Assembly: GCA_019637295.1 (NCBI GenBank) | Contig: JAHBVX010000005.1 | Location: forward strand, 124,001-188,000 | DNA: 64,000 nt | Source of the DNA: Polyangiaceae bacterium | GTDB taxonomy: Bacteria > Myxococcota_A > Polyangia > Polyangiales > Polyangiaceae | Direction of reading: 5' to 3' | In this document: positions 1 to 64,000 of the stretch, in pieces | Layout of the letters: each line of letters starts with the position of its first letter | Numbering within the stretch: the first letter of the stretch is position 1 | Made by a program: the position numbers and the translations under genes | Notes under the pieces: generated by a model | What the model was told of the DNA's origin: nothing | What the model saw: only the letters and a program-made list of their open reading frames with translations | The model's database searches: none

Positions 1-749
1 GCCTCCTTCTGGTCCCGGGTGGCGAGCTTCTGAGCCCCGAACGCCTCGTAGTTGCCGACGTACGGCGTGATGGTGCCGTAGTCCACGTCGAGGATGTGCG
101 TGGCCACGTTGTTCAGGAAGTGTTGGTCGTGGCTGATGACCACCGCGCAACCGCGAAACGCGGCCAAGAACCGCTCGAGCCAGCGGATGGACAGGATGTC
201 CAGGTGGTTGGTGGGCTCGTCGAGCAAGAGCACGTCGGGCCGGCCCACCAGCACCTGCGCTAGCAGCACCCGCAGCTTGTAGCCGCCGCTCAGGGTGCGG
301 AGCGGCTGCCGGATGGACGGCTCAGGGATGCCGAGACCCATCAGCACCTGCGCCGCGCGGGACTCGAGGGTGTAGCCGTCGTGGGCGCGGAGGATCTCGT
401 CGACGTCGCCGATCCGCTCCGGGTCGGGGGACTCCTGCAAGGCGAGCGCGTCTTGGTCCGCGAGCGCGCGGTGGACCACCTCGTCGCCCATCATCGCGAC
501 GTCGAGGATCAGCTGGTCGTCGCTCTGGAAGCGGTCCTGCTTCAGCACGCCGATCCGCGCATGCTTTGGGAACGTCACCTCGCCGCCGCTCGCGGGCTCG
601 TCGCCGATCAAGATCTTGAGGAACGTGGTCTTCCCGGAGCCGTTCGCGCCCACGAGGCCGTAGCGGCTACCCGCGTTCAGCTGTAACGTCACGTTCTCGA
701 ACAGCGCCTGCCGTCCGAAGCTCTTGCTGAGGTTGGTGATGCCGATCAC
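1..749 (-). CDS. ABC-F family ATPase, C-terminal part outside window
   Basis: N-terminal 249 residues of a soluble ABC-F protein (EttA/Uup group), a family that acts on ribosomes rather than in membrane transport. Visible are Walker A GANGSGKT at about residues 34-41, the signature LSGGYKLRV, and Walker B with the D-loop as LLLDEPTNHLD. The start is the GTG at 749: a TAG lies in frame five codons upstream, so no longer protein is possible. Full ABC-F proteins have two ABC domains and about 530 residues, so the linker and second ABC domain lie beyond the left edge. The subtype (Uup, EttA or antibiotic-resistance type) cannot be decided from this part. Confidence 0.93.
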   Translation of the reverse strand, partial: MIGITNLSKSFGRQALFENVTLQLNAGSRYGLVGANGSGKTTFLKILIGDEPASGGEVTFPKHARIGVLKQDRFQSDDQLILDVAMMGDEVVHRALADQDALALQESPDPERIGDVDEILRAHDGYTLESRAAQVLMGLGIPEPSIRQPLRTLSGGYKLRVLLAQVLVGRPDVLLLDEPTNHLDILSIRWLERFLAAFRGCAVVISHDQHFLNNVATHILDVDYGTITPYVGNYEAFGAQKLATRDQKE

Positions 750-842
750 GTCGGCCGCGGTCTAGCGCATTTCCTCCGACGGTCCTACCCCGACTCAGGC
801 GCCGGCTTGACGACGCGACGCGCGCGTGTCATCTCTCTCGCC

Positions 843-1010
843 CATGACGTGTCTCGACCAGAGCCAGACGGCGATCATGCGCGGTTTCCCGCGCGTGAGT
901 TGCCAGCGTGCTCGCGGCGAGCACCCGGAGCGGCGGATGCGTTGAGCTGAGCCCTCCCCCCCGAAGCCCTTCGCCGCGGGCACCGAATGATCGGTGCCCG
1001 TTTTTCTTTT
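843..1010 (+). ncRNA. Structured RNA leader or small RNA upstream of MATE exporter
   Basis: A 285-nt gap between divergent genes carries a series of plus-strand stems. CATGA/TCATG (843-847 with 875-879) encloses GTCT/AGAC. A 6-bp perfect hairpin lies at 879-894 (GCGCGG/CCGCGC) and a 7-bp one at 908-924 (GTGCTCG/CGAGCAC). The series ends in the intrinsic terminator at 978-1010. A TTGACG hexamer at 807-812 could be a -35 box, but no good -10 follows. The arrangement fits a riboswitch or attenuator leader of the MATE gene, or an independent small RNA. I do not recognise a named class. Confidence 0.45.
978..1010 (+). terminator. Intrinsic terminator before MATE gene
   Basis: A perfect 9-bp stem GGGCACCGA/TCGGTGCCC (978-986 and 991-999) with loop ATGA is followed by a T-rich tail at 1001-1010. 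This is a textbook rho-independent terminator read on the plus strand. An in-frame ATG at 987 sits in its loop, so that ATG is unlikely to be the start of the MATE gene. No plus-strand coding gene precedes it, so it ends either a small RNA or an attenuated leader transcript. Confidence 0.85.
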
Positions 1011-1034
1011 GTCCGCTTGCCTGTGAAAGCCCCC

Positions 1035-2438
1035 ATGTTCCCCGAGAAAGACCCCCTACCCTGGCGATTGAAACCCATCCCCGAGCTGGTCCGGCTGGCG
1101 TGGCCGACCGCCGTCTCGATGCTGTCCTTCAGCGTCATGACGCTGGTCGACACGCTGTTCGTCGGCCGGCTCGGGGCTAGTCAGCTCGCTGCCGTGAGCC
1201 TCGGCGGCGTGCTGGCCTTCGTTGTCATCTGCTTTGGATTCGGGCTGCTGCGAGCCACCAAGCTGCTCGTCGCGCAGGCGGTCGGCGCCGGGCGCGCTCG
1301 CGACGTCCCCGCCCTGACCGGCGCCGCGGTGTGGCTGGCGCTGGGGCTCGGAGTCCTCGCCATTCTTGGCGGTCAGCTGCTCAGCGGGGCGGCCGCCGCG
1401 CTCGGACCCGATGCGGCGACCGGGGAGTGGGCCGCGCGCTACTTCTCCATCCGCAACCTGGGCGCGCCGCTGTTCTACGTGGCGGTCGCGCTGCGAGAGT
1501 CGAGCTACGGCCAGGGTAACGCGCGGCTACCGATGCGTGCGACGCTGCTCGCGAACGCGACGAACATCGCGCTCGACGCCCTGCTCATCTTCTGCCTCGG
1601 CTGGGGCGTGGACGGCGCGGCGTGGGCTACCGTCGGCGCCTATGGCGTCGAGGTAGCCGTGTTGCTCTGCGTCTCGGCCAAACGCGCCGTGGTCTGGGCG
1701 CCGCCCCGCCTCAGCCGAGTGTCGGAGCTGGTTCGGGTCGGCGTCCCGCTCGGACTGCAGTTCGTGCTCGAGTTCGGCGCATTCGCCGTGCTCGTGGCCT
1801 TGCTCGCGCGCGCGGGCAAGGAGCAGCTGGCGGCGCACCAGATCGCGATGCAGCTCGTCCACTTCTCCTTCCTGCCGGCGCTGGCGATGGGCGAGGCCGC
1901 ATCGGTGCTGGCGGGTCAAGCGGTGGGCGCCAATCGGGACGACCTGGTCCGTCGGGTCGCCCGCGCCGCCCTCGGCTTGGCCGCGCTGTACACGGGCCTG
2001 TGCGCGCTGCTGTTCGTGGCCGGCCAGTCGGTCATCCCCGCGCTCTTCACGAGTGATCCGGCGGTCCGCGCCGTCAGCGCCAGGCTGCTGCTCATCGCCG
2101 CCGCCTTCCAGCTGGCCGACGCGGCCAATGCGGTGGCTCGCTCGGTGCTGCGCGCGGCGGGCGACGTGCGCTATCCCGCCGCGCTGGCCGTCACCATCGC
2201 CTGGGTGCTCACCCCGACCACGACGTGGTGGCTGGGGCTCCGGCTCGGCTACGGAGCCGTGGGCGCCTGGCTCGGGCTCTTGGCCGAGATCGTCGTCGGC
2301 GCGCTGCTGCTCTGGCGTCGGCTCGAGCGGGAGCGGTGGAAGACACACGCCCAGCAGTCCCGCTTGCGTCTGGCTCGCCCATCGGATTCGGACCTCGAGC
2401 CGGACGCAGCGCTGGCCCCGGCGCCGCTCAGCCGCTGA
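1035..2438 (+). CDS. MATE family multidrug/toxin exporter
   Basis: About 467 residues with the alternating hydrophobic pattern of a 12-TM MATE (NorM/DinF-type) antiporter in the inner membrane. The N-terminal segment PELVRLAWPTAVSMLS and the stretch VDTLFVGRLGASQLAAVSL are typical of the family. These carriers export organic cations, drugs or metabolites using Na+ or H+ gradients; no substrate can be assigned. I chose ATG 1035 (GAAAG six bases upstream) because the in-frame ATG at 987 lies in the loop of a terminator hairpin; GTG 1023 is another option. The structured leader upstream suggests control by transcription attenuation. It converges on the histidine kinase gene. Confidence 0.9.
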   Translation: MFPEKDPLPWRLKPIPELVRLAWPTAVSMLSFSVMTLVDTLFVGRLGASQLAAVSLGGVLAFVVICFGFGLLRATKLLVAQAVGAGRARDVPALTGAAVWLALGLGVLAILGGQLLSGAAAALGPDAATGEWAARYFSIRNLGAPLFYVAVALRESSYGQGNARLPMRATLLANATNIALDALLIFCLGWGVDGAAWATVGAYGVEVAVLLCVSAKRAVVWAPPRLSRVSELVRVGVPLGLQFVLEFGAFAVLVALLARAGKEQLAAHQIAMQLVHFSFLPALAMGEAASVLAGQAVGANRDDLVRRVARAALGLAALYTGLCALLFVAGQSVIPALFTSDPAVRAVSARLLLIAAAFQLADAANAVARSVLRAAGDVRYPAALAVTIAWVLTPTTTWWLGLRLGYGAVGAWLGLLAEIVVGALLLWRRLERERWKTHAQQSRLRLARPSDSDLEPDAALAPAPLSR

Positions 2439-2443
2439 GGCGC

Positions 2444-4006
2444 TCAGGTGTCGTCGCCGCGTCGCGCCAGCTCTGCCCTCGCCAAGGTCTGACCCACCTT
2501 GGCGAGGAGCTGGTGTGACGAGAAGGGCTTGGCCAGGAACTCCGCGCTCTCCGAGCTCAAGATGGTCTCGTCGAAGTTGCCCGGGTAGCCCGACATGAAG
2601 ATCACCGGGAGGGTCGGGTGGCTGCGACGCAGGCGCTGCGCCAGCTCGGTCCCGCCGATCAGCGGCATGACCACATCGGTCAGGAGAAGATCGAGGGGCA
2701 CCTCGGCCTCCCGCGCCACGCGCAGCGCCTCGTCTCCGTTCTGCGCCGTCAGCACACGATAACCGGCGTCCGCCAGCGTACCGGACACCAGGCGACGCAC
2801 CGCGGGCTCGTCCTCGACGACCAGGACGGTGCCTTCGGTTGGACCGGTGGGCATGGCTGGCGCGGCGGGTCGAGAGAGGGCGCTGGCATCGACCGCGGGC
2901 AGCAGCACCTCGAAGCGGGAGCCCCGGCCGGGGGTGCTCTCGACCAAGAGCACGCCGCTGGCCTGCTCCACGATGTTCTGACAGGTCGCCAAGCCGAGCC
3001 CGCTGCTGCCCAGGTGCTCCTTGGTGGTGAACAGCGGCTCGAAGATTCGCTCCAGGATGGCGGGCTCGATACCGCATCCGGTGTCCTCGACCGCGAGCCT
3101 GACGACGCGAGCACCGAGGCGAGCGCTGTGCTCGTCCTCGGGCTGCACCAGGTGATTCTCCGTCGTCAGCGTGAGGCGACCCCCAGCGGGCATCGCGTCG
3201 CGGGCGTTGACGACCAGGTTCACCAGCAGCTGCTGAAACCGCGCCGGATCGAGCAGGACAGCCCACAGCTCGGGATCCGGGACGGTGACCAACTCGATGT
3301 TCTCCCCGATCAGCCGGCGCAGCATGCGGTCCGTGCGCAGCACCAGCGTGTTCAAGTCCACCACCTCCGAGGCGGCGACGTGCTTGCGCGCGAGGGTGAG
3401 CAACTGCTGCGTGATCTCGGCCGCCTGCAGCGCCGCGCCGGCGATCTCCGCGACATGCGCCGCAGCTGGACTGCCCGTCGGGAGCGACCGCCGCGCCGCC
3501 TCCGAGGAGCCGAGGATCACGGTCAAGATGTTGTTGAAGTCGTGCGCGATCCCGCCTGCGAGCTGCCCGATGGCCTCCATGCGCTGCGCCCGCACCAGCT
3601 GCTCTTCCAGCCGATGGCGGTCGCTGACGTCGATGATGATGGAGTGCAGGACTTGGCGCCCGTGCCAGGTCATGGGCCCGGAGTACACCTCCACGTCCTT
3701 GACCACGCCTCTCGCCGCCAGGTGCCTGAACTTGAAGAACAGGCGCTTCTCCTCCCGAGCGCGCTGCATCTCCTCCTTCACGACGTGGTCAGGCAGAGTG
3801 TTGATGTCCTGGATGCGCAGGGTCAGCAGGGCCTCGCGCGAGTGGCCGTAGAAGCGACAGGCGGCGCTGTTGGCGTCGATGAGCTGACCCGACTCGGGAT
3901 CGATCACCAGCTTGACGGCCGGGTTGGTGTCGAACGTCTCGCGGTACCGTCGTTCGCTCTCGTCGAGCGCACGTGCGAGTTGGCTGCGGTCTCGATCGTC
4001 GTCCAT
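2444..4006 (-). CDS. PAS-domain hybrid sensor histidine kinase with C-terminal receiver
   Basis: 520-residue cytoplasmic hybrid kinase with no membrane segment. It has a PAS sensor (about residues 15-130), a HisKA H-box GGIAHDFNN with His155, an HATPase_c domain with N-box NLVVNARDAM, G1 DTGCGIEP and G2 GLGL, then a receiver with the acidic pocket VVEDEP, phosphoacceptor Asp444 (LLLTDVVMP) and the Lys of LAKPF. Such hybrids autophosphorylate on His and pass phosphate to their own Asp and possibly a phosphotransfer protein. The frame stays open about 130 codons upstream, but that part overlaps the preceding gene and is low-complexity Arg/Gly/Pro, so ATG 4006 is preferred. The signal is unknown. 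Confidence 0.92.
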   Translation of the reverse strand: MDDDRDRSQLARALDESERRYRETFDTNPAVKLVIDPESGQLIDANSAACRFYGHSREALLTLRIQDINTLPDHVVKEEMQRAREEKRLFFKFRHLAARGVVKDVEVYSGPMTWHGRQVLHSIIIDVSDRHRLEEQLVRAQRMEAIGQLAGGIAHDFNNILTVILGSSEAARRSLPTGSPAAAHVAEIAGAALQAAEITQQLLTLARKHVAASEVVDLNTLVLRTDRMLRRLIGENIELVTVPDPELWAVLLDPARFQQLLVNLVVNARDAMPAGGRLTLTTENHLVQPEDEHSARLGARVVRLAVEDTGCGIEPAILERIFEPLFTTKEHLGSSGLGLATCQNIVEQASGVLLVESTPGRGSRFEVLLPAVDASALSRPAAPAMPTGPTEGTVLVVEDEPAVRRLVSGTLADAGYRVLTAQNGDEALRVAREAEVPLDLLLTDVVMPLIGGTELAQRLRRSHPTLPVIFMSGYPGNFDETILSSESAEFLAKPFSSHQLLAKVGQTLARAELARRGDDT

Positions 4007-4155
4007 CCGGCCGGCCGGCGGTCGGACCCTCCCGACGCGCCCCCTGCCTCCGAGCATAGCCGCCCCCTGCGGGGGCGCCAGCCCCCCGCGCGCTCCGCGC
4101 AACGCGTGGCAATCGCCGCCAAAAATCACGGCTGCGAGCGCCGAAGGGCTGCGGC

Positions 4156-5832
4156 CTAGTCCGCGCGCTCGGCCGCGAGGGCGAGCGTTCGTGGGCTCAG
4201 GCTCGGAACCTGAAGGACGTGGTCCGGCGTCAGACCGCGCAGCTTGTGGGCCGGCAGGAACAGGATGCCGCCGCCGACGTGATGGGTCTCGTAGAAGAGC
4301 CCGCGTAGCCGCGCGACGACCTTGCCACGAGAGTCGAGCACGAGCACCTGCTTCTTCTCGGCCAGCGGCGAGGTCGACAGCTCGTGGGTGAAGCTCCACT
4401 CGAGCTCACCGTCGTCCCCGACGACGACGGTACGGTAAGTGCCCGGTGCCCGCTCTGGATCCGTCGAGTGCACGTAGGCCGTCGAGTTGACGTGCGTGAT
4501 GCGGGTGGCGAGCCGATTGAAATTGAAGTCGCTGATCCAGTCCGGGCTGCAGTAGCCCATGACGTCGCGGTACTGGTTCGGATCGCGCAGCTGCTTGCTG
4601 ATGAGGTCATAGCCCCAGGAGCCGATCACGCCCCCGCTGTAGGGGAACTGCCCTACCCCTTGGATCGACTGCCCCGGGGGCGCGCAGGGCGCGTGCGGCA
4701 GACCCTGCGCGTGCCCGAGCTCGTGCGCCATGGTGCTCTCGGCGCCCGCGCTCTGACCCTGCGCGAAGTAGCCGAGCCCGACCGAACCGCGCCCCCCGAC
4801 GTCGTTCGCGCTCGCTTGTGGGCTGAGGCCGGCGATGCAGCCGCTGCCACAGAACTGATAGGCCGAGGAGGCCGGCGCGACCATGCCGTAGTAGTAAGTA
4901 TCCTTCGGCGCGCCGGAGCTGTTGCGGAGCTGCAGCAGGAAGTTGAGCAAGTTGTTCCAGCTGTTGCCGCTGGTGGGCGACAGACTGTTCGGGTAGTTGA
5001 CCGGCGCGGTGGTGGTGATGTTCACCGCCGGCGTGGGGTACAGGTTGAACAGGAAGTTCTTCAGCGTCTCGATGCGCGCCGGGCTCGTGTCCGGCGTGAA
5101 GCCGCTCACGACGATGGGCACGACCACCACGTCGAACGCGGCGCCGGTGGAGGTGGCGCCGAGCGAAGCCTCGCCTTGCGCGGGGAAGCGCGCGCCGTCC
5201 TTGGGGCCGGCAGGTCCTCCCGCGGCGGCCTCGTGCAGCGTGACCGAATACGAACCGCCAACGGGGATCTGTGCCCCGGGGATCTCCACGTTGAGCGTGC
5301 TGCCGAGATTCCCGTCCGTCGAGGCGCCCTGAATGAAGCTCTGCGCGTCGAACGTCTGACCGCCCAGGGACAAGCGCGCGACGATCTCGCGCGGTTGAAA
5401 GCCGGCGTCGGGCGTGACGAACACGCGCAAGAGCCCCATGCGCCCCGCGACGATGGGCGCGTTGCGCTGGGTGACCTCACCGCCGTTCTGCATGATGGGT
5501 ACCTTCACGCCCTGGTACAGGCTGAGCTCGGTGATGCGCAGCGAGCTGGCGACGTCACCGGTGGCCACGGTTCCGCCGCTGCCGCCGCCTGCGCCCGTCC
5601 CGCCGCTGCCTCCGGCTGACGTCCCGCCGGTGCCCGCGGTGGTCAGGCCACAGGCGGCGAAGCACTGGGAGGCCTGTCCCGAGCTGCAGACGCACAGCGA
5701 GTAGCAGTCCCCACACGCACTGCACTCCGGCGCGGTAGTGCAGCCCGGACCTCCGATGTTCCCCTGGCTCGGGCTGTCCTGAGACCCGCAGCTGACAACA
5801 CCGATGAACAGAAAGGGTAGGAGCTTGCGCAT
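4156..5832 (-). CDS. Metzincin-like zinc metalloprotease lipoprotein
   Basis: 558 residues. A type II signal peptide ends in the lipobox VVSC (Cys15). A Cys-rich segment (31-61, nine Cys) and a Gly/Ser/Thr linker (65-90) lead to a catalytic region. The zinc motif HELGHAQGLPH (370-380) fits HExxHxxGxxH, and the Met-turn DVMGYC (423-428) follows, both hallmarks of metzincins. It is inferred to be a surface-anchored protease of the outer envelope. About 130 residues after the Met-turn form an extra, probably beta-rich, tail. The histidine kinase follows on the same strand after 149 nt. The substrate is unknown and the exact metzincin subfamily is unclear. Confidence 0.85.
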   Translation of the reverse strand: MRKLLPFLFIGVVSCGSQDSPSQGNIGGPGCTTAPECSACGDCYSLCVCSSGQASQCFAACGLTTAGTGGTSAGGSGGTGAGGGSGGTVATGDVASSLRITELSLYQGVKVPIMQNGGEVTQRNAPIVAGRMGLLRVFVTPDAGFQPREIVARLSLGGQTFDAQSFIQGASTDGNLGSTLNVEIPGAQIPVGGSYSVTLHEAAAGGPAGPKDGARFPAQGEASLGATSTGAAFDVVVVPIVVSGFTPDTSPARIETLKNFLFNLYPTPAVNITTTAPVNYPNSLSPTSGNSWNNLLNFLLQLRNSSGAPKDTYYYGMVAPASSAYQFCGSGCIAGLSPQASANDVGGRGSVGLGYFAQGQSAGAESTMAHELGHAQGLPHAPCAPPGQSIQGVGQFPYSGGVIGSWGYDLISKQLRDPNQYRDVMGYCSPDWISDFNFNRLATRITHVNSTAYVHSTDPERAPGTYRTVVVGDDGELEWSFTHELSTSPLAEKKQVLVLDSRGKVVARLRGLFYETHHVGGGILFLPAHKLRGLTPDHVLQVPSLSPRTLALAAERAD

Positions 5833-5939
5833 GGTCCTCCGACGCGGGAAACGACCCCGGGAGTCTGCGATGTGCAGACCAGTGCGTCAGCCCTATTCCG
5901 ACAAAACCGTCATGTTCCGTCCAGTTCGGAAAGTTGTAC

Positions 5940-7271
5940 TCAGACAGGAACTTCGTCGAGCGCCGCCAGGAGCCCGGTGCGCCGGTCGATGCTGCGCCAG
6001 TACGCGCCCAACGCGCCGGTCGGGTAGCGCCGCCCGAGCCTCTGCTCCAAGCGATCCGTGAGCCCGGCGGCCTCGTCGAGCGCGGCTCGTGCGAGCTCCC
6101 GACGCTCGGCGCAACCGCGAGTGGCGCCGAGCGCGCGCTCCACCGAGCGCGCTTCGAGGTCACGCTGCTCGACGCCGAAGCGCCGCCGGGTCTCGTCGAG
6201 CGCGCCGAGGGCACGGCGATGGACTCGCTCGTGTCGCCACCAGAGCTGGCTGGGCTCGTAGCGCGCGCTCGGCGCGCCATAACCCGCGACATCGGCGTCC
6301 ACCCACACGGGCTTGAACACGCTGGTGCATGGCGCCGACGTGCCGGTGGCGAAGGCCGTGATGGACGACGCGCCGAGGTGAGCGACGAGGGACGCCGTCG
6401 TCTGTCCGGCGCGCCGCGTCGGCCAGTAGGACGCATGCGCACACACCGTGCCCAGCGGCGCTGCCAGCGAGCGAGCGGGGCGGTCCACCGGACCGTGCGC
6501 GCGCAACGCGGCGAGAGCATCCGCCACGGCCAGCGCCGTGCCCCGCGCCCGCAGCGCCTCCTCGGTGCAGCGCCGTCGGGCTTTGGCGTTGGCCGCGAGC
6601 GCGAGCCAGCGCACGCCGAAGGTCCCCGCGAAGTCGAGCTTGCCCCGTCCGGGCTCCCGGCCCGCGTCCCGGGCGCGCGCCGCGAGCCCGTCACACCCGC
6701 GGTCCCAATCGTCGCGCAGCGTGAGTCCATTCGAGATGGCTCGCACGCCGCTCACGCGCTTCGCCACCCAGGCGCGCCCCGCGGTCTCGAGCACGAACAC
6801 GCTCTCGGGATCCGCGATCAAGAAGCTGCTGTCGTAGTGGAAGTTCCGATCGCGGTAGCCCGCTGGCCCGCCCTGTCCGTGCTCCTCCAGCAGCGACGCG
6901 ATCACGTCCACGGCTCGTTCGGCGCTCGTGGCGCGCTCGAGCCCGAGCCGCACCAGATCCATGCCGAGCAGCGCCGGGCGACGGGCCTGGGCAGTCGTGA
7001 AGACCGCCTCGTTGCCGATCGCGACGCCCGCGTCGTTGACGCCCATCTCGCCGCCCCACATCCAGTACGGGCGACTGAGCAGCAGCGCGCGGGTCGAGGC
7101 AACCTGCTGCAGCGTCAGGTAGGTGGCCTCGAGGCGCGAGCCAGCCGGGTGCTCCTGGGCGCCGAACCACTCGAGGCGCTGCGCCTCGTCCGGCTCCCGG
7201 TCGCTGTTCTTGGCGAACAGGACGACGCCATCCGCCGTCGATTCCCGCGAGATCCCGACCGTGTCACACAC
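5940..7271 (-). CDS. C69-family (secernin/dipeptidase-like) Ntn hydrolase
   Basis: 443 residues starting MCDTVG when the GTG at 7271 is used. In this family the Cys right after the initiator Met becomes the N-terminal nucleophile, and the following DGVVLFAKNSDREPDEAQ is the family signature (ADG..F.KNSDRE). That supports GTG 7271 over the upstream ATG 7307, which would bury the Cys behind 13 residues. Bacterial members are dipeptidases or related amidases; secernins are eukaryotic relatives of uncertain activity. No signal peptide is seen, so a cytoplasmic role is likely. It is divergent from the Rrf2 gene and shares its short promoter region. Confidence 0.85.
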   Translation of the reverse strand: MCDTVGISRESTADGVVLFAKNSDREPDEAQRLEWFGAQEHPAGSRLEATYLTLQQVASTRALLLSRPYWMWGGEMGVNDAGVAIGNEAVFTTAQARRPALLGMDLVRLGLERATSAERAVDVIASLLEEHGQGGPAGYRDRNFHYDSSFLIADPESVFVLETAGRAWVAKRVSGVRAISNGLTLRDDWDRGCDGLAARARDAGREPGRGKLDFAGTFGVRWLALAANAKARRRCTEEALRARGTALAVADALAALRAHGPVDRPARSLAAPLGTVCAHASYWPTRRAGQTTASLVAHLGASSITAFATGTSAPCTSVFKPVWVDADVAGYGAPSARYEPSQLWWRHERVHRRALGALDETRRRFGVEQRDLEARSVERALGATRGCAERRELARAALDEAAGLTDRLEQRLGRRYPTGALGAYWRSIDRRTGLLAALDEVPV

Positions 7272-7286
7272 CTGCAGCGCCCATTG

Positions 7287-7317
7287 TTGACAATCCCGAT
7301 GTATCAATTAAATCCCG
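7287..7317 (+). promoter_or_regulatory. Candidate promoter/operator of the cysteine operon
   Basis: A perfect -35 hexamer TTGACA (7287-7292) is followed, 15 nt on, by TTAAAT (7308-7313), a fair -10. The AT-rich patch stands out in this GC-rich DNA. A direct repeat AATCCCG occurs at 7292-7298 and 7311-7317, 19 bp apart, overlapping both hexamers, so an autoregulating Rrf2 protein could bind here. If used, the mRNA would start very close to the GTG at 7322, with little or no leader. The spacer is shorter than ideal, so this remains a candidate. Confidence 0.4.
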
Positions 7318-7321
7318 GAGC

Positions 7322-7768
7322 GTGAAGCTCTCGAGCAAGGGTCGGTACGCGATCCGGGCGTTGTTCGACATCGCCTACTTCAACGAGGGACGTCCCACGC
7401 AAGTCAAGCACATCGTGGAGCGTCAGGGCATCCCCACGCGCTTTCTCGAGCAGATCTTCCAGGAGCTGAAGCGCGCCGCGATCGTGGGCAGCAAGCGCGG
7501 CCCCCGGGGGGGCTACAGTCTGGTGCAGGCGCCGCAAGCGATCCGACTCGGTGACGTCGTGCGCGCCATCGAGGGGCCCGTCCGGCTCTGTGACCCGCGA
7601 CGGGGCAAGCGGGGCGAGTCAGAGCGCGCCACGGACGCGGTGCTCCAGGAACTGTCCGCGAGCGTCGAGGCGTGCTTCGATGGCGTGACCATCGCGGACG
7701 TCTGTGCGCGCGCGGAGGCGCTGGGCATCGGTCGCGATCGGTCGCAACGATACGTGTACGTGATCTGA
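7322..7768 (+). CDS. Rrf2-family transcriptional regulator
   Basis: 148 residues, the usual Rrf2 length. The N-terminus KLSSKGRYAIRALFDIA and the winged-helix segment IPTRFLEQIFQELKRA followed by SKRGPRGGYSL are diagnostic of Rrf2/IscR/CymR proteins. It is first in a packed operon for cysteine synthesis, which suggests a CymR-like regulator of sulfur metabolism. Three Cys are present (90, 118, 128), but their spacing does not match the 92/98/104 cluster of IscR, so canonical [2Fe-2S] sensing is doubtful. The start is GTG 7322, placed just after a candidate promoter. The next gene begins 10 bp downstream. Confidence 0.9.
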   Translation: MKLSSKGRYAIRALFDIAYFNEGRPTQVKHIVERQGIPTRFLEQIFQELKRAAIVGSKRGPRGGYSLVQAPQAIRLGDVVRAIEGPVRLCDPRRGKRGESERATDAVLQELSASVEACFDGVTIADVCARAEALGIGRDRSQRYVYVI

Positions 7769-7777
7769 AGAGCTCGC

Positions 7778-9479
<1,702 letters not shown>

Positions 9480-9493
9480 ATCAGGAGCAAGCC

Positions 9494-9769
9494 ATGGAAG
9501 TGATCATTCGAATCCCCACCCCACTGCGCACGCTGACGGGAGGCCAGGAGGCCGTCAAGGTCAGCGGCGGTACGGTCCGCGAGGTCGTAGACAACCTCGA
9601 GAGCGCCCATCCGGGCATGAGGGACCGCCTGCTCGACGCCAAAGGCGTCCGGCGCTTCGTGAACATCTATGTCGGCGAGGAAGACATCCGTTTCCTGGAC
9701 GGTCTCGACACGACGCTCGCGGACGGACAGGAGATCAGCATCGTTCCGGCGATCGCCGGGGGGCGCTGA
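9494..9769 (+). CDS. ThiS/MoaD/CysO-like sulfur carrier protein
   Basis: 91-residue beta-grasp protein with IPTPLRTLTGG near the N-terminus and a C-terminal GGR. In CysO of actinobacteria the C-terminal Gly is adenylated and converted to a thiocarboxylate that donates sulfur to CysM; neighbours here are an E1, CysM and a JAMM hydrolase, exactly that set. The protein carries one Arg beyond the Gly-Gly, so trimming would be needed before activation. An AGGAG at 9483-9487, six bases before ATG 9494, fixes this start over the in-frame GTG at 9476. A MoaD or ThiS role is less likely given the context. Confidence 0.88.
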   Translation: MEVIIRIPTPLRTLTGGQEAVKVSGGTVREVVDNLESAHPGMRDRLLDAKGVRRFVNIYVGEEDIRFLDGLDTTLADGQEISIVPAIAGGR

Positions 9770-10054
9770 GTGGATCGCTTCGAACGTCAGCGGCGGCTGC
9801 CCGGCGTGGGGGATGCGGGGCAACGAAGGATCGGCGCGCTCGATGTGCGCGTGCGTGGCGGTGAGGACTCGCTGGTGGAGCTTCTGTACCTGCACCGGGC
9901 CGGCGTGGAGCGCGTCACCCTCAGCCCCACCGAGCTGCCGCCGGCCTTCGCCCACGCCGAGGCCTTCGACGACCCGGTCTGCCGGCGGCTGGGCGCCGCC
10001 GCGTGGCGGGCGACGCTCCCCATCATGGGTGCCCTGTCCGGTAGCGACCCATGA
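9770..10054 (+). CDS. Small E1-arm-like protein (ThiF N-terminal fragment homologue)
   Basis: 94 residues starting at GTG 9770, directly after the carrier stop. The first 20 residues, RFERQRRLPGVGDAGQRRI, match the N-terminal arm of ThiF/MoeB proteins (RY.RQ..LPG.G..GQ), including the Arg that in MoeB acts as arginine finger. The next part, VRVRGG followed by LVELLYLHRAGVERVTL, resembles the first beta-alpha-beta of the E1 fold, but the Gly-rich ATP loop and the Asp after the second strand are missing. It cannot be an E1 by itself. It may supply the arm missing from the E1 at 8721, or be a degenerate relic. It overlaps cysM by ATGA. Confidence 0.75.
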   Translation: MDRFERQRRLPGVGDAGQRRIGALDVRVRGGEDSLVELLYLHRAGVERVTLSPTELPPAFAHAEAFDDPVCRRLGAAAWRATLPIMGALSGSDP

Positions 10055-11001
10055 ACCGACGCCTGCACCGCTCCCGAAGGCTCGGCTCGATCCTCGAGGC
10101 CGTCGGCAACACACCGCTGATCCGTCTGGAGCGGGTGGCCCGCTCGGCGCCGAGCGTCGAGGTGTACGTGAAGCTCGAGTTCGCCAATCCGGGCGGCTCG
10201 GTCAAGGATCGTCCGGCGAGCCGCATCGTCAAGGACGCGATCGCCGACGGGCGTCTGGGTTCGGACAAGATCCTGATCGACGCGACCAGCGGCAACACCG
10301 GAGTGGCCTACTCCATGGTCGGCGCAGCGCTCGGCTTCCGCGTGCAGCTGGTGATGCCCAAGAACGTAACCAAGGCGCGCAAGGACATCACGGCGGCCTA
10401 CGGCGCAGAGTTGATCTTCAGCGATCCGATGGAGGGCTCGGATGGTGCCATCCGACTGGTGCGGCGGTTGGTGAGCGAGCATCCCGACCGTTACTTCTAC
10501 GCCGACCAGTACGGCAACCCGAGCAACCCCCTGGCGCACTACGACGGAACCGGCGCCGAGATCCTCGATGCGCTCGGCGATCGCATCAGCGTCTTCGTCG
10601 CCGGGCTCGGTACCAGCGGCACGGTGATGGGCACCACCCGCCGCCTGCACGAACACACGCGCCCCGTTCACTGCGTCGCCGCCGAGCCCGCGGAGGCGCT
10701 CCACGGCCTCGAGGGCCTCAAGCACATGGCATCCAGCATCGTCCCGCCCATCTACGATGCGACGCTGCCGGACGAGATCTTCCCGGTGGGCACCGAGGAT
10801 GGTTGGGAAATGGCCGACCGAGTCGCGGCCGAGGAAGGCCTGCACGTCGGGCACTCCACGGGGGCGAACATCTTTGCGGCCGTCCAGCTGGCGGAGCGGC
10901 TCCACCGAGCGCAAGGCGGCGGCACCGTCGTGACCATCGCGTGCGACCGGGGCGACCGCTACTTTGCGCCCATGAAGTGGGAGAAGCGATACACATGGTG
11001 A
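10051..11001 (+). CDS. cysM: CysM-type cysteine synthase (thiocarboxylated-carrier dependent)
   Basis: 316-residue PLP enzyme, paralogue of the cysK above. PLP lysine is Lys52 in NPGGSVKDRPASRIV, a version close to the KDRPA of mycobacterial CysM; the substrate loop TSGNTG is at 79-84 and GLGTSGTVMG binds phosphate. Mycobacterial CysM uses O-phosphoserine and CysO thiocarboxylate, forming a CysO-Cys adduct. The neighbouring carrier and JAMM gene argue for that chemistry here; O-acetylserine use is the alternative. ATGA overlap upstream and a 7-nt overlap downstream indicate translational coupling. Confidence 0.88.
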   Translation: MNRRLHRSRRLGSILEAVGNTPLIRLERVARSAPSVEVYVKLEFANPGGSVKDRPASRIVKDAIADGRLGSDKILIDATSGNTGVAYSMVGAALGFRVQLVMPKNVTKARKDITAAYGAELIFSDPMEGSDGAIRLVRRLVSEHPDRYFYADQYGNPSNPLAHYDGTGAEILDALGDRISVFVAGLGTSGTVMGTTRRLHEHTRPVHCVAAEPAEALHGLEGLKHMASSIVPPIYDATLPDEIFPVGTEDGWEMADRVAAEEGLHVGHSTGANIFAAVQLAERLHRAQGGGTVVTIACDRGDRYFAPMKWEKRYTW

Positions 11002-11519
11002 CCGACTCGACGAGGGCGCCCTGGGTGAACGGAGACCTCCGCATTCGAAGCAGCGTCCTGCGATCCGTGGCGGCGGCGGCGGTCGCCGCCTACGCTCGTG
11101 ACGAGGAAGCCTGCGGTTACCTGTGCGGGCCAGCCTCGGAGCCGCTGCTCGTGGACGAGGCCGTGGAGCTCGAGAACCTGGCCAACAAGTACCACGCGGC
11201 GGACCCCGAGGGTCATCCGCGCACCGGCAGAGAGTACTTCAAGGTCAACGCGCTGAAGTTCGAGCGAGCGATCGCCAGCGCCCAGAGCGCCGGGCGACCG
11301 GTCAAGGTCTTCTTTCATTCCCACCTCGACTGTGGTGCGTACTTCAGCGCCGAGGACGCGGCGAGCATGACCCTGGGGGGCACCGGCGGGCCGTCGTTCG
11401 AGTTGGCCTATCTCGTCACCGCCGTGGACGCGGGCGCGGTCACGGCCCATGCCCTCTTCGTGTGGGACGACACGGAGCGGGGTTTCGTCGAGTCCGGGTT
11501 CACGGAGGTGGCAGACTGA
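10995..11519 (+). CDS. mec: JAMM-domain metalloprotease, Mec-like
   Basis: 174 residues. The JAMM zinc motif is complete: HSH at about 114-116, seven residues, then SAED (HxH-x7-SxxD), with an upstream Glu in EEACGYLCG. Mec from mycobacteria hydrolyses the CysO-cysteine adduct to free cysteine and CysO; related QbsD trims extra residues from a carrier C-terminus. Both reactions would fit, since the carrier here ends GGR. It is cytoplasmic with no signal peptide. The ATG overlaps the cysM stop by 7 nt. A de-conjugation role on a ubiquitin-like tag is a less likely alternative. Confidence 0.88.
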   Translation: MVTDSTRAPWVNGDLRIRSSVLRSVAAAAVAAYARDEEACGYLCGPASEPLLVDEAVELENLANKYHAADPEGHPRTGREYFKVNALKFERAIASAQSAGRPVKVFFHSHLDCGAYFSAEDAASMTLGGTGGPSFELAYLVTAVDAGAVTAHALFVWDDTERGFVESGFTEVAD

Positions 11520-12802
11520 ACCCCTTCGCGCGCGCGCTGGTGCCGCTGGTCGCGCTGCTGGTCAGCGGCGCCGCGCGCGCCGATCTGGACGCGGATCTCG
11601 GCGCGCTCGAGCGAGCTTGGGGCCGAGCCGCGACGCGGCTGACTCGGCTCGAACCCAGGCTCGTTCAGCGAGGCGAGGTGGTCGCGGTCCGCCTGCCGGC
11701 CCACGCGCTCGATATTTCCCGGGACGACTGCAGCACGGTCGCGGTGATCGGCGCACCGTCTGCGCAGTTCGTGCTGCGCTTCGCGCCGCTGGCGGGAGGA
11801 CCGGCGTGGCCGAACGGAGAGAGCCCCGAGACCAGCAGCGCCGGCGCGGCGCAGCTCGTGCGCTGCGGCGTGCGCAAGTCCATGTTGTCTCGGCTGTTGA
11901 TCGAGATGCGCTCGCCTCGCGGGGTGCTCGAGGTGGTCGTCGTCGAGGGGCCGAAGCCCGCCTCCGCGCTGTCTCGGAGCCTGCCGCTCCGGGATCCTGG
12001 CCCGAGCGCTCCCTTTGGGCGAGTGGGACCGCGCCCCACGGCGGCGCCGACGGCGACGCGCGCCGCGGGCGCGCTCGAGCGCCAGCGGCGCGAAGGTGCG
12101 GCGCGGGTCGCGCGCGCCGAGGCGCGCGCGCTGCGTGACGGCACGAGTGAGTCACGTTTGCACCTCGACCCGGGCTGCCACGAGCTCGTGGTGCTCAGCC
12201 CCGATCCCGGAGCGGATCCCGAACCCCGCGACATCGACGCCGAGCTGTGGGCGTTGCCCAGCGGCCGGTCCCTGTCGAGGGATCACACCGTGTCGCTCGA
12301 CGCGACCCTGCCAGTCTGCGTTGGCGAACGCACGAGCGCGCGGCTGCGAATCGCGGGCGCAGAGCCGAGCGCGCTCATCACCGTCGTGCACGCCACTTGG
12401 CCGCTTTCCGAGGCGTTGCCCGAGCGCTGGGGCCCCGAGCCGCGCGCGCGGCTCGCGGCGACCCTCGGTCGGCACTGGCTTCGCAGCGTGACCGAGCCAC
12501 CGGTGTACGAGTCCCTGGGCGCGGGCGGCGTGACGCTGCTGCCGCTGCCGGTGACCCCCGGCCGCTGTTACCTGCTCGCGCTCGCTGGACTGCGGGGCCA
12601 GATGATCGGCGTCGCGGCCTCCGCGAGCTTTGGCACCCGCCGAGTGCAGAACCACTCGGGCCTCGGCGGTGACGGTGTGGCGGTGGCGTTCTGCGCCGTG
12701 GACGACACGGCCACGTTCGAGATCGAGGCGCGGGGCACGGGGCTACTCTGGCTCGGCGCACTGTTCAACGTCTCCGGTGCCGAGCTCGGGGAGCTACCGT
12801 GA
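11516..12802 (+). CDS. Exported protein with three two-Cys repeat domains, probable CTG start
   Basis: I do not recognise a family. 428 residues if translation begins at CTG 11516. GGAGG (11504-11508) lies seven bases upstream of that CTG, and the frame from it gives a signal peptide (NPFARALVPLVALLVSG, cleavage near ARA-DL). GTG 11540 is possible but removes the Arg. Three domains each hold a pair of Cys about 40-46 residues apart: C72/C117, C221/C268 and C351/C393, with beta-rich hydrophobic patterns. A helical Arg/Ala segment (184-208) separates the first two. The same domain recurs four times in the next gene. Overlaps on both sides are 4 nt, so it appears to belong to the cysteine operon. 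Confidence 0.75.
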   Translation: MNPFARALVPLVALLVSGAARADLDADLGALERAWGRAATRLTRLEPRLVQRGEVVAVRLPAHALDISRDDCSTVAVIGAPSAQFVLRFAPLAGGPAWPNGESPETSSAGAAQLVRCGVRKSMLSRLLIEMRSPRGVLEVVVVEGPKPASALSRSLPLRDPGPSAPFGRVGPRPTAAPTATRAAGALERQRREGAARVARAEARALRDGTSESRLHLDPGCHELVVLSPDPGADPEPRDIDAELWALPSGRSLSRDHTVSLDATLPVCVGERTSARLRIAGAEPSALITVVHATWPLSEALPERWGPEPRARLAATLGRHWLRSVTEPPVYESLGAGGVTLLPLPVTPGRCYLLALAGLRGQMIGVAASASFGTRRVQNHSGLGGDGVAVAFCAVDDTATFEIEARGTGLLWLGALFNVSGAELGELP

Positions 12803-14463
12803 AGTCGTTCGCCCTCGCCTTGCTCCTGGCTGCCTGCGGTCCTCGCGCACCCGCGCCGGCGCCCACCCCCGGCGAGCCCTTCGGCCGCGTCGAGGGCACG
12901 CTGGACGGGCACGAGTTCCTGAAGTCGGACTCGGCCCGCGCGCGCGCTGCGGGCGCAGAGGAGTCGGAGGTGATCGCGGTAGGCGCCGGCAGCGCCGGCG
13001 ATCGCATCTCGAGCCTGTTCGCGCTGCCCGAGAGCGACTGCGGGCTCGTGATCGCGCGGGGCAACGACAGCGTCGAGGATGTCGATCTGTTCGTGTACGG
13101 TGACGACGGCACCGTGTTCGGCTCGGACGAGGCGCCGGACAAGACGCCGAGCCTCTTGGTGTGCCCCCCGCATCCGCGGCGACTGTTCGCTGTGGCACGG
13201 CTGGCGGCGGGGCACGGCGTCGTCGCCATCGGCGTGCAGCGGGTCTCGGCAGCGCGCGCCGAGGCGGTGGGCCGGTCGTTGCTCCCGAGCGGCGGAAGAG
13301 ACGCAGCGGAGGCGGCCGTCGCGACGTTCCCGCGTCTGAACGACCAGGTCAGCTCGCACCACCGAACCCTCGGCGGGAGCTGGCGGGAGGTGCGGCGCGC
13401 TGGCATCCCGCTCGACCCCCGGGTGGCGTCGCGCCTGTCCGTGGCCATCGCCAAGGACCGCTGCATCAGCGTGCTCGTGCTGCCCGCCAGCGACGTCTCT
13501 CACCTCGATGTCACGCTGCTCGAAGCCAATGGTCGAATCGCAGGCCGCGGACGCGCGCGCGGGCGCGAGCGCTTCTTGGTCGCCTGCGCCCCGGAGCGTA
13601 CGGACGTGACCGTCGAGGTGCGACCTCGAGCTGGCCAAGGCACCGGGGTCGTCGTCGTCTCCGAGAGCCGGGATGGGCACGCGGCTCTCGCGGGGGACGA
13701 GGCCTTCATGGTGGACCTCACGGCGCCCGCCAGCCCCGACGACTGGGCGCGGGAGCTCGACCGGCGCCTGGACGCGGCGGGCTACGGCGGCAGCGCGGTG
13801 GTCAGCCAGGGCACACTGCCGCTGGGGACGCGGACCAGCGTGGCGCTGGCGCTCGGAGCCGGGTGCTCGCGGGTGGACGTCGTGGGCGGACGACCGCTGC
13901 ATGGCGTGTTGGCGCAGGCCTGGACGGACGACGGCCAGCTCCTGGCCTCCGCGCGGGGGGTGTCCCAGGCAACGCTGTTCGTGTGTGGCGCGCCGCGACC
14001 GTCACTCGAGCTCGAAGCCCTGCAGGCCCCGGGGCCGCACCGCGTGATCGTCCGCCCGGACCCGGACGCCCCCGCCGTGTTCTCGCAGCATCCCCTCGCG
14101 GCGCACCGGCTGCTCGGCTTCGCCATGGCGCGCGGCGTGGGTCAGCGCGGCACGCACTTCGGCGGAGCGCGCGCCCTGCGCGTCACGTCGTCTCAGCGCG
14201 TGAGCATACCCATCACGGTCCCCATCGCTCGCTGCGTGGACGTGAGTGCGTCGGTGGGTGGCGGGGGCCGTGGACTGACCCTTCGGTTGCTCGAGGAGCC
14301 GGGCGGCAAGGAGCTCGAGCGCAGTCACGGCGCGCATGTGGTCGCCTTGCGCGCCTGCGCCCTCGATCGCGGTCGGACCCTGCTCGCGCGGGCAGAGCTC
14401 TTCCTCGATGCGGGTGAGAGCGACGCTTTGCTGGCTACCCGCCAGCTCACACCGCAGCCGTGA
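12799..14463 (+). CDS. Lipoprotein with four two-Cys repeat domains
   Basis: No recognised family. 554 residues; lipobox LLAAC (Cys13), so anchored in the envelope, with a Pro/Ala linker to about residue 25. Four repeats carry Cys pairs with nearly constant spacing: C81/C122, C222/C263, C356/C396 and C479/C520 (39-40 residues between). Each first Cys precedes a beta strand (xxVxVL), the middle has a D/G-x-x-L-x-L-x-x-x-x-G pattern, and the second Cys is usually followed by A, G or P. The fold may be a beta-sandwich like bacterial pre-peptidase C-terminal domains. GTG 12799 overlaps the upstream stop by 4 nt. It is probably last in the operon. Confidence 0.78.
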   Translation: MKSFALALLLAACGPRAPAPAPTPGEPFGRVEGTLDGHEFLKSDSARARAAGAEESEVIAVGAGSAGDRISSLFALPESDCGLVIARGNDSVEDVDLFVYGDDGTVFGSDEAPDKTPSLLVCPPHPRRLFAVARLAAGHGVVAIGVQRVSAARAEAVGRSLLPSGGRDAAEAAVATFPRLNDQVSSHHRTLGGSWREVRRAGIPLDPRVASRLSVAIAKDRCISVLVLPASDVSHLDVTLLEANGRIAGRGRARGRERFLVACAPERTDVTVEVRPRAGQGTGVVVVSESRDGHAALAGDEAFMVDLTAPASPDDWARELDRRLDAAGYGGSAVVSQGTLPLGTRTSVALALGAGCSRVDVVGGRPLHGVLAQAWTDDGQLLASARGVSQATLFVCGAPRPSLELEALQAPGPHRVIVRPDPDAPAVFSQHPLAAHRLLGFAMARGVGQRGTHFGGARALRVTSSQRVSIPITVPIARCVDVSASVGGGGRGLTLRLLEEPGGKELERSHGAHVVALRACALDRGRTLLARAELFLDAGESDALLATRQLTPQP

Positions 14464-14475
14464 GTGGTGGTCCCC

Positions 14476-15354
14476 TCAAGGCACCAGCGGAACCACGTCC
14501 CGCAGCGTCGCCCGCTTGCGCTCGCCGTGCTCGTTTTGGAGCGTCAAGTGGTCGTCCGCGACGAGCGCGACCTGCCACAGACGCCAGCCCTCTGCGATGG
14601 CGTCGGGTCGCGCGAGCACGAAGGAGCGCGGCGCCGCGGGGCCCGGGTACGGTGGCTGCGGAATCAGCGTGCCGGCGGGCACCTCGACGATCCGCCCGTC
14701 GCCCGCGAGCCGTACGCGATACCCTGAGTCGAGGAACTCGAAGACCTGGGCGCTGAGCCAGCTGCCGCCGATGGAAACGAGCACAGCTTCCCGCGGAGCG
14801 GGCTTCCACCCGACGGTGACGCGGGGGCTGCCGGCCTTCTTCGCTTGCGCACGAAACTCGCGAACGCGCTGCGTGCGCTCGAACCGCCGGCGAAGGTTGA
14901 GCTCGGTGAGGTCCGTTGGTGCGAGCACATCTGCGGGCTCGATGCGCACGCTGTCACCTTCTGGCAACGACGCGAGCCAGGGACGCGACGTCGCCGCCTC
15001 GAGCTGACAAGGCTGCCAGCGCTGTGGCGCTGTTCGACAGATGTAGAAGCGCCCGCGCGCCGCCGCGACGGCAGGCGTGATCGCGTACACGTCGGCGCGC
15101 TCCACCGTGTGCGTCTTGCCGCCGGGGATCTGCTCCACCTTGAGCGCGGTCTCCCCGGCCTCGAGCACGCGGGCTTCGAAGAACTCGGCCGAGCTCAGCT
15201 CCACCACCACGTGATCCCCCCGGCCGGGGCCCGCCACCGCCACGGCCTCAGCGGGCGCTTCCGGGGAGCGTGAGCAGCCAGCGGCCATGACGACCGCCGC
15301 GGCCGCCGCCCCAGCGGGCGCCCAGCAGCGTCCAATGTGCGGTAATTTGGCCAG
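14476..15354 (-). CDS. Putative lipoprotein, probable CTG start
   Basis: Unrecognised protein, 292 residues if started at CTG 15354. The only ATG (15288) would begin MAAGC, with no signal peptide. The 22 codons upstream are in frame and encode AKLPHIGRCWAP then an Ala/Val run that completes a lipobox MAAGC; AAGGAG lies eight bases before the CTG. This makes CTG the best start. The mature part has repeated beta motifs such as VVVELSSAEFFEARVLEAG and VEVPAGTLIPQPPY, which resemble Tudor/SH3-like barrels, with a charged helix in the middle (RRRFERTQRVREFRAQAKK). It is convergent with the operon ending at 14463 and probably faces the periplasm. Confidence 0.7.
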   Translation of the reverse strand: MAKLPHIGRCWAPAGAAAAAVVMAAGCSRSPEAPAEAVAVAGPGRGDHVVVELSSAEFFEARVLEAGETALKVEQIPGGKTHTVERADVYAITPAVAAARGRFYICRTAPQRWQPCQLEAATSRPWLASLPEGDSVRIEPADVLAPTDLTELNLRRRFERTQRVREFRAQAKKAGSPRVTVGWKPAPREAVLVSIGGSWLSAQVFEFLDSGYRVRLAGDGRIVEVPAGTLIPQPPYPGPAAPRSFVLARPDAIAEGWRLWQVALVADDHLTLQNEHGERKRATLRDVVPLVP

Positions 15355-15401
15355 TTTGTGCTCTCCTTGGCGGTAAGTGCCGGCGCGGCGCTCGGCGGGG
15401 T

Positions 15402-15428
15402 GGTAAACGGCCGTCCTTTCGGTTTACC
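15402..15428. promoter_or_regulatory. Inverted repeat upstream of the two-TM protein gene
   Basis: GGTAAAC at 15402-15408 pairs perfectly with GTTTACC at 15422-15428 around a 13-nt spacer, in the gap between two divergent genes. It could be an operator for either gene or an RNA hairpin in the leader of the plus-strand gene. No convincing -35/-10 pair was identified beside it. Confidence 0.3.
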
Positions 15429-15518
15429 CTCCGGCCGCCTGAGGGACGGGCGCGAAGATCTCGAAAGCAAACGATCTCCCAGAGTGATTAGCAGAATCTG
15501 CGGAAGAGGAGCACGGAC

Positions 15519-15995
15519 ATGATGGATCAGCTGACGGGCGTTCAAGCACAGGGTGGCGGCTACGGCCCACCGCCAGGCGGTTATGGTGGAGCGCCTCCCG
15601 GTGGCTACGGCGCACCCCCCGGTGGAATGCCGGGCGCACCGCCCGGAGCACCCATGGGCCCCCCCGGCGGCATGCCGATGGCGCCCCCCGGTGGAATGGG
15701 CGCGCCCGGAATGGGCGGCGGCAACCCGGAACTCAAGAAGCAAACTCAGACCTGGATGATCATCTCGCTGGTCACTTGGTTCATGTGCGGCAACGGCTGC
15801 TTCGGTCTGATCGGAGCCATCCTTTGCTACATGGCCGGCCAGGCCGCAGACCAGGGCAACGTCGCGGATGCCGAGAGCAAGCTGAAGTGGGGCAAGATCC
15901 TCACCATCGTGGGCTTGGTCATCACGGTGCTCGCCATCATCGCGTACGTGCTGTTCATGTTCGTCTTCGCCGGCGCGGCGATGGTCGGCGGCTGA
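15519..15995 (+). CDS. Gly/Pro-rich two-TM membrane protein, CD225/dispanin-like
   Basis: 158 residues. The N-terminal 70 residues are a low-complexity cytoplasmic-type tail made of repeated GGYGAPPGG and GGMPxAPPG units. Two hydrophobic segments follow (about 79-105 and 127-155). The segment between, CYMAGQAADQGNVADAESKLKWGKIL, fits the CD225/dispanin pattern, where a small-residue helix is followed by D..A...S..AK.W. Function in bacteria is unknown. GAGGAG about eight bases before ATG 15519 is a strong ribosome site, and a strong terminator follows, so it is probably a well-expressed single-gene unit. Confidence 0.82.
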   Translation: MMDQLTGVQAQGGGYGPPPGGYGGAPPGGYGAPPGGMPGAPPGAPMGPPGGMPMAPPGGMGAPGMGGGNPELKKQTQTWMIISLVTWFMCGNGCFGLIGAILCYMAGQAADQGNVADAESKLKWGKILTIVGLVITVLAIIAYVLFMFVFAGAAMVGG

Positions 15996-16027
15996 CAGCA
16001 AGCTCGACAAGCGGTCGAGACGAGCGA

Positions 16028-16070
16028 CGCGGGTCCCGACTCCTCGCGAGGAGTCGGCGCCCGCGTTTCT
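16028..16070 (+). terminator. Intrinsic terminator after two-TM protein gene
   Basis: A long stem: CGCGGG (16028-16033) pairs with CCCGCG (16060-16065), and inside it CCGACTCCTC pairs with GAGGAGTCGG (16036-16057) around CG. A TTTCTCATTT tail follows. It lies 33 nt after the stop of the dispanin-like gene and before the oppositely oriented kinase. Confidence 0.8.
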
Positions 16071-16083
16071 CATTTCTGGCACA

Positions 16084-17814
16084 TCACTCGTACGGGTTCG
16101 ACTCGAGCCCCGTGGACGGAGCAGCGGCTTTTGGCTGAGTCTTTCCGGCAGGCGGGACGGACTTCGGCACGGACGAGGCGGTTGGGCTCACCGCGCTGCG
16201 CACTCGGAGGCTGACGTTCTCCCGCGGGACGAAGGTCTCTTCGATCTCGCTGCCGTCGGCCAAGGAGACCACGACGGTCACCGACTCCTCGGCGCGGGGC
16301 AGCGAGAACACTGCGCTCTGCTTGCCGAACTCCACGTCGTCGACGCCCACGCCTCGCACCTCGGTCACCTCGCCTTCGGCGCGGATGGCGACCCGCACCC
16401 GCGGACTCTGTACCGGCGCGCTCGGCGGCGGGGGCGCGCTCGAGCTGACGGCGGTTGGCTCGTCCACGCGGCGCTGCCCTTGCAGCCACAGCACGCCCGC
16501 GAGCCCAGCCCCGACGAGCAGCGCGCCGGCCCCCACCCCGAGCAGCACGGCGCGGCGGCGCTCGGCGTGCATGGTTCGGATCTGCTCCTCGCTGAGCGCA
16601 GGGACGACCTTGACGCTGTCGACGGTGAGCGGTCGGGACGTGCCGTCGGTGGCGCCCGTGCCGCTGGGCACGGCCACCCCATCCGTCGGCCGGAGGGACA
16701 ACCGCCGACGCCCCTCGAGCACGTCGGCCAGGGTCCGGCGTCGTGACTCGACCTCCTCCGAGCAGAACTCCTGCACCAGCCGGGCCACGTCCGAGCCGTT
16801 CGCGAGCTCGCCGGTGCGCACGCCGTGGGCAGAGAGCGCGTCGGCGAACGCGGCCGCCGTTGGGAATCGCTCGTCCGGCGTGACGCCCAGGGCGCGCATG
16901 ACGATGGCGTCGAGCTCGGCGCCGATGCTCGGCTCGACGCTGGCTGGGCGCGGATAGTTGCCTGCAGTGACGGTGAGCAGCACCTCGCCATCGCTCTCCG
17001 AGTCGAACAAGCGGCGGCCCGTGAGCAGCTCCCACGCCACCACGCCGAGGGCGAAGACATCGCAGCGGCGGTCGAGCGCTCCGCCACGAGCCTGCTCCGG
17101 CGACATGTAACGGAACTTGCCTTTGGCCAGGCCCGCGGCGGTGTGAACGCTGCGTTCAGCGGCCTTGGCGATGCCGAAGTCCGTGAGCCGAACAGAGCCA
17201 TCCACTCCCAGCAAGATGTTGTGCGGGGTGGCGTCCCGGTGCACCACCCCGAGAGGGCGTCCCTCGAGGCTGTGCTGCTCGTGAGCGGCGTGCAGCCCCG
17301 TGAGCGTGTCGACCAGGATGCGCAGCGCGGCCGGCCGCGACAAGCGCTCCTTGCGCCGCTTCGCGGCGCGCATCACCTGACTCAGGCTCGTCCCCTCCAC
17401 ATAGTCCATGACCAGGAGTCGCTCCCCGTCGGCGTCATGGACGTCATGCACGTTCACCACGTTCGGATGTCGGATCAGACTCGCGATGCGAGCTTCGTCC
17501 ATGAACGACGCGGCCAGCTCCGGATCCCGCGCGATGTGCGGGTGCATGCGCTTGATCGCGACCAGACGTTGAAACCCCGCGGCGCCGAACTGCCGCCCCA
17601 CGTACACCGTCGCCATGCCCCCGGACGCGAGCTCCATCAAGAGCTCGTAGCGACCGACACGCGGCATGGCAGGTGCGGGTTGCTCGGCCGCGAGAGCGAG
17701 CGGCGTCTGCAGCGCGGTGGGCGACGACGCCAGCGGGGCGTCGGCGTCGATGGCGCGGGTCAGCTCGATGTCCGCGAGGGACAGCTCCTCGAACGGCTCG
17801 TCGGCTCGCCCCAT
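16084..17814 (-). CDS. Membrane-anchored Ser/Thr protein kinase
   Basis: 576 residues. Hanks-type kinase domain about 55-330: Gly loop LASGGMATV, ATP Lys88 (VAIKRM), catalytic loop HRDATPHN (Asp194), DFG at 212-214, then the APE-equivalent SPEQARGG. The usual Lys two residues after HRD is Thr here, a pattern shared by many myxobacterial kinases. A TM helix at about 422-445 is followed by a periplasmic tail with an Ala/Pro linker and a probable beta domain. A 50-residue N-terminal extension precedes the kinase. Its ATG overlaps the stop of the TPR membrane gene by one base, so the two are translationally coupled. Confidence 0.92.
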   Translation of the reverse strand: MGRADEPFEELSLADIELTRAIDADAPLASSPTALQTPLALAAEQPAPAMPRVGRYELLMELASGGMATVYVGRQFGAAGFQRLVAIKRMHPHIARDPELAASFMDEARIASLIRHPNVVNVHDVHDADGERLLVMDYVEGTSLSQVMRAAKRRKERLSRPAALRILVDTLTGLHAAHEQHSLEGRPLGVVHRDATPHNILLGVDGSVRLTDFGIAKAAERSVHTAAGLAKGKFRYMSPEQARGGALDRRCDVFALGVVAWELLTGRRLFDSESDGEVLLTVTAGNYPRPASVEPSIGAELDAIVMRALGVTPDERFPTAAAFADALSAHGVRTGELANGSDVARLVQEFCSEEVESRRRTLADVLEGRRRLSLRPTDGVAVPSGTGATDGTSRPLTVDSVKVVPALSEEQIRTMHAERRRAVLLGVGAGALLVGAGLAGVLWLQGQRRVDEPTAVSSSAPPPPSAPVQSPRVRVAIRAEGEVTEVRGVGVDDVEFGKQSAVFSLPRAEESVTVVVSLADGSEIEETFVPRENVSLRVRSAVSPTASSVPKSVPPAGKTQPKAAAPSTGLESNPYE

Positions 17815-18755
17815 CAGAACCTGCCCGCGACGGCGGCGCCGCCGGGTCCGATGGAGAGGCCGAAGGCCTCGTCAGACTGCCTCTTCTTGCCAAACTCCGT
17901 GAGCCACAGCCCGGTTGTCGCCGTGAGCGCGGCGACCACGACCGTGCTGCCCAGCAGCAGGTTGGTGCGGCTTTGTTTGGAGCGACCGTCGTCGAGGCCG
18001 CCGGGGGTTGGATTCTTGTCGTACTGCTCGCGGGCGCTGTTCGTGTCGAGGCCGCTCCACACGGTTGCGCCGCCCAGCAGCGCGGTGGCGCCGACCCCGA
18101 CCCAGAACCAGGTCGGGGGTAAGGGCTTGCCCGCTGCGGGCTGCTCGGGCGCGTCCTCGGCTGGCGGCTCGTCGCCGGGGTCCTCTGGGCTGGGGGGCGG
18201 CGCCGCCGGGGGCTCGAGCACGATCCGCTCCAGGCTCCCCGCGACCACCGTCACGTTGCGCCGGACCTCCTGCTCGCCAAACCGCGCGGTGACGACGTGG
18301 TCGCCGGGATCGACGAAGGTCTCGTCCAGCTCCACCGCGACGCCGTCGATGCTCGCCGAGTCGGCGCTGGTCTCGATCGAGATGCGACCGACCTTGGGTC
18401 TGAGCTCGGCCAAGAGCGCGTTGGCGGAGGTGCGGCGCGAGTCATTGGCCGGCGCGTCCCGCAGGTAGCGCGCGCACAGGTTGGCGGCTCGCACCAGGTC
18501 GCCGGCCTTCTGGTGAGCGCGCGCGGCGTTGAACAGCGCCGCCGGGTGCGGCGCGATGGCGTTGGCCTCTTCGAACCGGGCCGCCGCGGCAGGGTACTCG
18601 TGTCGCTTGAAGGCGCGCTCGCCATCCCGGAACAGATCGGCGGCCCTCTTCTTCTCCGCTGCCGAGAGCTCCGCCGCGCTGGCTGCGCCCGGCTCCGTCA
18701 GGCTCGCCCCCGACAGCGCCGAGACCACCGTGAGCAGCAACACCGCTTTGCGCAT
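17814..18755 (-). CDS. TPR/PEGA-type exported membrane protein, partner of kinase
   Basis: 313 residues from ATG 18755 (the in-frame ATG at 18794 would add 13 Arg-rich residues ahead of a good signal peptide). Signal peptide to about residue 28 (ASA-AE), TPR-like helices about 35-120, a PEGA-like beta region (132-180, ISIETSADSASIDG), a Pro/Glu-rich linker, and two hydrophobic helices near 217-234 and 269-285. The C-terminus ends GGAAVAGRF. A second protein with the same order and a similar end lies at 55544 beside another kinase. It is inferred to be an envelope scaffold or sensor working with the coupled kinase; no enzymatic motif is present. Confidence 0.83.
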   Translation of the reverse strand: MRKAVLLLTVVSALSGASLTEPGAASAAELSAAEKKRAADLFRDGERAFKRHEYPAAAARFEEANAIAPHPAALFNAARAHQKAGDLVRAANLCARYLRDAPANDSRRTSANALLAELRPKVGRISIETSADSASIDGVAVELDETFVDPGDHVVTARFGEQEVRRNVTVVAGSLERIVLEPPAAPPPSPEDPGDEPPAEDAPEQPAAGKPLPPTWFWVGVGATALLGGATVWSGLDTNSAREQYDKNPTPGGLDDGRSKQSRTNLLLGSTVVVAALTATTGLWLTEFGKKRQSDEAFGLSIGPGGAAVAGRF

Positions 18756-18820
18756 GCGCTCTCGAGCGTACCTCGCTCGCCCGCCGCGGGCCACGACTTG
18801 CGCTCGCCGGGGGCGATGGC

Positions 18821-19978
18821 TCAGAGCGCCTGCCGGTAGAGCGCCTCGACGTCCGCCTGGGTGGCCGGGCGCGGCGTCGTCAGAATCAACGGATCGGCCA
18901 GGGCGTCCTCGGCCAGCGTGGGGATCAGCGCGTCGGAAACGCCGAGCTCGCGCAGCGGCCGGTCGGTGCCGACGTCTCGGCTCAGCGACCTGACCCGACC
19001 GAGCGCGGCCTCGACCCGAGCCTCCGTGCTCCCCCCCTCGGCGCTGCCGAGAGCGTCTGAAGCTTCGGCCAACAGCTCGGCGCAGGTCTCGCGGTGGTAG
19101 TCGAGCACCCGGGGCAGCACCGACGCTAGCGCCTGGCCGTGCGCCACGTCGAGCCGAGCCGAGAGTGGATGACCCATGGCGTGGCAGATGCCGAGACCCG
19201 AGCTCGAAAACGCCAGGCCCGCCAGGTGCGAGGCGATCAGCATCGCCTCGCGGGCGGGTCCATTCGTGCCGTCGCTCACCACGGCTCGCAGGTGAGCGGA
19301 CACCAGCGCGATCGCACGCAAGGCCAAGGCTTGTGAGGCCGGGTTTCGGCGGCTGCTGGTGAGCGCCTCGAGGGCGTGCACCAGCGCGTCCATGCCGGTC
19401 GTGGCGGTGACGATCCGAGGAACGCCTCGGGTGAGCTCCGGATCGAGCAGCACCAACGACGGCAATAGACTCGGGTGTCCGATCAGCACCTTGCGCCCCT
19501 GCGCGGGGTCGGTGACCACCGCGAAGGCGTTGGTCTCGCTGCCCGTGCCCGCGGTGGTGGCGATGGCGATGGACCGTCGCCCGGGCGCCGGCCGCCCCAC
19601 GCCGAGGCGATGGTCTGCGATCGTGCCGGCGTTGTTGCCCAACAGCGCGATGGCCTTGGCCGCGTCCAGCACCGAGCCACCCCCGAGCGCGATCACCCAG
19701 CCGTCGTGCAGCTCGCGCAGTCGCTCGGCGCCACGGTCGACGGTCTGCACCCGAGGGTTGGGCTCCACCTCGGCGAAGATCTCCAGCGCGACGCCCTCGG
19801 CCTCGAGGACGGCGGCGAGCTCGTCGACCATGCCCACGGCGGAAATCCCCGGGTCGCTGACCAACAGCGCCCGCTCGACGCCCAATGCCCGCGCGCGGCG
19901 ACCCAGTTTGTGACGACTGCCGGGCCCGAAGACCACGCGCGGCGTCGGCTGCAACTCGAAGTTCGACGCGATGTCCAC
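18821..19978 (-). CDS. Iron-containing (group III) alcohol dehydrogenase
   Basis: 385 residues, typical length. NAD(P)-binding GGGSVLDAAKA at about 98-108, TTAGTGSETNAFAV at about 140-153, and the metal site from an Asp with the His residues in GICHAMGHPLSARLDVAHGQ. These enzymes reduce or oxidise alcohols, aldehydes or related substrates with Fe2+ in the cytoplasm. The substrate cannot be read from sequence; maleylacetate reductase and lactaldehyde reductase-like members share these motifs. It is upstream of the TPR/kinase pair by 65 nt and divergent from the helicase gene. Confidence 0.9.
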   Translation of the reverse strand: MDIASNFELQPTPRVVFGPGSRHKLGRRARALGVERALLVSDPGISAVGMVDELAAVLEAEGVALEIFAEVEPNPRVQTVDRGAERLRELHDGWVIALGGGSVLDAAKAIALLGNNAGTIADHRLGVGRPAPGRRSIAIATTAGTGSETNAFAVVTDPAQGRKVLIGHPSLLPSLVLLDPELTRGVPRIVTATTGMDALVHALEALTSSRRNPASQALALRAIALVSAHLRAVVSDGTNGPAREAMLIASHLAGLAFSSSGLGICHAMGHPLSARLDVAHGQALASVLPRVLDYHRETCAELLAEASDALGSAEGGSTEARVEAALGRVRSLSRDVGTDRPLRELGVSDALIPTLAEDALADPLILTTPRPATQADVEALYRQAL

Positions 19979-20110
19979 GAGCGCGCAGTGTACATCACCG
20001 GGCCGTCAGGTCACGACGTGTTCCCGCTGGGCAGGCCCCGCCAGGCGGGACGGCCGCGCGGCGTCGGCGCGGCACTGGACCCCGCCGCCGCCCTGGTCTA
20101 TCGCGCCACG

Positions 20111-22360
20111 GTGCCCGAGCCCGGATTGAATCGCGCGCAGCGCGACGCCGTGTCGACGCTGTCGGGACCGCTTCTGGTCTTGGCCGGCGCGGGAACGGGC
20201 AAGACCCGGGTGATCACCCATCGCATCGCGGAGCTGATCCGGCACCGCACCCGCGCGGATCGCATCTTGGCCATGACCTTCACCAACAAGGCGGCCAAAG
20301 AGATGCGTGAGCGGGCCATCGCCCTGCTCGGTCGCCGTCGCAAGCGGGGCCAGCCCAGCCCAGAGATTTCCACCTTTCACTCCCTGTGTGTCCGGGTCTT
20401 GCGGCGTCACGCCACCGCCCTCGGCTACCCTCGCGAGTTCACCATCTATGACCGCAGTGACCAGGAGACGCTGGCGCGGCAGGCGCTGCGCGACGTGCGC
20501 GTCGGCCACCAGTCGCTCAAACCGTCGGAGCTCATCTTCATCGTCTCCGGCTGGAAGAGCCAAGGCGTGCGCGCGGACTCGGCCCTCGACGTCGCCACGA
20601 GCGACAAAGAGCAACTCGCAGCCCTCGCCTATGGCAAGTATCAGAGCGCGCTGTTCGCCTGTGGTGCCTTGGATTTCGACGACCTGCTCTTGAAGGTGGA
20701 GGAGCTGTTCACCACCCAGCCCGAGGTGCGCTTCGCCGAGGCGACGCGCTTCGACCACATCCTGATCGACGAGTATCAGGACACCAACGGCCTGCAGTAC
20801 CGAATCGTTCGCGCGCTGGCGGAGCGCCATCGCAACCTGTGCGTGGTCGGTGACGACGACCAGTCCATCTACGGCTGGCGCGGCGCCGAGGTCAGCCACA
20901 TCTTGAACTTCCAACGCGACTGGCCCGAGGCCAAGGTCGTACGGCTCGAGGAGAACTATCGCTCGCGGGCGCCCATCCTCGAGCTCGCCAATCGGCTCAT
21001 CGCCCACAACACCGAGCGGCACCCCAAGGTGTTGGTCCCCTGTCGCGGCGCGGGCCCCGCGCCGCGTTTCGTGGGCTTCGAGGACGAGAGCGAAGAGTCG
21101 GCGGGCGTGGTGCGAGAGATCGCCTGGCGAGTCTCGCCCGACAATCCCGAGCGCGTCCCGGCCAGTGACGTGGCGATCTTGTTCCGAACCAACGAGCAGC
21201 CCCGTCCCTTCGAGCTCGAGTTGCGGCGCGCGAAGGTGCCCTACGTGCTGATCGGTGGACAGTCCTTCTACGACCGCAAGGAGGTCCGCGACATCCTGGC
21301 CTACCTGCGGGTGCTGGCCAACCCGGCGGACGAGGTGTCGCTACTGCGGATCATCAACACGCCCTCGCGCGGCATCGGCACCAGCTCGATCGAGACCTTG
21401 CTCTCGGTGGCGGTGAAGGCGGGCGCGTCACTGTGGCACGCGCTGCCCGAGGCCCTCGCGAGTGGTCTGCTGCCGGCTCACGTCGGCGCGCGCGTCACCG
21501 CGTTTCGCGCCCTGATCGAGCGACACCGCGCCGCCCTCGGGCAGGGCTCGTTGGCCGCGGGCGTGAGGGCGTTGATCGAGGAGGTCGGCTATCGCGACGA
21601 GGTGGAGCGTGTGTACAAGAGCGGCGGTGAGGTCGAGGCGCGCTGGGCCAGCGTGGAGGACGCCGTCAACGCCGTCGCCCAGTACGAGCAGCGAGACGCC
21701 TCGCCCTCACTGCTCGGCTTCCTGGAGGAGACGTCCTTGTCGGGCCGCGAGGACGACCGCGACGACAAGGACCGTCGCGAGCTGCGCTCGGTTACGCTCA
21801 TGACGCTGCACAGCGCGAAAGGTTTGGAGTTTCCTCACGTGTACCTGGTGGGCATGGAGGAGGGCCTGCTTCCGCACAAACGCTCGGTCGCCGACGGCGG
21901 ACACACCATCGCGGAGGAGCGCCGGCTGGCCTACGTCGGCGTCACCCGCGCGCAGGAGACGCTCACGCTGAGCACCTGCAAGGCGCGCATGAAGTGGGGC
22001 AAGCTCAGGCCCCAGATCCCCAGCCGCTTCCTGGCGGAGATGCGCGGGGAGACCGAGCGGGCCGCGCGCTTGGCGGAGGCCGCGGCGCAGGCGATCCGGC
22101 GCGAGCAGCAGCTCGCGGAGCGAGCAGCGCCCGCTGGCAGGTCCAAGCGAAGCACGCGGGGCGACCGCCCCGCGCCGGCGCGTGCCCGGCAGCCCTCGGC
22201 TCCAGCCGAGCCCGCCGCCGAGGCCGTGCTCGCGCCGCGCCCGCCGCAGCGCGACGCCAAGGCCCACCCACCGGTGCGCCCCGCTGCCCCCGAAGAGGAC
22301 GACTTCGGTCCCGAGGCGGCGCTGGCTGCGGTCGAGGCACTCCTGGGTTTCAACCGCTGA
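20111..22360 (+). CDS. UvrD/PcrA/Rep-type superfamily 1 DNA helicase
   Basis: About 749 residues, 3'-5' ATP-dependent helicase for repair or replication restart. Motif I AGAGTGKTR (Lys31), motif Ia AMTFTNKAAKEM, motif II DEYQD, motif III GDDDQSIYGWRGA, motif IV LEENYRS, motif V LMTLHSAKGLEF and motif VI YVGVTRAQ are all present. The C-terminal 100 residues are Arg/Ala/Pro-rich and disordered, unlike the folded Tudor-like tail of Bacillus PcrA. The open frame extends far upstream, but that part overlaps the dehydrogenase gene, and GTG 20111 gives the usual short N-terminus (PEPGLNRAQRDAV). Which of UvrD, PcrA or Rep it matches best is not decided. Confidence 0.93.
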   Translation: MPEPGLNRAQRDAVSTLSGPLLVLAGAGTGKTRVITHRIAELIRHRTRADRILAMTFTNKAAKEMRERAIALLGRRRKRGQPSPEISTFHSLCVRVLRRHATALGYPREFTIYDRSDQETLARQALRDVRVGHQSLKPSELIFIVSGWKSQGVRADSALDVATSDKEQLAALAYGKYQSALFACGALDFDDLLLKVEELFTTQPEVRFAEATRFDHILIDEYQDTNGLQYRIVRALAERHRNLCVVGDDDQSIYGWRGAEVSHILNFQRDWPEAKVVRLEENYRSRAPILELANRLIAHNTERHPKVLVPCRGAGPAPRFVGFEDESEESAGVVREIAWRVSPDNPERVPASDVAILFRTNEQPRPFELELRRAKVPYVLIGGQSFYDRKEVRDILAYLRVLANPADEVSLLRIINTPSRGIGTSSIETLLSVAVKAGASLWHALPEALASGLLPAHVGARVTAFRALIERHRAALGQGSLAAGVRALIEEVGYRDEVERVYKSGGEVEARWASVEDAVNAVAQYEQRDASPSLLGFLEETSLSGREDDRDDKDRRELRSVTLMTLHSAKGLEFPHVYLVGMEEGLLPHKRSVADGGHTIAEERRLAYVGVTRAQETLTLSTCKARMKWGKLRPQIPSRFLAEMRGETERAARLAEAAAQAIRREQQLAERAAPAGRSKRSTRGDRPAPARARQPSAPAEPAAEAVLAPRPPQRDAKAHPPVRPAAPEEDDFGPEAALAAVEALLGFNR

Positions 22361-22424
22361 GGCGTTCAACGCCTTGCGCCCCGCGGCGATCCCCCGCATG
22401 AGTTGCAGGTCGAGAGGATTCAGC

Positions 22425-23087
22425 ATGGCAATCACGGTCGTCACGGGAGCCAACCGGGGCATCGGCCTCGAGCTCGTTCGCCAGCTCGCGGCCCGAGGCG
22501 CGAGCGTCGTCGCCGTCTGTCGCACGCCCTCCCCCGAGCTCGAGGCGCTCGGGGTGCGGATCGTCGGCGGCATCGACGTGAGCGACGTCGCCGGCATTTC
22601 GCGCTGCGCCGAGCAGCTCGCCGGCGAGCGCCTGGACGTGCTCATCCACAACGCCGGGGTGCTGCGCTGGGACGACCTGTCGACCGCCAGCGCCGAGGCG
22701 TTGGTCGAGCAGTTTCGCGTCAACGCGCTCGGGCCGGTGTTGCTCACCCAGGCCCTCGCGGGCAGCCTCGTGCAGGGCAGCAAGGTCGCGCTCATCACCA
22801 GCCGAATGGGCTCGATCTCCGACAATACCTCGGGCGCGATGTACGGCTACCGCATGAGCAAGGCGGCGCTGAACGCCGCCGGCATGAGCCTGGCGCGCGA
22901 TCTCGCCGGCCGTGGGGTCGCAGTAATACTCCTGCATCCGGGCCATGTGCGCACGGAGATGACCCGAAACACCGGCATGGTCGACCCGAGCGAGTCCGCC
23001 GCGGGGCTGCTCGCGCGCATCGACGAGCTCACCCTCGAGCGGAGCGGGGAGTTTCGGCACATGAACGGCGAGCTCCTGCCCTGGTAG
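22425..23087 (+). CDS. Short-chain dehydrogenase/reductase
   Basis: 220 residues, classical SDR. Cofactor motif TGANRGIG at 7-14, structural NAG in HNAGVLRWD, catalytic Ser in LITSRMGS and YxxxK in YRMSKAALN. The Arg in VCRTPSP after the second strand is compatible with NADP(H). Start ATG 22425 has a modest GAGAGGA upstream and gives the usual N-terminus AITVVTGA. The protein resembles the carbonyl-reductase/sniffer-like group (short, monomer-type), but the substrate is unknown. It is 64 nt after the helicase and could share its transcript. Confidence 0.9.
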   Translation: MAITVVTGANRGIGLELVRQLAARGASVVAVCRTPSPELEALGVRIVGGIDVSDVAGISRCAEQLAGERLDVLIHNAGVLRWDDLSTASAEALVEQFRVNALGPVLLTQALAGSLVQGSKVALITSRMGSISDNTSGAMYGYRMSKAALNAAGMSLARDLAGRGVAVILLHPGHVRTEMTRNTGMVDPSESAAGLLARIDELTLERSGEFRHMNGELLPW

Positions 23088-23127
23088 TCGGTAGTCCCCA
23101 GGCCGGAGAGGATGCTACACTCGGGGT

Positions 23128-24012
23128 GTGGACCGGCAGCGCTTCACTCGAGCCGCCGCGCTGGGGCTGCTCATCGCCTGGACGGCGCTGGCGTGTTCGG
23201 CGGAGAGTCCGGAGGCCGGCGTCGTGTCGGGCTCGGGCGCGAACGTCGGCAGCGGCGGCCTGGGCGTCGCGGGCGAGCTGGGCGGCGGTGGTCTGAGCCT
23301 GGCCGGAGCGCCGCCCGTCTCGCTCGGCGGCAGCGGCGGCGCTGTAGCCGGCGCGGGCGGCCAGAGCGGCAGCCCTCCGGCGGGCGGTGACGCGGGAGCC
23401 GCCGGCACGGGGACGGGTGGACAGTCGGGTGCTGGCACCGGCGGCGCTGGGTCGGGAGGCGCGCCCGCTGGCGGCAGCGGCGGTACGGGCGGAGTGGGCG
23501 TGGGCGGCGCTGGGACCGGCGGCGCGCCGCCGGTCGGCTGTGAGCCTCCGCTGGCCAACTGCGACGCCAACCCCGACTGCGAGGTCAACCACGCGCAGCT
23601 CACCAATGCATGCGGTTCGCCCACCTCGGTGGGCAGCGCCTGTGGCGATACGGCTTGCGGCTTCTGGTGCGACTGGTCCTCCTGGTCGACGTTCAAGGCC
23701 TACACGGGCACTCGCAGCCACTGGTTCCGTGCTCGTGCGCTCGAGTGCTCGTCGTGCTGCGCCAACGTGCAGGCGCGGGTGATCCTCGACGTTCCCGCTG
23801 CCGTCAACTACGACCTGTACATCTACAGCTCCTGCTCGAACCTGGTCGCTTCCTCCAAGAAGGCCGCGGGTGAAGCGGAGAGTCTCACCGTGTACGCCTA
23901 TGACAACTGCGGCGCCACCGCAGACAGCTTCGACTACTGGGTCGAGGTCCGCTGGGTGAGCGGGTCGTCGTGCTCGCCGTGGACCATCTACTTTCGGCAG
24001 TCGAGCTGCTGA
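23128..24012 (+). CDS. Gly-rich-linker lipoprotein with Cys-rich C-terminal domain
   Basis: 294 residues from GTG 23128. Signal peptide with Arg-rich n-region and lipobox TALAC (Cys23). Residues about 35-135 are a Gly/Ala/Ser linker. The C-terminal 160 residues contain about 18 Cys and a beta-rich segment (ARVILDVPAAVNYDLYIY) resembling bacterial pre-peptidase C-terminal or related carbohydrate-binding beta-sandwiches. It is probably displayed on the cell surface. No catalytic motif was seen. Similar linkers appear in the lipoproteins at 59932 and 60803 and the metzincin at 4156. Confidence 0.82.
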   Translation: MDRQRFTRAAALGLLIAWTALACSAESPEAGVVSGSGANVGSGGLGVAGELGGGGLSLAGAPPVSLGGSGGAVAGAGGQSGSPPAGGDAGAAGTGTGGQSGAGTGGAGSGGAPAGGSGGTGGVGVGGAGTGGAPPVGCEPPLANCDANPDCEVNHAQLTNACGSPTSVGSACGDTACGFWCDWSSWSTFKAYTGTRSHWFRARALECSSCCANVQARVILDVPAAVNYDLYIYSSCSNLVASSKKAAGEAESLTVYAYDNCGATADSFDYWVEVRWVSGSSCSPWTIYFRQSSC

Positions 24013-24033
24013 AGCGGCAGGCGCGCCTCGAGC

Positions 24034-24549
24034 TCAGAGGTGATCGAGCTCGCGATCGATCTCGTCGTCGTAGCGATCTCGCTCACCGCCAGCCACCCGA
24101 CCTCGCTGTGCGAGCTCGTCGCGACGGCGGCGGCGCCAGCGCGCCAGCATCCACGCGGCTCCAACGCCGGCGGCGCCGAACCCCAGCGCTAGCGCCGTCG
24201 CGAAGCCGGCTATCGGGTTGCCTGTCGGCACGGCGCGGATCCGCTCGCCGTAGCGCACGACCATGTCTGCCTCGATGGCCTCCACCGTCTCGCCGGCGCG
24301 CAGCCGCGTGCGGATCTCGCGGCGCAGCGAGGTGGATAGCTCCGAGCCGTGGATGTCCAGCGTCTGGTTCCAACAACAGGGCGCGAGCAGGCGACCCTCG
24401 AGCACCGACGCTCCCTCCAGGTAGCCGCCGAGATCCGTCTCCGTGGCGGGAGCGGCCTCGTGGGCGCCCTCCGCCGCGGAGGGCGCGGCCCGTAGCGCCA
24501 GGGCCGCGCTCAGGGCGACGGCGAGACCGAGCGAGTGAGCACGGAGCAT
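24034..24549 (-). CDS. ccmH: CcmH/CycL-type cytochrome c maturation protein
   Basis: 171 residues from ATG 24549 (an in-frame GTG 36 nt earlier gives a poorer signal peptide). Signal peptide to about residue 26, periplasmic CcmH domain with the motif LLAPCCWNQTLDIHGSE, and a C-terminal TM helix (about 113-136) with a basic cytoplasmic tail. CcmH keeps apocytochrome c thiols reduced for haem ligation. Classical members have LRCxxCQNQ; here adjacent Cys58-Cys59 replace CxxC. No other ccm genes are in the window, so partners must be elsewhere. It converges with the lipoprotein gene. Confidence 0.85.
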   Translation of the reverse strand: MLRAHSLGLAVALSAALALRAAPSAAEGAHEAAPATETDLGGYLEGASVLEGRLLAPCCWNQTLDIHGSELSTSLRREIRTRLRAGETVEAIEADMVVRYGERIRAVPTGNPIAGFATALALGFGAAGVGAAWMLARWRRRRRDELAQRGRVAGGERDRYDDEIDRELDHL

Positions 24550-24677
24550 GGGGTACTCATAGCGCAGTCCCTGCGCGGAGACCAAAGCGTAACCCTCCGC
24601 AGCAACGGTAGCCGCAGGCTCGGGACTATAGCTAGCGATTTCAGTGCCTTGCCGAACTGCGTCCGGTCAGAGACGGC

Positions 24678-24706
24678 TTGACGCCCTGCTCACTGGCTAC
24701 TAACTG
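24678..24706 (+). promoter_or_regulatory. Candidate promoter of the menaquinone operon
   Basis: TTGACG (24678-24683) followed after 17 nt by TAACTG (24701-24706) in an AT-richer patch just before the DAHP synthase gene. The -35 is good and the -10 poor. TTCAA/TTGAA (24708-24712 and 24718-24722) forms a small inverted repeat just downstream that could be an operator. This is the only long untranslated gap ahead of the eight-gene operon. Confidence 0.35.
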
Positions 24707-24737
24707 TTCAATAGTTTTTGAAAGGACTGTCTATCCG

Positions 24738-25721
24738 ATGATCGTCGTCCTGCGTCCCGAGGCGGAGCCCGCCGGGGTAGAGCGTGCCCTCGTCGAGCGA
24801 GGTTTGTGGGTCCGGCGGCTGCGCGGCGCATCGCAGACGCAGCTCGAAGTGGCGCCCCACTCGGCCGCCGTCGACCCCCGGGAGATCGCGAGCATCGCGG
24901 GGGTCGCGGACGTGCTCAGCGTCGAGCTGGGGCTGCCGCGCGTCACGGGCCTGCCTGCGCGGTTGACGCTGCGCGGCCAGGCCATCGCACGAGGTCAGGC
25001 GCCGTGGGTCATCGCCGGTCCCTGCTCCGTCGAGTCCGAGGCGCACATCCATCGCCTCGCCGAGTGGCTCGCGGGTCGCGGCGTGCGCTGGCTCCGTGGG
25101 GGGGCGTTCAAGCCGCGCACGAGTCCCTACGCCTTCGCCGGTCACGGCACGGAGGCGCTCGCCTGGCTGGCCGACGCGGGTCGTGCGCATGGGCTCGGGA
25201 TCGTGACCGAGGCGATGAGCCCCGAGCAGGCGGAGCTGGTCGCGGCACACGCGGACGTGCTCCAGATCGGCTCGCGCAACATGCAAAACTTCCCGCTCTT
25301 ACGCGCCGCAGGCGCCACGCGCAAGCCCGTCCTGCTCAAGCGCGGACTGGCGTCGACGGTGGAGGAGTGGCTGCTCGCCGCCGAGCACTGCTTGGCGCAC
25401 GGCGCCGAGGCGGTGGTGTTCTGCGAGCGCGGGATCCGAAGCTTCGATCCGTCCACGCGCAACCTCGTCGATCTCGGCGCGGTCGCGCTGCTGGCGCACG
25501 TTCACGAGTTGGTCGTGGTCGTCGACCCTTCGCATGGTGCGGGGCGCCGGGATCTGATCGCGCCGCTGTCCCGCGCCGCGCTGGCCGCGGGGGCCGCAGG
25601 CGTGATGCTCGAGGTCCACGATGCGCCCGGCCACGCCTTGTCCGATGGCTCGCAAGCGCTCCCGCCGTCGCTCGCCGCGCCGCTGCTGCTCGAGTTGCTC
25701 GGACCCGAGGCGGCAGCGTGA
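24738..25721 (+). CDS. aroF: 3-deoxy-D-arabino-heptulosonate 7-phosphate synthase, type I-beta
   Basis: 327-residue enzyme condensing phosphoenolpyruvate and erythrose 4-phosphate, first step of the shikimate pathway. An N-terminal ferredoxin-like regulatory domain (1-75, MIVVLRP...) as in Thermotoga DAHP synthase is followed by the KDO8PS/DAHPS barrel: VIAGPCSVES, LRGGAFKPRTSPYAFAG, VLLKRG, VFCERGIRSFD and VVVDPSHGAGRR. The N-terminal domain commonly mediates feedback by an aromatic amino acid. ATG 24738 begins at the conserved N-terminus. It is the first gene of the menaquinone operon, feeding chorismate supply; its stop overlaps menG by 4 nt. Confidence 0.92.
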   Translation: MIVVLRPEAEPAGVERALVERGLWVRRLRGASQTQLEVAPHSAAVDPREIASIAGVADVLSVELGLPRVTGLPARLTLRGQAIARGQAPWVIAGPCSVESEAHIHRLAEWLAGRGVRWLRGGAFKPRTSPYAFAGHGTEALAWLADAGRAHGLGIVTEAMSPEQAELVAAHADVLQIGSRNMQNFPLLRAAGATRKPVLLKRGLASTVEEWLLAAEHCLAHGAEAVVFCERGIRSFDPSTRNLVDLGAVALLAHVHELVVVVDPSHGAGRRDLIAPLSRAALAAGAAGVMLEVHDAPGHALSDGSQALPPSLAAPLLLELLGPEAAA

Positions 25722-26437
25722 GCCGCGAGCAGATCACGCGCCCCGGCTCGGGCCAGATGTTCGATGCCATCGCGCATCGCTACGATCTGCTCAATCGCCT
25801 GATGTCTCTCGGCATCGACCAGCTCTGGCGGCGAAGAACCGTCGCCGCCCTCGAGCTACCGGAGAAGGCTCGCGTGCTCGACTTGGCGACGGGCACAGCG
25901 GATCTGGCGCTGCAGATCGCGTCCGCTCACCCGGATTGCACGGTGGTCGGCCTCGACCCGTCCCGCGAGATGCTCGCCATCGGCAGACGGAAGATCGCCG
26001 CACAGGGGCTCGGCGCGCGCATCGAGCTGGTCGAGGGTGACGCGCAGGCCCTGCCCTTCGCTCCCGCGAGCTTCGATGGCATCACCATCGCGTTCGGTAT
26101 TCGCAACGTGCCGGATCGAGCCGCGGCGCTCCAGGAGATGGCGCGGGTGGTCCGGCCCGGGGGTCGCGTGTGCGTGCTCGAGCTCACCGAACCCCGAAGC
26201 GGTCTGTTGGCTCCCCTGGCTCGGTTTCACGTCCACGTGGTGGTGCCTCGCCTCGGCGCGGCGTTGTCGGGCAGCCGTGAGTACCGCTACTTGCAGCAGT
26301 CCATCGCTGCCTTCCCCGCCCCCGACGAGTTCGACGAACTGTGTCGCGCCGCCGCGCTCGACCCCGTGAGTCGGCAGCGCTTCGCCTTGGGCGCGTGCCA
26401 CCTGTTCGTCTCGCGCTCTGCCCCCGAGGCGTCGTGA
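25718..26437 (+). CDS. menG: Demethylmenaquinone methyltransferase
   Basis: 239-residue SAM-dependent methyltransferase of the UbiE/MenG family, last step of menaquinone synthesis. FDAIAHRYDLLNRLMSLGIDQLWRRR is diagnostic at the N-terminus, motif I is VLDLATGTADLAL, and FGIRNVPDRAAALQEMARVVRPGG closes the core. Because the operon carries only menaquinone genes, menG is a better name than ubiE. GTG 25718 overlaps the preceding stop by 4 nt. Confidence 0.93.
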   Translation: MSREQITRPGSGQMFDAIAHRYDLLNRLMSLGIDQLWRRRTVAALELPEKARVLDLATGTADLALQIASAHPDCTVVGLDPSREMLAIGRRKIAAQGLGARIELVEGDAQALPFAPASFDGITIAFGIRNVPDRAAALQEMARVVRPGGRVCVLELTEPRSGLLAPLARFHVHVVVPRLGAALSGSREYRYLQQSIAAFPAPDEFDELCRAAALDPVSRQRFALGACHLFVSRSAPEAS

Positions 26438-27765
26438 CTACGCTCGGGTCCGAGCTCTCGCTGCCGCGGGGCCCCGTCCCCGCACTCGTCCTGCGCAGCG
26501 TGCCGCTGGTCGCGCCCCACACGCTGCTCGAGCTCGACGACTCGGATGCCTTCGCGTTCGAGAACGACGACGGTCAGAGCTTCGCCGGGCTCGGCCGTGC
26601 CTTCGCGTTCGAGGCGTCCGGACCGGAGCGTGCGGCCCAGCTCGAGCACTGGCTGGAGCGAACCGAGCGCAGCTTCGCGCCCGCTCCCCTGGAGTTGCCA
26701 CTGGCCTACGGCGCGCTCAGCTTCTGCCCGCTGCTGGCACAGGACGAGACCTGGCGCGGCTTCCACGCGGCCGAGCTGGTCATCCCGCGAGTGCTGTATC
26801 GCGCCCTCGGCGACCGGGGCGAGCTGTGCGTGATCGATCCCGGAGGGGACAGCGACCGCGCTCGCGCCCACGCGGGCCAGATCGCCGCTTGGCTCGCGGA
26901 GCGGCGTGCTCCGTCGGACCGCACCTGCGTGATCTCCGGCAGTGACGAAGCGGCCAGTCAAGCGCGCTTTGGCCGAGTCGCCGCGGAGCTGCTGGCGCTG
27001 ATCCGCGCCGGAGGCGCGCAGAAGATCGTCGCCGCTCGCAAGGTCACGTTGCACCTGGAGCGGCCGCCGCGGCCGGCCCAGCTCCTGCGTACGCTCGGCG
27101 CGCGCCATCCCACAGCGACGCGCTTCTGCCTGCGTCGGGAGGGAGCCTGCTTCATCGGTGCGTCGCCGGAGTTGCTGGTGGAGCGACGCGGGCGGTTGGT
27201 GCGTAGCGACGCCGTCGCCGGATCGGCGCCCAACACGCCTGCTCGTCGCGCGGCGCTGCTCGACTCCGTCAAGGACCGGCGCGAACACGAGCTCGTGGTG
27301 GAGGCGATCGAACAGGTCCTCGCAGCTCGCTGCGCGCAGCTGAGCGTCCCCGCCGAGCCCAAGGTGCGGCCGAGCGGCACCGTCGCTCATCTGGCGACCG
27401 AGCTCTGCGGTGTGTTGAGCTCGCCGCCCGCGCACCTGTTGTCGCTGGTGGACGCGCTGCACCCGACGCCAGCCCTCGGCGGCACCCCGCGAGAGGCTGC
27501 GCTCCGCCATATCGCCCAGCACGAAGGGTTCGAGCGGGGGCTGTACGGCGCGCCGCTCGGCTTCGTCGACCGCCACGGCAGCGGCCGCTTCGTGGTCGCG
27601 CTGCGCTCCATGGTGCTGCGGGGCAAGGACGCGACGCTGTTCGCCGGGGCTGGGCTGATAGCGGACTCCACCGTCGCGCAAGAGGTCGAAGAGACGAGCT
27701 GGAAGCTGCGCACCCTGGCCGACGCGCTCGCCGCCACGGGGGCCGGCGGGGAGCCGACCCGGTGA
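26434..27765 (+). CDS. menF: Isochorismate synthase
   Basis: 443 residues, chorismate-binding enzyme making isochorismate, first committed menaquinone step. Conserved motifs in the C-terminal half: KIVAARKV, FIGASPELLV, SGTVAHLATEL, LHPTPALGGTPR, LYGAPLGFVD and FAGAGLIADST. The motif GGTPR with an acidic LVEAIEQ-like segment is typical of isochorismate rather than anthranilate synthases. The N-terminal 170 residues are less conserved, as usual. GTG 26434 overlaps menG by 4 nt. A salicylate-synthase role is unlikely because menD follows directly. Confidence 0.92.
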   Translation: MTTLGSELSLPRGPVPALVLRSVPLVAPHTLLELDDSDAFAFENDDGQSFAGLGRAFAFEASGPERAAQLEHWLERTERSFAPAPLELPLAYGALSFCPLLAQDETWRGFHAAELVIPRVLYRALGDRGELCVIDPGGDSDRARAHAGQIAAWLAERRAPSDRTCVISGSDEAASQARFGRVAAELLALIRAGGAQKIVAARKVTLHLERPPRPAQLLRTLGARHPTATRFCLRREGACFIGASPELLVERRGRLVRSDAVAGSAPNTPARRAALLDSVKDRREHELVVEAIEQVLAARCAQLSVPAEPKVRPSGTVAHLATELCGVLSSPPAHLLSLVDALHPTPALGGTPREAALRHIAQHEGFERGLYGAPLGFVDRHGSGRFVVALRSMVLRGKDATLFAGAGLIADSTVAQEVEETSWKLRTLADALAATGAGGEPTR

Positions 27766-29486
27766 GCGCCGAGCTGACGACCCGGTGGGCGGCGGAGGTG
27801 GCCCGCGCGCTGGCCGACGCTGGAGTCCGCCGCGTGCTAATCGCGCCTGGCTCGCGCTCCACGCCCTTGGTGTTCGCCTGTCTGGAGCAGCCCCGGCTGA
27901 GCGTCGACAGCATCATCGACGAGCGCTGCGCGGGCTTCTTCGCGCTCGGCGTGGCCAAGATCAGCGGTGAGCCGGCCGTCGCGATCACGACCAGCGGCAC
28001 CGCGGCCGCTCATCTCTACCCCGCGGTGATCGAGGCGGCGCACAGCGAGGCGCCGCTGCTGGCGCTCACCGCGGATCGGCCGGCTGGACTGCAGCAGGTC
28101 TCGGCGCCGCAGACCATCGACCAGACGCGGCTCTACGGGCCCTTCGCCCGCGGCTTCTTCGATCTGGGGTTGCCCTGCGAGGCTCACCTCGCCTCGGTGG
28201 CTCGAAAGCTGACTCAGGCCCTCGCGCTGACACGAGATCCGTCGCCGGGTCCAGTTCAGGTCAACGTCCCGTTCGACAAGCCGCTCGAGCCGCAGCCGCT
28301 CGAGCCGTCGGCTACCCCGTCACCACGAGTGATCACCCCGCGGCGCGCGGCGGTCGACCCCGCCGAGCTCGCCGCGGCGCGGCGCGCGGTGGGTGATGCC
28401 AAGCGTGGCCTCGTCGTGCTCGGTCCCGCGGCGCGCGCCGTTGCCCCGGCGCTGCTGGCAGAGCTGGTCGAGCGCACGGGCTTCGCGCTCGTGCCGGACG
28501 CGCAGTGCTCGCAGCGCTACGCGCTCGGTGGCGTGGCGACGGAGGCGATCGCCGACGGCGCGGACTGGTGGCTCGGCGGAGCCGGCGCGCCGCCCCCGCC
28601 GGACCTCGTGCTGCAGCTCGGCGGGCCACCCCTGCACGCGGGCTGGGGACGCTGGCTGAGCCAGGGCACGACGCTGCTCGTGTTCGGCTCCCACGGCTTC
28701 GCGGATCCGACCCAACGCGCCACGGAGGTAGTGCTCGGCGACGTGGACGCCAACGTGCGCGGGCTGCTCGCCGGCTTCGAGTCCAGCAGGGAGGCGCTTG
28801 GGCGGCGGCGGGAGTACCGGTCGCGATTGGCAGCTGCCTCTGCGCGCGCCTTCGAGGCCGTTGACGCCCACCTAGCACGACGGGCCACCGAGCTGAGCGA
28901 GCTCGGGACCGCGCGAAGCGTGGTGGACGCGCTCGGGCCGCAGGATGTGCTGGTGGTGGGTAACAGCTCACCCATCCGGCTGCTCGGGCTGGCCTGTCGA
29001 GCCCGCGCGGTCGGACCCCGCCTCGTCGTGCAGCGAGGCGCCAACGGCATCGACGGACTCCTAGCGCTGGCTGCGGGTGTGGCCAGCGCTCACGCGGGCC
29101 GGACCGCACTCTTGCTCGGCGACGTCAGCTTTCAGCACGACGTTGGCGGGCTGGCAACCACCCGGCTGGCGAGGCAGCCGCTGCCGATCGTGGTCCTGGA
29201 CAACGGCGGCGGCCGCCTGTTCGAGCAGCTCCCGGTCTGGCCCCTGGTCTCGGGCCGCGCGCACGAGCGCTTCTGGACCACTCCGCCTGAGCTGGACATC
29301 GGGGCCGCGGCGACGGCGTTCGGCGTGCCCCATGAGCGTGCGCAGACCGTCCTCGAGCTCGAGCGGGGGCTGACGCGGGCGCTCGAGCGCGGCGGCGCGA
29401 CGGTGCTCTGGGCTCGCGTACCCGCCCATGGCGCGAGTGAGGATCAGCGCTCCATCGCCGCTCGGCTACAGGAGGCAACGGCGTGA
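27762..29486 (+). CDS. menD: SEPHCHC synthase (MenD)
   Basis: 574-residue thiamine-diphosphate enzyme that joins 2-oxoglutarate to isochorismate. N-terminal IAPGSRSTPLVFA, SIIDERCAGFFALG, TTSGTAAAHLYPAVIEA and TADRPAGLQQVSAPQTIDQ are MenD signatures. The ThDP motif runs from GDVSFQHDVGGL to NGGGRLFEQLP. GTG 27762 overlaps the menF stop by 4 nt. Length is close to the usual 550-580. It is cytoplasmic and Mg2+-dependent. Confidence 0.95.
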   Translation: MSAELTTRWAAEVARALADAGVRRVLIAPGSRSTPLVFACLEQPRLSVDSIIDERCAGFFALGVAKISGEPAVAITTSGTAAAHLYPAVIEAAHSEAPLLALTADRPAGLQQVSAPQTIDQTRLYGPFARGFFDLGLPCEAHLASVARKLTQALALTRDPSPGPVQVNVPFDKPLEPQPLEPSATPSPRVITPRRAAVDPAELAAARRAVGDAKRGLVVLGPAARAVAPALLAELVERTGFALVPDAQCSQRYALGGVATEAIADGADWWLGGAGAPPPPDLVLQLGGPPLHAGWGRWLSQGTTLLVFGSHGFADPTQRATEVVLGDVDANVRGLLAGFESSREALGRRREYRSRLAAASARAFEAVDAHLARRATELSELGTARSVVDALGPQDVLVVGNSSPIRLLGLACRARAVGPRLVVQRGANGIDGLLALAAGVASAHAGRTALLLGDVSFQHDVGGLATTRLARQPLPIVVLDNGGGRLFEQLPVWPLVSGRAHERFWTTPPELDIGAAATAFGVPHERAQTVLELERGLTRALERGGATVLWARVPAHGASEDQRSIAARLQEATA

Positions 29487-30199
29487 CGCGGTCGCTCTGG
29501 CTACACGGCTTCCTGGGCGCACCGAGCGCGTTCTCGGCTCTCGGCGCGCGAGCCTCGGACGTGTCCGTGCCCACGCTCGGTGGACACGGGCTGCCAGCGG
29601 CTCCCGTGCCCCGCGGCTTCCACGCCGAGCTCAGCCGGCTCGGGGAGCTACTCGGCCAGCACGACGGCTGGCAGCTGGTGGGCTACTCGCTCGGTGCGCG
29701 GCTCGCGCTCGGACTCGCCCTTGCGCAGCCAGCGCGGTTCGCGCGGCTGGTACTCGTGGGGGTCCACCCGGGCCTCGACACCGAGGCCGCGCGGCGCGAG
29801 CGCGTCCTGCTCGACGACTCCCGAGCGCGCGCCCTCGAGCAGCGCGGTCTCGAGGCCTTCGTGGCCGAGTGGGAGACGCTGCCGCTGCTGGCGACGCAGC
29901 GCGCCCTGCCGGCGGAGGTGCGGGCACGCCACCGCGCAATGCGCACGGCACACGACGCGCACGCCATCGCCGGCGCGCTGGTGGCGCTCGGACTCGGGCG
30001 CATGCCGAGCCTCTGGTCCGGCCTCTCGCAGCTGCAGTTGCCCGTCACCTTCGTCGTCGGTGAACTCGACGAGAAGTTCGTCGCGCTGGCGCGCCGGGGC
30101 GCGAGCCTCGCGCCGCGTGCCGAGCTGGTGATCGTCCCGGGGGTGGGGCACGACGTGATCCTGGAGCGACCTCGGGCAGTCGCCGAGGTGCTCGCGTGA
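29483..30199 (+). CDS. menH: SHCHC synthase-like alpha/beta hydrolase
   Basis: 238-residue alpha/beta hydrolase between menD and menA. HGFLGAPSAF near the N-terminus is the oxyanion region, GYSLGARLALGLAL holds the nucleophile Ser (about 69), and VPGVGHDVILERP contains the catalytic His. MenH removes pyruvate from the MenD product. The sequence alone would only say hydrolase; position in the operon makes the MenH call strong. ATG 29483 overlaps menD by 4 nt. Confidence 0.87.
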   Translation: MTRSLWLHGFLGAPSAFSALGARASDVSVPTLGGHGLPAAPVPRGFHAELSRLGELLGQHDGWQLVGYSLGARLALGLALAQPARFARLVLVGVHPGLDTEAARRERVLLDDSRARALEQRGLEAFVAEWETLPLLATQRALPAEVRARHRAMRTAHDAHAIAGALVALGLGRMPSLWSGLSQLQLPVTFVVGELDEKFVALARRGASLAPRAELVIVPGVGHDVILERPRAVAEVLA

Positions 30200-31122
30200 G
30201 TGAAACCGTCCGACTTCCCGCTCCGGGGTCGCTCGGCGCCTGGCTGCTGGCGGCGCGTCCCAAGACGCTCGCGGCGGCGCTCGTGCCGGTGATGGTGGGC
30301 AGCGCCTGCGCGCTGCATGCCGGCGGCTTCCGCGCCGGACCGGCACTTGCCGCGCTGCTCGGCGCGATGTGCCTGCAGGTCGCGACGAACCTGGCCAACG
30401 ACGTGTTCGACTACGAGCTGGGCGCCGACACCGCCGCGCGAGTCGGCCCGCCGCGGGCAGCGGAGCGCGGGCTGCTTCGGCCGGGTGCGCTGCGCGTCGC
30501 GCTGATGTCCTGCCTCGCGCTGGCGCTCGGCTGCGGTCTCTATCTGGTGCAGGTCGCCGGACCGCCGGTGGTCGTCATCGGGCTGTGTTCGATGGTGGCC
30601 GCGGTGGCCTACACCGCCGGCCCCTACCCGCTGGCCTACGTCGGTCTGGGCGACGCCTTCGTCCTCTTGTTCTTCGGCTTCGTCGCCGTGACCGGTACGG
30701 CGCTGGTGCAACTGGGCAGCGTTCCCGCGCTCGCCTGGTGGTCGGGTGCGGGCGTCGGAGCGATCGCGACGGTGCTGCTGGCGGTGAACAACGTTCGCGA
30801 TCGCGCCACCGACGAGGCTGCGGGCAAGCGCACGTTGGTCGTACGGTTTGGCCGCCGCTTCGGCGAGCTGGAAGCGACGGTATGCCTCGCCGTCGCGTTC
30901 GCGATCCCAGTAGCGATCATCGCGAGCGGGCTCGCAGGGCGCGCGCTCTGGCTCGTCTGGCTGCCGCTGCCCCTCGGGCTCTCGATCCATCGCGGTATCC
31001 GGCGGCTGCATGGCCGAGAGCTCAACCGCGTGCTGGGCCAGACGGCGGTCCTCTTGTTGGTGTATGGCGCTGCGCTCGCGGCCGCGATTGTGCTCGACGC
31101 CGGGCTCGGGACCCGGTCATGA
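30196..31122 (+). CDS. menA: 1,4-dihydroxy-2-naphthoate polyprenyltransferase
   Basis: 308-residue integral membrane UbiA-family prenyltransferase attaching the isoprenoid tail. N-terminal LLAARPKTLAAALVPVMVG, first Asp-rich motif NLANDVFDYELGAD and second motif NNVRDRATDEAAGKRTL are those of MenA. About eight TM helices. GTG 30196 overlaps menH by 4 nt. Confidence 0.94.
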   Translation: MSETVRLPAPGSLGAWLLAARPKTLAAALVPVMVGSACALHAGGFRAGPALAALLGAMCLQVATNLANDVFDYELGADTAARVGPPRAAERGLLRPGALRVALMSCLALALGCGLYLVQVAGPPVVVIGLCSMVAAVAYTAGPYPLAYVGLGDAFVLLFFGFVAVTGTALVQLGSVPALAWWSGAGVGAIATVLLAVNNVRDRATDEAAGKRTLVVRFGRRFGELEATVCLAVAFAIPVAIIASGLAGRALWLVWLPLPLGLSIHRGIRRLHGRELNRVLGQTAVLLLVYGAALAAAIVLDAGLGTRS

Positions 31123-32192
31123 GCCAAACCCTCGAGTGGCAGCGCGTGACCGATCACTTCACGCGCGCAGCCACCAACGCCGTCGGCTCGATCACGTCTC
31201 GGCAGCGTGTGCTGGTCCGCGCGACGCTCGCGGGCCGAGCGGGTTACGGCGAGGCGTGCCCGCCGCTTACCCGGGGCAGCGACGACCTGACCGCTGTCGA
31301 GGCGGCGCTGACGACCGCCCGCGCGCGAGGGCTCCCCGCGCTGAACGCCGAGCCCGCCAATCTCGGCAGCGTGCTCGCTGGTCCCCATTTCGACCTGCCC
31401 TCGCCCAGCGCGCGCTTCGCGCTGCAGACGGCCTATCTCGACGCCCTGGGCCAGGCGCTCGGGCAGCCCTGTGCCAACCTCTTGTGCTGCGGCCTCGCGC
31501 CCGCGCGGGCTATGCCCCGCCTGCTGACGACCGCGGCGTTGGTCGACGTGCTCGGGCCCGCTGCCGAAGCCGAAGCGCTCCGAGCGGTCGAGCGTGGCGC
31601 GCGGACCCTGAAGCTGAAGCTTGGGCCGTCGACGCTGCCAGCGGTCGAACGCGTCCGCACGCGGGTTGGCGAGGGCGTCAGGCTGAGGCTCGACGCCAAC
31701 CAGAGCTTCTCCGGCGCGGACCTGCACCTCACCCTGGCTCGACTGGCGCGGTCGAATCCCGAGTTCGTGGAGGAGCTCGCGCCCTGGGAGCAGCTATGCG
31801 CCCTCGGCCGCTCGCCGGTTGCCCTCGCGCTGGACGAGACGCTCACGCACGAGGGATTTGCGCTGCGGGAACTCAGCGCGGAGGCCGCGCTGCGACTGGA
31901 GGTCGTGGTGCTCAAGCCGTCGCTGCTGGGCGGCTTCGACCGCGCCGCCGCGCTGGCTGCGCAGGCCGAGGACCTGGGTCTCGATGTGGTCGTGTCCCAT
32001 GCCTACGAGGGCGAGGTCGGGTGGTCCGCGCTGGTCGCGCTCGCGTTCGCGATCGGCTCGCCTGCGCGCGCGCAAGGACTCGGGCCGCACGTGGGGCTCG
32101 CGCCGAGGTCGGGCGGGCTCGGGGCGGGCGACCTGCTTCCGCCCGCCGGCACGGGCCTCGGGCTGGCTGCAGCTCCGGAGCGCCGCGCGTGA
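31119..32192 (+). CDS. menC: o-Succinylbenzoate synthase
   Basis: 357 residues, enolase superfamily dehydratase. Catalytic Lys in LKLKLG, metal ligands in LRLDANQSF, EELAPWEQL and LALDETL, and the second catalytic Lys in VVLKPSLLGG are all present. It converts SHCHC to o-succinylbenzoate in the cytoplasm. ATG 31119 overlaps menA by 4 nt; the frame is open far upstream, but that part lies antiparallel to no signal and inside menA, so it was not used. Confidence 0.93.
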   Translation: MSQTLEWQRVTDHFTRAATNAVGSITSRQRVLVRATLAGRAGYGEACPPLTRGSDDLTAVEAALTTARARGLPALNAEPANLGSVLAGPHFDLPSPSARFALQTAYLDALGQALGQPCANLLCCGLAPARAMPRLLTTAALVDVLGPAAEAEALRAVERGARTLKLKLGPSTLPAVERVRTRVGEGVRLRLDANQSFSGADLHLTLARLARSNPEFVEELAPWEQLCALGRSPVALALDETLTHEGFALRELSAEAALRLEVVVLKPSLLGGFDRAAALAAQAEDLGLDVVVSHAYEGEVGWSALVALAFAIGSPARAQGLGPHVGLAPRSGGLGAGDLLPPAGTGLGLAAAPERRA

Positions 32193-33595
32193 GCGCCCTG
32201 TCCCGCGCGCGACGGGCCGCGCCCGACGCTGTTGCCCTCGTCAGTCCTGCACAGACGCTGACCTGGCGGGAGCTCGACGACCGAGTCGACCGGACCGCGG
32301 CGGCGCTGCTGCGCCGCGGTGTGCGCCGTGCGGGCTCCATCACCGCGCCCGTGGCCATCCCTGGCGCTCCCTCCCTCGAGAGCGTGCTCGCGCTGCTGGC
32401 GTTGGTACGGCTCGGGATCCCGGCGCTGCCGCTGCACCCACGGCTCAGCCCGCTCGAGCGTACACGGCTCGTTGGCTCCCTGAGACTGCAGCTCGTGCTC
32501 GAGCCGAATGAGCTTGGTGGCGCCGAAGCGGGCCCGAGCGGGCCACCCGCGGCGGTGGACCCCGCCGCGCCCGTCGCCGCCGTCGCGACGAGCGGCTCGA
32601 CCCGGTCGCCACGCGTCGTGGCTCTGTCTCGCACCGCGTTCGACGTGACATCGAGCGGCGTGTGGCGGGCTCTAGGCGCCGCGCCGGGTGATCGCTGGCT
32701 GCTCGAGCTGCCTCTCGCCCACGTCGGCGGACTGTCCGTCGTGCTCCGCTCGATCGCTCGCCGCGTCGCCATCGTGCTCCCACCACCCGGGCCAGTCGAG
32801 CCCGCCTGGCTCGAGTCGGCGCGGGTCACCCTGGTCTCCTGGGTACCGTCGCAGCTGGCGCGCGCGCTGGAGGCAGCCGACACCGCGCCGCGCGGTCTCC
32901 GCGCCGTGATGCTGGGCGGCGCTGGCGCCCCCCCCGCCCTGCTCGCGAGGGCCACCGAGGTGGGGTGGCCGGTGCGCACGACTTATGGGCTGACCGAAGC
33001 GACCGGCACCGTCACGCTGGAGTCAGCCGCGCCGGCTGAGCGACGCGGCTCCGGTAGCCCCCTGCCTGGAGTCGCCGTGCGGCTGTCCAGCGTGGGTGAG
33101 ATCGAAGTGTCCGGACCAACCCTGGCGCTGGGCACCTACCGCGACGTCGTCGAGCCGCTGCAGCTCGAGGGCGGCTGGCTGTCGACCGGTGACCTGGGTG
33201 CTCTGGAGGGCGACACTCTGGTGGTCCGCGGGCGGGCGTCGGAGATGATCATCACCGGCGGCGAGAACGTGCATCCCGCGGAGGTCGAGGCGGCGCTGAC
33301 AGCCGACCCGGCGGTGCGGCGAGCCTGCGTGTTCGCCATCCCCGATCCGCTGTGGGGTGAGCTGGTGTGCGCAGCCATCGTCGCCGAGGGTCCCACGCTC
33401 GACCTCGCGGAGCTGGATCGCCGGCTAGCGGGCAGCCTGGCCTCGTTCCGTCGACCGCGTCGCTATGCTCTGCTCGCGGACCTTCCGGAGACGGCCGTCG
33501 GCAAGGTGGACCGCCGCGCAACCCAGGAGCTGGCCTCGCCGCTGCTCGTCCGCCCGGCGCTGGGAGCCGTGCCGTCGCGCCGGAAATCGGTATAG
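32189..33595 (+). CDS. menE: o-Succinylbenzoate-CoA ligase
   Basis: 468-residue adenylate-forming ligase. Motifs: P-loop TSGSTRSPRVV, TYGLTEATGTV, STGDLG, VRGRASEMIITGGENVHPAEVE and the C-terminal Lys loop ETAVGKVDRRA. The P-loop is unusual: the family consensus STGxPK reads STRSPR here, replacing Gly and Lys by Arg, though other core residues are intact. It activates o-succinylbenzoate for MenB, which is not encoded in the window. GTG 32189 overlaps menC by 4 nt; it is the last gene of the run. Confidence 0.92.
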   Translation: MSALSRARRAAPDAVALVSPAQTLTWRELDDRVDRTAAALLRRGVRRAGSITAPVAIPGAPSLESVLALLALVRLGIPALPLHPRLSPLERTRLVGSLRLQLVLEPNELGGAEAGPSGPPAAVDPAAPVAAVATSGSTRSPRVVALSRTAFDVTSSGVWRALGAAPGDRWLLELPLAHVGGLSVVLRSIARRVAIVLPPPGPVEPAWLESARVTLVSWVPSQLARALEAADTAPRGLRAVMLGGAGAPPALLARATEVGWPVRTTYGLTEATGTVTLESAAPAERRGSGSPLPGVAVRLSSVGEIEVSGPTLALGTYRDVVEPLQLEGGWLSTGDLGALEGDTLVVRGRASEMIITGGENVHPAEVEAALTADPAVRRACVFAIPDPLWGELVCAAIVAEGPTLDLAELDRRLAGSLASFRRPRRYALLADLPETAVGKVDRRATQELASPLLVRPALGAVPSRRKSV

Positions 33596-33603
33596 TTCGC
33601 GCC

Positions 33604-34107
33604 ATGCGTCAACCGCTGCCCTGGCCGCTGCTCGCCCTCGTGCTCACTGCCTGCAACACATCGCCCAAGTCCCAGCCACCGGCGGCGGCCTCTGCGACCG
33701 AGCCCGAGCCCGGCTGGACGCGCTACGGCGGCAGCTTCGGCTCTTCCGAGCGCGTCCCGCTGCAGCAGTTGCTCGCCACGCCCGACTCCTACTCCGGGAA
33801 GACCGTCACCGTGGAGGGTGAGGTGCGTCGCGCCTGTTCGCGCAAGGGCTGCTGGATGGAGCTGGCCGAGTCAGCGGATGCCAAGACCGCGGCTTGCCGG
33901 GTGACGTTCAAGGACTACGGCTTCTTCGTCCCGCTAGACTCCGCTGGGTCACGCGCGCGGCTCGAGGCGGTAGTTCAGGTGGAGAAGGTCAAGCCGGCCC
34001 ACGTCGAGCACCTCGAAGAGGAGGGCGCGAGCTTCGCCAAGAAGAACGCCGACGGCACCGCCGACGAGGTCCGGCTGGTCGCGTCGGTCGTCGAGCTCAA
34101 GCGCTAG
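33604..34107 (+). CDS. DUF4920-type lipoprotein
   Basis: 167 residues. Signal peptide and lipobox VLTAC (Cys17), then a Pro/Ala/Glu linker. The core GKTVTVEGEVRRACSRKGCWMEL with a later VTFKDYGFFVPLDSAG is the DUF4920 signature (CxxKGCWM). The domain looks like an OB-fold and may bind a metal or cofactor, but no function is established. ATG 33604 lies eight bases after the menE stop, so it may ride on the men transcript. Its last 4 nt overlap the convergent pssA gene. Confidence 0.88.
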   Translation: MRQPLPWPLLALVLTACNTSPKSQPPAAASATEPEPGWTRYGGSFGSSERVPLQQLLATPDSYSGKTVTVEGEVRRACSRKGCWMELAESADAKTAACRVTFKDYGFFVPLDSAGSRARLEAVVQVEKVKPAHVEHLEEEGASFAKKNADGTADEVRLVASVVELKR

Positions 34108-34739
34108 GGCTTGGGCACGCGGAGGCGACGACTGATCATCGCGCTGCCGCTGAGGAAGTACAGCAGGCTCAGCGGGTGGAACTCGCCGCCCAGCCACTCG
34201 ACGCTGCCCCCGGGCAGGGCGGACCCGATGCTTCCGCGGGCGGTCAGCACGGCGAGCACCACGACCAGGAGCAGGCTGGTCGGGATCGGGGTGCCTTCAT
34301 AGTAGGCCACCTTACCGGTCTCGTCCGCGAGCTCGGCTTGCGTCGCGTTGTACCGCGCCAGCCGACTGATGCCGCAAGCCACGAAGTACATCAGTACGAG
34401 CGCATCCCAGCTCCCACGCATCCCCACCGCGAACGCGAGGACCGCGGGAGCGACTCCAAACGACACCAAGTCGGCCAGGGAGTCCAGGTGTGCGCCCAGC
34501 GGCGACATCCGTTGACGCCAACGCGCGACCCGGCCGTCGAGGTAGTCGAACACCACCGCCAGCGGCAAGAGCGCATACGCGAACCACAGGTACCCGCGCT
34601 CGGCGGTCACGAGAAAGCGCAGCACCGCCAGGATGGCCGCCGTTCCGCAGAAGCCGTTGGCGAGCGTGATGAAGTCCGCCAGGGAGAACTCCCGCAGCAT
34701 GGAGAAGCGCCGCGGCTTGGGCGGACCAGGGCTCGGCAT
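34104..34739 (-). CDS. pssA: CDP-diacylglycerol-serine O-phosphatidyltransferase
   Basis: 211-residue integral membrane enzyme making phosphatidylserine, precursor of phosphatidylethanolamine. The CDP-alcohol phosphotransferase motif is complete: DG-x2-AR-x8-G-x3-D-x3-D in DGRVARWRQRMSPL plus GAHLDSLAD. The N-terminal LADFITLANGFCGTAAI and the later GISRLARYNAT identify the PssA type II subgroup. About six TM segments. No PSD gene is adjacent. The start is ATG 34739; ATG 34700 (MLREFSL) is a shorter option. Confidence 0.93.
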   Translation of the reverse strand: MPSPGPPKPRRFSMLREFSLADFITLANGFCGTAAILAVLRFLVTAERGYLWFAYALLPLAVVFDYLDGRVARWRQRMSPLGAHLDSLADLVSFGVAPAVLAFAVGMRGSWDALVLMYFVACGISRLARYNATQAELADETGKVAYYEGTPIPTSLLLVVVLAVLTARGSIGSALPGGSVEWLGGEFHPLSLLYFLSGSAMISRRLRVPKP

Positions 34740-34847
34740 GCCCCGACGCTAGTCCCGCTGCGCGCCGGCTGGGAGCATATCCCGGGAAACATCCGCGGTT
34801 TCTGCGCAATTTTTCCCTAGGCGACCGAGCTGTGCTACCGGGCAGGG

Positions 34848-35873
34848 GTGATGCGTGTGCTGTGGCTCGTGCTGGCCATCCTGGTCCTGACCCTGCCCAC
34901 CACGGCGTGGGCAGAGCAACGCGTCCACGTCGTGGGCGCGGGCCACACGCTAGGGAAGATCGCGCAGCGGTACCGCATCACCATCGACGAGTTGTGTCAG
35001 GCCAACGGGATCTCGCGTCGCGATCGGATCAAGCCGGGCCAGAAGCTCGTCATCCCGAGCAAGGATACTCCCCCGGTCGCTGCGCCGCGCGCGGTCGCTG
35101 CAGAGCCGACGCCAGCGAACCCGGAGCCCAAGGACGGGATCACCCGCATCGGCAACGACGGCCTCAGCTCCATCGAGCTGCCCGGCGGCGGGCTGGCCTA
35201 TTTCTACGAGCCGATTGGGCCTGGCCGGCTCGGCATGCGCCCCATCTTCATGTTCATGCACGGTCGCGGGGGCTACCCCGTTCGTGACTGCCGGCGCTGG
35301 GCGCCGGTGGTGCGTCGCTTGGGCTGGTTGGTGTGTCCCGCGGGGCCGGGGGCCCGCGGTGACGGTCGAGGTTGGAACAACAACTGGGTGATCGGCCAAC
35401 GCACCGCCAATGCCGCCGTCGCGGCGATGCGCGCCAAGTTCGGGCGCCGAGTCCAGCTGTACGGCAACACGCTGATGGGGTTCAGCGAGGGTGCATACGT
35501 CGCGATGAACGTGGGAGTGCGTGACCCGCGGACGTTCAACCGTTGGTTGATCCTGGCGGGCAACACGACCTACTGGGGCGGCCCGGGGCTCGAGGAGCTG
35601 CCCCGCGCCAGTGCCCGGGTACGCCGCGTGTACCTGATCACCGGCGAGCAGGATGGAGTGATCGAGGGCACCCGGAGCCTGCGCGAGTGGCTCGATCGAC
35701 ACAAGATCGACAGCCGCATCTCGACCCCCGCGGACTTGGGCCACGAGCTCGCGCTCGAGCGCAAAGAGGCCATGTATCGCGCGGCGCTGGTGTGGCTCGA
35801 GAAGGGTACCCCTGCGCAGCCCCGCGCAAAGAGCACCGCGTCCCGGGGCGCAGCGGCGACCCGTCAGCGCTGA
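34848..35873 (+). CDS. LysM-domain exported alpha/beta hydrolase
   Basis: 341 residues. Signal peptide (1-22, ending AWA), one LysM domain (about 26-70: VVGAGHTLGKIAQRYRITID, then RIKPGQKLVIP), a Pro/Ala linker and an alpha/beta hydrolase domain. Nucleophile is Ser213 in LMGFSEGAYV, with a probable Asp in ITGEQDGVIEG and His in DLGHELALE. LysM binds peptidoglycan, so the hydrolase is likely held at the cell wall; the substrate is unknown. GTG 34848 and ATG 34851 are equally placed. It is divergent from pssA. Confidence 0.86.
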   Translation: MMRVLWLVLAILVLTLPTTAWAEQRVHVVGAGHTLGKIAQRYRITIDELCQANGISRRDRIKPGQKLVIPSKDTPPVAAPRAVAAEPTPANPEPKDGITRIGNDGLSSIELPGGGLAYFYEPIGPGRLGMRPIFMFMHGRGGYPVRDCRRWAPVVRRLGWLVCPAGPGARGDGRGWNNNWVIGQRTANAAVAAMRAKFGRRVQLYGNTLMGFSEGAYVAMNVGVRDPRTFNRWLILAGNTTYWGGPGLEELPRASARVRRVYLITGEQDGVIEGTRSLREWLDRHKIDSRISTPADLGHELALERKEAMYRAALVWLEKGTPAQPRAKSTASRGAAATRQR

Positions 35874-35891
35874 ACACACGCGCGGATCGTC

Positions 35892-36173
35892 TCAGTGCCA
35901 GGCGGACGCGGTTCGAACGGGCTCGCCCGAGCGATCGTGCTCGACCACTCGTCGCTCCGAGTCCTGCATACAGGCCACGCAGCTGGCGAATCGCGAGCCG
36001 TGATCGCACGTGATCAGCGTCGCGGACGCGGGGGACGCGTCGAACTCGCTGGGATCGAGGTGGCGGCCGCAGCTGATGCAGTGGATGTGCTGCGCCTGAA
36101 CGTTCGGCCCCGCGCGGTGCGTTGGGTCGAGCGCTTTGCGCTCCTTCTTCGTGGCTCGCTTCTGTCGCTTCAT
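35892..36173 (-). CDS. Small Cys-rich (zinc-binding type) protein
   Basis: 93 residues from ATG 36173 (an in-frame ATG 42 nt upstream adds 14 residues). Very basic N-terminus KRQKRATKKERK, then HCISCGRHLDPSEF and, about 25 residues on, TCDHGSRFASCVACM. Two CxxC pairs separated this way look like a treble-clef or zinc-ribbon metal site. Function unknown; nucleic-acid binding is a possibility suggested only by charge. No partner gene nearby: both neighbours are on the other strand. Confidence 0.7.
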   Translation of the reverse strand: MKRQKRATKKERKALDPTHRAGPNVQAQHIHCISCGRHLDPSEFDASPASATLITCDHGSRFASCVACMQDSERRVVEHDRSGEPVRTASAWH

Positions 36174-36327
36174 TGGCCAGGGCCCATCAAAGCCGAAGCA
36201 TCTGGGTCCGGTCAAGGGCAGCCTGGCCCGTCACACGCCGAGCGCCCCGAGTCCGCTCCCGAGGTGACGTAGCACTTCCCTTCTCCCGGATGCGGACGTA
36301 CGCCGTGGCACCGCTGGGAGCCGCTCG

Positions 36328-37239
36328 TTGCTGACGTCGACCTACAAGCTGGTGGAGCCAGCGCTCGTTCCCCTGCAGTTGCTCCTGGCGATGCTGGGGA
36401 TGGGGGCCACCATGGTGGTCAGCGACTTCACCTCGGTGCTGCGGGACCCGCGTGGCCTGGCCATCGGGCTCTTCGTCCAGCTCCTGTGTGTTCCGTTGCT
36501 CGCTCTGAGCCTGGTTCACGGGCTCGGTGTCGGGGAGGGTTGGGCCGTCGGACTGCTCTTGGTCTCCGCGGTCCCGGGCGGCGCGTTCTCCAACCTGCTC
36601 ACGTTCTTGGGCAAGGGCAACGTCGCGCTGAGCATCGCCATCACCACGGTCACCACGTTGGCCGCCGTGGTCACCGTTCCGCTCGTGCTGCGGGTGGGCG
36701 CCGGCACCTTCTTGCCCGATGACTTTCAGTTCCCCGTACCGCGCGTGATGGCAGAGATCTTTGGCTACCTGCTCATCCCGCTCGCCGTTGGGATGGTCAT
36801 CCGGCGCCTGACGCCCAGGCTCGCGCCAGCCATCAGCCGCTGGGCCATTCGGGCGAGCGTCGCCTTCATCGTGCTCATCACGCTTGGGTCGCTGGGCACA
36901 GGGCGCATTCGAGTCGGAGAGTACGGCTTCGGTCCGCCGCTCGTCATCATCCTGTTCGGGGCCACCCTGGCCTTCGCGGTGCCGCACCTGTGCCGCCTGC
37001 TTGGGCGCTACGATGACGACACCGTCGCCATCTCCGTGGAGGTGGCGGTTCGCAACGTCGGCCTCGGACTGCTGGTGCTGCACTTCTTCTTCCCAGGTCA
37101 GCCGGAGCAGGGGCACGTGCTCTTCTCAGCTCTGTTCTACGCAGGCGTGTCGCCGTGGTTCGCGTTGCCCATCGTCCTGCGCCACCGGCTCGGCAAGACG
37201 GCTGTCCTGCTGCGTCGGCCCTACCCGCGCCCCGAGTGA
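36328..37239 (+). CDS. Bile acid:sodium symporter (BASS) family transporter
   Basis: 303 residues, mostly hydrophobic with nine or ten predicted TM segments, the usual BASS size. SAVPGGAFSNLLTFLGKGNVALSIAITTVTTLAA matches the conserved core with its crossover motif, and EVAVRNVGLGLLVL the second. Bacterial members carry bile acids, pantoate, pyruvate or other organic anions with Na+; no substrate can be named. The start is TTG 36328; no ATG or GTG precedes the conserved N-terminus in frame. Confidence 0.88.
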   Translation: MLTSTYKLVEPALVPLQLLLAMLGMGATMVVSDFTSVLRDPRGLAIGLFVQLLCVPLLALSLVHGLGVGEGWAVGLLLVSAVPGGAFSNLLTFLGKGNVALSIAITTVTTLAAVVTVPLVLRVGAGTFLPDDFQFPVPRVMAEIFGYLLIPLAVGMVIRRLTPRLAPAISRWAIRASVAFIVLITLGSLGTGRIRVGEYGFGPPLVIILFGATLAFAVPHLCRLLGRYDDDTVAISVEVAVRNVGLGLLVLHFFFPGQPEQGHVLFSALFYAGVSPWFALPIVLRHRLGKTAVLLRRPYPRPE

Positions 37240-37341
37240 AGAGCTCTCTGCGGGGTGCTGCGGCGCCCTTACGGCACGGGTGATCTGGCAGGGCCCTGCG
37301 CCGCTTCCGAGCAAGAACGCAGCAGGCGCCGGCCCTCCCTT

Positions 37342-37376
37342 GGGCGAACTCGAGTCAGAGTGCCTCGAGTTCGCCC
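37342..37376 (-). terminator. Perfect hairpin spanning the stop codon of the giant TPR gene
   Basis: GGGCGAACTCGAG (37342-37354) and CTCGAGTTCGCCC (37364-37376) are perfectly complementary over 13 bp with a 9-nt loop. The TPR stop codon TGA is in that loop, so on its mRNA one stem arm is the last coding bases and the other the first untranslated bases. No U-tract follows on either strand, so it is either a non-canonical terminator, a 3'-end stabilising structure, or a binding site. Confidence 0.5.
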
Positions 37377-40300
37377 ATCAGCTCACGCGCGGCGGTGTGC
37401 TCCGGGTTCTCGCTCAAGGCCTTGCTGACCAGGATCTTGGCGCGGCGCGGATCCCCCTGGTTGCGCGCGATCACAGCGAGCTGAAACTGGGCGTGAGCGC
37501 GCAGCTCCGGCGTGACCTCCTCCTCGCCCGCGCGCAGCATCGTGACTGCGCGAAACGCACGACCCGCCGTCTCCACGTCGTCCAAGTCGAGCGCGAGCTG
37601 TCCGAGCTCGAGGGCGAGCCGAGCGTTCTTCATGTCCATCTCGAACGCTCGGGTGAGGGAGACCAGTGCCTCGTCGAGGAAGCCCTCCTTCAGCTGCATC
37701 TGGCTCATCTCGCGATAGACCAGACCCAGCTCCTTGACCCGGCGACCGCGAGAGGCCGCCACTAGCTCGCTGAGCAACGTCATGCCCTCGTCGCCCCGTC
37801 CCACGAGGGTCAGCGCTCGGGACATCAGCACGGTTCCTTCGACGCTCTCTGGGCTGAGGCCACGGGCCTCTTCCAGCACGGCGAGCCCCTCCTGGGCGTG
37901 CTCCTCGGAGCGCAAGAGCAGCTCGCCCGCGGCGAGCAGCAGCCCATGTCGGGCTTGGACGGAGCCTTCGGCACCGGCGTCTTCGATCAACATGAGAGCG
38001 CGTGCCCGATGTTCGCCCAGGGCCTCGTACAACGCGCCGAGCCGAGAGCGCAGCTCGGCGTGCTCGGGCGCCGTCCTCAGCGCGCGCTCGAGTCCGCCGC
38101 GCGCGTCCTCGGGCCGCCCCGCTCGCTCGCAGGCTCCGGCCAGGGCCAGAGCCGTCCGGACCAACTCGTCGCCCTCGGTCAGGCTGATGAGCTTGCGATA
38201 CGCCGTCACCGCCGCATCGAAGCGCTCGGTCTTCTCATCCAGCGCGGCCAGCCGACGCCAGAGCTCCGCGTCGCCAGGCGCCTCGCGGGTCATCTCTCCG
38301 AGCCGTGCCCGCGCCGCATCGACATCCCCATGCTCGTCGAACAAGCGCACCAGGCGCAGGCTCAGCTCGCGCTCGCGACCCGGTTCGGCTCGCAGGGATG
38401 CACGCTCCAGGGCTTGGGCGAAATCCTCCGCGACGTCGGCGCCCACCTCGGTCGCTCGCTCGAAGGCCTCCACGGCCTCGTCGCTGCGCTCCAGACTGTC
38501 GAGCAATCGGGCGCGCGCCGCCAGCAGCTGAGCCGAGTCAGGTCCAGTCGGGAGCAGCTGCTCGATCAGCGCGAGCGCGTCTTCCGTCAGCGACGCTCGT
38601 CGGTGTGCGTCGAGCATCTCGTCGAGCAACGAGAGGTCCTCGGTCGCACGCAGCGCTCGGCCCAGCAGGCTCGCGGCGCGGCCCCAGTCTCCCCGCTCTC
38701 GACAGCCGGCCAGCAGCGGGTCGCGCAGGGGCGCGTGGCCCGGGCACGCCACGAAGCCCAGCTCCAGCGCGCGCTCTTGCCCCTCGGTGTCGAACAACTC
38801 GGCTCGCAATGCCAGCAGTCGTTCGGCGAGCGCCACGGCTTCGTCGCCGCGAGTCGCCGCCAGGACGCCCTCGAGCGCTTCGGCGGTGAGATACGGGTCG
38901 TCGCGCCCCTCGGCGAGTCGCAGCACCGCTTGCCAGACCTCTCGGCTGCTTCGGTCCCAGTCGACGATCGCGTAGTAGGTGTGAAAGGCGTCGTCCGTGC
39001 GGCCCAGTCGTTCGAACAGCGCGCCCAGCTGCAGCGACACCGCGCGAATGACCGTCACATCTTGACGATCCTTGCCCGCGTCGATGCGGGACACCAAGAG
39101 CGCGCTGAGCTCGTCGAGGCGGTCCTCGCGTTGGTAGAGCTGCGTGAGCAACTCCGACGCTCGCTCGTGACTGGGATCCTCTTCCAGTATCTCGCGCAGC
39201 AGCTGGGACGCATCGTCCACCTTGCTCTCGTTCAGGAGCAAGTTGGCCTGCTCGAGCCTGAGCCGGGCGCGGTCCGACGCGGACTCCACCAAGGGCACGG
39301 TCTGCTCCAAGATCTCGACCAGGCGCGCGCGGTCGTCGAGCTCGCGGTACACGTCGAGCAGCGGCTCCCACGCCTCTCGGTCCTGAGGCTCGTGCCGTAG
39401 AATCGCCTCGTAGATGCTCGCCGCTCGCCGCAAGTCCCCGAGCTGCTCGCGGATCTTGGCGGCCACCGCGAGCCGGCGCGCGCGGGCGTCGTCAGCGGGC
39501 AGGCGTGTGGCGGCGTCCTCTTCGAGGGTGAGTGCGGCCTCCAGCTCGCCTGCGGATTCGAGCCGCTGTGCCAGCTCCAGGCGAAGCCAGGCGTCGGCCT
39601 CGTCACCGAAGCCGTCCGGACGTGCGACTCCAGCCTCGAGCAGCCGTCGTGTTGCCGCGACGTCACCGAGGGACTCGGCGAGAGCGACCCCCTCTCGCAC
39701 CACCTCGAGAGTCACCTCGGGCAGCTTGGCCAAGAGCAGCAGCGCCTCGAGCAGCTTCTCGGGAGCACCTGTGGCGCGGGTCACGCTCTCGAACAGGGCC
39801 GCCGCCCGGGAGTCGTCCGGGTGAGCGGCGAGCGAGCGGCGCAACATGACCTCGGCGCGCTCCAGATCCGGAGCGAGCTCCAGCGCGCGCTGCAAAGTGT
39901 CCACACCCCGGGCGGAGGCGCCCTCCGTCGCGAGCAGCAGCTCCGCCAGACGGTAGAAGGGCTCGGCGCCGACCTTACCGAGCTTGCCCTTGGGCATCGA
40001 CGCCAGACGCTGCTCGAGCACCCGCGCTTCCTCCGCGCTGTCCCCGAACTGCTGGAAGACCCGTGCCAGCGCCTCCCAGGCTCGGTCCTCGACTCGCTCG
40101 GCCCGGTCGAACTCTGCAGCGAGCGCCACCGCGCGAGCTCGCAGCTCGGCATCCACGGCCGCGAGGCCGCCCAGGTGCCGAGCGTAGAGGTGCACGAGGT
40201 CCGCCAGGGCGAGGCTGGCTGCGGTGGGCGACTCGGCGCGCGCCAACCGGCCACGCATCGCTCGAGCCAAGAGCTCGTGACGCCCGCGATCCGCCAGCGC

Positions 40301-43300
40301 CCGCTCCAGGGCCAAACCTTCGCCGTCGTGCTCGAGCGCCGACTGGAACGCGCTCTCCACGAACTCCTCGGCCCGAAGCCGATCGTCGCTGCGCTCCGCG
40401 ATCTCGGCCAAGTCGAGTAGCGCCTCGGCTCGACTCGGAGCGTCCTCTCCGTCTTCGCGGCCGAGCACCAGCAACAGCGCACGGTACATCCGCTCCGCGC
40501 GATCGAGCTGTCCTTCCTCGAACGCCAGCCGCGCCAGAGCCTGCAAGATCCCTGGGTGGGCCGGGTTGATCTTGTTGGCGATGTCGAGCTCGGCGATGGC
40601 CTCGGCCCGCCGACCTGCCGACAGGCACACCCGAGCGAGCTGAAAGTGCGTGAGCGCGCGGTCCTTGGGCTTGCGAGTGCCGTAGCGCTCGACCTGGTCA
40701 CGCAGTACCCGCACGGCCTCGTCGAAGCTGCCGGCGCGCGCGTGAGCATCCGCCAACGAGCGACGGATCGCCGTCTCGTCCGGGTCCAGCTCGGCAGCCT
40801 GCTCCAGCAACTCCACCGCGCGCAGTGGCTCGCCGACCCGGCGCAGGTACAGGTCCGCGGCCTCGCGCAGCAGCGCGAGACGACGGCGGTCGTCGCTGGC
40901 ACCGCTCGCGTCTCGAGTCAGCAGGTCCGCCAGCGGGCCCCACTCCTCGGCCTCTCGGTACAGCGCCGCCAGTCGCTCGCGAATGGGCGCACCGTCGAGC
41001 GCCACGCTCAGCGCCGCCTCGAGTCGGGCGCGCGCCGTGTCCGGGTCGCCGGCCGCGGCGTACGCCTCGGCTAGGCTCAGCACCCGGGGCCCCAGCGCCT
41101 CACGGCTGGAGCCTGCGCACATCCACTCGAGGACGTGCGCAGCGTCCAGCGGCTGGCCGGCTTCCATGTAGAGTCGACTGAGTTCGCCTAGGCTCGCCTC
41201 GCCCCCAAGCGCGGCGCCCTCACGATGGTCGGCGATCGCCCGGGCCACATCGCCGGCCTTCCCTTCGGCCGTCTCGGCCGCTCGGGCCCAGAGCACCGCC
41301 GCGCGCGTCAGGTCCGAAGCCCGCGCTCGGACCCGGGCTTGCTCTTCCCAAAGCGCCGTGAGGTCGGCGAATCGGTCCGCGTCCTCCAGCAGCTTCGCGT
41401 AGCGACTCACGACCGCTTCGGCGACGTCGTCGGCGGCGTCCTGAGCGAACAGTCGGGCGAACAACTCGATGGCGCGCGCCGGGTTCTGCAGCTGATCCGA
41501 CGCGATGCACGCCGCGTCCCGCAGGAAGGTGCGCTGCCTGTGCTGTTCGAAGGGCAGCTCGTGGCCCAGGACCAACAGCTCGACGACCTGCTCGTGGCGG
41601 CCGTCTGCCGCGTGCCGTGCCGCCAGCTCGCCCAGCGCCCAGGCCGCGGCCCGCTCGGGTCCGGCGGCCTCCGGAGCCTGCGGAGCTGCGAGCCACGCGG
41701 TCCTGGCGCGCTCGAAGAGCTCCGAGAGCAGCAGCTTGGCGCGTTCGCGGTCGCCGCCCTCGAGCCCCGTCACGTCGCAAGCGGCCGTCCACTCGCCGGC
41801 TGTCACGAAGGCCGCGATGCTGTCGGACAGCTGGTGGGTTCGATCGCGGTGCAGCGCGCCGAGCTCGAGCCACAGGGTGCGCGCCGCCTCGGGATCCGAG
41901 CTGCTCCGAGCTTGCTGCGCGAGCCGCTCGGCGACCTCGTCGTAGCGCTCCAACACGCCGAGCAGGCGCACGAGCGACCTGAAGCTCTGTTCGTCCGCAC
42001 CGTGGTCGCGCTCCACCAGTTGCCAGGCCTCGACCGCGCGCTCCGGAGAGGCGAGGCGCTCCGCGAGGAGCCAGGCCACCCGCACCCGGTCGTCTCGCGC
42101 ACCGCTGCCCCCGCGCAGCTCTGCGCGGGTCTGCAGCGCCTCTACCAAGTCGGCGTCGCGACCGGCGCGCTCCAGCACGTCGCACAGCGCGTCGAGCGCC
42201 ACGAGATCCCCCGCGTCGCCAGCGAGTCGCTCGCGCAAGCAGCGGATCGCGCGAGACAGATCGTCCAAGTGGGTGGCCGCGACGCGTGCGACCTCACCCA
42301 GCGCCTCGCGGCGCTCTAGCGGATCAGAGGACAACCCCGCGACGCGCTCGAGCACATCCGCCCGCTCGGCGTGACGCTCCAGCTCGGCGAGCAGCGGGGC
42401 CAAGCTACGGGCGGCGTGCAGCGCGGCGTCGGCGGCGTCCCCCGCGAGCTCCAGGGCACGCTCGAACAGCTCCACCGCGCCGGTCACGTCGCCGAGCTCG
42501 TCGCGTCTCACCTCGGCCGCCTCCAGCACCAAGCTGCGCTCCGCGACCTCGTCGCTGACCCCGTCGGCGACGGCCACCAGCACCTCGACGCGCCGGTCGG
42601 GCATGCCCAGCTGCTGCGACAGGCGCGCCAACTCGGCTCGATAGCGAGCCTCGCTGGGCACCAACCCCACCAGCTGCGCGACAGGCTCCACCGCGCCTTG
42701 AACGTCGCCAAGCTCGCCCAATCGCAGCGCCACGATGCTCTCGAGACCCGCGATGCGCTCGTCCTTCGTGCGGGCAAGCTCGAGCTCCACCTCCAGCATG
42801 CGCGCGACGTCCAGCAGGGAGCCGACCCGCGAGTACTGATCCTTGAGCCACGCAGCGGCCGCGTGGCGCACGCTGAGCCCGCTGCCCTGCTTCGGGCTCT
42901 CGCTCGGCGCCATGGAGTCGCGAGCGGCTGGCAGCGCGACCAACCGCTCCAGCAGGGTACGCACGAGCTCGCTGTCCGCACCGTCCTTCAACATGGACTC
43001 GATCAACTCGTAGCCCCGGACGGCGTCGCCCAAATCCAGCCACAGCCCGGCGATGCGACCGCGCAACGCCTGCGGATCGGTGGCAGCCGTCGCTTCGTTC
43101 AGGCGCGCCGCGAGCAGCTCGATCAGCGATTCGGTGCGGCCGTCCCGCTCGTACAAGCGCTCGAGGGAGGCCTCGACCCGCGAGTCCTGTGGGGTCAGAC
43201 GCAGGAGTTCCTCGAGATAGCGGATGGCGCGATCCGAGTTGGACGCGAAGTCCTTGGCGGCCATGGACGCCTCGCGCAGCAGGTCGATGCGTTCGGCGGG

Positions 43301-46300
43301 CGCCTCGACGCGGACGAGGGCCCAGTCGTACAGCTCGAACAAGTCGTCCCATCGACCCTGTGCGTTGAACGCCAGCTTGAGCCGATCGAGCGCCCAGCTC
43401 GCGGCGGGCGAGAGCGAGAGCACCCGACGCAGCAGCAGCACGATGCGCTCTTGGTCGTCGAACCACTCCTCGTGAAACTCGACCATGCGGCGTCCGAGCT
43501 CTTCCGCCACCTCGGGCGTCAGCGGGCGCTCGAGGGCCCGCGCGTAGGCCTCCGAGAGAGGCTCCGGCCGATCCAAGCGGCGCGCCAAGCGCTCGGCTGC
43601 ATCCCACAGTTCGCCTTCGTTCGCGCGTTCCTCGGCGCCGCGCAGCGCGATGGCGTAGCCGGCCTCGTCATCGTCCCGGTAGCACCCCAGCAGCTCCACG
43701 AACCAGCGGCCCCGCGACTCGGCCAGCTCGTCGATCCCGGCGCTGACCGCGAGCAGCGACTCGAGTAGCTCTGCGCGACCCTCGGGGGTCTCGCTCGCTG
43801 ACGCGAGGCGCTCGAGCAGGCGGGCGGCCTTCGATCGGAGCTCGTCCAGGCCCAGCGCCTGCTTGACCAGCTGCAGCGCGCCGGCGTCCTGCGGCGCGTG
43901 ATCGAGCACGCCCTCGATGACGTCGAGCGCCTCGCTGGGGCGCTCGAGGGGCCCCAGCAACAGCTCTGCGCGAGCCAGATCCACTTGCGTCCGACTGTCG
44001 CCCTCCGTCCGCTCGCGCAGCTCCCCCAGGGTCACCAGCGCCTCTTCGGCGCGCCCGCTGGCACCGAGCAGCCGGGACAGCTCCGTGAGCACGTCCACTC
44101 GCTCGGGGTCCTGCGCCAGCACGCGTTGGTAGACCTCGATGGCGCGCTCGGGACTGCCAAAGGTGGTCTCCTCCTGGCTGGCCCACGCGAGCAGTACCAC
44201 CGTCGGATCGCTGGCGCGGCGCGCACGCAGCTCGAACAGGAAACGGCGGTCGTCGATCCGCTCCGGGGTCAGCTCCCCGGCAGCCAAGAACACCTGAAAG
44301 GCATCGGCGAGCTTCTGGGTGTCGTCCGCGTCCTCCGCGAGCAGCTCCCGGAACAGGCCAGCCACCTCGTCGCGGCGCTCCGCCAGCGGAGCGAGGGTCG
44401 TGGCCTTGGCGAAGAGCACCGCGCGCCGGCGGGGGGGCTCGAGCTCGACAGCGGCCAGGATCGTGTCGAGCAATCGTGCGTACGGCAGGTGGGCAGAGTC
44501 GGCGGCAGCCTGGGCTTCGAGCGCCAGCACCCGCGCCAGCGCCTCGGGGCGGGCCGTATCATCCGCGAGCACGATGGGCACGACCTCGAGCAGTGCGTCC
44601 CATTGCCCGCTCTTGGCGTAGCTGCCGACCAGTCGCAGCGCCGCCTCCGCATCCTTGGGCGCGATGGTGAGCACCCGCTCGTACAAACGCCGCGCGCGCT
44701 CTTCATCCATGGCGGCCTCGGCCAGCGCCGCACCTTCGAGCCATGCTCGCCTGGCCTCGTCGTTGCTGCCGAGTTGCTTGGCCAGCACGATCCCCAGCTT
44801 CTCGAGCAGGCCCGCGCGCTCCTCCGGCGCCGCGACCGCGACCCGGCGCTGCAGCACGGCGCGCAAGGTGTCGGCGTCGTTGTTGGAATTGGCGAGCAGC
44901 TCGATGGTCTCGAGCTGTCCATCGTCGAGCGCTGCGGAGTCGAGCAGCTCCCGATAGTGGGTGAGCGAGCGGGTCACGTCACCGCGCTCGGCGCACACCT
45001 CGGCCATCCGTGCCACGGTGGCTACGCGCCGCGCGCCCTCCACCAGCGGCAGTGCTCGCTCCAGCTCCGCGTACAGCGCAGCCAGATCCCCGGTTCGCGC
45101 GAACAGGTCGACCAACGCGGCGTGCGCCACGAGATCGCGCTCATCGTCCGCGACCGCCGCTCGAAACGTCGCGATGGCCCCGCTCGGATCCGCCAGCTCG
45201 GTGCCCTGCAGGCGCGCCATCGCGTGCAGGAGCTCGCGTCGCCGACGAGGCTCAGTGGCCTTCTCCAGGGCAGAGCTGTAGAGCGCCAGGCGCTCCTCGG
45301 GGTTGCCGCCTTGCGCCAGCAGGTCATCGATCATCCCCATCAGCTCGGCGTTGCCCGGCTCGAACGCGAGGGCGCGCCGCAGGGCTTGCACCGCGCGGTC
45401 GACCTCGCCGGCCGCGACCAGACCCTCTCCGGCCTCGCGCGCCAACTCGGCCAACTCGGGGCGATCCACGGCTCGGTCACCGAGCGCTCGACTCAGCGCT
45501 TCGGCCCGAGGGCCCGGCGCTCCGAGCTGGTCTCCCGCCTGGCGAACGCGCTCCAGCCACGGCCCGAGCGGCGCCTCGAGGTCTACCGCGATCGACAGCG
45601 CTCGCGCGCAAATGGCGAGCGCGCGCTCCGGGTCGGCCAGCTGTCCTTGGGCGAGCTCGGCGGCCTCGGCCAGCACGTCGAGGCGTTGCTGCTCGCCCTC
45701 GGCCAACTCGCTCTTGGCCTCGAGTAGCCGTAGTAACCCCGGACCTGGTCCCTCGGCACGATAGACCGGCTCCAGCACGGCCACGGCGCCCGGACGCGCG
45801 TCCTCGTTCGCCAGCAGCTTCTCGAGCGCGGAGCGGAGCTGGGCGTTGGCTGGGTCTGCCTCCAGGGCCCGCGAGTACGCGTCGAACGCGCCGTCCAGCT
45901 CCCCCAGGCGGGTCAGTCGGATCTGCGCCAGGCGCGCGAGGATCGGCGGCCACTCCTCGCGCGGTGCCTGCTCCACGTCGCGCTCCAGGATCCACGCGAG
46001 CTCCTTCCACTGCTGCTCCTGCTCCAGGAGCGGGATCATCCTCGCGTGCGCCTCTCGACTCGGACCGTACTGGGCGATGAAGGCGCGCCAAGCGCCCAGC
46101 GCTTGAGCCCGATCGCGTCCCTGTCCGGTGCGAAGCTCGGCGGCGCGTAGCGCCAGCGCACGGGCATCCTCGGGGTTCTTCGCCCGCTGTGCGCGGCGCT
46201 CGAGCACGAACACGAGGTTCTCGACGTCCTTCGAGCCCTCGTACAGCGCGCTGAGCCGAGACAGCGCTTCGTCAGCCCAAGGCGAGTCCACCAGCGCTCG

Positions 46301-47761
46301 CCAGGCCACCGTCGCCCGCTCTGGCTCGGCGAGCTCGCCTTCGGCCAGCTTCGCCAGCCGGCGGGCAGCCGTCAGTCGCACCTCCGCATCGGGCTCGAAC
46401 CGTACCCAGGCGTCGAGGGCGGTGGCCAGGCCCCGCAGGTCGCCGCTCTCCGTGAACATCTCCGCGAGCTTCTTGGCCGCAGCCAGCACGGCGCCGTCAT
46501 CTTCCCCACCGTCGAGCACCTGCTGCAGCGCTGCCTGAGCGCGTTTGGCGTCACCCGCACGCAAGTGAACGAAGCCCACGTCCGCCCCCACACGCGCGCG
46601 CGCCGCAGGATCCTTGCACGTGGCCAGCGCGCGAGTCAGCAGGCGGGCTGCATCACCCGGCTGATCGAGGCTGAGCGTCAGCTCGACGTACGCCTGACGC
46701 ACCTCGTCGTCGCCTGGCTCCGCCGCCACGACCGGACCGAGCAGTTCGAGGGCGCCCGTAGGATCGCCCGCCGCTCGCTTGGCCAACCCCAGCCGCCGCT
46801 GAACCTCCAGCCGCCGCGGTCCACGCGCCAGCTTGAGCTCGACGTTGAGCAGCTCCAGCTCGCGCGCAGCGAGACCGAGCTTGCCGTACGCGTCGCTGAG
46901 CGCCGCTGCCACCCGTGCGGCAACGGCCTTGTTGTCCAGCAGGCCCTCGGCCACGTTGCGCGCTCGGACGTGATCCGGCTGGCTAGCCAGCACGGCCTCG
47001 ATGTGAGGCACGGCGCGGTGCGGCTCGCGGGTCGACTCGGAGTAGAGGTCGATCAAATGCTCGCGCACCAAGAACGCCTCGGCCTCGGGCGGCGGTGGAT
47101 CCCGCAACAGCGCTTGCTCCAGCACCTTGGTGGCCTCCCGGGGCTTGCCCTGTCGAATGTACGAGCGCTCGAGGGTCTCACGCGCTCCGGTGTGGCTAGG
47201 GTCGATGCGCAGCAGCTTCTGGCACACGTCGATCAGGACGTCGTCCACCCCTTCGGCCGCTTCCAGCACGCTCAGGGCCCGATTGAGGAGCTCCGCCTGG
47301 GCCTCCGGCTCGCGCTGGTGCGCCGCCAGCTCCGCGTACAGCTTCGCCAGTCGCGCCAGATCGCCCTTTCGCTCGAGCAACACCTGCAGCCGATGCGCGG
47401 CCAGCTCGTGTCCCGGGACGACCGCTAGCGCGCGATCGATGAAGGTGATGGCCCCATCGGGATCGTCGAAGTCGTCCGCGAAGAAGCTGGCGGCGTTCAG
47501 GAAGATGGCGGCTTGGTTGTCAGGCTGGACGAGCTTGATTCGGCGGTCTTGGGCCAGGTGCTCGTAGGCGAACGCGAGTTCGGCTGCCTTCTCGTCGCGC
47601 CGCGCCGTCGCGTGCAGCTTCATCCACAGCGCCGTCACGTCCTGCCCCTTGGCGGAGGCGGTCACCAGCGCGTCCAAGATGGGATCGGGGCTGTCCAGGG
47701 GCTGCTCGAGCAACGCGTCGAGCTCGTCGATGCGCAGCACTCGCGATGGGGTCCGTGCCAT
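37355..47761 (-). CDS. Giant tetratricopeptide-repeat protein (3468 aa)
   Basis: One uninterrupted 10.4-kb frame. The protein is almost wholly helical, rich in Ala, Glu, Leu and Arg, and made of several dozen degenerate TPR units with the W/L-G-x-Y/F ... A ... A-x-x-x-x-x-A-L-x-x-x-P spacing (for example GAITFIDRALAVVPGHELAA). No signal peptide or membrane segment is seen, so it is likely cytoplasmic. Such solenoids act as protein-interaction scaffolds; I see no catalytic domain at either end. Start ATG 47761 with start-adjacent ARTPSRVLRIDELDALLEQ. It is a single-gene unit, divergent from the polyphosphate enzyme and ending in a strong hairpin. Function unknown. Confidence 0.9.
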   Translation of the reverse strand: MARTPSRVLRIDELDALLEQPLDSPDPILDALVTASAKGQDVTALWMKLHATARRDEKAAELAFAYEHLAQDRRIKLVQPDNQAAIFLNAASFFADDFDDPDGAITFIDRALAVVPGHELAAHRLQVLLERKGDLARLAKLYAELAAHQREPEAQAELLNRALSVLEAAEGVDDVLIDVCQKLLRIDPSHTGARETLERSYIRQGKPREATKVLEQALLRDPPPPEAEAFLVREHLIDLYSESTREPHRAVPHIEAVLASQPDHVRARNVAEGLLDNKAVAARVAAALSDAYGKLGLAARELELLNVELKLARGPRRLEVQRRLGLAKRAAGDPTGALELLGPVVAAEPGDDEVRQAYVELTLSLDQPGDAARLLTRALATCKDPAARARVGADVGFVHLRAGDAKRAQAALQQVLDGGEDDGAVLAAAKKLAEMFTESGDLRGLATALDAWVRFEPDAEVRLTAARRLAKLAEGELAEPERATVAWRALVDSPWADEALSRLSALYEGSKDVENLVFVLERRAQRAKNPEDARALALRAAELRTGQGRDRAQALGAWRAFIAQYGPSREAHARMIPLLEQEQQWKELAWILERDVEQAPREEWPPILARLAQIRLTRLGELDGAFDAYSRALEADPANAQLRSALEKLLANEDARPGAVAVLEPVYRAEGPGPGLLRLLEAKSELAEGEQQRLDVLAEAAELAQGQLADPERALAICARALSIAVDLEAPLGPWLERVRQAGDQLGAPGPRAEALSRALGDRAVDRPELAELAREAGEGLVAAGEVDRAVQALRRALAFEPGNAELMGMIDDLLAQGGNPEERLALYSSALEKATEPRRRRELLHAMARLQGTELADPSGAIATFRAAVADDERDLVAHAALVDLFARTGDLAALYAELERALPLVEGARRVATVARMAEVCAERGDVTRSLTHYRELLDSAALDDGQLETIELLANSNNDADTLRAVLQRRVAVAAPEERAGLLEKLGIVLAKQLGSNDEARRAWLEGAALAEAAMDEERARRLYERVLTIAPKDAEAALRLVGSYAKSGQWDALLEVVPIVLADDTARPEALARVLALEAQAAADSAHLPYARLLDTILAAVELEPPRRRAVLFAKATTLAPLAERRDEVAGLFRELLAEDADDTQKLADAFQVFLAAGELTPERIDDRRFLFELRARRASDPTVVLLAWASQEETTFGSPERAIEVYQRVLAQDPERVDVLTELSRLLGASGRAEEALVTLGELRERTEGDSRTQVDLARAELLLGPLERPSEALDVIEGVLDHAPQDAGALQLVKQALGLDELRSKAARLLERLASASETPEGRAELLESLLAVSAGIDELAESRGRWFVELLGCYRDDDEAGYAIALRGAEERANEGELWDAAERLARRLDRPEPLSEAYARALERPLTPEVAEELGRRMVEFHEEWFDDQERIVLLLRRVLSLSPAASWALDRLKLAFNAQGRWDDLFELYDWALVRVEAPAERIDLLREASMAAKDFASNSDRAIRYLEELLRLTPQDSRVEASLERLYERDGRTESLIELLAARLNEATAATDPQALRGRIAGLWLDLGDAVRGYELIESMLKDGADSELVRTLLERLVALPAARDSMAPSESPKQGSGLSVRHAAAAWLKDQYSRVGSLLDVARMLEVELELARTKDERIAGLESIVALRLGELGDVQGAVEPVAQLVGLVPSEARYRAELARLSQQLGMPDRRVEVLVAVADGVSDEVAERSLVLEAAEVRRDELGDVTGAVELFERALELAGDAADAALHAARSLAPLLAELERHAERADVLERVAGLSSDPLERREALGEVARVAATHLDDLSRAIRCLRERLAGDAGDLVALDALCDVLERAGRDADLVEALQTRAELRGGSGARDDRVRVAWLLAERLASPERAVEAWQLVERDHGADEQSFRSLVRLLGVLERYDEVAERLAQQARSSSDPEAARTLWLELGALHRDRTHQLSDSIAAFVTAGEWTAACDVTGLEGGDRERAKLLLSELFERARTAWLAAPQAPEAAGPERAAAWALGELAARHAADGRHEQVVELLVLGHELPFEQHRQRTFLRDAACIASDQLQNPARAIELFARLFAQDAADDVAEAVVSRYAKLLEDADRFADLTALWEEQARVRARASDLTRAAVLWARAAETAEGKAGDVARAIADHREGAALGGEASLGELSRLYMEAGQPLDAAHVLEWMCAGSSREALGPRVLSLAEAYAAAGDPDTARARLEAALSVALDGAPIRERLAALYREAEEWGPLADLLTRDASGASDDRRRLALLREAADLYLRRVGEPLRAVELLEQAAELDPDETAIRRSLADAHARAGSFDEAVRVLRDQVERYGTRKPKDRALTHFQLARVCLSAGRRAEAIAELDIANKINPAHPGILQALARLAFEEGQLDRAERMYRALLLVLGREDGEDAPSRAEALLDLAEIAERSDDRLRAEEFVESAFQSALEHDGEGLALERALADRGRHELLARAMRGRLARAESPTAASLALADLVHLYARHLGGLAAVDAELRARAVALAAEFDRAERVEDRAWEALARVFQQFGDSAEEARVLEQRLASMPKGKLGKVGAEPFYRLAELLLATEGASARGVDTLQRALELAPDLERAEVMLRRSLAAHPDDSRAAALFESVTRATGAPEKLLEALLLLAKLPEVTLEVVREGVALAESLGDVAATRRLLEAGVARPDGFGDEADAWLRLELAQRLESAGELEAALTLEEDAATRLPADDARARRLAVAAKIREQLGDLRRAASIYEAILRHEPQDREAWEPLLDVYRELDDRARLVEILEQTVPLVESASDRARLRLEQANLLLNESKVDDASQLLREILEEDPSHERASELLTQLYQREDRLDELSALLVSRIDAGKDRQDVTVIRAVSLQLGALFERLGRTDDAFHTYYAIVDWDRSSREVWQAVLRLAEGRDDPYLTAEALEGVLAATRGDEAVALAERLLALRAELFDTEGQERALELGFVACPGHAPLRDPLLAGCRERGDWGRAASLLGRALRATEDLSLLDEMLDAHRRASLTEDALALIEQLLPTGPDSAQLLAARARLLDSLERSDEAVEAFERATEVGADVAEDFAQALERASLRAEPGRERELSLRLVRLFDEHGDVDAARARLGEMTREAPGDAELWRRLAALDEKTERFDAAVTAYRKLISLTEGDELVRTALALAGACERAGRPEDARGGLERALRTAPEHAELRSRLGALYEALGEHRARALMLIEDAGAEGSVQARHGLLLAAGELLLRSEEHAQEGLAVLEEARGLSPESVEGTVLMSRALTLVGRGDEGMTLLSELVAASRGRRVKELGLVYREMSQMQLKEGFLDEALVSLTRAFEMDMKNARLALELGQLALDLDDVETAGRAFRAVTMLRAGEEEVTPELRAHAQFQLAVIARNQGDPRRAKILVSKALSENPEHTAARELMGELEAL

Positions 47762-47925
47762 CAGTGTTCTCCCAAAAAGTTCCCGCGGTTCTCGGGAGTT
47801 ACGCTATCAGAACCGGGAGCCCACGGGGACGCCGATCCTGCGCCGAGCGCATCGAGAGCCGCCCGGTGGCGGGCCGCCTGCGATTCAGGCTCGCCTTTTG
47901 GCCGCCGTTCGTGGCACCTGAACGC

Positions 47926-49398
47926 ATGTTCGAGACGGCAGAGCTCGGTCGCAAGCTGAGCAAGGAGGAGCACCGAACCCGGATCGACGTCGCGCGCGTC
48001 GATCTCTTGAACCTGCAGAGCACGCTGCTCCAGCGCGGTCAGCCGGCGGCGCTGATCCTGATTGGCGGCGTCGAGGGTGCAGGCAAAGGAGAGGTGCTCA
48101 ATCGTCTCTTCGAGTGGATGGACGCTCGCTACCTGCACACGCGAGCCTTCGGGGCCCCGAGCGAAGACGAGGCCGCGCGCCCCCGCTACTGGCGCTACTG
48201 GATGAGTCTGCCCGAGCGCGGACACTTGGGCGTGTTCCTGGGTTCCTGGTACACGGACCCCATCGTGTCGCGGGTGCTCGGCACGAGCACGGACGCCGAA
48301 CTCGATCGCTCCCTGTCCCGCGCCGTCGAGTTCGAGCGAGCGCTGGCGGCAGACGGCATGCTGATCGTGAAGCTGTGGCTTCACGTCAGCAAGCGTGACC
48401 AGGCGCGTCGCTTTCGCGAGCTAGAGAAGACGCCCGAGACCCGGTTTCGCGTCACCAAGCGGGACTGGGATTTCGCGCAGCGCTACGACGACTTTCGTCG
48501 CACCTGCGGGCGCGCCCTGCGCAAGACGAGCACCGGCACGGCACCCTGGACGGTGATTGACGCAGCCAACGCGCGCTATCGGGACGTCGCCGTGGCCGAG
48601 CACCTGGTGGAGCGACTGCGGAGCGCCGCCGCGAGCCCGACGCCTCGCCCGCCGCCGGCCGCGCCAGCCATTCGCACCGACGACCCCATCACCGTGCTCG
48701 ACGCGGTGGACCTCACCGAGACCGTCTCTCGCGAGGAGTACCAGAAAGCCTTGCCCGCCCTGCAGGCGAAGCTAGCCAAGCTCTGCCGCCGGCTGCCCAA
48801 GCGCGGACGGTCCCTCACCGTGGTGTTCGAGGGTTGGGACGCCGCGGGCAAGGGCAGCGCCATCCGGCGCATCATCTGGGCGCTCGACGCCCGCCAGTAT
48901 CGGGTCATCCCCATCGCCGCGCCGACCGACGAGGAGCGCGCCCATCACTACCTGTGGCGCTTCTGGCGGCACCTTCCGAAGCGTGGACAGGTCACACTCT
49001 ATGATCGCAGCTGGTACGGCCGCGTGCTCGTGGAGCGGGTGGAGGGCTTTGCGCGGGAGCAGGACTGGCGTCAGGCCTACCTGGAGATCAACGACTTCGA
49101 GGAGCAACTGGTCGAGGACCGCGTCTCGCTCGTCAAGCTGTGGCTCCACATCAGCGCGGAAGAGCAGCTTGCGCGTTTCGAGGCGCGCAAGAAGCTGGCA
49201 TACAAGCAGCACAAGCTGACCGAGGAGGACTACCGCAACCGCGAGAAGCGCTTCTCCTACGAGCAAGCCGCGCACGAGATGTTCGAGCGCACCAGCACGG
49301 AGTATGCGCCGTGGCATCGGATCGCGGCCAATGACAAGCGGGCCGCGCGCTTGTCGGTCTTGCGCGCCGTCATCGCGCAACTCGAGCGCGACTTGTGA
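47926..49398 (+). CDS. pap: Polyphosphate:AMP phosphotransferase (two-domain PPK2)
   Basis: 490 residues with two fused PPK2 domains, the layout of class II PPK2 (PAP), which makes ADP from AMP and polyphosphate. First P-loop GGVEGAGKGE (47-56); second EGWDAAGKGSA (about 301-311) with the lid/Walker B DRSWYGR. In the first domain the matching site reads GSWYTDPI, so the catalytic Asp-Arg is missing and only the C-terminal domain should be active, as in characterised PAPs. ATG 47926 begins MFETAELG, the typical N-terminus. It is divergent from the giant TPR gene. Role: nucleotide recovery from polyphosphate under stress. Confidence 0.92.
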   Translation: MFETAELGRKLSKEEHRTRIDVARVDLLNLQSTLLQRGQPAALILIGGVEGAGKGEVLNRLFEWMDARYLHTRAFGAPSEDEAARPRYWRYWMSLPERGHLGVFLGSWYTDPIVSRVLGTSTDAELDRSLSRAVEFERALAADGMLIVKLWLHVSKRDQARRFRELEKTPETRFRVTKRDWDFAQRYDDFRRTCGRALRKTSTGTAPWTVIDAANARYRDVAVAEHLVERLRSAAASPTPRPPPAAPAIRTDDPITVLDAVDLTETVSREEYQKALPALQAKLAKLCRRLPKRGRSLTVVFEGWDAAGKGSAIRRIIWALDARQYRVIPIAAPTDEERAHHYLWRFWRHLPKRGQVTLYDRSWYGRVLVERVEGFAREQDWRQAYLEINDFEEQLVEDRVSLVKLWLHISAEEQLARFEARKKLAYKQHKLTEEDYRNREKRFSYEQAAHEMFERTSTEYAPWHRIAANDKRAARLSVLRAVIAQLERDL

Positions 49399-49871
49399 AG
49401 TCGGGAGCGGGCTCGTATCGTCTCTCGATGATCGCCCGACGTTCGTCTCGTCTCACGGGACCCGTGCTCGTCAGCTTGCTGCTCGCGCCCGCGTCCGCTG
49501 GAACCGAGCCCAAGCTTCGCTTCCCCGCGGAGCAGCCCGTGGCCATCGGCGCTCGGGTGGCGCTGCTCGAAGGCCGCGTTCACGAGCTCGAGCAGCGTCT
49601 CTCGGCGTTCTCGCGGCTGTCCCTCACGCCGGCTGACGCCGGGGGGTTCACGCTGGTGGCTCATGGCGTCCGCGTTCAGATCGCCCCGTCAGGGCAGGTC
49701 TCGCTCCAGGGGCCGCCGGCTCCAGTTCCCTCCCAGTGCGAGCCCCCGTTCGTCGTCGACGCCGACGGCAAACGCAGCGCAAAGCCCGAGTGCCTCGAGG
49801 TGAGCCCCTGCGATCCGCCCTTCGTGGTGGACAGCCACGGCGTGCGACGCGCCAAGCCCGGCTGCCCCTGA
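49395..49871 (+). CDS. Small exported protein with twin CxPPFVVD repeats
   Basis: 158 residues from GTG 49395 (4-nt overlap with pap) or 147 from ATG 49428, which gives a more compact signal peptide (RRSSRLTGPVLVSLLLAPASA). A coiled-coil stretch (RVALLEGRVHELEQRLSAF) follows. The C-terminus contains two copies of C-[ED]-PPFVVD-x2-G-x-R-x-AKP-x-C, each 19 residues with one Cys at both ends. Function unknown; exported. The repeat might form small disulfide-closed loops. Confidence 0.75.
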   Translation: MKSGAGSYRLSMIARRSSRLTGPVLVSLLLAPASAGTEPKLRFPAEQPVAIGARVALLEGRVHELEQRLSAFSRLSLTPADAGGFTLVAHGVRVQIAPSGQVSLQGPPAPVPSQCEPPFVVDADGKRSAKPECLEVSPCDPPFVVDSHGVRRAKPGCP

Positions 49872-49885
49872 GTTGCGGGTTCTGG

Positions 49886-50521
49886 CTATTTCGTGCCGTA
49901 GATGCGGTCTCCGGCGTCGCCGAGACCGGGCACGATGTAGCCGTGGTCGTTCAGGCGCTCGTCGATCGCTGGCGTGTAGATGGGCACCTCCGGGTGCTCG
50001 GCGTGGAAGGCTCGGATGCCCTCCGGGGCCGCGAGCAGACACATGTACTTGATGCTGCGTGGCCGGGTCTGCTTCACCCGCGTCACCGCGGCGGCCGCGC
50101 TGTTTCCCGTGGCCAGCATCGGGTCCATCACGAGCACGTCCCGATCCCGCATTTCGCCGGGCATCTTGAAGTAGTACTCGACTGGCTCGAGGGTCTTCGG
50201 ATCTCGATACAGCCCGATGTGGCCCACGCGTGCGGAGGGGATCAGTTCGAGCACGCCGTCGAGCATGCCGTTGCCCGCGCGCAGCACGCTGACGAGCACC
50301 ACCTTCTTGCCCTCGAGCATTCGCCCCTTGGCCGGAGCGAGCGGCGTCTCGAGCGCGACCTCCGTGGTCCGCAAGTCCCGAGTCAGCTCGTACGCCATCA
50401 GCATGCTCATCTCCCGCAGTAGCGCGCGAAAGCGGCTCGTGCTGGTGTCCTTCATCCGCAAGATCGCCAGCTTGTGGCAGACGAGCGGATGATCGATCAC
50501 GAACACGTTGTCGAAGACCAT
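49886..50521 (-). CDS. upp: Uracil phosphoribosyltransferase
   Basis: 211 residues, pyrimidine salvage: uracil plus PRPP to [25 protein letters not shown] at the N-terminus, [13 protein letters not shown], the PRPP loop [14 protein letters not shown] and the uracil-binding [16 protein letters not shown] are all conserved. It follows a small lipoprotein gene by 23 nt on the same strand, possibly the end of the kinase-YgiQ-GGDEF run. Confidence 0.95.
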
Positions 50522-50544
50522 GGCGCCGACCCTACATCAGGGCG

Positions 50545-50934
50545 TCAGTAGCCGAAATCCGGCTCGGCGCCCCCGTCCGTCGAGCGCCGCTTGCGCCACG
50601 GATCCTCGGGCGCCGGAACGGGCGCCCAGCCCCCGGCGGGCGGCGGCGGACGAGGCCACACCGGAGCCGGGAGTGCGTAGCCGGGAGCGCGACAGCGCGC
50701 GAGGTAGCGCTCGGGAACGCGGGCGACGGTCGGGTAGAGATCGTAGCCGTGGGGGCAACGCTGACCGAGCAGCTCGTAGCAGCGCCCCTCGTCGGAGCCG
50801 CACTGGGTGTGCAGCATGCGCGAGCCGTCCGGGCCCACCACCTCCCGCAAGCTGGGCTCGGTCCGTGGCCGGCTGACGCACCCGAGCGCGAGCGTCAGCA
50901 GCCCGAGCCACGCGAAGCGTTCAAGTCGCCACAC
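50545..50934 (-). CDS. Small lipoprotein
   Basis: 129 residues from GTG 50934. Signal peptide WRLERFAWLGLLTLALGC with lipobox LALGC (Cys19). The mature region has four Cys (HTQCGSDEGRCYELLGQRCPHGYD...ARCRAPGY) and a Pro-rich tail. I recognise no family; the CYELLGQRCPHGYDL segment suggests a small disulfide-rich domain. The start lies 14 nt inside the end of the GGDEF gene, so the two are coupled. Confidence 0.72.
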   Translation of the reverse strand: MWRLERFAWLGLLTLALGCVSRPRTEPSLREVVGPDGSRMLHTQCGSDEGRCYELLGQRCPHGYDLYPTVARVPERYLARCRAPGYALPAPVWPRPPPPAGGWAPVPAPEDPWRKRRSTDGGAEPDFGY

Positions 50935-51850
50935 GATTCTTGCCGGCCTCCTTGGCGCGGTACAGCGCCGCGTCCGCGCGCTGGAACAAGCCCAGCGCGT
51001 CCTGGGCGTCGTCCGGAAACGTCGCGACGCCGATCGAGATGCCTGGATGCAGCCGCACGCCCTCGTGCTCGAAGGGGTGCTGCCCGACCGCGACACGGAT
51101 GCGTTCGGCAACCTCGATGGCGCCGTCTCGCTCAGTCCCGGGCAGCGCTGCCAAGTACTCGTCGCCGCCGAAGCGACAGCCGATGTTGCCTTGACCATGC
51201 GAGAGCAGCGTGCCGATCAGGCGCCCTGCCTCACCGATCACATACGCGCCGAACAGGTGCCCGTGGGTATCGTTGATGCGTTTGACGCCGTCGAGATCCA
51301 TGACCAAGAGCGAGACCGGAGTCGACGCTTGACGCGCGGCTTCGATCAGCGCGGCCAGCTCGGCGTCGAAACGTCTGCGAACGTAGAGCCCCGAGAGATC
51401 ATCCACGCTCAGCAGGCGTTCCACCACCGCGTTGAAGGCCTGGGCGGCGCCGTCCTGCAACTCGAAGCGCAACACCGTCGCGCCGATCACGAACGTGTCT
51501 CCGGGCTCCAGCGCCGACTGTTCGACGCGCTCGCCGTGGATCACCACTCCGTTGGTGCTCCCCTGGTCGACCACCGCCCAGCCGTCGCCCCGATCCTCGA
51601 TGCGTGCGTGATGCCAGGAGACCCGGGCATCCGCCAGGCACAGCCGGGCGCTCGGGTCTCGACCAATGACGATGTACCCGTCCACGACCACGCGGCGCCC
51701 GACGTCGGCCTCGGCGCCGCTGAGCACCACCAGCGCGGGTCGGTGCGGGGCCTTGACTTGCTTCATCACCTCGCTCGAGACCGTGTCGTCGGCCTTCAGG
51801 GTGCGGGGGACTCTATCGGGACGCTGACCGGAGCTCGCCACGGCCGTCAC
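50921..51850 (-). CDS. FHA-GGDEF diguanylate cyclase
   Basis: 309 residues from GTG 51850, which overlaps the YgiQ stop by 4 nt. An FHA domain (about 35-115, with VIGRDPSARLCLADARVSWHHARIE and QGSTNGV) binds phosphothreonine; it is followed by a GGDEF domain (about 145-305) with the intact site RFGGDEYLA, so c-di-GMP synthesis is likely. No RxxD inhibitory site was noticed at the usual position. The FHA domain suggests control by a Ser/Thr kinase, and one is encoded two genes upstream. No signal peptide or TM segment. Confidence 0.9.
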   Translation of the reverse strand: MTAVASSGQRPDRVPRTLKADDTVSSEVMKQVKAPHRPALVVLSGAEADVGRRVVVDGYIVIGRDPSARLCLADARVSWHHARIEDRGDGWAVVDQGSTNGVVIHGERVEQSALEPGDTFVIGATVLRFELQDGAAQAFNAVVERLLSVDDLSGLYVRRRFDAELAALIEAARQASTPVSLLVMDLDGVKRINDTHGHLFGAYVIGEAGRLIGTLLSHGQGNIGCRFGGDEYLAALPGTERDGAIEVAERIRVAVGQHPFEHEGVRLHPGISIGVATFPDDAQDALGLFQRADAALYRAKEAGKNRVAT

Positions 51851-53775
51851 GATAGCATGCGCCGGGGCCGGGCTCCGCGGCGCGGCTTGCCCTGGCCGAG
51901 CACCGCTCTGGGGCCGTGGGGCGGTGGCACCAGCGCTCCGGGGTGCCGTCCGATCAAGTCCTTCCGGCCGGCGAGCGCGAGCGCCTCGCGGGCCAGCGGC
52001 CACTTGGTCTCGTCCCACCAGTAGAGCAGGGCCTTCAGCCGCCGCTTGTCCCGCAGCTCGCGCACGACCACGAGGGGCTTCTCGCTGAAGGGATCGAGCC
52101 CCGTCACGAACATGGCCGTCGCCACCGCCATCGGCGTGGGGATGAACTCCTGGATCTGACGGGGTCGCATGTCCCGCTGCTTCAACCACAACGCCAGTGC
52201 GATCGTGTCGCTGAGGCCGGAGCCCGGATGACCGACGATGAAGTACGGCACCAGGTACTGCTCCTTGCCTGCGCGTTCGCTGGCGTCACAGAACAGTCCG
52301 GCAAAACGCTCGTAGCTCTCGACGCCCGGCTTCTTCATGGCAGCCAGGACCGCCGGATCCGTGTGCTCCGGCGCGACCGAGAGCTGACCACCGGTGTGAT
52401 GCGCCGCCAGCTCGGCGATGAACTCGGGGGAACGCTCTGCCAAGTCGTAGCGCACCCCTGACGCGATCATCGCGCGCTTGATGCCCGGCTCTTCGCGCAC
52501 GCGGCGGAGCAAGTCCACCAGCGGCCCGTGGTCCGTGTTCAGGTTCTCGCACACCTTGGGGTGAACGCAGGACAGCCGCCGGCAGGCGCTCTCGATCTCG
52601 GGGCTCTTGCAGCCCAGACGATACATGTTCGCCGTCGGTCCGCCCACGTCGCTGAGCACGCCCGAGAAGCTGTCCATGCGACGCAGGCGACGCACCTCGC
52701 GCAGCACGCTCTCGGCGGAGCGACTCTGGATGATGCGCCCTTCGTGCTCGGTGATGCTGCAGAAGGTGCAGCCACCGAAGCAGCCGCGCATGGTCACGAT
52801 GGAGTCCTTCACCGTGTCGAACGCGGGGATCCGCTCGGCGCCGTAGCTCGGGTGAGGCAGGCGGGTGAAGGGTAGATCGTACAGCTCGTCCATGTCCGCC
52901 TCCGCCAGGGGGGGCGCGGGCGGGTTGAAGTAGACCGCCTGCGAGCCGAAGACTTGGAGCAGCGGCCGCGCGTTGTGCGGGTTGGTCTCGACCTGAAACG
53001 CGCGGGTCATCCTCGCGAAGGGCAGCCCACCGGCGGCCACCTCCTCGAAGGACGGCAGGACCACCACGCGTCCATCCGTCGTGTAGCGGCTCGGGTGCTC
53101 GGCCAGCGGCCGCCACTTGTCCGGGTGGCCGAGGACGTGCGCGGTCCCGCGGACGTCGGTCAGCTCATCGACGCGCTCACCCGCCGCGAGCCGGCGGGCG
53201 ATCTCCCACGCTGCCCGCTCGCCCATGCCGAACACGAGCAGGTCCGCCTTGGAGTCGAGCAAAATGCTGCGCCGAATCGAATCGGACCAGTAGTCGTAAT
53301 GGGCGATGCGCCGCAGGGAGGCCTCTATGCCTCCGATGACCACCGGCAAGCCGGGGAACGCTCGGCGGCAGAGGTTGGCGTACACCACCGTGGCGCGATT
53401 CGGACGCAGGCCAGGCCGCCCGCCCGGCGAGTATTGATCTTCGCTACGCACCTTCTTCTGCGCCGTCAGCTTGTTCAACATGCTGTCGAGGTTGCCGGCG
53501 GCCACACCCACGAAGAGCCGCGGCCGACCGAGCCGAACCAGGTCGTCGACCGTGTCCCAGCGCGGCTGCGCGATGATCCCGACACGATAGCCTCGCCCCT
53601 CCAGGAAACGCGCGATCAAGACCGGTCCGAACGCCGGGTGATCGACGTAGGCGTCGCCGGTCACGATCAGCACGTCGAGCTCGCCCTGCCCCCGCGCCTC
53701 GAGATCAGCCGGGAAGGTCGGGAGGAAGGCCTCGTTGCTCGAGCCGGGCTTGCGCCGCAGCTTCACGACCGACAT
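51847..53775 (-). CDS. YgiQ-family radical SAM protein
   Basis: 642 residues. B12-binding-like N-terminal part (about 35-100, DVLIVTGDAYVDHPAFGP), then the radical SAM domain with Cys332, Cys336 and Cys339 in GCFGGCTFCS, a CxxxCxxC [4Fe-4S] site. The N-terminal VTGDAYVDHPSFG-type motif is diagnostic of the YgiQ (UPF0313) family. Its reaction is not established. It follows the kinase gene by 34 nt and overlaps the FHA-GGDEF gene by 4 nt, so the three look co-transcribed. The C-terminal 30 residues are basic and low complexity. Confidence 0.9.
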   Translation of the reverse strand: MSVVKLRRKPGSSNEAFLPTFPADLEARGQGELDVLIVTGDAYVDHPAFGPVLIARFLEGRGYRVGIIAQPRWDTVDDLVRLGRPRLFVGVAAGNLDSMLNKLTAQKKVRSEDQYSPGGRPGLRPNRATVVYANLCRRAFPGLPVVIGGIEASLRRIAHYDYWSDSIRRSILLDSKADLLVFGMGERAAWEIARRLAAGERVDELTDVRGTAHVLGHPDKWRPLAEHPSRYTTDGRVVVLPSFEEVAAGGLPFARMTRAFQVETNPHNARPLLQVFGSQAVYFNPPAPPLAEADMDELYDLPFTRLPHPSYGAERIPAFDTVKDSIVTMRGCFGGCTFCSITEHEGRIIQSRSAESVLREVRRLRRMDSFSGVLSDVGGPTANMYRLGCKSPEIESACRRLSCVHPKVCENLNTDHGPLVDLLRRVREEPGIKRAMIASGVRYDLAERSPEFIAELAAHHTGGQLSVAPEHTDPAVLAAMKKPGVESYERFAGLFCDASERAGKEQYLVPYFIVGHPGSGLSDTIALALWLKQRDMRPRQIQEFIPTPMAVATAMFVTGLDPFSEKPLVVVRELRDKRRLKALLYWWDETKWPLAREALALAGRKDLIGRHPGALVPPPHGPRAVLGQGKPRRGARPRRMLS

Positions 53776-53809
53776 GAGCTCGTCATCTGTGCAACCATGC
53801 TTCCTGGCT

Positions 53810-55420
<1,611 letters not shown>

Positions 55421-55489
55421 TCCTCGTTCCACCCCTAGGCTAGCTCCATGGCAAGCCCGCGAACAAGTTGACCGAACGCTTCGCTGAGG

Positions 55490-55528
55490 GGTCAGGGCGC
55501 TGACCGGGAGCGGCAGTACTGGTATAGT
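55490..55528 (+). promoter_or_regulatory. Promoter with overlapping inverted repeat
   Basis: CTGACC (55500-55505), 17-nt spacer, TATAGT (55523-55528): the best sigma-70-type promoter noticed in the window, about 15 bp upstream of ATG 55544. GGTCAG (55490-55495) and CTGACC (55500-55505) form a perfect inverted repeat around GGCG, covering the -35, so a dimeric regulator could block it. The resulting leader would be only about 8-10 nt. Confidence 0.55.
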
Positions 55529-55543
55529 CACAAGACTCTCACC

Positions 55544-56296
55544 ATGGGTCAGCGGAAGTTCCTCGCTTCGGCGGTATTTTTGCTTGGTTTCAGTACGGCT
55601 GGGCTGGCGGCGGCGGAGCCGCAGGCGGAGGCCTTGAAGCTGTTCGAGGAGAGCGCTGACCGCTATCGGGAGGGGAAGTTCGACGACGCGGCAGCCCTGC
55701 TCGAGCGGGCCTACGCCCTGCATCCCGAGCCCGTCCTGCTCTACAATCTCGGCCGCGCGTACGAGGGGCTCGGCGAGTCCGAGAAGGCCATCGACGCCTA
55801 CAAGCGCTATCTGGAGGGGACCCCCGACGCCAAAGACCGGGGCGCTCTCGAGCGCCGGATCGAGACCCTCGAGCGGCAGGTGGCCGAGCGGCAGCGTCTC
55901 GCGGAAGAACGCCGTCGTCTCGAGGAAGAACGCAAGCGCAGGCCCGCAGAGCCAGTGCCGCAGCCCAAGCCGGTGGCCTCGAGCGGCGCCGGCCCCTGGC
56001 CCTGGGTGGTCGCCGGCGTGGGCGTGGCTTCCGTCGGCGTGGGCGCCATCTTTGGGCTCCAGGCCCAGGCCAAGCGGGACGACGCGGAGAACGAGCTGAT
56101 CCAACGCCGCGCAGCAGAGACCTTTCGCAACGCGGAGACGTCCGCATCGACCGCCAATGTCTTCTTCATCGCGGGCACGGTCATCACCGGCGCCGGCGTC
56201 ACCTGGATCATCCTGGACCAACGCGGCAAGAGAGAACAGGCTCGGCTCGAGCTGCGGCTCGCACCGGGCAGCATCGCCCTCGCGGGACGACTGTGA
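55544..56296 (+). CDS. TPR-domain exported membrane protein
   Basis: 250 residues. Signal peptide to about residue 23 (AGLAAAEP), two to three TPR units (28-100, including DDAAALLERAYALHPEPVLLYNLGRAYEGLGE), a charged coiled coil (105-135), a Pro linker and two hydrophobic helices (about 147-168 and 202-222). The end GSIALAGRL parallels GGAAVAGRF of the protein at 17814, and the domain order is the same, without the PEGA-like insert. It is divergent from a Ser/Thr kinase and has its own promoter. Inferred envelope protein; no catalytic site. Confidence 0.85.
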   Translation: MGQRKFLASAVFLLGFSTAGLAAAEPQAEALKLFEESADRYREGKFDDAAALLERAYALHPEPVLLYNLGRAYEGLGESEKAIDAYKRYLEGTPDAKDRGALERRIETLERQVAERQRLAEERRRLEEERKRRPAEPVPQPKPVASSGAGPWPWVVAGVGVASVGVGAIFGLQAQAKRDDAENELIQRRAAETFRNAETSASTANVFFIAGTVITGAGVTWIILDQRGKREQARLELRLAPGSIALAGRL

Positions 56297-56374
56297 GGCG
56301 CGCGCTCGGCGCGCTGGTCCATGCTACCGCGACCGCGCCCGGACACGCGAGCTGTGCGAGGCGAGCTGAACGCG

Positions 56375-59326
56375 TCAGCCGCCAGGCACGAAGCGGATGT
56401 GCTGCACCAGCGGAGCCGCCTTGGCCGAGGCCTCGACCTCGTCGACCTCGAAGGGCACCGGGTGGTTCTCGTTCTTGCGCCAGAGCTCCGCTTGGTCGCG
56501 GAAATAGGGGCTGTCTTGCGCCAGCACGGCGCCGCCCGGCAGCGCGTTCCTGATCTTTGGACCCGACGGCGTCATCTCTGCCACGACGCGCTGCACCGGC
56601 CCCGAACCGTAGCCGAAGCTGAGCGGATCGCTCAGGGCACGGGTGATGGAGAAGTTGGAGGCGTCCACGTTCCACTGATCGCCATGTCGGGGGAACCCCT
56701 TGGGGAACACCGGATCGGTCACCGGTGGGACGCTCACCAGCCACACCGGGTTGAGGCTGTTGAACCGGACTCGATGCAGCTCTCCCCAGCGCCAGGTGCT
56801 GCGGTCCGCTCCGAAGATGCCGTGCAGGTCCGTCAACGCGTCGAGCAGCGCGGTGACCAGGCGATCGTCCCGTGACTCTACCGTGCTCTCCGTCGAGATG
56901 TCGTCCCACAGCGCGCTCTCGCCGGTCACCGCGTCGTAGGTGGCCAGCTGCGACTGCGGCTCGGCGAGCAAGCGCACGAACGCCCGCAGGGTGAACGTCG
57001 TGCCGACGTTCTTGAGGCCGACCTGATCGAGCTCGTCCTCGAAGGTGCGCGCGACCGCACGCACCAGCCAGGCGTTGAAGATCAGCGTCGCGCGCGCCGC
57101 GTCGGCCTCCGCCGCCGGCACGTCGAGGGAGTCGTCATCGAGGTTGATCCCGGCGGAGGCGAGGAAGCCGCCGGTCTGCCAAGCGGCGAGATCCGCCAGC
57201 ACTGCGGTCACCGCCGAGGCGTCGTAGCGCGAGTCGGCGACCACCGCCGCCAGCTCCGGGTGCGTGCCCGGCGTCAGCCGCTCGGCCTCGGCTCGCTCCA
57301 GAGCCGCGACGAAGTACTGCGCCAGGCGCGAGCCGAGGGCGCTCTTGTGGTCCGCCTGGATGGCCGCCATGCCCGTCGCCGTGATGCCCTCCGCCTCCGC
57401 GCTGAGCCGCTCTTCGATGCGCGCCAGTCGATAGCCTTGCGCGAACTCGCACCCCGCGTAGAACGACTCGCCGTTTGGCAGCTTGTCGTTGCCCGGGTGG
57501 TTGTCCACGGTGAAGGCCACGTTGTCCGTATTGGCCGTCGCGATCCAACCCTTGGCGGGGGTCTTGAGCTTGGGCAGATAGCGCTCCTCGAGCACGCCCT
57601 TCCACTCGTGCTCGCCGCTCTCGCCGTCGAGCACGAAACAAGGGAGCGTCCCCGTGAACGTGTCCGGATCCCAGTCCGCGTAGGCCCTCTCGTCGCGATA
57701 CGGCAACACCGCCGGCGCGGTCCACGCGATGTCTCCCGCCGAGTCCGCGAGCATCCAGTTCTGCGCACCGACGCCAAAGCGAGCGAGGGACTGGCGTGCC
57801 TCGTCCACGTTCTTGGCGCGCAGCAGGCCCATCACGGCTTCGACGTCTTCGCTCGCGGCGTGCCCGGTCCAGCGCACCGACAGCGCCTCGCCCCCGGGCG
57901 TAGGGGGGACGACCTGTCGGTTCTGGATCGTCGGCACGATCGGACCATGATGGGGCACCACCAGCACGTCCCAACTGTAGTCGGGCGAGCCAGCGATCTT
58001 GATCGTCTCCTTCACCTTCTGCAGACCCACGGGCTGGCCTTTGAAGACCACACCCTGCCCATCGCCGGTGACCTTCTCACGCCAGACGTCCGACACGTCG
58101 TAGCCGGCCGTCGTCGCGCCCCAGGAGACGTGGCGATTGGAGCCGAGGATCACGCCAGGGATGCCCGGGAACGCCAGCCCGATGACCTCCATGTCGTCCT
58201 TGGGGTCATCCGGGTTGTCGACCACCAAGTGGGTCGGCCAGAACACCATCGGCGAGCTGAGACCCAGGTGCGGATCGTTGGCCATGATGGCGTTGCCGCT
58301 GGCGGTCTTGCTGCCGGCGACCGCCCAGTTGTTGGAGCCGGCGAACTCGTCCCCCCCCACGAAATCCTGCGCGCGGGTGACCGCGTCCGTGAACGGCCTC
58401 GTGCTCTCGAGCAGCGCCTGACTGAACTCGAGCCCGGTGCTGGGGGTCCGACGCCGCCGTGCGCGCGGGTTCGTCCCCTGAAAGGGCCCCAGGATGTAGG
58501 CGTTCGGGCTCGGCTCGTCCGAGAATCCGACGGCCGGCGTGTTCGGCTCGGGCGGCGCAAAGCGGAACAGGTCCCGCAGCAGCCCGGCGCGCTTCTGAAT
58601 CAACGGATTCGAAGAGCTCGGATCGAAGTGCGCGCGGAGGGACGCGACGCGCCCCGTGAGGCTGATGTCGGCGTTGGCGTCGTAGCTGAGCGAGAAGGAC
58701 TGGAGCCGCGCCATCGCCAGCGAGTCCGCGGGCGTCCAGTCGCCGAAGTGGCTGGCGTTCATGCCGTTCAGCGGCTGAGCGAGCTCGACCTTGCCATCCC
58801 GCAGCGCACGGTTGAACGCCGTAACGCCCGCGGCGAAGGCCTCCAGCATGCGGCGAACCTCGCCCTCCGCCGGCAGAGCGTCGACCATGGCCTTGGCGGC
58901 GCGGTGCAGCCCGATGGTGCGCATCGTGATGTCCCCGTTGATCTGACCTGGGTCCGCCAGGCCGAAGATCTCGGCGATCTGTCCAGTGGCCAGCCGCCTC
59001 GCGAGCTCGAGTTGTCCGCCGCGATCGACCGCCACCATGTAACCCTGCACCCGCAGCGCGTCCTCGGGCGTGCGCGCGTAGATGTGAACCATGCCGTATT
59101 GATCGCGAACGGCGCTCACCTCCCCGGCAAGCCCGTCGAGCGCCACCGTCTCGGTCACCGCCGTGCGCTCGCCCCAGGGGCTCGGACCCAGGCTGGCGTC
59201 CGGCACGACCACGTCCGTGCCGGCGTCCGGCCTCGGCGTGGCGGTGCCCTCTTCACCGTCACCGCAGGCCTTCACGGCGAGGAGCAGGGTCAAGGACAGT
59301 GGGGTCAGGACACGGGCGACGCGCAT
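56375..59326 (-). CDS. Penicillin acylase-family lipoprotein (Ntn amidohydrolase)
   Basis: 983 residues from ATG 59326; an in-frame ATG at 59371 adds 15 basic residues and overlaps RNase H. Lipobox AVKAC (Cys21), then an Asp/Pro linker. The family signature GSNNWAV marks autocleavage before Ser331, which becomes the N-terminal nucleophile; ANDPHLGLSSP and later VSWGATT are also conserved. Members hydrolyse penicillins, acyl-homoserine lactones or other amides, and the length fits the larger lipoprotein subgroup. The substrate cannot be read off. It follows RNase HI by 37 nt on the same strand. Confidence 0.9.
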   Translation of the reverse strand: MRVARVLTPLSLTLLLAVKACGDGEEGTATPRPDAGTDVVVPDASLGPSPWGERTAVTETVALDGLAGEVSAVRDQYGMVHIYARTPEDALRVQGYMVAVDRGGQLELARRLATGQIAEIFGLADPGQINGDITMRTIGLHRAAKAMVDALPAEGEVRRMLEAFAAGVTAFNRALRDGKVELAQPLNGMNASHFGDWTPADSLAMARLQSFSLSYDANADISLTGRVASLRAHFDPSSSNPLIQKRAGLLRDLFRFAPPEPNTPAVGFSDEPSPNAYILGPFQGTNPRARRRRTPSTGLEFSQALLESTRPFTDAVTRAQDFVGGDEFAGSNNWAVAGSKTASGNAIMANDPHLGLSSPMVFWPTHLVVDNPDDPKDDMEVIGLAFPGIPGVILGSNRHVSWGATTAGYDVSDVWREKVTGDGQGVVFKGQPVGLQKVKETIKIAGSPDYSWDVLVVPHHGPIVPTIQNRQVVPPTPGGEALSVRWTGHAASEDVEAVMGLLRAKNVDEARQSLARFGVGAQNWMLADSAGDIAWTAPAVLPYRDERAYADWDPDTFTGTLPCFVLDGESGEHEWKGVLEERYLPKLKTPAKGWIATANTDNVAFTVDNHPGNDKLPNGESFYAGCEFAQGYRLARIEERLSAEAEGITATGMAAIQADHKSALGSRLAQYFVAALERAEAERLTPGTHPELAAVVADSRYDASAVTAVLADLAAWQTGGFLASAGINLDDDSLDVPAAEADAARATLIFNAWLVRAVARTFEDELDQVGLKNVGTTFTLRAFVRLLAEPQSQLATYDAVTGESALWDDISTESTVESRDDRLVTALLDALTDLHGIFGADRSTWRWGELHRVRFNSLNPVWLVSVPPVTDPVFPKGFPRHGDQWNVDASNFSITRALSDPLSFGYGSGPVQRVVAEMTPSGPKIRNALPGGAVLAQDSPYFRDQAELWRKNENHPVPFEVDEVEASAKAAPLVQHIRFVPGG

Positions 59327-59363
59327 GCCGGGGAGCGTTCTCCGACTTCGCGCCGGGTGCAAC

Positions 59364-59819
59364 TCAGCCACTCGCCCGGCGCTCTTCGAGGCCCTGGCGC
59401 GCGAGGGCGTCGGCCCGCTCGTTGTCCGGGTGGCCCGCGTGACCCTTGACCCAGTGCCACTCGACCTGGTGGCGGCTGATGGCTTGCTCGAGGGCCTGCC
59501 ACAGGTCCACGTTCTTCACGGGCTTCCTCGCCGCCGTTCGCCAGCCCCGAGCCTTCCACTGCGGCAACCACGAGGTGATGCCGTCGCGGACGTAGACGCT
59601 GTCCGTGTACACGCGCACCCGCGTCGGTCCGTCGAGCGACTCGAGGGCGCGGATGGCCGCCATGAGTTCCATGCGGTTGTTGGTGGTGGCGAGCTCCCCA
59701 CCGCGCAGGGTCCGCTCGTTGCCTTTGGAGCGCAGCAGCGCTCCCCAACCCCCGGGACCCGGGTTGCCCGAACACGCACCGTCGGTGAAAATGTCCACCT
59801 CAGCTAGAGCCTTGGTCAC
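59364..59819 (-). CDS. rnhA: Ribonuclease HI
   Basis: 151 residues from GTG 59819, degrading RNA in RNA-DNA hybrids. Catalytic residues Asp13 ([15 protein letters not shown]), Glu51 ([10 protein letters not shown]), Asp73 (VYTDSVYV) and Asp137 (NERADALAR), with His127 in WVKGHAGH. The basic loop [16 protein letters not shown] is the E. coli-type handle. A longer upstream frame overlaps the fibro-slime gene on the opposite strand and has no RNase H similarity, so it was dropped. Confidence 0.95.
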
Positions 59820-59931
59820 GACTCGCTCAATTACTCGCTCAGTGCACGATGGTAAAGCGCCGCGCGCTCCCCGGCTTCGGTAGCCTGCGCTCCAGCCCTG
59901 GTGCACACTGTCGGAGGCTGTAGGAGGCGCG

Positions 59932-60774
59932 GTGATGTCCCGAACTCTCAGTATGCTGCTATCGACGGTGCTGCTGGTTGCCTGCGGAGGCGACGATGAC
60001 GGCAACTTGGTCGCCGGAGGCAACAGCCCGGGTGGCGGCTCGGGCAAGGGCGGCGGCTCCGGCGCCGCCATCGGCACAGGCGGTTCGTCCGCGGGCAGCG
60101 GGACTGGCGCGACGGGCGCGGGCGGCGGCGACGGAGGCGACGACCTGTGCGGCAGCACGCTCACCGGAACCGTGCGGGACTTCAAGGCCAGCCACCCGGA
60201 CTTCGAGTACACCATCGGCGTCGATCCGGGCATCGTGCAGAAGGCACTCGGCGCAGACGGCAAGCCTGTCTACGCCAGCGCGACGACCACGCCCACCACC
60301 AACGGCAAGGCGTCGTTCGACCAGTGGTACAACGACGTGCCTGGCGTCAATCAGAAGAAGCACCACGCCATCACGCTGACGAACACGGGTGGCAACACCT
60401 GGACCTACTCGAGCAACGCCTTCTTCCCCATCGATGGCGAGCTCTTCGGCAACGAGGGCAACGCGCACAACTATCACTTCACCTACGAGCTCGCGACGAA
60501 GTTCCGCTACGAGGGAGGCGAGGTCTTCACCTTCACCGGTGACGACGACCTGTTCGTGTTCATCAACGGCAAGCTCGGGATCGACCTCGGCGGCGTCCAC
60601 GGCGCAATGTCGGGCACCATCAACCTCGACGCGAGCGCCTCGGAGCTCGGCATTTCCGTCGGCAACGTCTACGCTCTGGACTTCTTCTTCGCCGAGCGAC
60701 ACACCTCCGAGTCGAATTTCCGGATCGACACCTCGATCGCCACCTTCGTCGATTGTGGCCCGCAGGTGCGCTGA
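59932..60774 (+). CDS. Lipoprotein with fibro-slime domain
   Basis: 280 residues from GTG 59932 (ATG 59935 one codon later). Lipobox LLVAC (Cys18), a Gly/Ser linker (25-70), then a fibro-slime domain: [59 protein letters not shown] and [17 protein letters not shown]. This PA14-related beta domain is found in secreted surface proteins of fibrolytic, social and myxobacterial species and is thought to bind glycans. Probably surface-anchored. It is divergent from RNase HI. Confidence 0.88.
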
Positions 60775-60802
60775 TGCCGGAAGGCGTGATACCGTCGACC
60801 CC

Positions 60803-61798
60803 ATGACGGCGCGGCCCTGGGCGGCGGGTGTTGTTGCGGTGCTCTTGGCGTTGCCTGGGGCCTGCACCAACGACTACTCCGAGTTCACCTTCGCCGACAT
60901 CCCGGGGACTGGCGGCAGCCCCCCGGACGGTTCGTCCGGGTCGGGTGGCCTGGGCTCGGGTGGCGTCCCAACGGGAGGCAGTGGCGGCGCGGGCACGGGC
61001 GGCGCGGGCGCCGCAGCGACCGGCGGCGCGGGTGGAGGTCCGGCTTGCTCCGGTGACCAGAAGTCCTGTGCTGGTCAGTGCGTGTCGACCAGCGATCCAG
61101 CTTTCGGTTGCGGGTCGGCGGGCTGCGATCCGTGCGTCATCGCCAACGCCGGCACGCAGTGCGCGTCGGGTCAGTGCGCGCTATCGACGTGCAACACCGA
61201 CTTCGACGACTGCAACTCGACGCTCGCCGACGGCTGCGAGCAGTCGCTCCTTGCCGTGGGGCACTGCGGCGCCTGCAATCGACCCTGCAGTCCGTCCAAC
61301 AGCGTGGCGGCGGTCTGCGAGGCGAGCGCGTGCAAGCACCGCTGCACCGCGGGCTTCGGCGACTGCACCCAGCCTACGTCCGGGCCGGACGACGGGTGCG
61401 AGACCGACGTCGCCAGCACGAAAGCAAGCTGCGGCAGCTGCGGGAACGACTGCGGCGCTCAGGGGGCCGCGGGCGGCTTCCAGTGCTCGGCGGGCGTGTG
61501 CGGCTGCAGCGCGACGAACCAGTGTAACGTCGGGGGCGGAGTCAGCGGCTCCTGTGACACGACGACCGGGCTGTGCAGCTGTGGCGGCTCCACCTGCCGA
61601 CCTGGCGAGCACTGCGGTAAGGTCCAAGGCAACGACGTCTGCCGCTGCAACGCCCAAACGCCCTGCGGCAGCGGACAGACCTGCTGCCAGACGCCGAGCG
61701 GGTGTCGGGACTTGCAGTCAGACGATGGCAACTGCGGAGCCTGTGGTAAGGTCTGCCCGCAGGGTCTCTCATGCAAAGCTGGCAGCTGCGAAGCGTGA
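60803..61798 (+). CDS. Cys-rich lipoprotein with Gly linker
   Basis: 331 residues. Lipobox LPGAC (Cys21), a Gly/Ser/Ala linker (about 35-88), then about 40 Cys in small modules such as CNSTLADGCEQSLLAVGHCGACNRPC and DGCETD...SCGSCGNDC, a pattern seen in Myxococcota surface proteins (tryptophan-poor, disulfide-rich). No enzymatic motif. The 28-nt gap from the fibro-slime gene suggests they are co-expressed surface lipoproteins. Confidence 0.83.
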   Translation: MTARPWAAGVVAVLLALPGACTNDYSEFTFADIPGTGGSPPDGSSGSGGLGSGGVPTGGSGGAGTGGAGAAATGGAGGGPACSGDQKSCAGQCVSTSDPAFGCGSAGCDPCVIANAGTQCASGQCALSTCNTDFDDCNSTLADGCEQSLLAVGHCGACNRPCSPSNSVAAVCEASACKHRCTAGFGDCTQPTSGPDDGCETDVASTKASCGSCGNDCGAQGAAGGFQCSAGVCGCSATNQCNVGGGVSGSCDTTTGLCSCGGSTCRPGEHCGKVQGNDVCRCNAQTPCGSGQTCCQTPSGCRDLQSDDGNCGACGKVCPQGLSCKAGSCEA

Positions 61799-61804
61799 AG
61801 CATC

Positions 61805-63184
61805 GTGCCGACTGAGCGGCGAGAGCTGGTCTTCGGGCGCGGAGCGCTCGTGCTGCTCGCGCTGGCCGCCGTAGGGCTCCTGCTCTACGTCATGCGCGAT
61901 GTCCTGACGCCAATCTTTCTGGCGTTCACCATCGCCTACGTGCTCGATCCGGTGGTCGATCGCCTCGAGCGATGGAAGCTCCCCCGAGCGCTGGCCATCG
62001 CGCTGGTCGTCACCACCTTCTTCGGCGCCGTGACGCTGTTCGCCCTGCTCGTCATCCCGGACGTCGTACGCGATCTGGTCGCCGTGGCCAAGGAGCTGCC
62101 GCGACACGCCAAGCACTGGCTCAGCCAGGCCGAGCCGCTGCTCGAGCGCTACGGCGTGACCGTGCCGAAGACCGCCGAGGAGTGGCTCGCGCGACTGCAA
62201 GCCAACACCGAGACGCTCTCCAAGGTGCCCCTCGAGCCCGTGGGTGACCTGCTGAAGAAGATCGTCGGCGGTACCGCGTCGGCGGTCGGAGCGGTGTTCG
62301 CCGCGCTGATCGTGCCCATCCTCGCGATCTATCTGCTGAACGACTTCGACCGCATCGTGCAGGGGGTGAAGGAGCTGATCCCGCCGCGGCATCGGGCCAC
62401 CGTGAGCGAAATCGCCTCCGAAGTGGACGGCACCCTCAGCCAGTTCATGCGCGGGCAGCTCACGGTCATGGCCATCCTGGCCGTCCTGTACGGCGGGGCC
62501 TACTCCGCGCTGGGGATCCGGCTGGCCATCCCGATCGGCATCGCCGCCGGGATCTTGAACATCGTGCCGTACGTGGGCAGCGCCTTCGCGCTGCTGGCCG
62601 GGCTGTTGATGGCGCTGATCGGGGGCGGTGGATGGTTTCAGATCGGCGGCGTCGTCGTCGCCTACGTCGTGGTGCAGACCCTCGAAGGCTTCGTCATCAC
62701 GCCTCGCATCGTGGGGGAGAGCGTGGGCCTGCGCGAGGTGTGGGTGTTGCTGGCTTTGTTCATCGCGGGAGAGGTCTTCGGCTTCTTGGGGGTGCTGCTG
62801 GCCGTGCCGGCTGCAGCGGTGCTGAAGATCTTCTTCCAGCGCGCCGTGGCGCAGTACAAGCGCTCCGGGTTGTTTGCAGAGCCAGCGGCCACGCCGGCTG
62901 GCGGCGTCCAGGCGCGCGGCTCTCCCCCACCCGAGGAGGAAGACGCCTACGAGGAACAAACCGTCGCGCACACGCCGCGCTCCAAGTCTGCTCCGCCCGC
63001 GGATGTAGCGCCCGACCCGGAGCAACCCAGCAGACCTGGGCCTGACGCTCCGGCAGCGGAGGAGGACACGAATCCTGGCGGGCCTGCCTCCAAGCGGGCG
63101 GCCCAGAGCCCGAGCGAGGCGCCCGAGCCGTCGCCGGTCCAGGACGACGGCTCTACCCCGACCGGGGGCACCGAGCAGGTCTGA
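61805..63184 (+). CDS. AI-2E/PerM-family membrane permease
   Basis: 459 residues from GTG 61805. About eight TM segments with the family core: PIFLAFTIAYVLDPVVDRLERW near the start, GQLTVMAILAVLYGGAYSALGI, GILNIVPYVGSAFALL and VVQTLEGFVITPRIVGESVGL. Members have been linked to AI-2 export or Na+/H+ exchange; the role here is undefined. A 110-residue acidic, Pro-rich cytoplasmic tail is unusual for the family. It follows the Cys-rich lipoprotein gene by six bases. Confidence 0.9.
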   Translation: MPTERRELVFGRGALVLLALAAVGLLLYVMRDVLTPIFLAFTIAYVLDPVVDRLERWKLPRALAIALVVTTFFGAVTLFALLVIPDVVRDLVAVAKELPRHAKHWLSQAEPLLERYGVTVPKTAEEWLARLQANTETLSKVPLEPVGDLLKKIVGGTASAVGAVFAALIVPILAIYLLNDFDRIVQGVKELIPPRHRATVSEIASEVDGTLSQFMRGQLTVMAILAVLYGGAYSALGIRLAIPIGIAAGILNIVPYVGSAFALLAGLLMALIGGGGWFQIGGVVVAYVVVQTLEGFVITPRIVGESVGLREVWVLLALFIAGEVFGFLGVLLAVPAAAVLKIFFQRAVAQYKRSGLFAEPAATPAGGVQARGSPPPEEEDAYEEQTVAHTPRSKSAPPADVAPDPEQPSRPGPDAPAAEEDTNPGGPASKRAAQSPSEAPEPSPVQDDGSTPTGGTEQV

Positions 63185-63194
63185 GGCTGCGCCC

Positions 63195-63416
63195 TCAGGC
63201 TGAGGCCGAGGGGGGCGTCCGCCGGTCGTCTTCCTCCGGCATGAGCGCAAAGACCAGGGCGGCACCCAGCACCGGCAAGAGCCAGATGACCTTCGACTGC
63301 AGCAGCTTCTGGCTGCGGTCGAAGACGCGGCTCTGCCAGACGCGGCGGGTGAGCCAGACCTGGAAGCCAATGACGGCCAGGATCAAGAGGGAGAAGACGA
63401 CGTCGCTCGGGTTCAT
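63195..63416 (-). CDS. Small two-TM membrane protein
   Basis: 73 residues from ATG 63416. Two hydrophobic helices: VVFSLLILAVIGFQVWL at 6-22 and VIWLLPVLGAALVFALM at 43-59, with a short basic loop between (RRVWQSRVFDRSQK) and an acidic end. The second segment resembles the N-terminal membrane part of cardiolipin synthase/PLDc_N proteins, but nothing else of that family is present. Function unknown. A longer open frame upstream overlaps the helicase gene and is not used. Confidence 0.68.
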   Translation of the reverse strand: MNPSDVVFSLLILAVIGFQVWLTRRVWQSRVFDRSQKLLQSKVIWLLPVLGAALVFALMPEEDDRRTPPSASA

Positions 63417-63525
63417 GAAAGCTGCGGGGACTATGTGTCCGCCGCAGGGGATGCGCAAGTCCGCGCTGCGGCTCCTTTTCGCTGGCCTCGTCGCCCCAAG
63501 GGGACCAGAACCGAGTCTTGTCGCG

Positions 63526-64000
63526 ATGAACCGCCCCGCCGAGTCGTCCCCCGTGGTTCGAGCCCTGCTCGGTCCCACCAACACGGGGAAGACACACCGC
63601 GCGGTCGAAGCCATGCTCGAGCACGAGAGCGGCATGATCGGCCTGCCGCTGCGCCTGCTGGCCAGGGAGGTGTACGACCGCCTCGTCAACCGGCTCGGGG
63701 AGGGCGACGTGTCGCTCGTGACGGGCGAGGAGAAGCGCATCGCCCCCGGCGGCCGATACTGGGTTTGCACCGTCGAAGCCATGCCCGCGGACCGTGAGGT
63801 CGATTTCCTCGCGGTCGACGAGATCCAACTGGCCGCGCATCGCGAGCGCGGGCACGTCTTCACCGACCGACTGCTGCACGCCCGCGGCCGCCGCCAGACG
63901 TGGTTCTTGGGTGCTGAGACCGTGCGCGCGCTGCTCGAGCACCTCGTCCCCGAGGCGACCATCGAGCGGCATCCGCGGCTCTCTCGGCTCACCCGCGCGA
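63526..64000 (+). CDS. Suv3-like DExH helicase, N-terminal part
   Basis: First 158 residues; the gene continues beyond the right edge. Motif I GPTNTGKTHRAVEAM with conserved Asn, motif VCTVEAMP and motif II VDEIQLAAHRERGHVFTDRLLHARG are those of Suv3-type RNA helicases (superfamily 2, mitochondrial degradosome relatives), which also occur in alphaproteobacteria and some other bacteria. The later LGAETVRALLE matches motif III. Expected role: RNA unwinding in turnover. ATG 63526 is the first start after the divergent small membrane gene. Confidence 0.85.
   Translation, partial: MNRPAESSPVVRALLGPTNTGKTHRAVEAMLEHESGMIGLPLRLLAREVYDRLVNRLGEGDVSLVTGEEKRIAPGGRYWVCTVEAMPADREVDFLAVDEIQLAAHRERGHVFTDRLLHARGRRQTWFLGAETVRALLEHLVPEATIERHPRLSRLTRA

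Follow-up and report, generated by a model that had tools for sequence, protein, structure and literature searches.

The domain considered here probably has its closest described relatives among the PPC domains (bacterial pre-peptidase C-terminal, PF04151), such as the collagen-binding domain s3b of ColG (1nqd) and the beta-jelly-roll domain of Tk-SP (3afg). Another beta-sandwich, the GOLD domain of p24/TMED proteins, is disulfide-bonded. The C-terminal extension of the halolysin SptA has been modelled as a beta-jelly-roll with an experimentally supported stabilising disulfide, whose cysteines are 35 positions apart (PMC3158780) and were assigned to loops by the authors of that study (PMC3158780). 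The N-terminal domains of DeCLIC (6v4a) were linked by their authors to the collagen-binding domain (CBD) of ColG, to Tk-SP and to PliG (PMC12664993). For the neighbouring gene cluster the comparison is the cysteine biosynthesis of Mycobacterium tuberculosis by CysO, CysM and Mec (PMC3227635).

Two genes complete in the window (the whole analysed stretch of 64,000 nucleotides from a Polyangiaceae bacterium), P0001 and P0002, carry seven segments with a cysteine pair each (Table 1). The genes share four bases, the stop codon of P0001 overlapping the start codon of P0002, while codon 1 of P0001 is CTG, unusual as a start, and overlaps the stop codon of the JAB gene. The N-terminus of P0001 resembles a signal peptide and ends with ARA; judging from the sequences, P0002 is most likely a lipoprotein and P0001 its exported partner. 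The 14 paired cysteines and the lipobox cysteine of P0002 are all the cysteines of both proteins, and the translated sequences confirm their positions and the count of seven pairs in two genes as given by a sequence-only reading of this DNA. That reading had called the domain unrecognised by family name. Neither Pfam nor NCBIfam recognised P0001 or P0002.

Table 1. Features of the P0001-P0002 locus and of the linked cluster (positions in the window).
Feature	Position	Strand	Description
Cysteine synthase (cysK, PALP)	7778..8740	+	First gene of the linked cluster
ThiF/MoeB-type E1-like adenylyltransferase	8721..9479	+	Without N-terminal arm
ThiS/MoaD-fold sulfur carrier	9494..9769	+	C-terminus AIAGGR
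94-aa gene	9770..10054	+	Resembles ThiF N-terminal arm only
Second cysteine synthase (cysM-like, PALP)	10051..11001	+	
JAB/JAMM metalloprotease (Mec-like)	11034..11519	+	Immediately upstream of P0001
P0001	11516..12802	+	428 aa, predicted exported protein, three Cys-pair domains
P1R1	11663..11971	+	Residues 50-152, Cys72/Cys117; most divergent copy, strand positions and register shared
P1R2	12122..12409	+	Residues 203-298, Cys221/Cys268; conserved D239, D241, D256; Tk-SP Z 10.0
P1R3	12488..12781	+	Residues 325-422, Cys351/Cys393
P0002	12799..14463	+	554 aa, predicted lipoprotein, four Cys-pair domains
P0002 lipoprotein signal	12799..12837	+	Lipobox LLLAAC with Cys13 (from sequence); Cys13 invariant in 25/25
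P2R1	12958..13263	+	Residues 54-155, Cys81/Cys122; invariant D94, D96, D110; nearest to PPC of the seven
P2R2	13384..13683	+	Residues 196-295, Cys222/Cys263; DeCLIC N-terminal domain Z ~10
P2R3	13792..14073	+	Residues 332-425, Cys356/Cys396
P2R4	14158..14454	+	Residues 454-552, Cys479/Cys520; Tk-SP Z 11.5

The cysteine pairs enclose 44, 46 and 41 residues in P0001 and 40, 40, 39 and 40 residues in P0002. When the same number of cysteines was placed at random, all were paired at a spacing of 40-47 in about 2.5e-4 of the trials for P0001 and about 2.5e-5 for P0002. Conservation among homologous sequences is stronger evidence for the pairs than these spacing statistics. All six cysteines of P0001 are retained in 31 of 31 aligned homologs; among the homologs of P0002, the lipobox cysteine and the first six paired cysteines are retained in 25 of 25. 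Cys479 is present in 24 of these homologs and Cys520 in 14; the missing ones are explained by the fetched stretches, which cut those loci. The nine cysteines of P0002 are invariant across the 13 full-length rows of its alignment A1, three rows of which, used as a query for related loci, yielded six loci.

Upstream of P0001, Pfam identified ThiS, ThiF, Prok-JAB and two PALP domains above the cut-off. As predicted from the genes, a CysO/Mec-type set (ThiS-fold carrier, ThiF-type E1, cysteine synthase and JAB) is present together, and the gene order of the cluster is retained in most relatives. The placement of P0001-P0002 behind this CysK/CysM-ThiF-ThiS-JAB cluster is new. P0001 and JAB lie within 10 kb on the same strand in 29 of the 32 relatives that have both, across many genera, and within 500 bp in 20 relatives; genes downstream of P0001-P0002 are retained in few. 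This pattern argues against a linkage due to chance or slow synteny decay and functionally unrelated to cysteine synthesis. The phyletic co-occurrence of P0001 with JAB, taken alone, is too weak (32 genomes with both, 12 with P0001 only, 7 with JAB only and nine with neither; Fisher p = 0.064), and the absence of JAB from 12 of the 44 genomes with P0001, some of which have the P0001-P0002 pair, speaks for an unrelated neighbourhood, which we consider possible but rather doubtful. The question does not bear on the identification of the domain as PPC-like. The conserved linkage suggests that P0001 and P0002 may serve the same physiological state as sulfur-carrier-dependent cysteine synthesis. 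A more specific proposal, that they form an exported complex working with the cysteine pathway, for example as a sensor, store or supplier of cysteine or thiol equivalents in the envelope, seems unlikely to us; if true, a PPC-like scaffold would have been recruited into sulfur metabolism.

AlphaFold models of P0001 and P0002, built on seven-sequence alignments (pTM 0.54-0.56, mean pLDDT 81 each), contain seven beta-sandwich units. The tandem beta-sandwich proposed from the sequence is thus borne out in the models by a common fold and equivalent strand positions of the cysteines: in all seven units the first cysteine is residue 1 or 2 of strand 3, and the second either closes strand 6 or directly follows it. 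The top structural matches in the PDB are the PPC-type jelly roll of Tk-SP (Z 11.5, 2.4 A over 93 residues) and the collagen-binding domain of ColG (Z 9.7-9.9) for P0002, and Tk-SP (Z 10.0) for P0001; absence from the VIA lists does not exclude a family. Both models have the PPC/CBD beta-sandwich fold, P1R1 and P2R1 being hardly covered by the matches. The leading Foldseek rows (Cry toxins, Vip3 and cupins) were set aside as whole-chain alignments at 20-30 A rmsd.

We infer that each repeat is locked by one intradomain disulfide, since the proteins are predicted to be exported, the compartment is oxidising, and strand 3 runs antiparallel to its neighbor, strand 6, in the eight-strand jelly roll. 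The bond would connect the beginning of strand 3 with the end of strand 6, and may pin the edge strand and shield the domain from unfolding and proteolysis. The strong operon linkage to CysK/CysM, ThiF, ThiS and JAB, together with the absolute conservation of the cysteines, could instead indicate a metal ligand, a redox-active dithiol or a sulfur acceptor chemically tied to the adjacent sulfur-carrier pathway. However, the paired cysteines are 40-46 residues apart at strand ends, without a CxxC-like motif; many further members of the broad family, lipoproteins among them, have the identical pair; and, from sequence, P0001 and P0002 bear export signals, whereas the pathway enzymes have none. 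We therefore find such chemistry very improbable.

The relation to PPC was traced through a bridging family (alignment A6), a subfamily defined here and consisting of other myxobacterial proteins that share the cysteine pair. Both cysteines are kept in 168 of its 169 ungapped copies, a conservation that partly reflects selection, since the set was collected with a cysteine-bearing query. PF04151 scores 29.7, 37.6 and 43.5 bits (cut-off 25.9) on Cys-pair segments of other proteins, the matching segments including both cysteines. With shared sequence removed, the bridging family matches the PPC profile at 94.8% (E 5.5e-8; reversed 0.3%), and a sequence-only search of the PDB with it reaches Tk-SP at E 0.026-0.041; the A1 profile gave only a chance match to PDB sequences. 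PF04151 is absent from the Pfam results for P0001 and P0002 at E up to 10, and a direct comparison of the PPC profile with the repeats gave 65.7-78% for P2R1 and nothing significant for the other six. Unstab_antitox, listed by Pfam in P0002 below the cut-off (E 0.14), was dismissed as a chance match.

The profile of the bridging family places six of the seven repeats in this Cys-pair PPC-like subfamily at 94-99%, with the cysteines aligned: P2R1 (99.2%), P2R2 (97.9%), P2R3 (97.5%), P1R2 (97.3%), P1R3 (96.7%) and P2R4 (94.4%). Reversed controls stay at or below 1.4%. With the cysteines masked, the probabilities are 98.7% for P2R1, 96.9% for P2R3, 96.8% for P2R2, 95.0% for P1R2, 92.1% for P1R3 and 80.0% for P2R4. 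P1R1 reaches 7.3% with this profile and 48% with the combined profile (reversed 7%), and its homology to the subfamily by sequence is only suggestive; both cysteines are in register with the bridging family in all seven repeats, P1R1 included. Hence the idea of a divergent PPC domain holds for the six repeats that match a family with PF04151 hits above the cut-off, and for P1R1 is only suggested. That the seven units merely share a convergent jelly roll (as in GOLD, CUB, CBM or Cry), non-homologous to PPC, might be read from the mixed jelly-roll proteins in the Foldseek and VIA lists (GOLD with Z ~10, SIDT1, C-CPE, Cry toxins), where middling Z is common, and from the lack of direct PPC profile matches for most repeats, but is made highly unlikely by the sequence profiles: masking the cysteines does not abolish the match between six repeats and the bridging family, this family in turn matches PPC while its reversed controls stay close to zero, and PF04151 passes its cut-off on bridging-family copies.

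Taken together, we regard it as probable that P0001 and P0002 contain seven disulfide-bonded PPC-like sandwiches and act as a lipoprotein with an exported partner in a non-catalytic binding or scaffold role. The seven segments would be copies of one beta-sandwich of about 95 residues, PPC-like (collagen-binding-domain-like) and of a myxobacterial subfamily. Four of these modules would make up P0002, anchored to the membrane as a lipoprotein, and the other three P0001, exported as its soluble partner; the gene overlap would couple the synthesis of the two. By analogy with other PPC domains, they may bind or scaffold in the cell envelope, with one acidic, putative metal site per protein (P1R2 in P0001 and P2R1 in P0002).

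The Cys-pair domain was found in 81 of 235 Myxococcota genomes, about one third of those sampled. Several copies per genome are frequent, as are tandem arrays in lipoproteins; our literature searches of open papers retrieved no description of it. It is a common relative of PPC but uncatalogued, lacking its own family and mostly escaping the PPC model; a name for it would bring annotation to many hypothetical proteins. With two repeat proteins stably linked to a sulfur-carrier cysteine cluster, a connection of the cell envelope with sulfur metabolism becomes testable.

Compared with PPC (PF04151; ColG s3b and Tk-SP), the repeats have a common fold (Z 9.7-11.5), the same strand order and, by way of the bridging family, profile homology; that family shows the PPC-like D-x-D strand motif and a G-x-Y-x-V strand in the second half. 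Unlike PPC, the repeats have a conserved cysteine pair and no attached peptidase, five of the seven have lost the acidic motif, and P0001 and P0002 fall below Pfam detection. The GOLD domain is also an eight-strand sandwich (Z ~10 against the repeats), but is eukaryotic and its bond joins other strands; the family is absent from the Pfam results for P0001 and P0002. The SptA extension is similar in its jelly roll and disulfide, which does not imply homology, and differs in being archaeal and attached to a subtilase. The DeCLIC N-terminal domains are periplasmic tandem sandwiches of similar fold (Z ~10) but are part of an ion channel with demonstrated calcium sites, and the searched text mentions no disulfide (PMC12664993). 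The neighbouring cluster differs from CysO/CysM/Mec in its two synthases, a possibly split E1, whose 252-aa protein gave ThiF alone and no rhodanese domain with Pfam, a carrier that often extends past GG, and two exported repeat proteins. It resembles the M. tuberculosis system in having a carrier with GG near the end, a cysteine synthase, a JAB protease and an E1-like enzyme.

The seven Cys-pair repeats of the adjacent genes P0001 (P1R1–P1R3) and P0002 (P2R1–P2R4) are variants of a domain type already known and represent no new fold. The genes overlap by four bases, and their Cys residues lie exactly where the sequence-only reading had listed them; such spacing is rare under random placement (2.5e-4 of trials for P0001, 2.5e-5 for P0002). 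The first in-frame codon of P0001, at 11516, is a CTG overlapping the stop codon of the preceding JAB/JAMM protease gene (JAB). No ATG, GTG or TTG start was found in frame near this stop codon, ahead of the signal-peptide-like segment, and from the sequence the CTG is the likely start.

Features in the window.
Feature	Position	Strand	Description
Cysteine synthase	from 7778		upstream of P0001
ThiF/MoeB-like E1	8721-9479	+	upstream of P0001
ThiS-like carrier	9494-9769	+	Pfam ThiS, 56 bits
94-aa ThiF-arm-like gene	9770-10054	+	upstream of P0001
Second cysteine synthase	from 10051		upstream of P0001
JAB protease	from 11034		precedes P0001
P0001	11516-12802		428 aa; signal-peptide-like N-terminus
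P1R2	12122-12409		D239, D241 in 31/31 sequences, D256 in 30/31; motif with insertion
P0002	12799-14463		554 aa; lipobox LLLAAC13
P2R1	12958-13263		D94, D96, D110 in 25/25 sequences
Large protein	37355-47761		3468 aa, minus strand, mostly tetratricopeptide repeats

Direct comparison of repeat profiles, with shuffled and reversed controls, matched P1R2 to P2R3 (97%), P2R1 to P2R2 (96%) and P2R2 to P2R4 (95%). Stronger evidence came from other proteins. In a relative, locus L082 contains a PPC (Pfam PF04151) match that has the Cys pair too and is in addition recognised by the P0002 profile; its 81-residue domain, used as a query, had matches in 31 of 39 relatives. The profile of a bridging family, 54 Cys-pair PPC-like copies extracted from other myxobacterial proteins (53 with both Cys), matched P2R1 to P2R4 at 99.2%, 97.9%, 97.5% and 94.4%, respectively, and P1R2, P1R3 and P1R1 at 97.3%, 96.7% and 7.3% (reversed controls at most 1.4%), with both Cys in register in all seven repeats. 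Since five repeats still matched at 92–99% and P2R4 at 80% when every Cys was masked, the homology is independent of Cys. P1R1 matched a profile of the bridging family and the other six repeats at 48% (reversed 7%), so that its sequence homology to them is only suggestive.

The bridging family in turn matched a profile of other myxobacterial PF04151 matches at 94.8% once shared sequence had been taken out (E 5.5e-8; reversed 0.3%), and at 96.3% with Cys masked. At a loose threshold, Pfam search recovered PF04151 (cut-off 25.9 bits) in five of 20 family members, the best of them scoring 29.7 bits; two lipoproteins with four copies each scored 37.6 and 43.5 bits, over a segment spanning both Cys. 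The same search did not find PF04151 in P0001 or P0002 themselves, and therefore we call the repeats a PPC-like variant rather than PF04151 members.

In AlphaFold models (built on alignments of seven rows, from the window and relatives, mean pLDDT 81; DSSP strand counts, some strands merged or short in P1R1 and P1R3), the first Cys is residue 1 or 2 of the third strand in all seven repeats, and the second ends the sixth strand or lies directly next to its final residue. Strands 3 and 6 of an eight-strand jelly roll are antiparallel neighbours, so the paired Cys are predicted to face each other within each repeat. The best structural matches, which scarcely covered P2R1 and P1R1, were the Tk-SP C-terminal jelly roll (aligned with P2R4 over 93 residues at 2.4 A, Z 11.5, and with P1R2 at Z 10.0), the DeCLIC N-terminal domain (Z 10.1 on P2R2), GOLD domains (Z about 10) and the ColG collagen-binding domain (Z 9.7–9.9). 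Tk-SP was also among three weak matches (E 0.026 and 0.041) of the bridging profile in PDB sequences, and the DeCLIC authors liken their domain to Tk-SP, the ColG domain and PliG (PMC12664993). With the Tk-SP and ColG matches, and the bridging family tying six of the repeats to PPC, the earlier interpretation as divergent PPC, disulfide-stapled beta-sandwiches proved largely right. In halolysin SptA, the Cys303–Cys338 disulfide guards a jelly-roll extension against cleavage (PMC3158780); by analogy, a protective role of the putative disulfide is the simplest reading.

The Cys-pair PPC-like domain is widespread in one phylum and has no family of its own: its profile matches 81 of 235 Myxococcota genomes (E 1e-5), with up to 15 matches listed per genome and seven in the window's genome. 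Several of these proteins are lipoproteins with four tandem copies, built like P0002. Among 172 distinct copies both Cys are kept in 168 of 169 ungapped ones, partly by selection, as their collection began from a Cys-bearing query. The window comes from a myxobacterial genome, and those of its relatives that have names are classed as Polyangiaceae or as other Myxococcales MAGs; within the family, P0001 is present in 44 and P0002 in 46 of 60 genomes. All six P0001 Cys are invariant in 31 sequences (homologues mostly 30–49% identical to P0001), as are the P0002 lipobox Cys and first six paired Cys in 25; the final pair is incomplete solely in sequences cut short by the end of the retrieved region, and all nine are kept in 13 full-length rows. 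A D-x-D and a third Asp, at +13, +15 and +29 from the first Cys, are conserved in the bridging family; P2R1 and P1R2, exactly one repeat per protein, are the only two of seven to retain this acidic motif, conceivably a metal site.

What was least expected is that P0001–P0002 are genetically linked to cysteine synthesis. The same upstream gene order was found in most of 20 relatives inspected, and genes downstream are kept in few. JAB and P0001 lie within 10 kb, always on one strand, in 29 of the 32 family genomes with both, and within 500 bp in 20. Across genomes the two are weakly associated in their phyletic distribution (Fisher p 0.064), P0001 occurring also in genomes without JAB. In one relative (locus L139, G020:C1:2537000-2556000) P0001 and P0002 are several kilobases apart on opposite strands, yet still neighbours.

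The 94-aa gene, which occupies this position in roughly half of the 20 relatives, aligns with ThiF models over their first 50 positions only, and the ThiF gene starts at about model position 17, without the N-terminal arm; by sequence, the two possibly form a split E1-like enzyme. The carrier ends in AIAGGR and in relatives in GG, GGR, GGA, GGC, GGL or GGSAR. Because some C-termini extend past GG, these carriers would need trimming to expose it, perhaps by the JAB protease. NCBIfam matches of the cluster to SAMP1, desampylase and SAMP-activating E1 were all below cut-off; a similar route, CysO-CysM-Mec, is known from Mycobacterium tuberculosis (PMC3227635).
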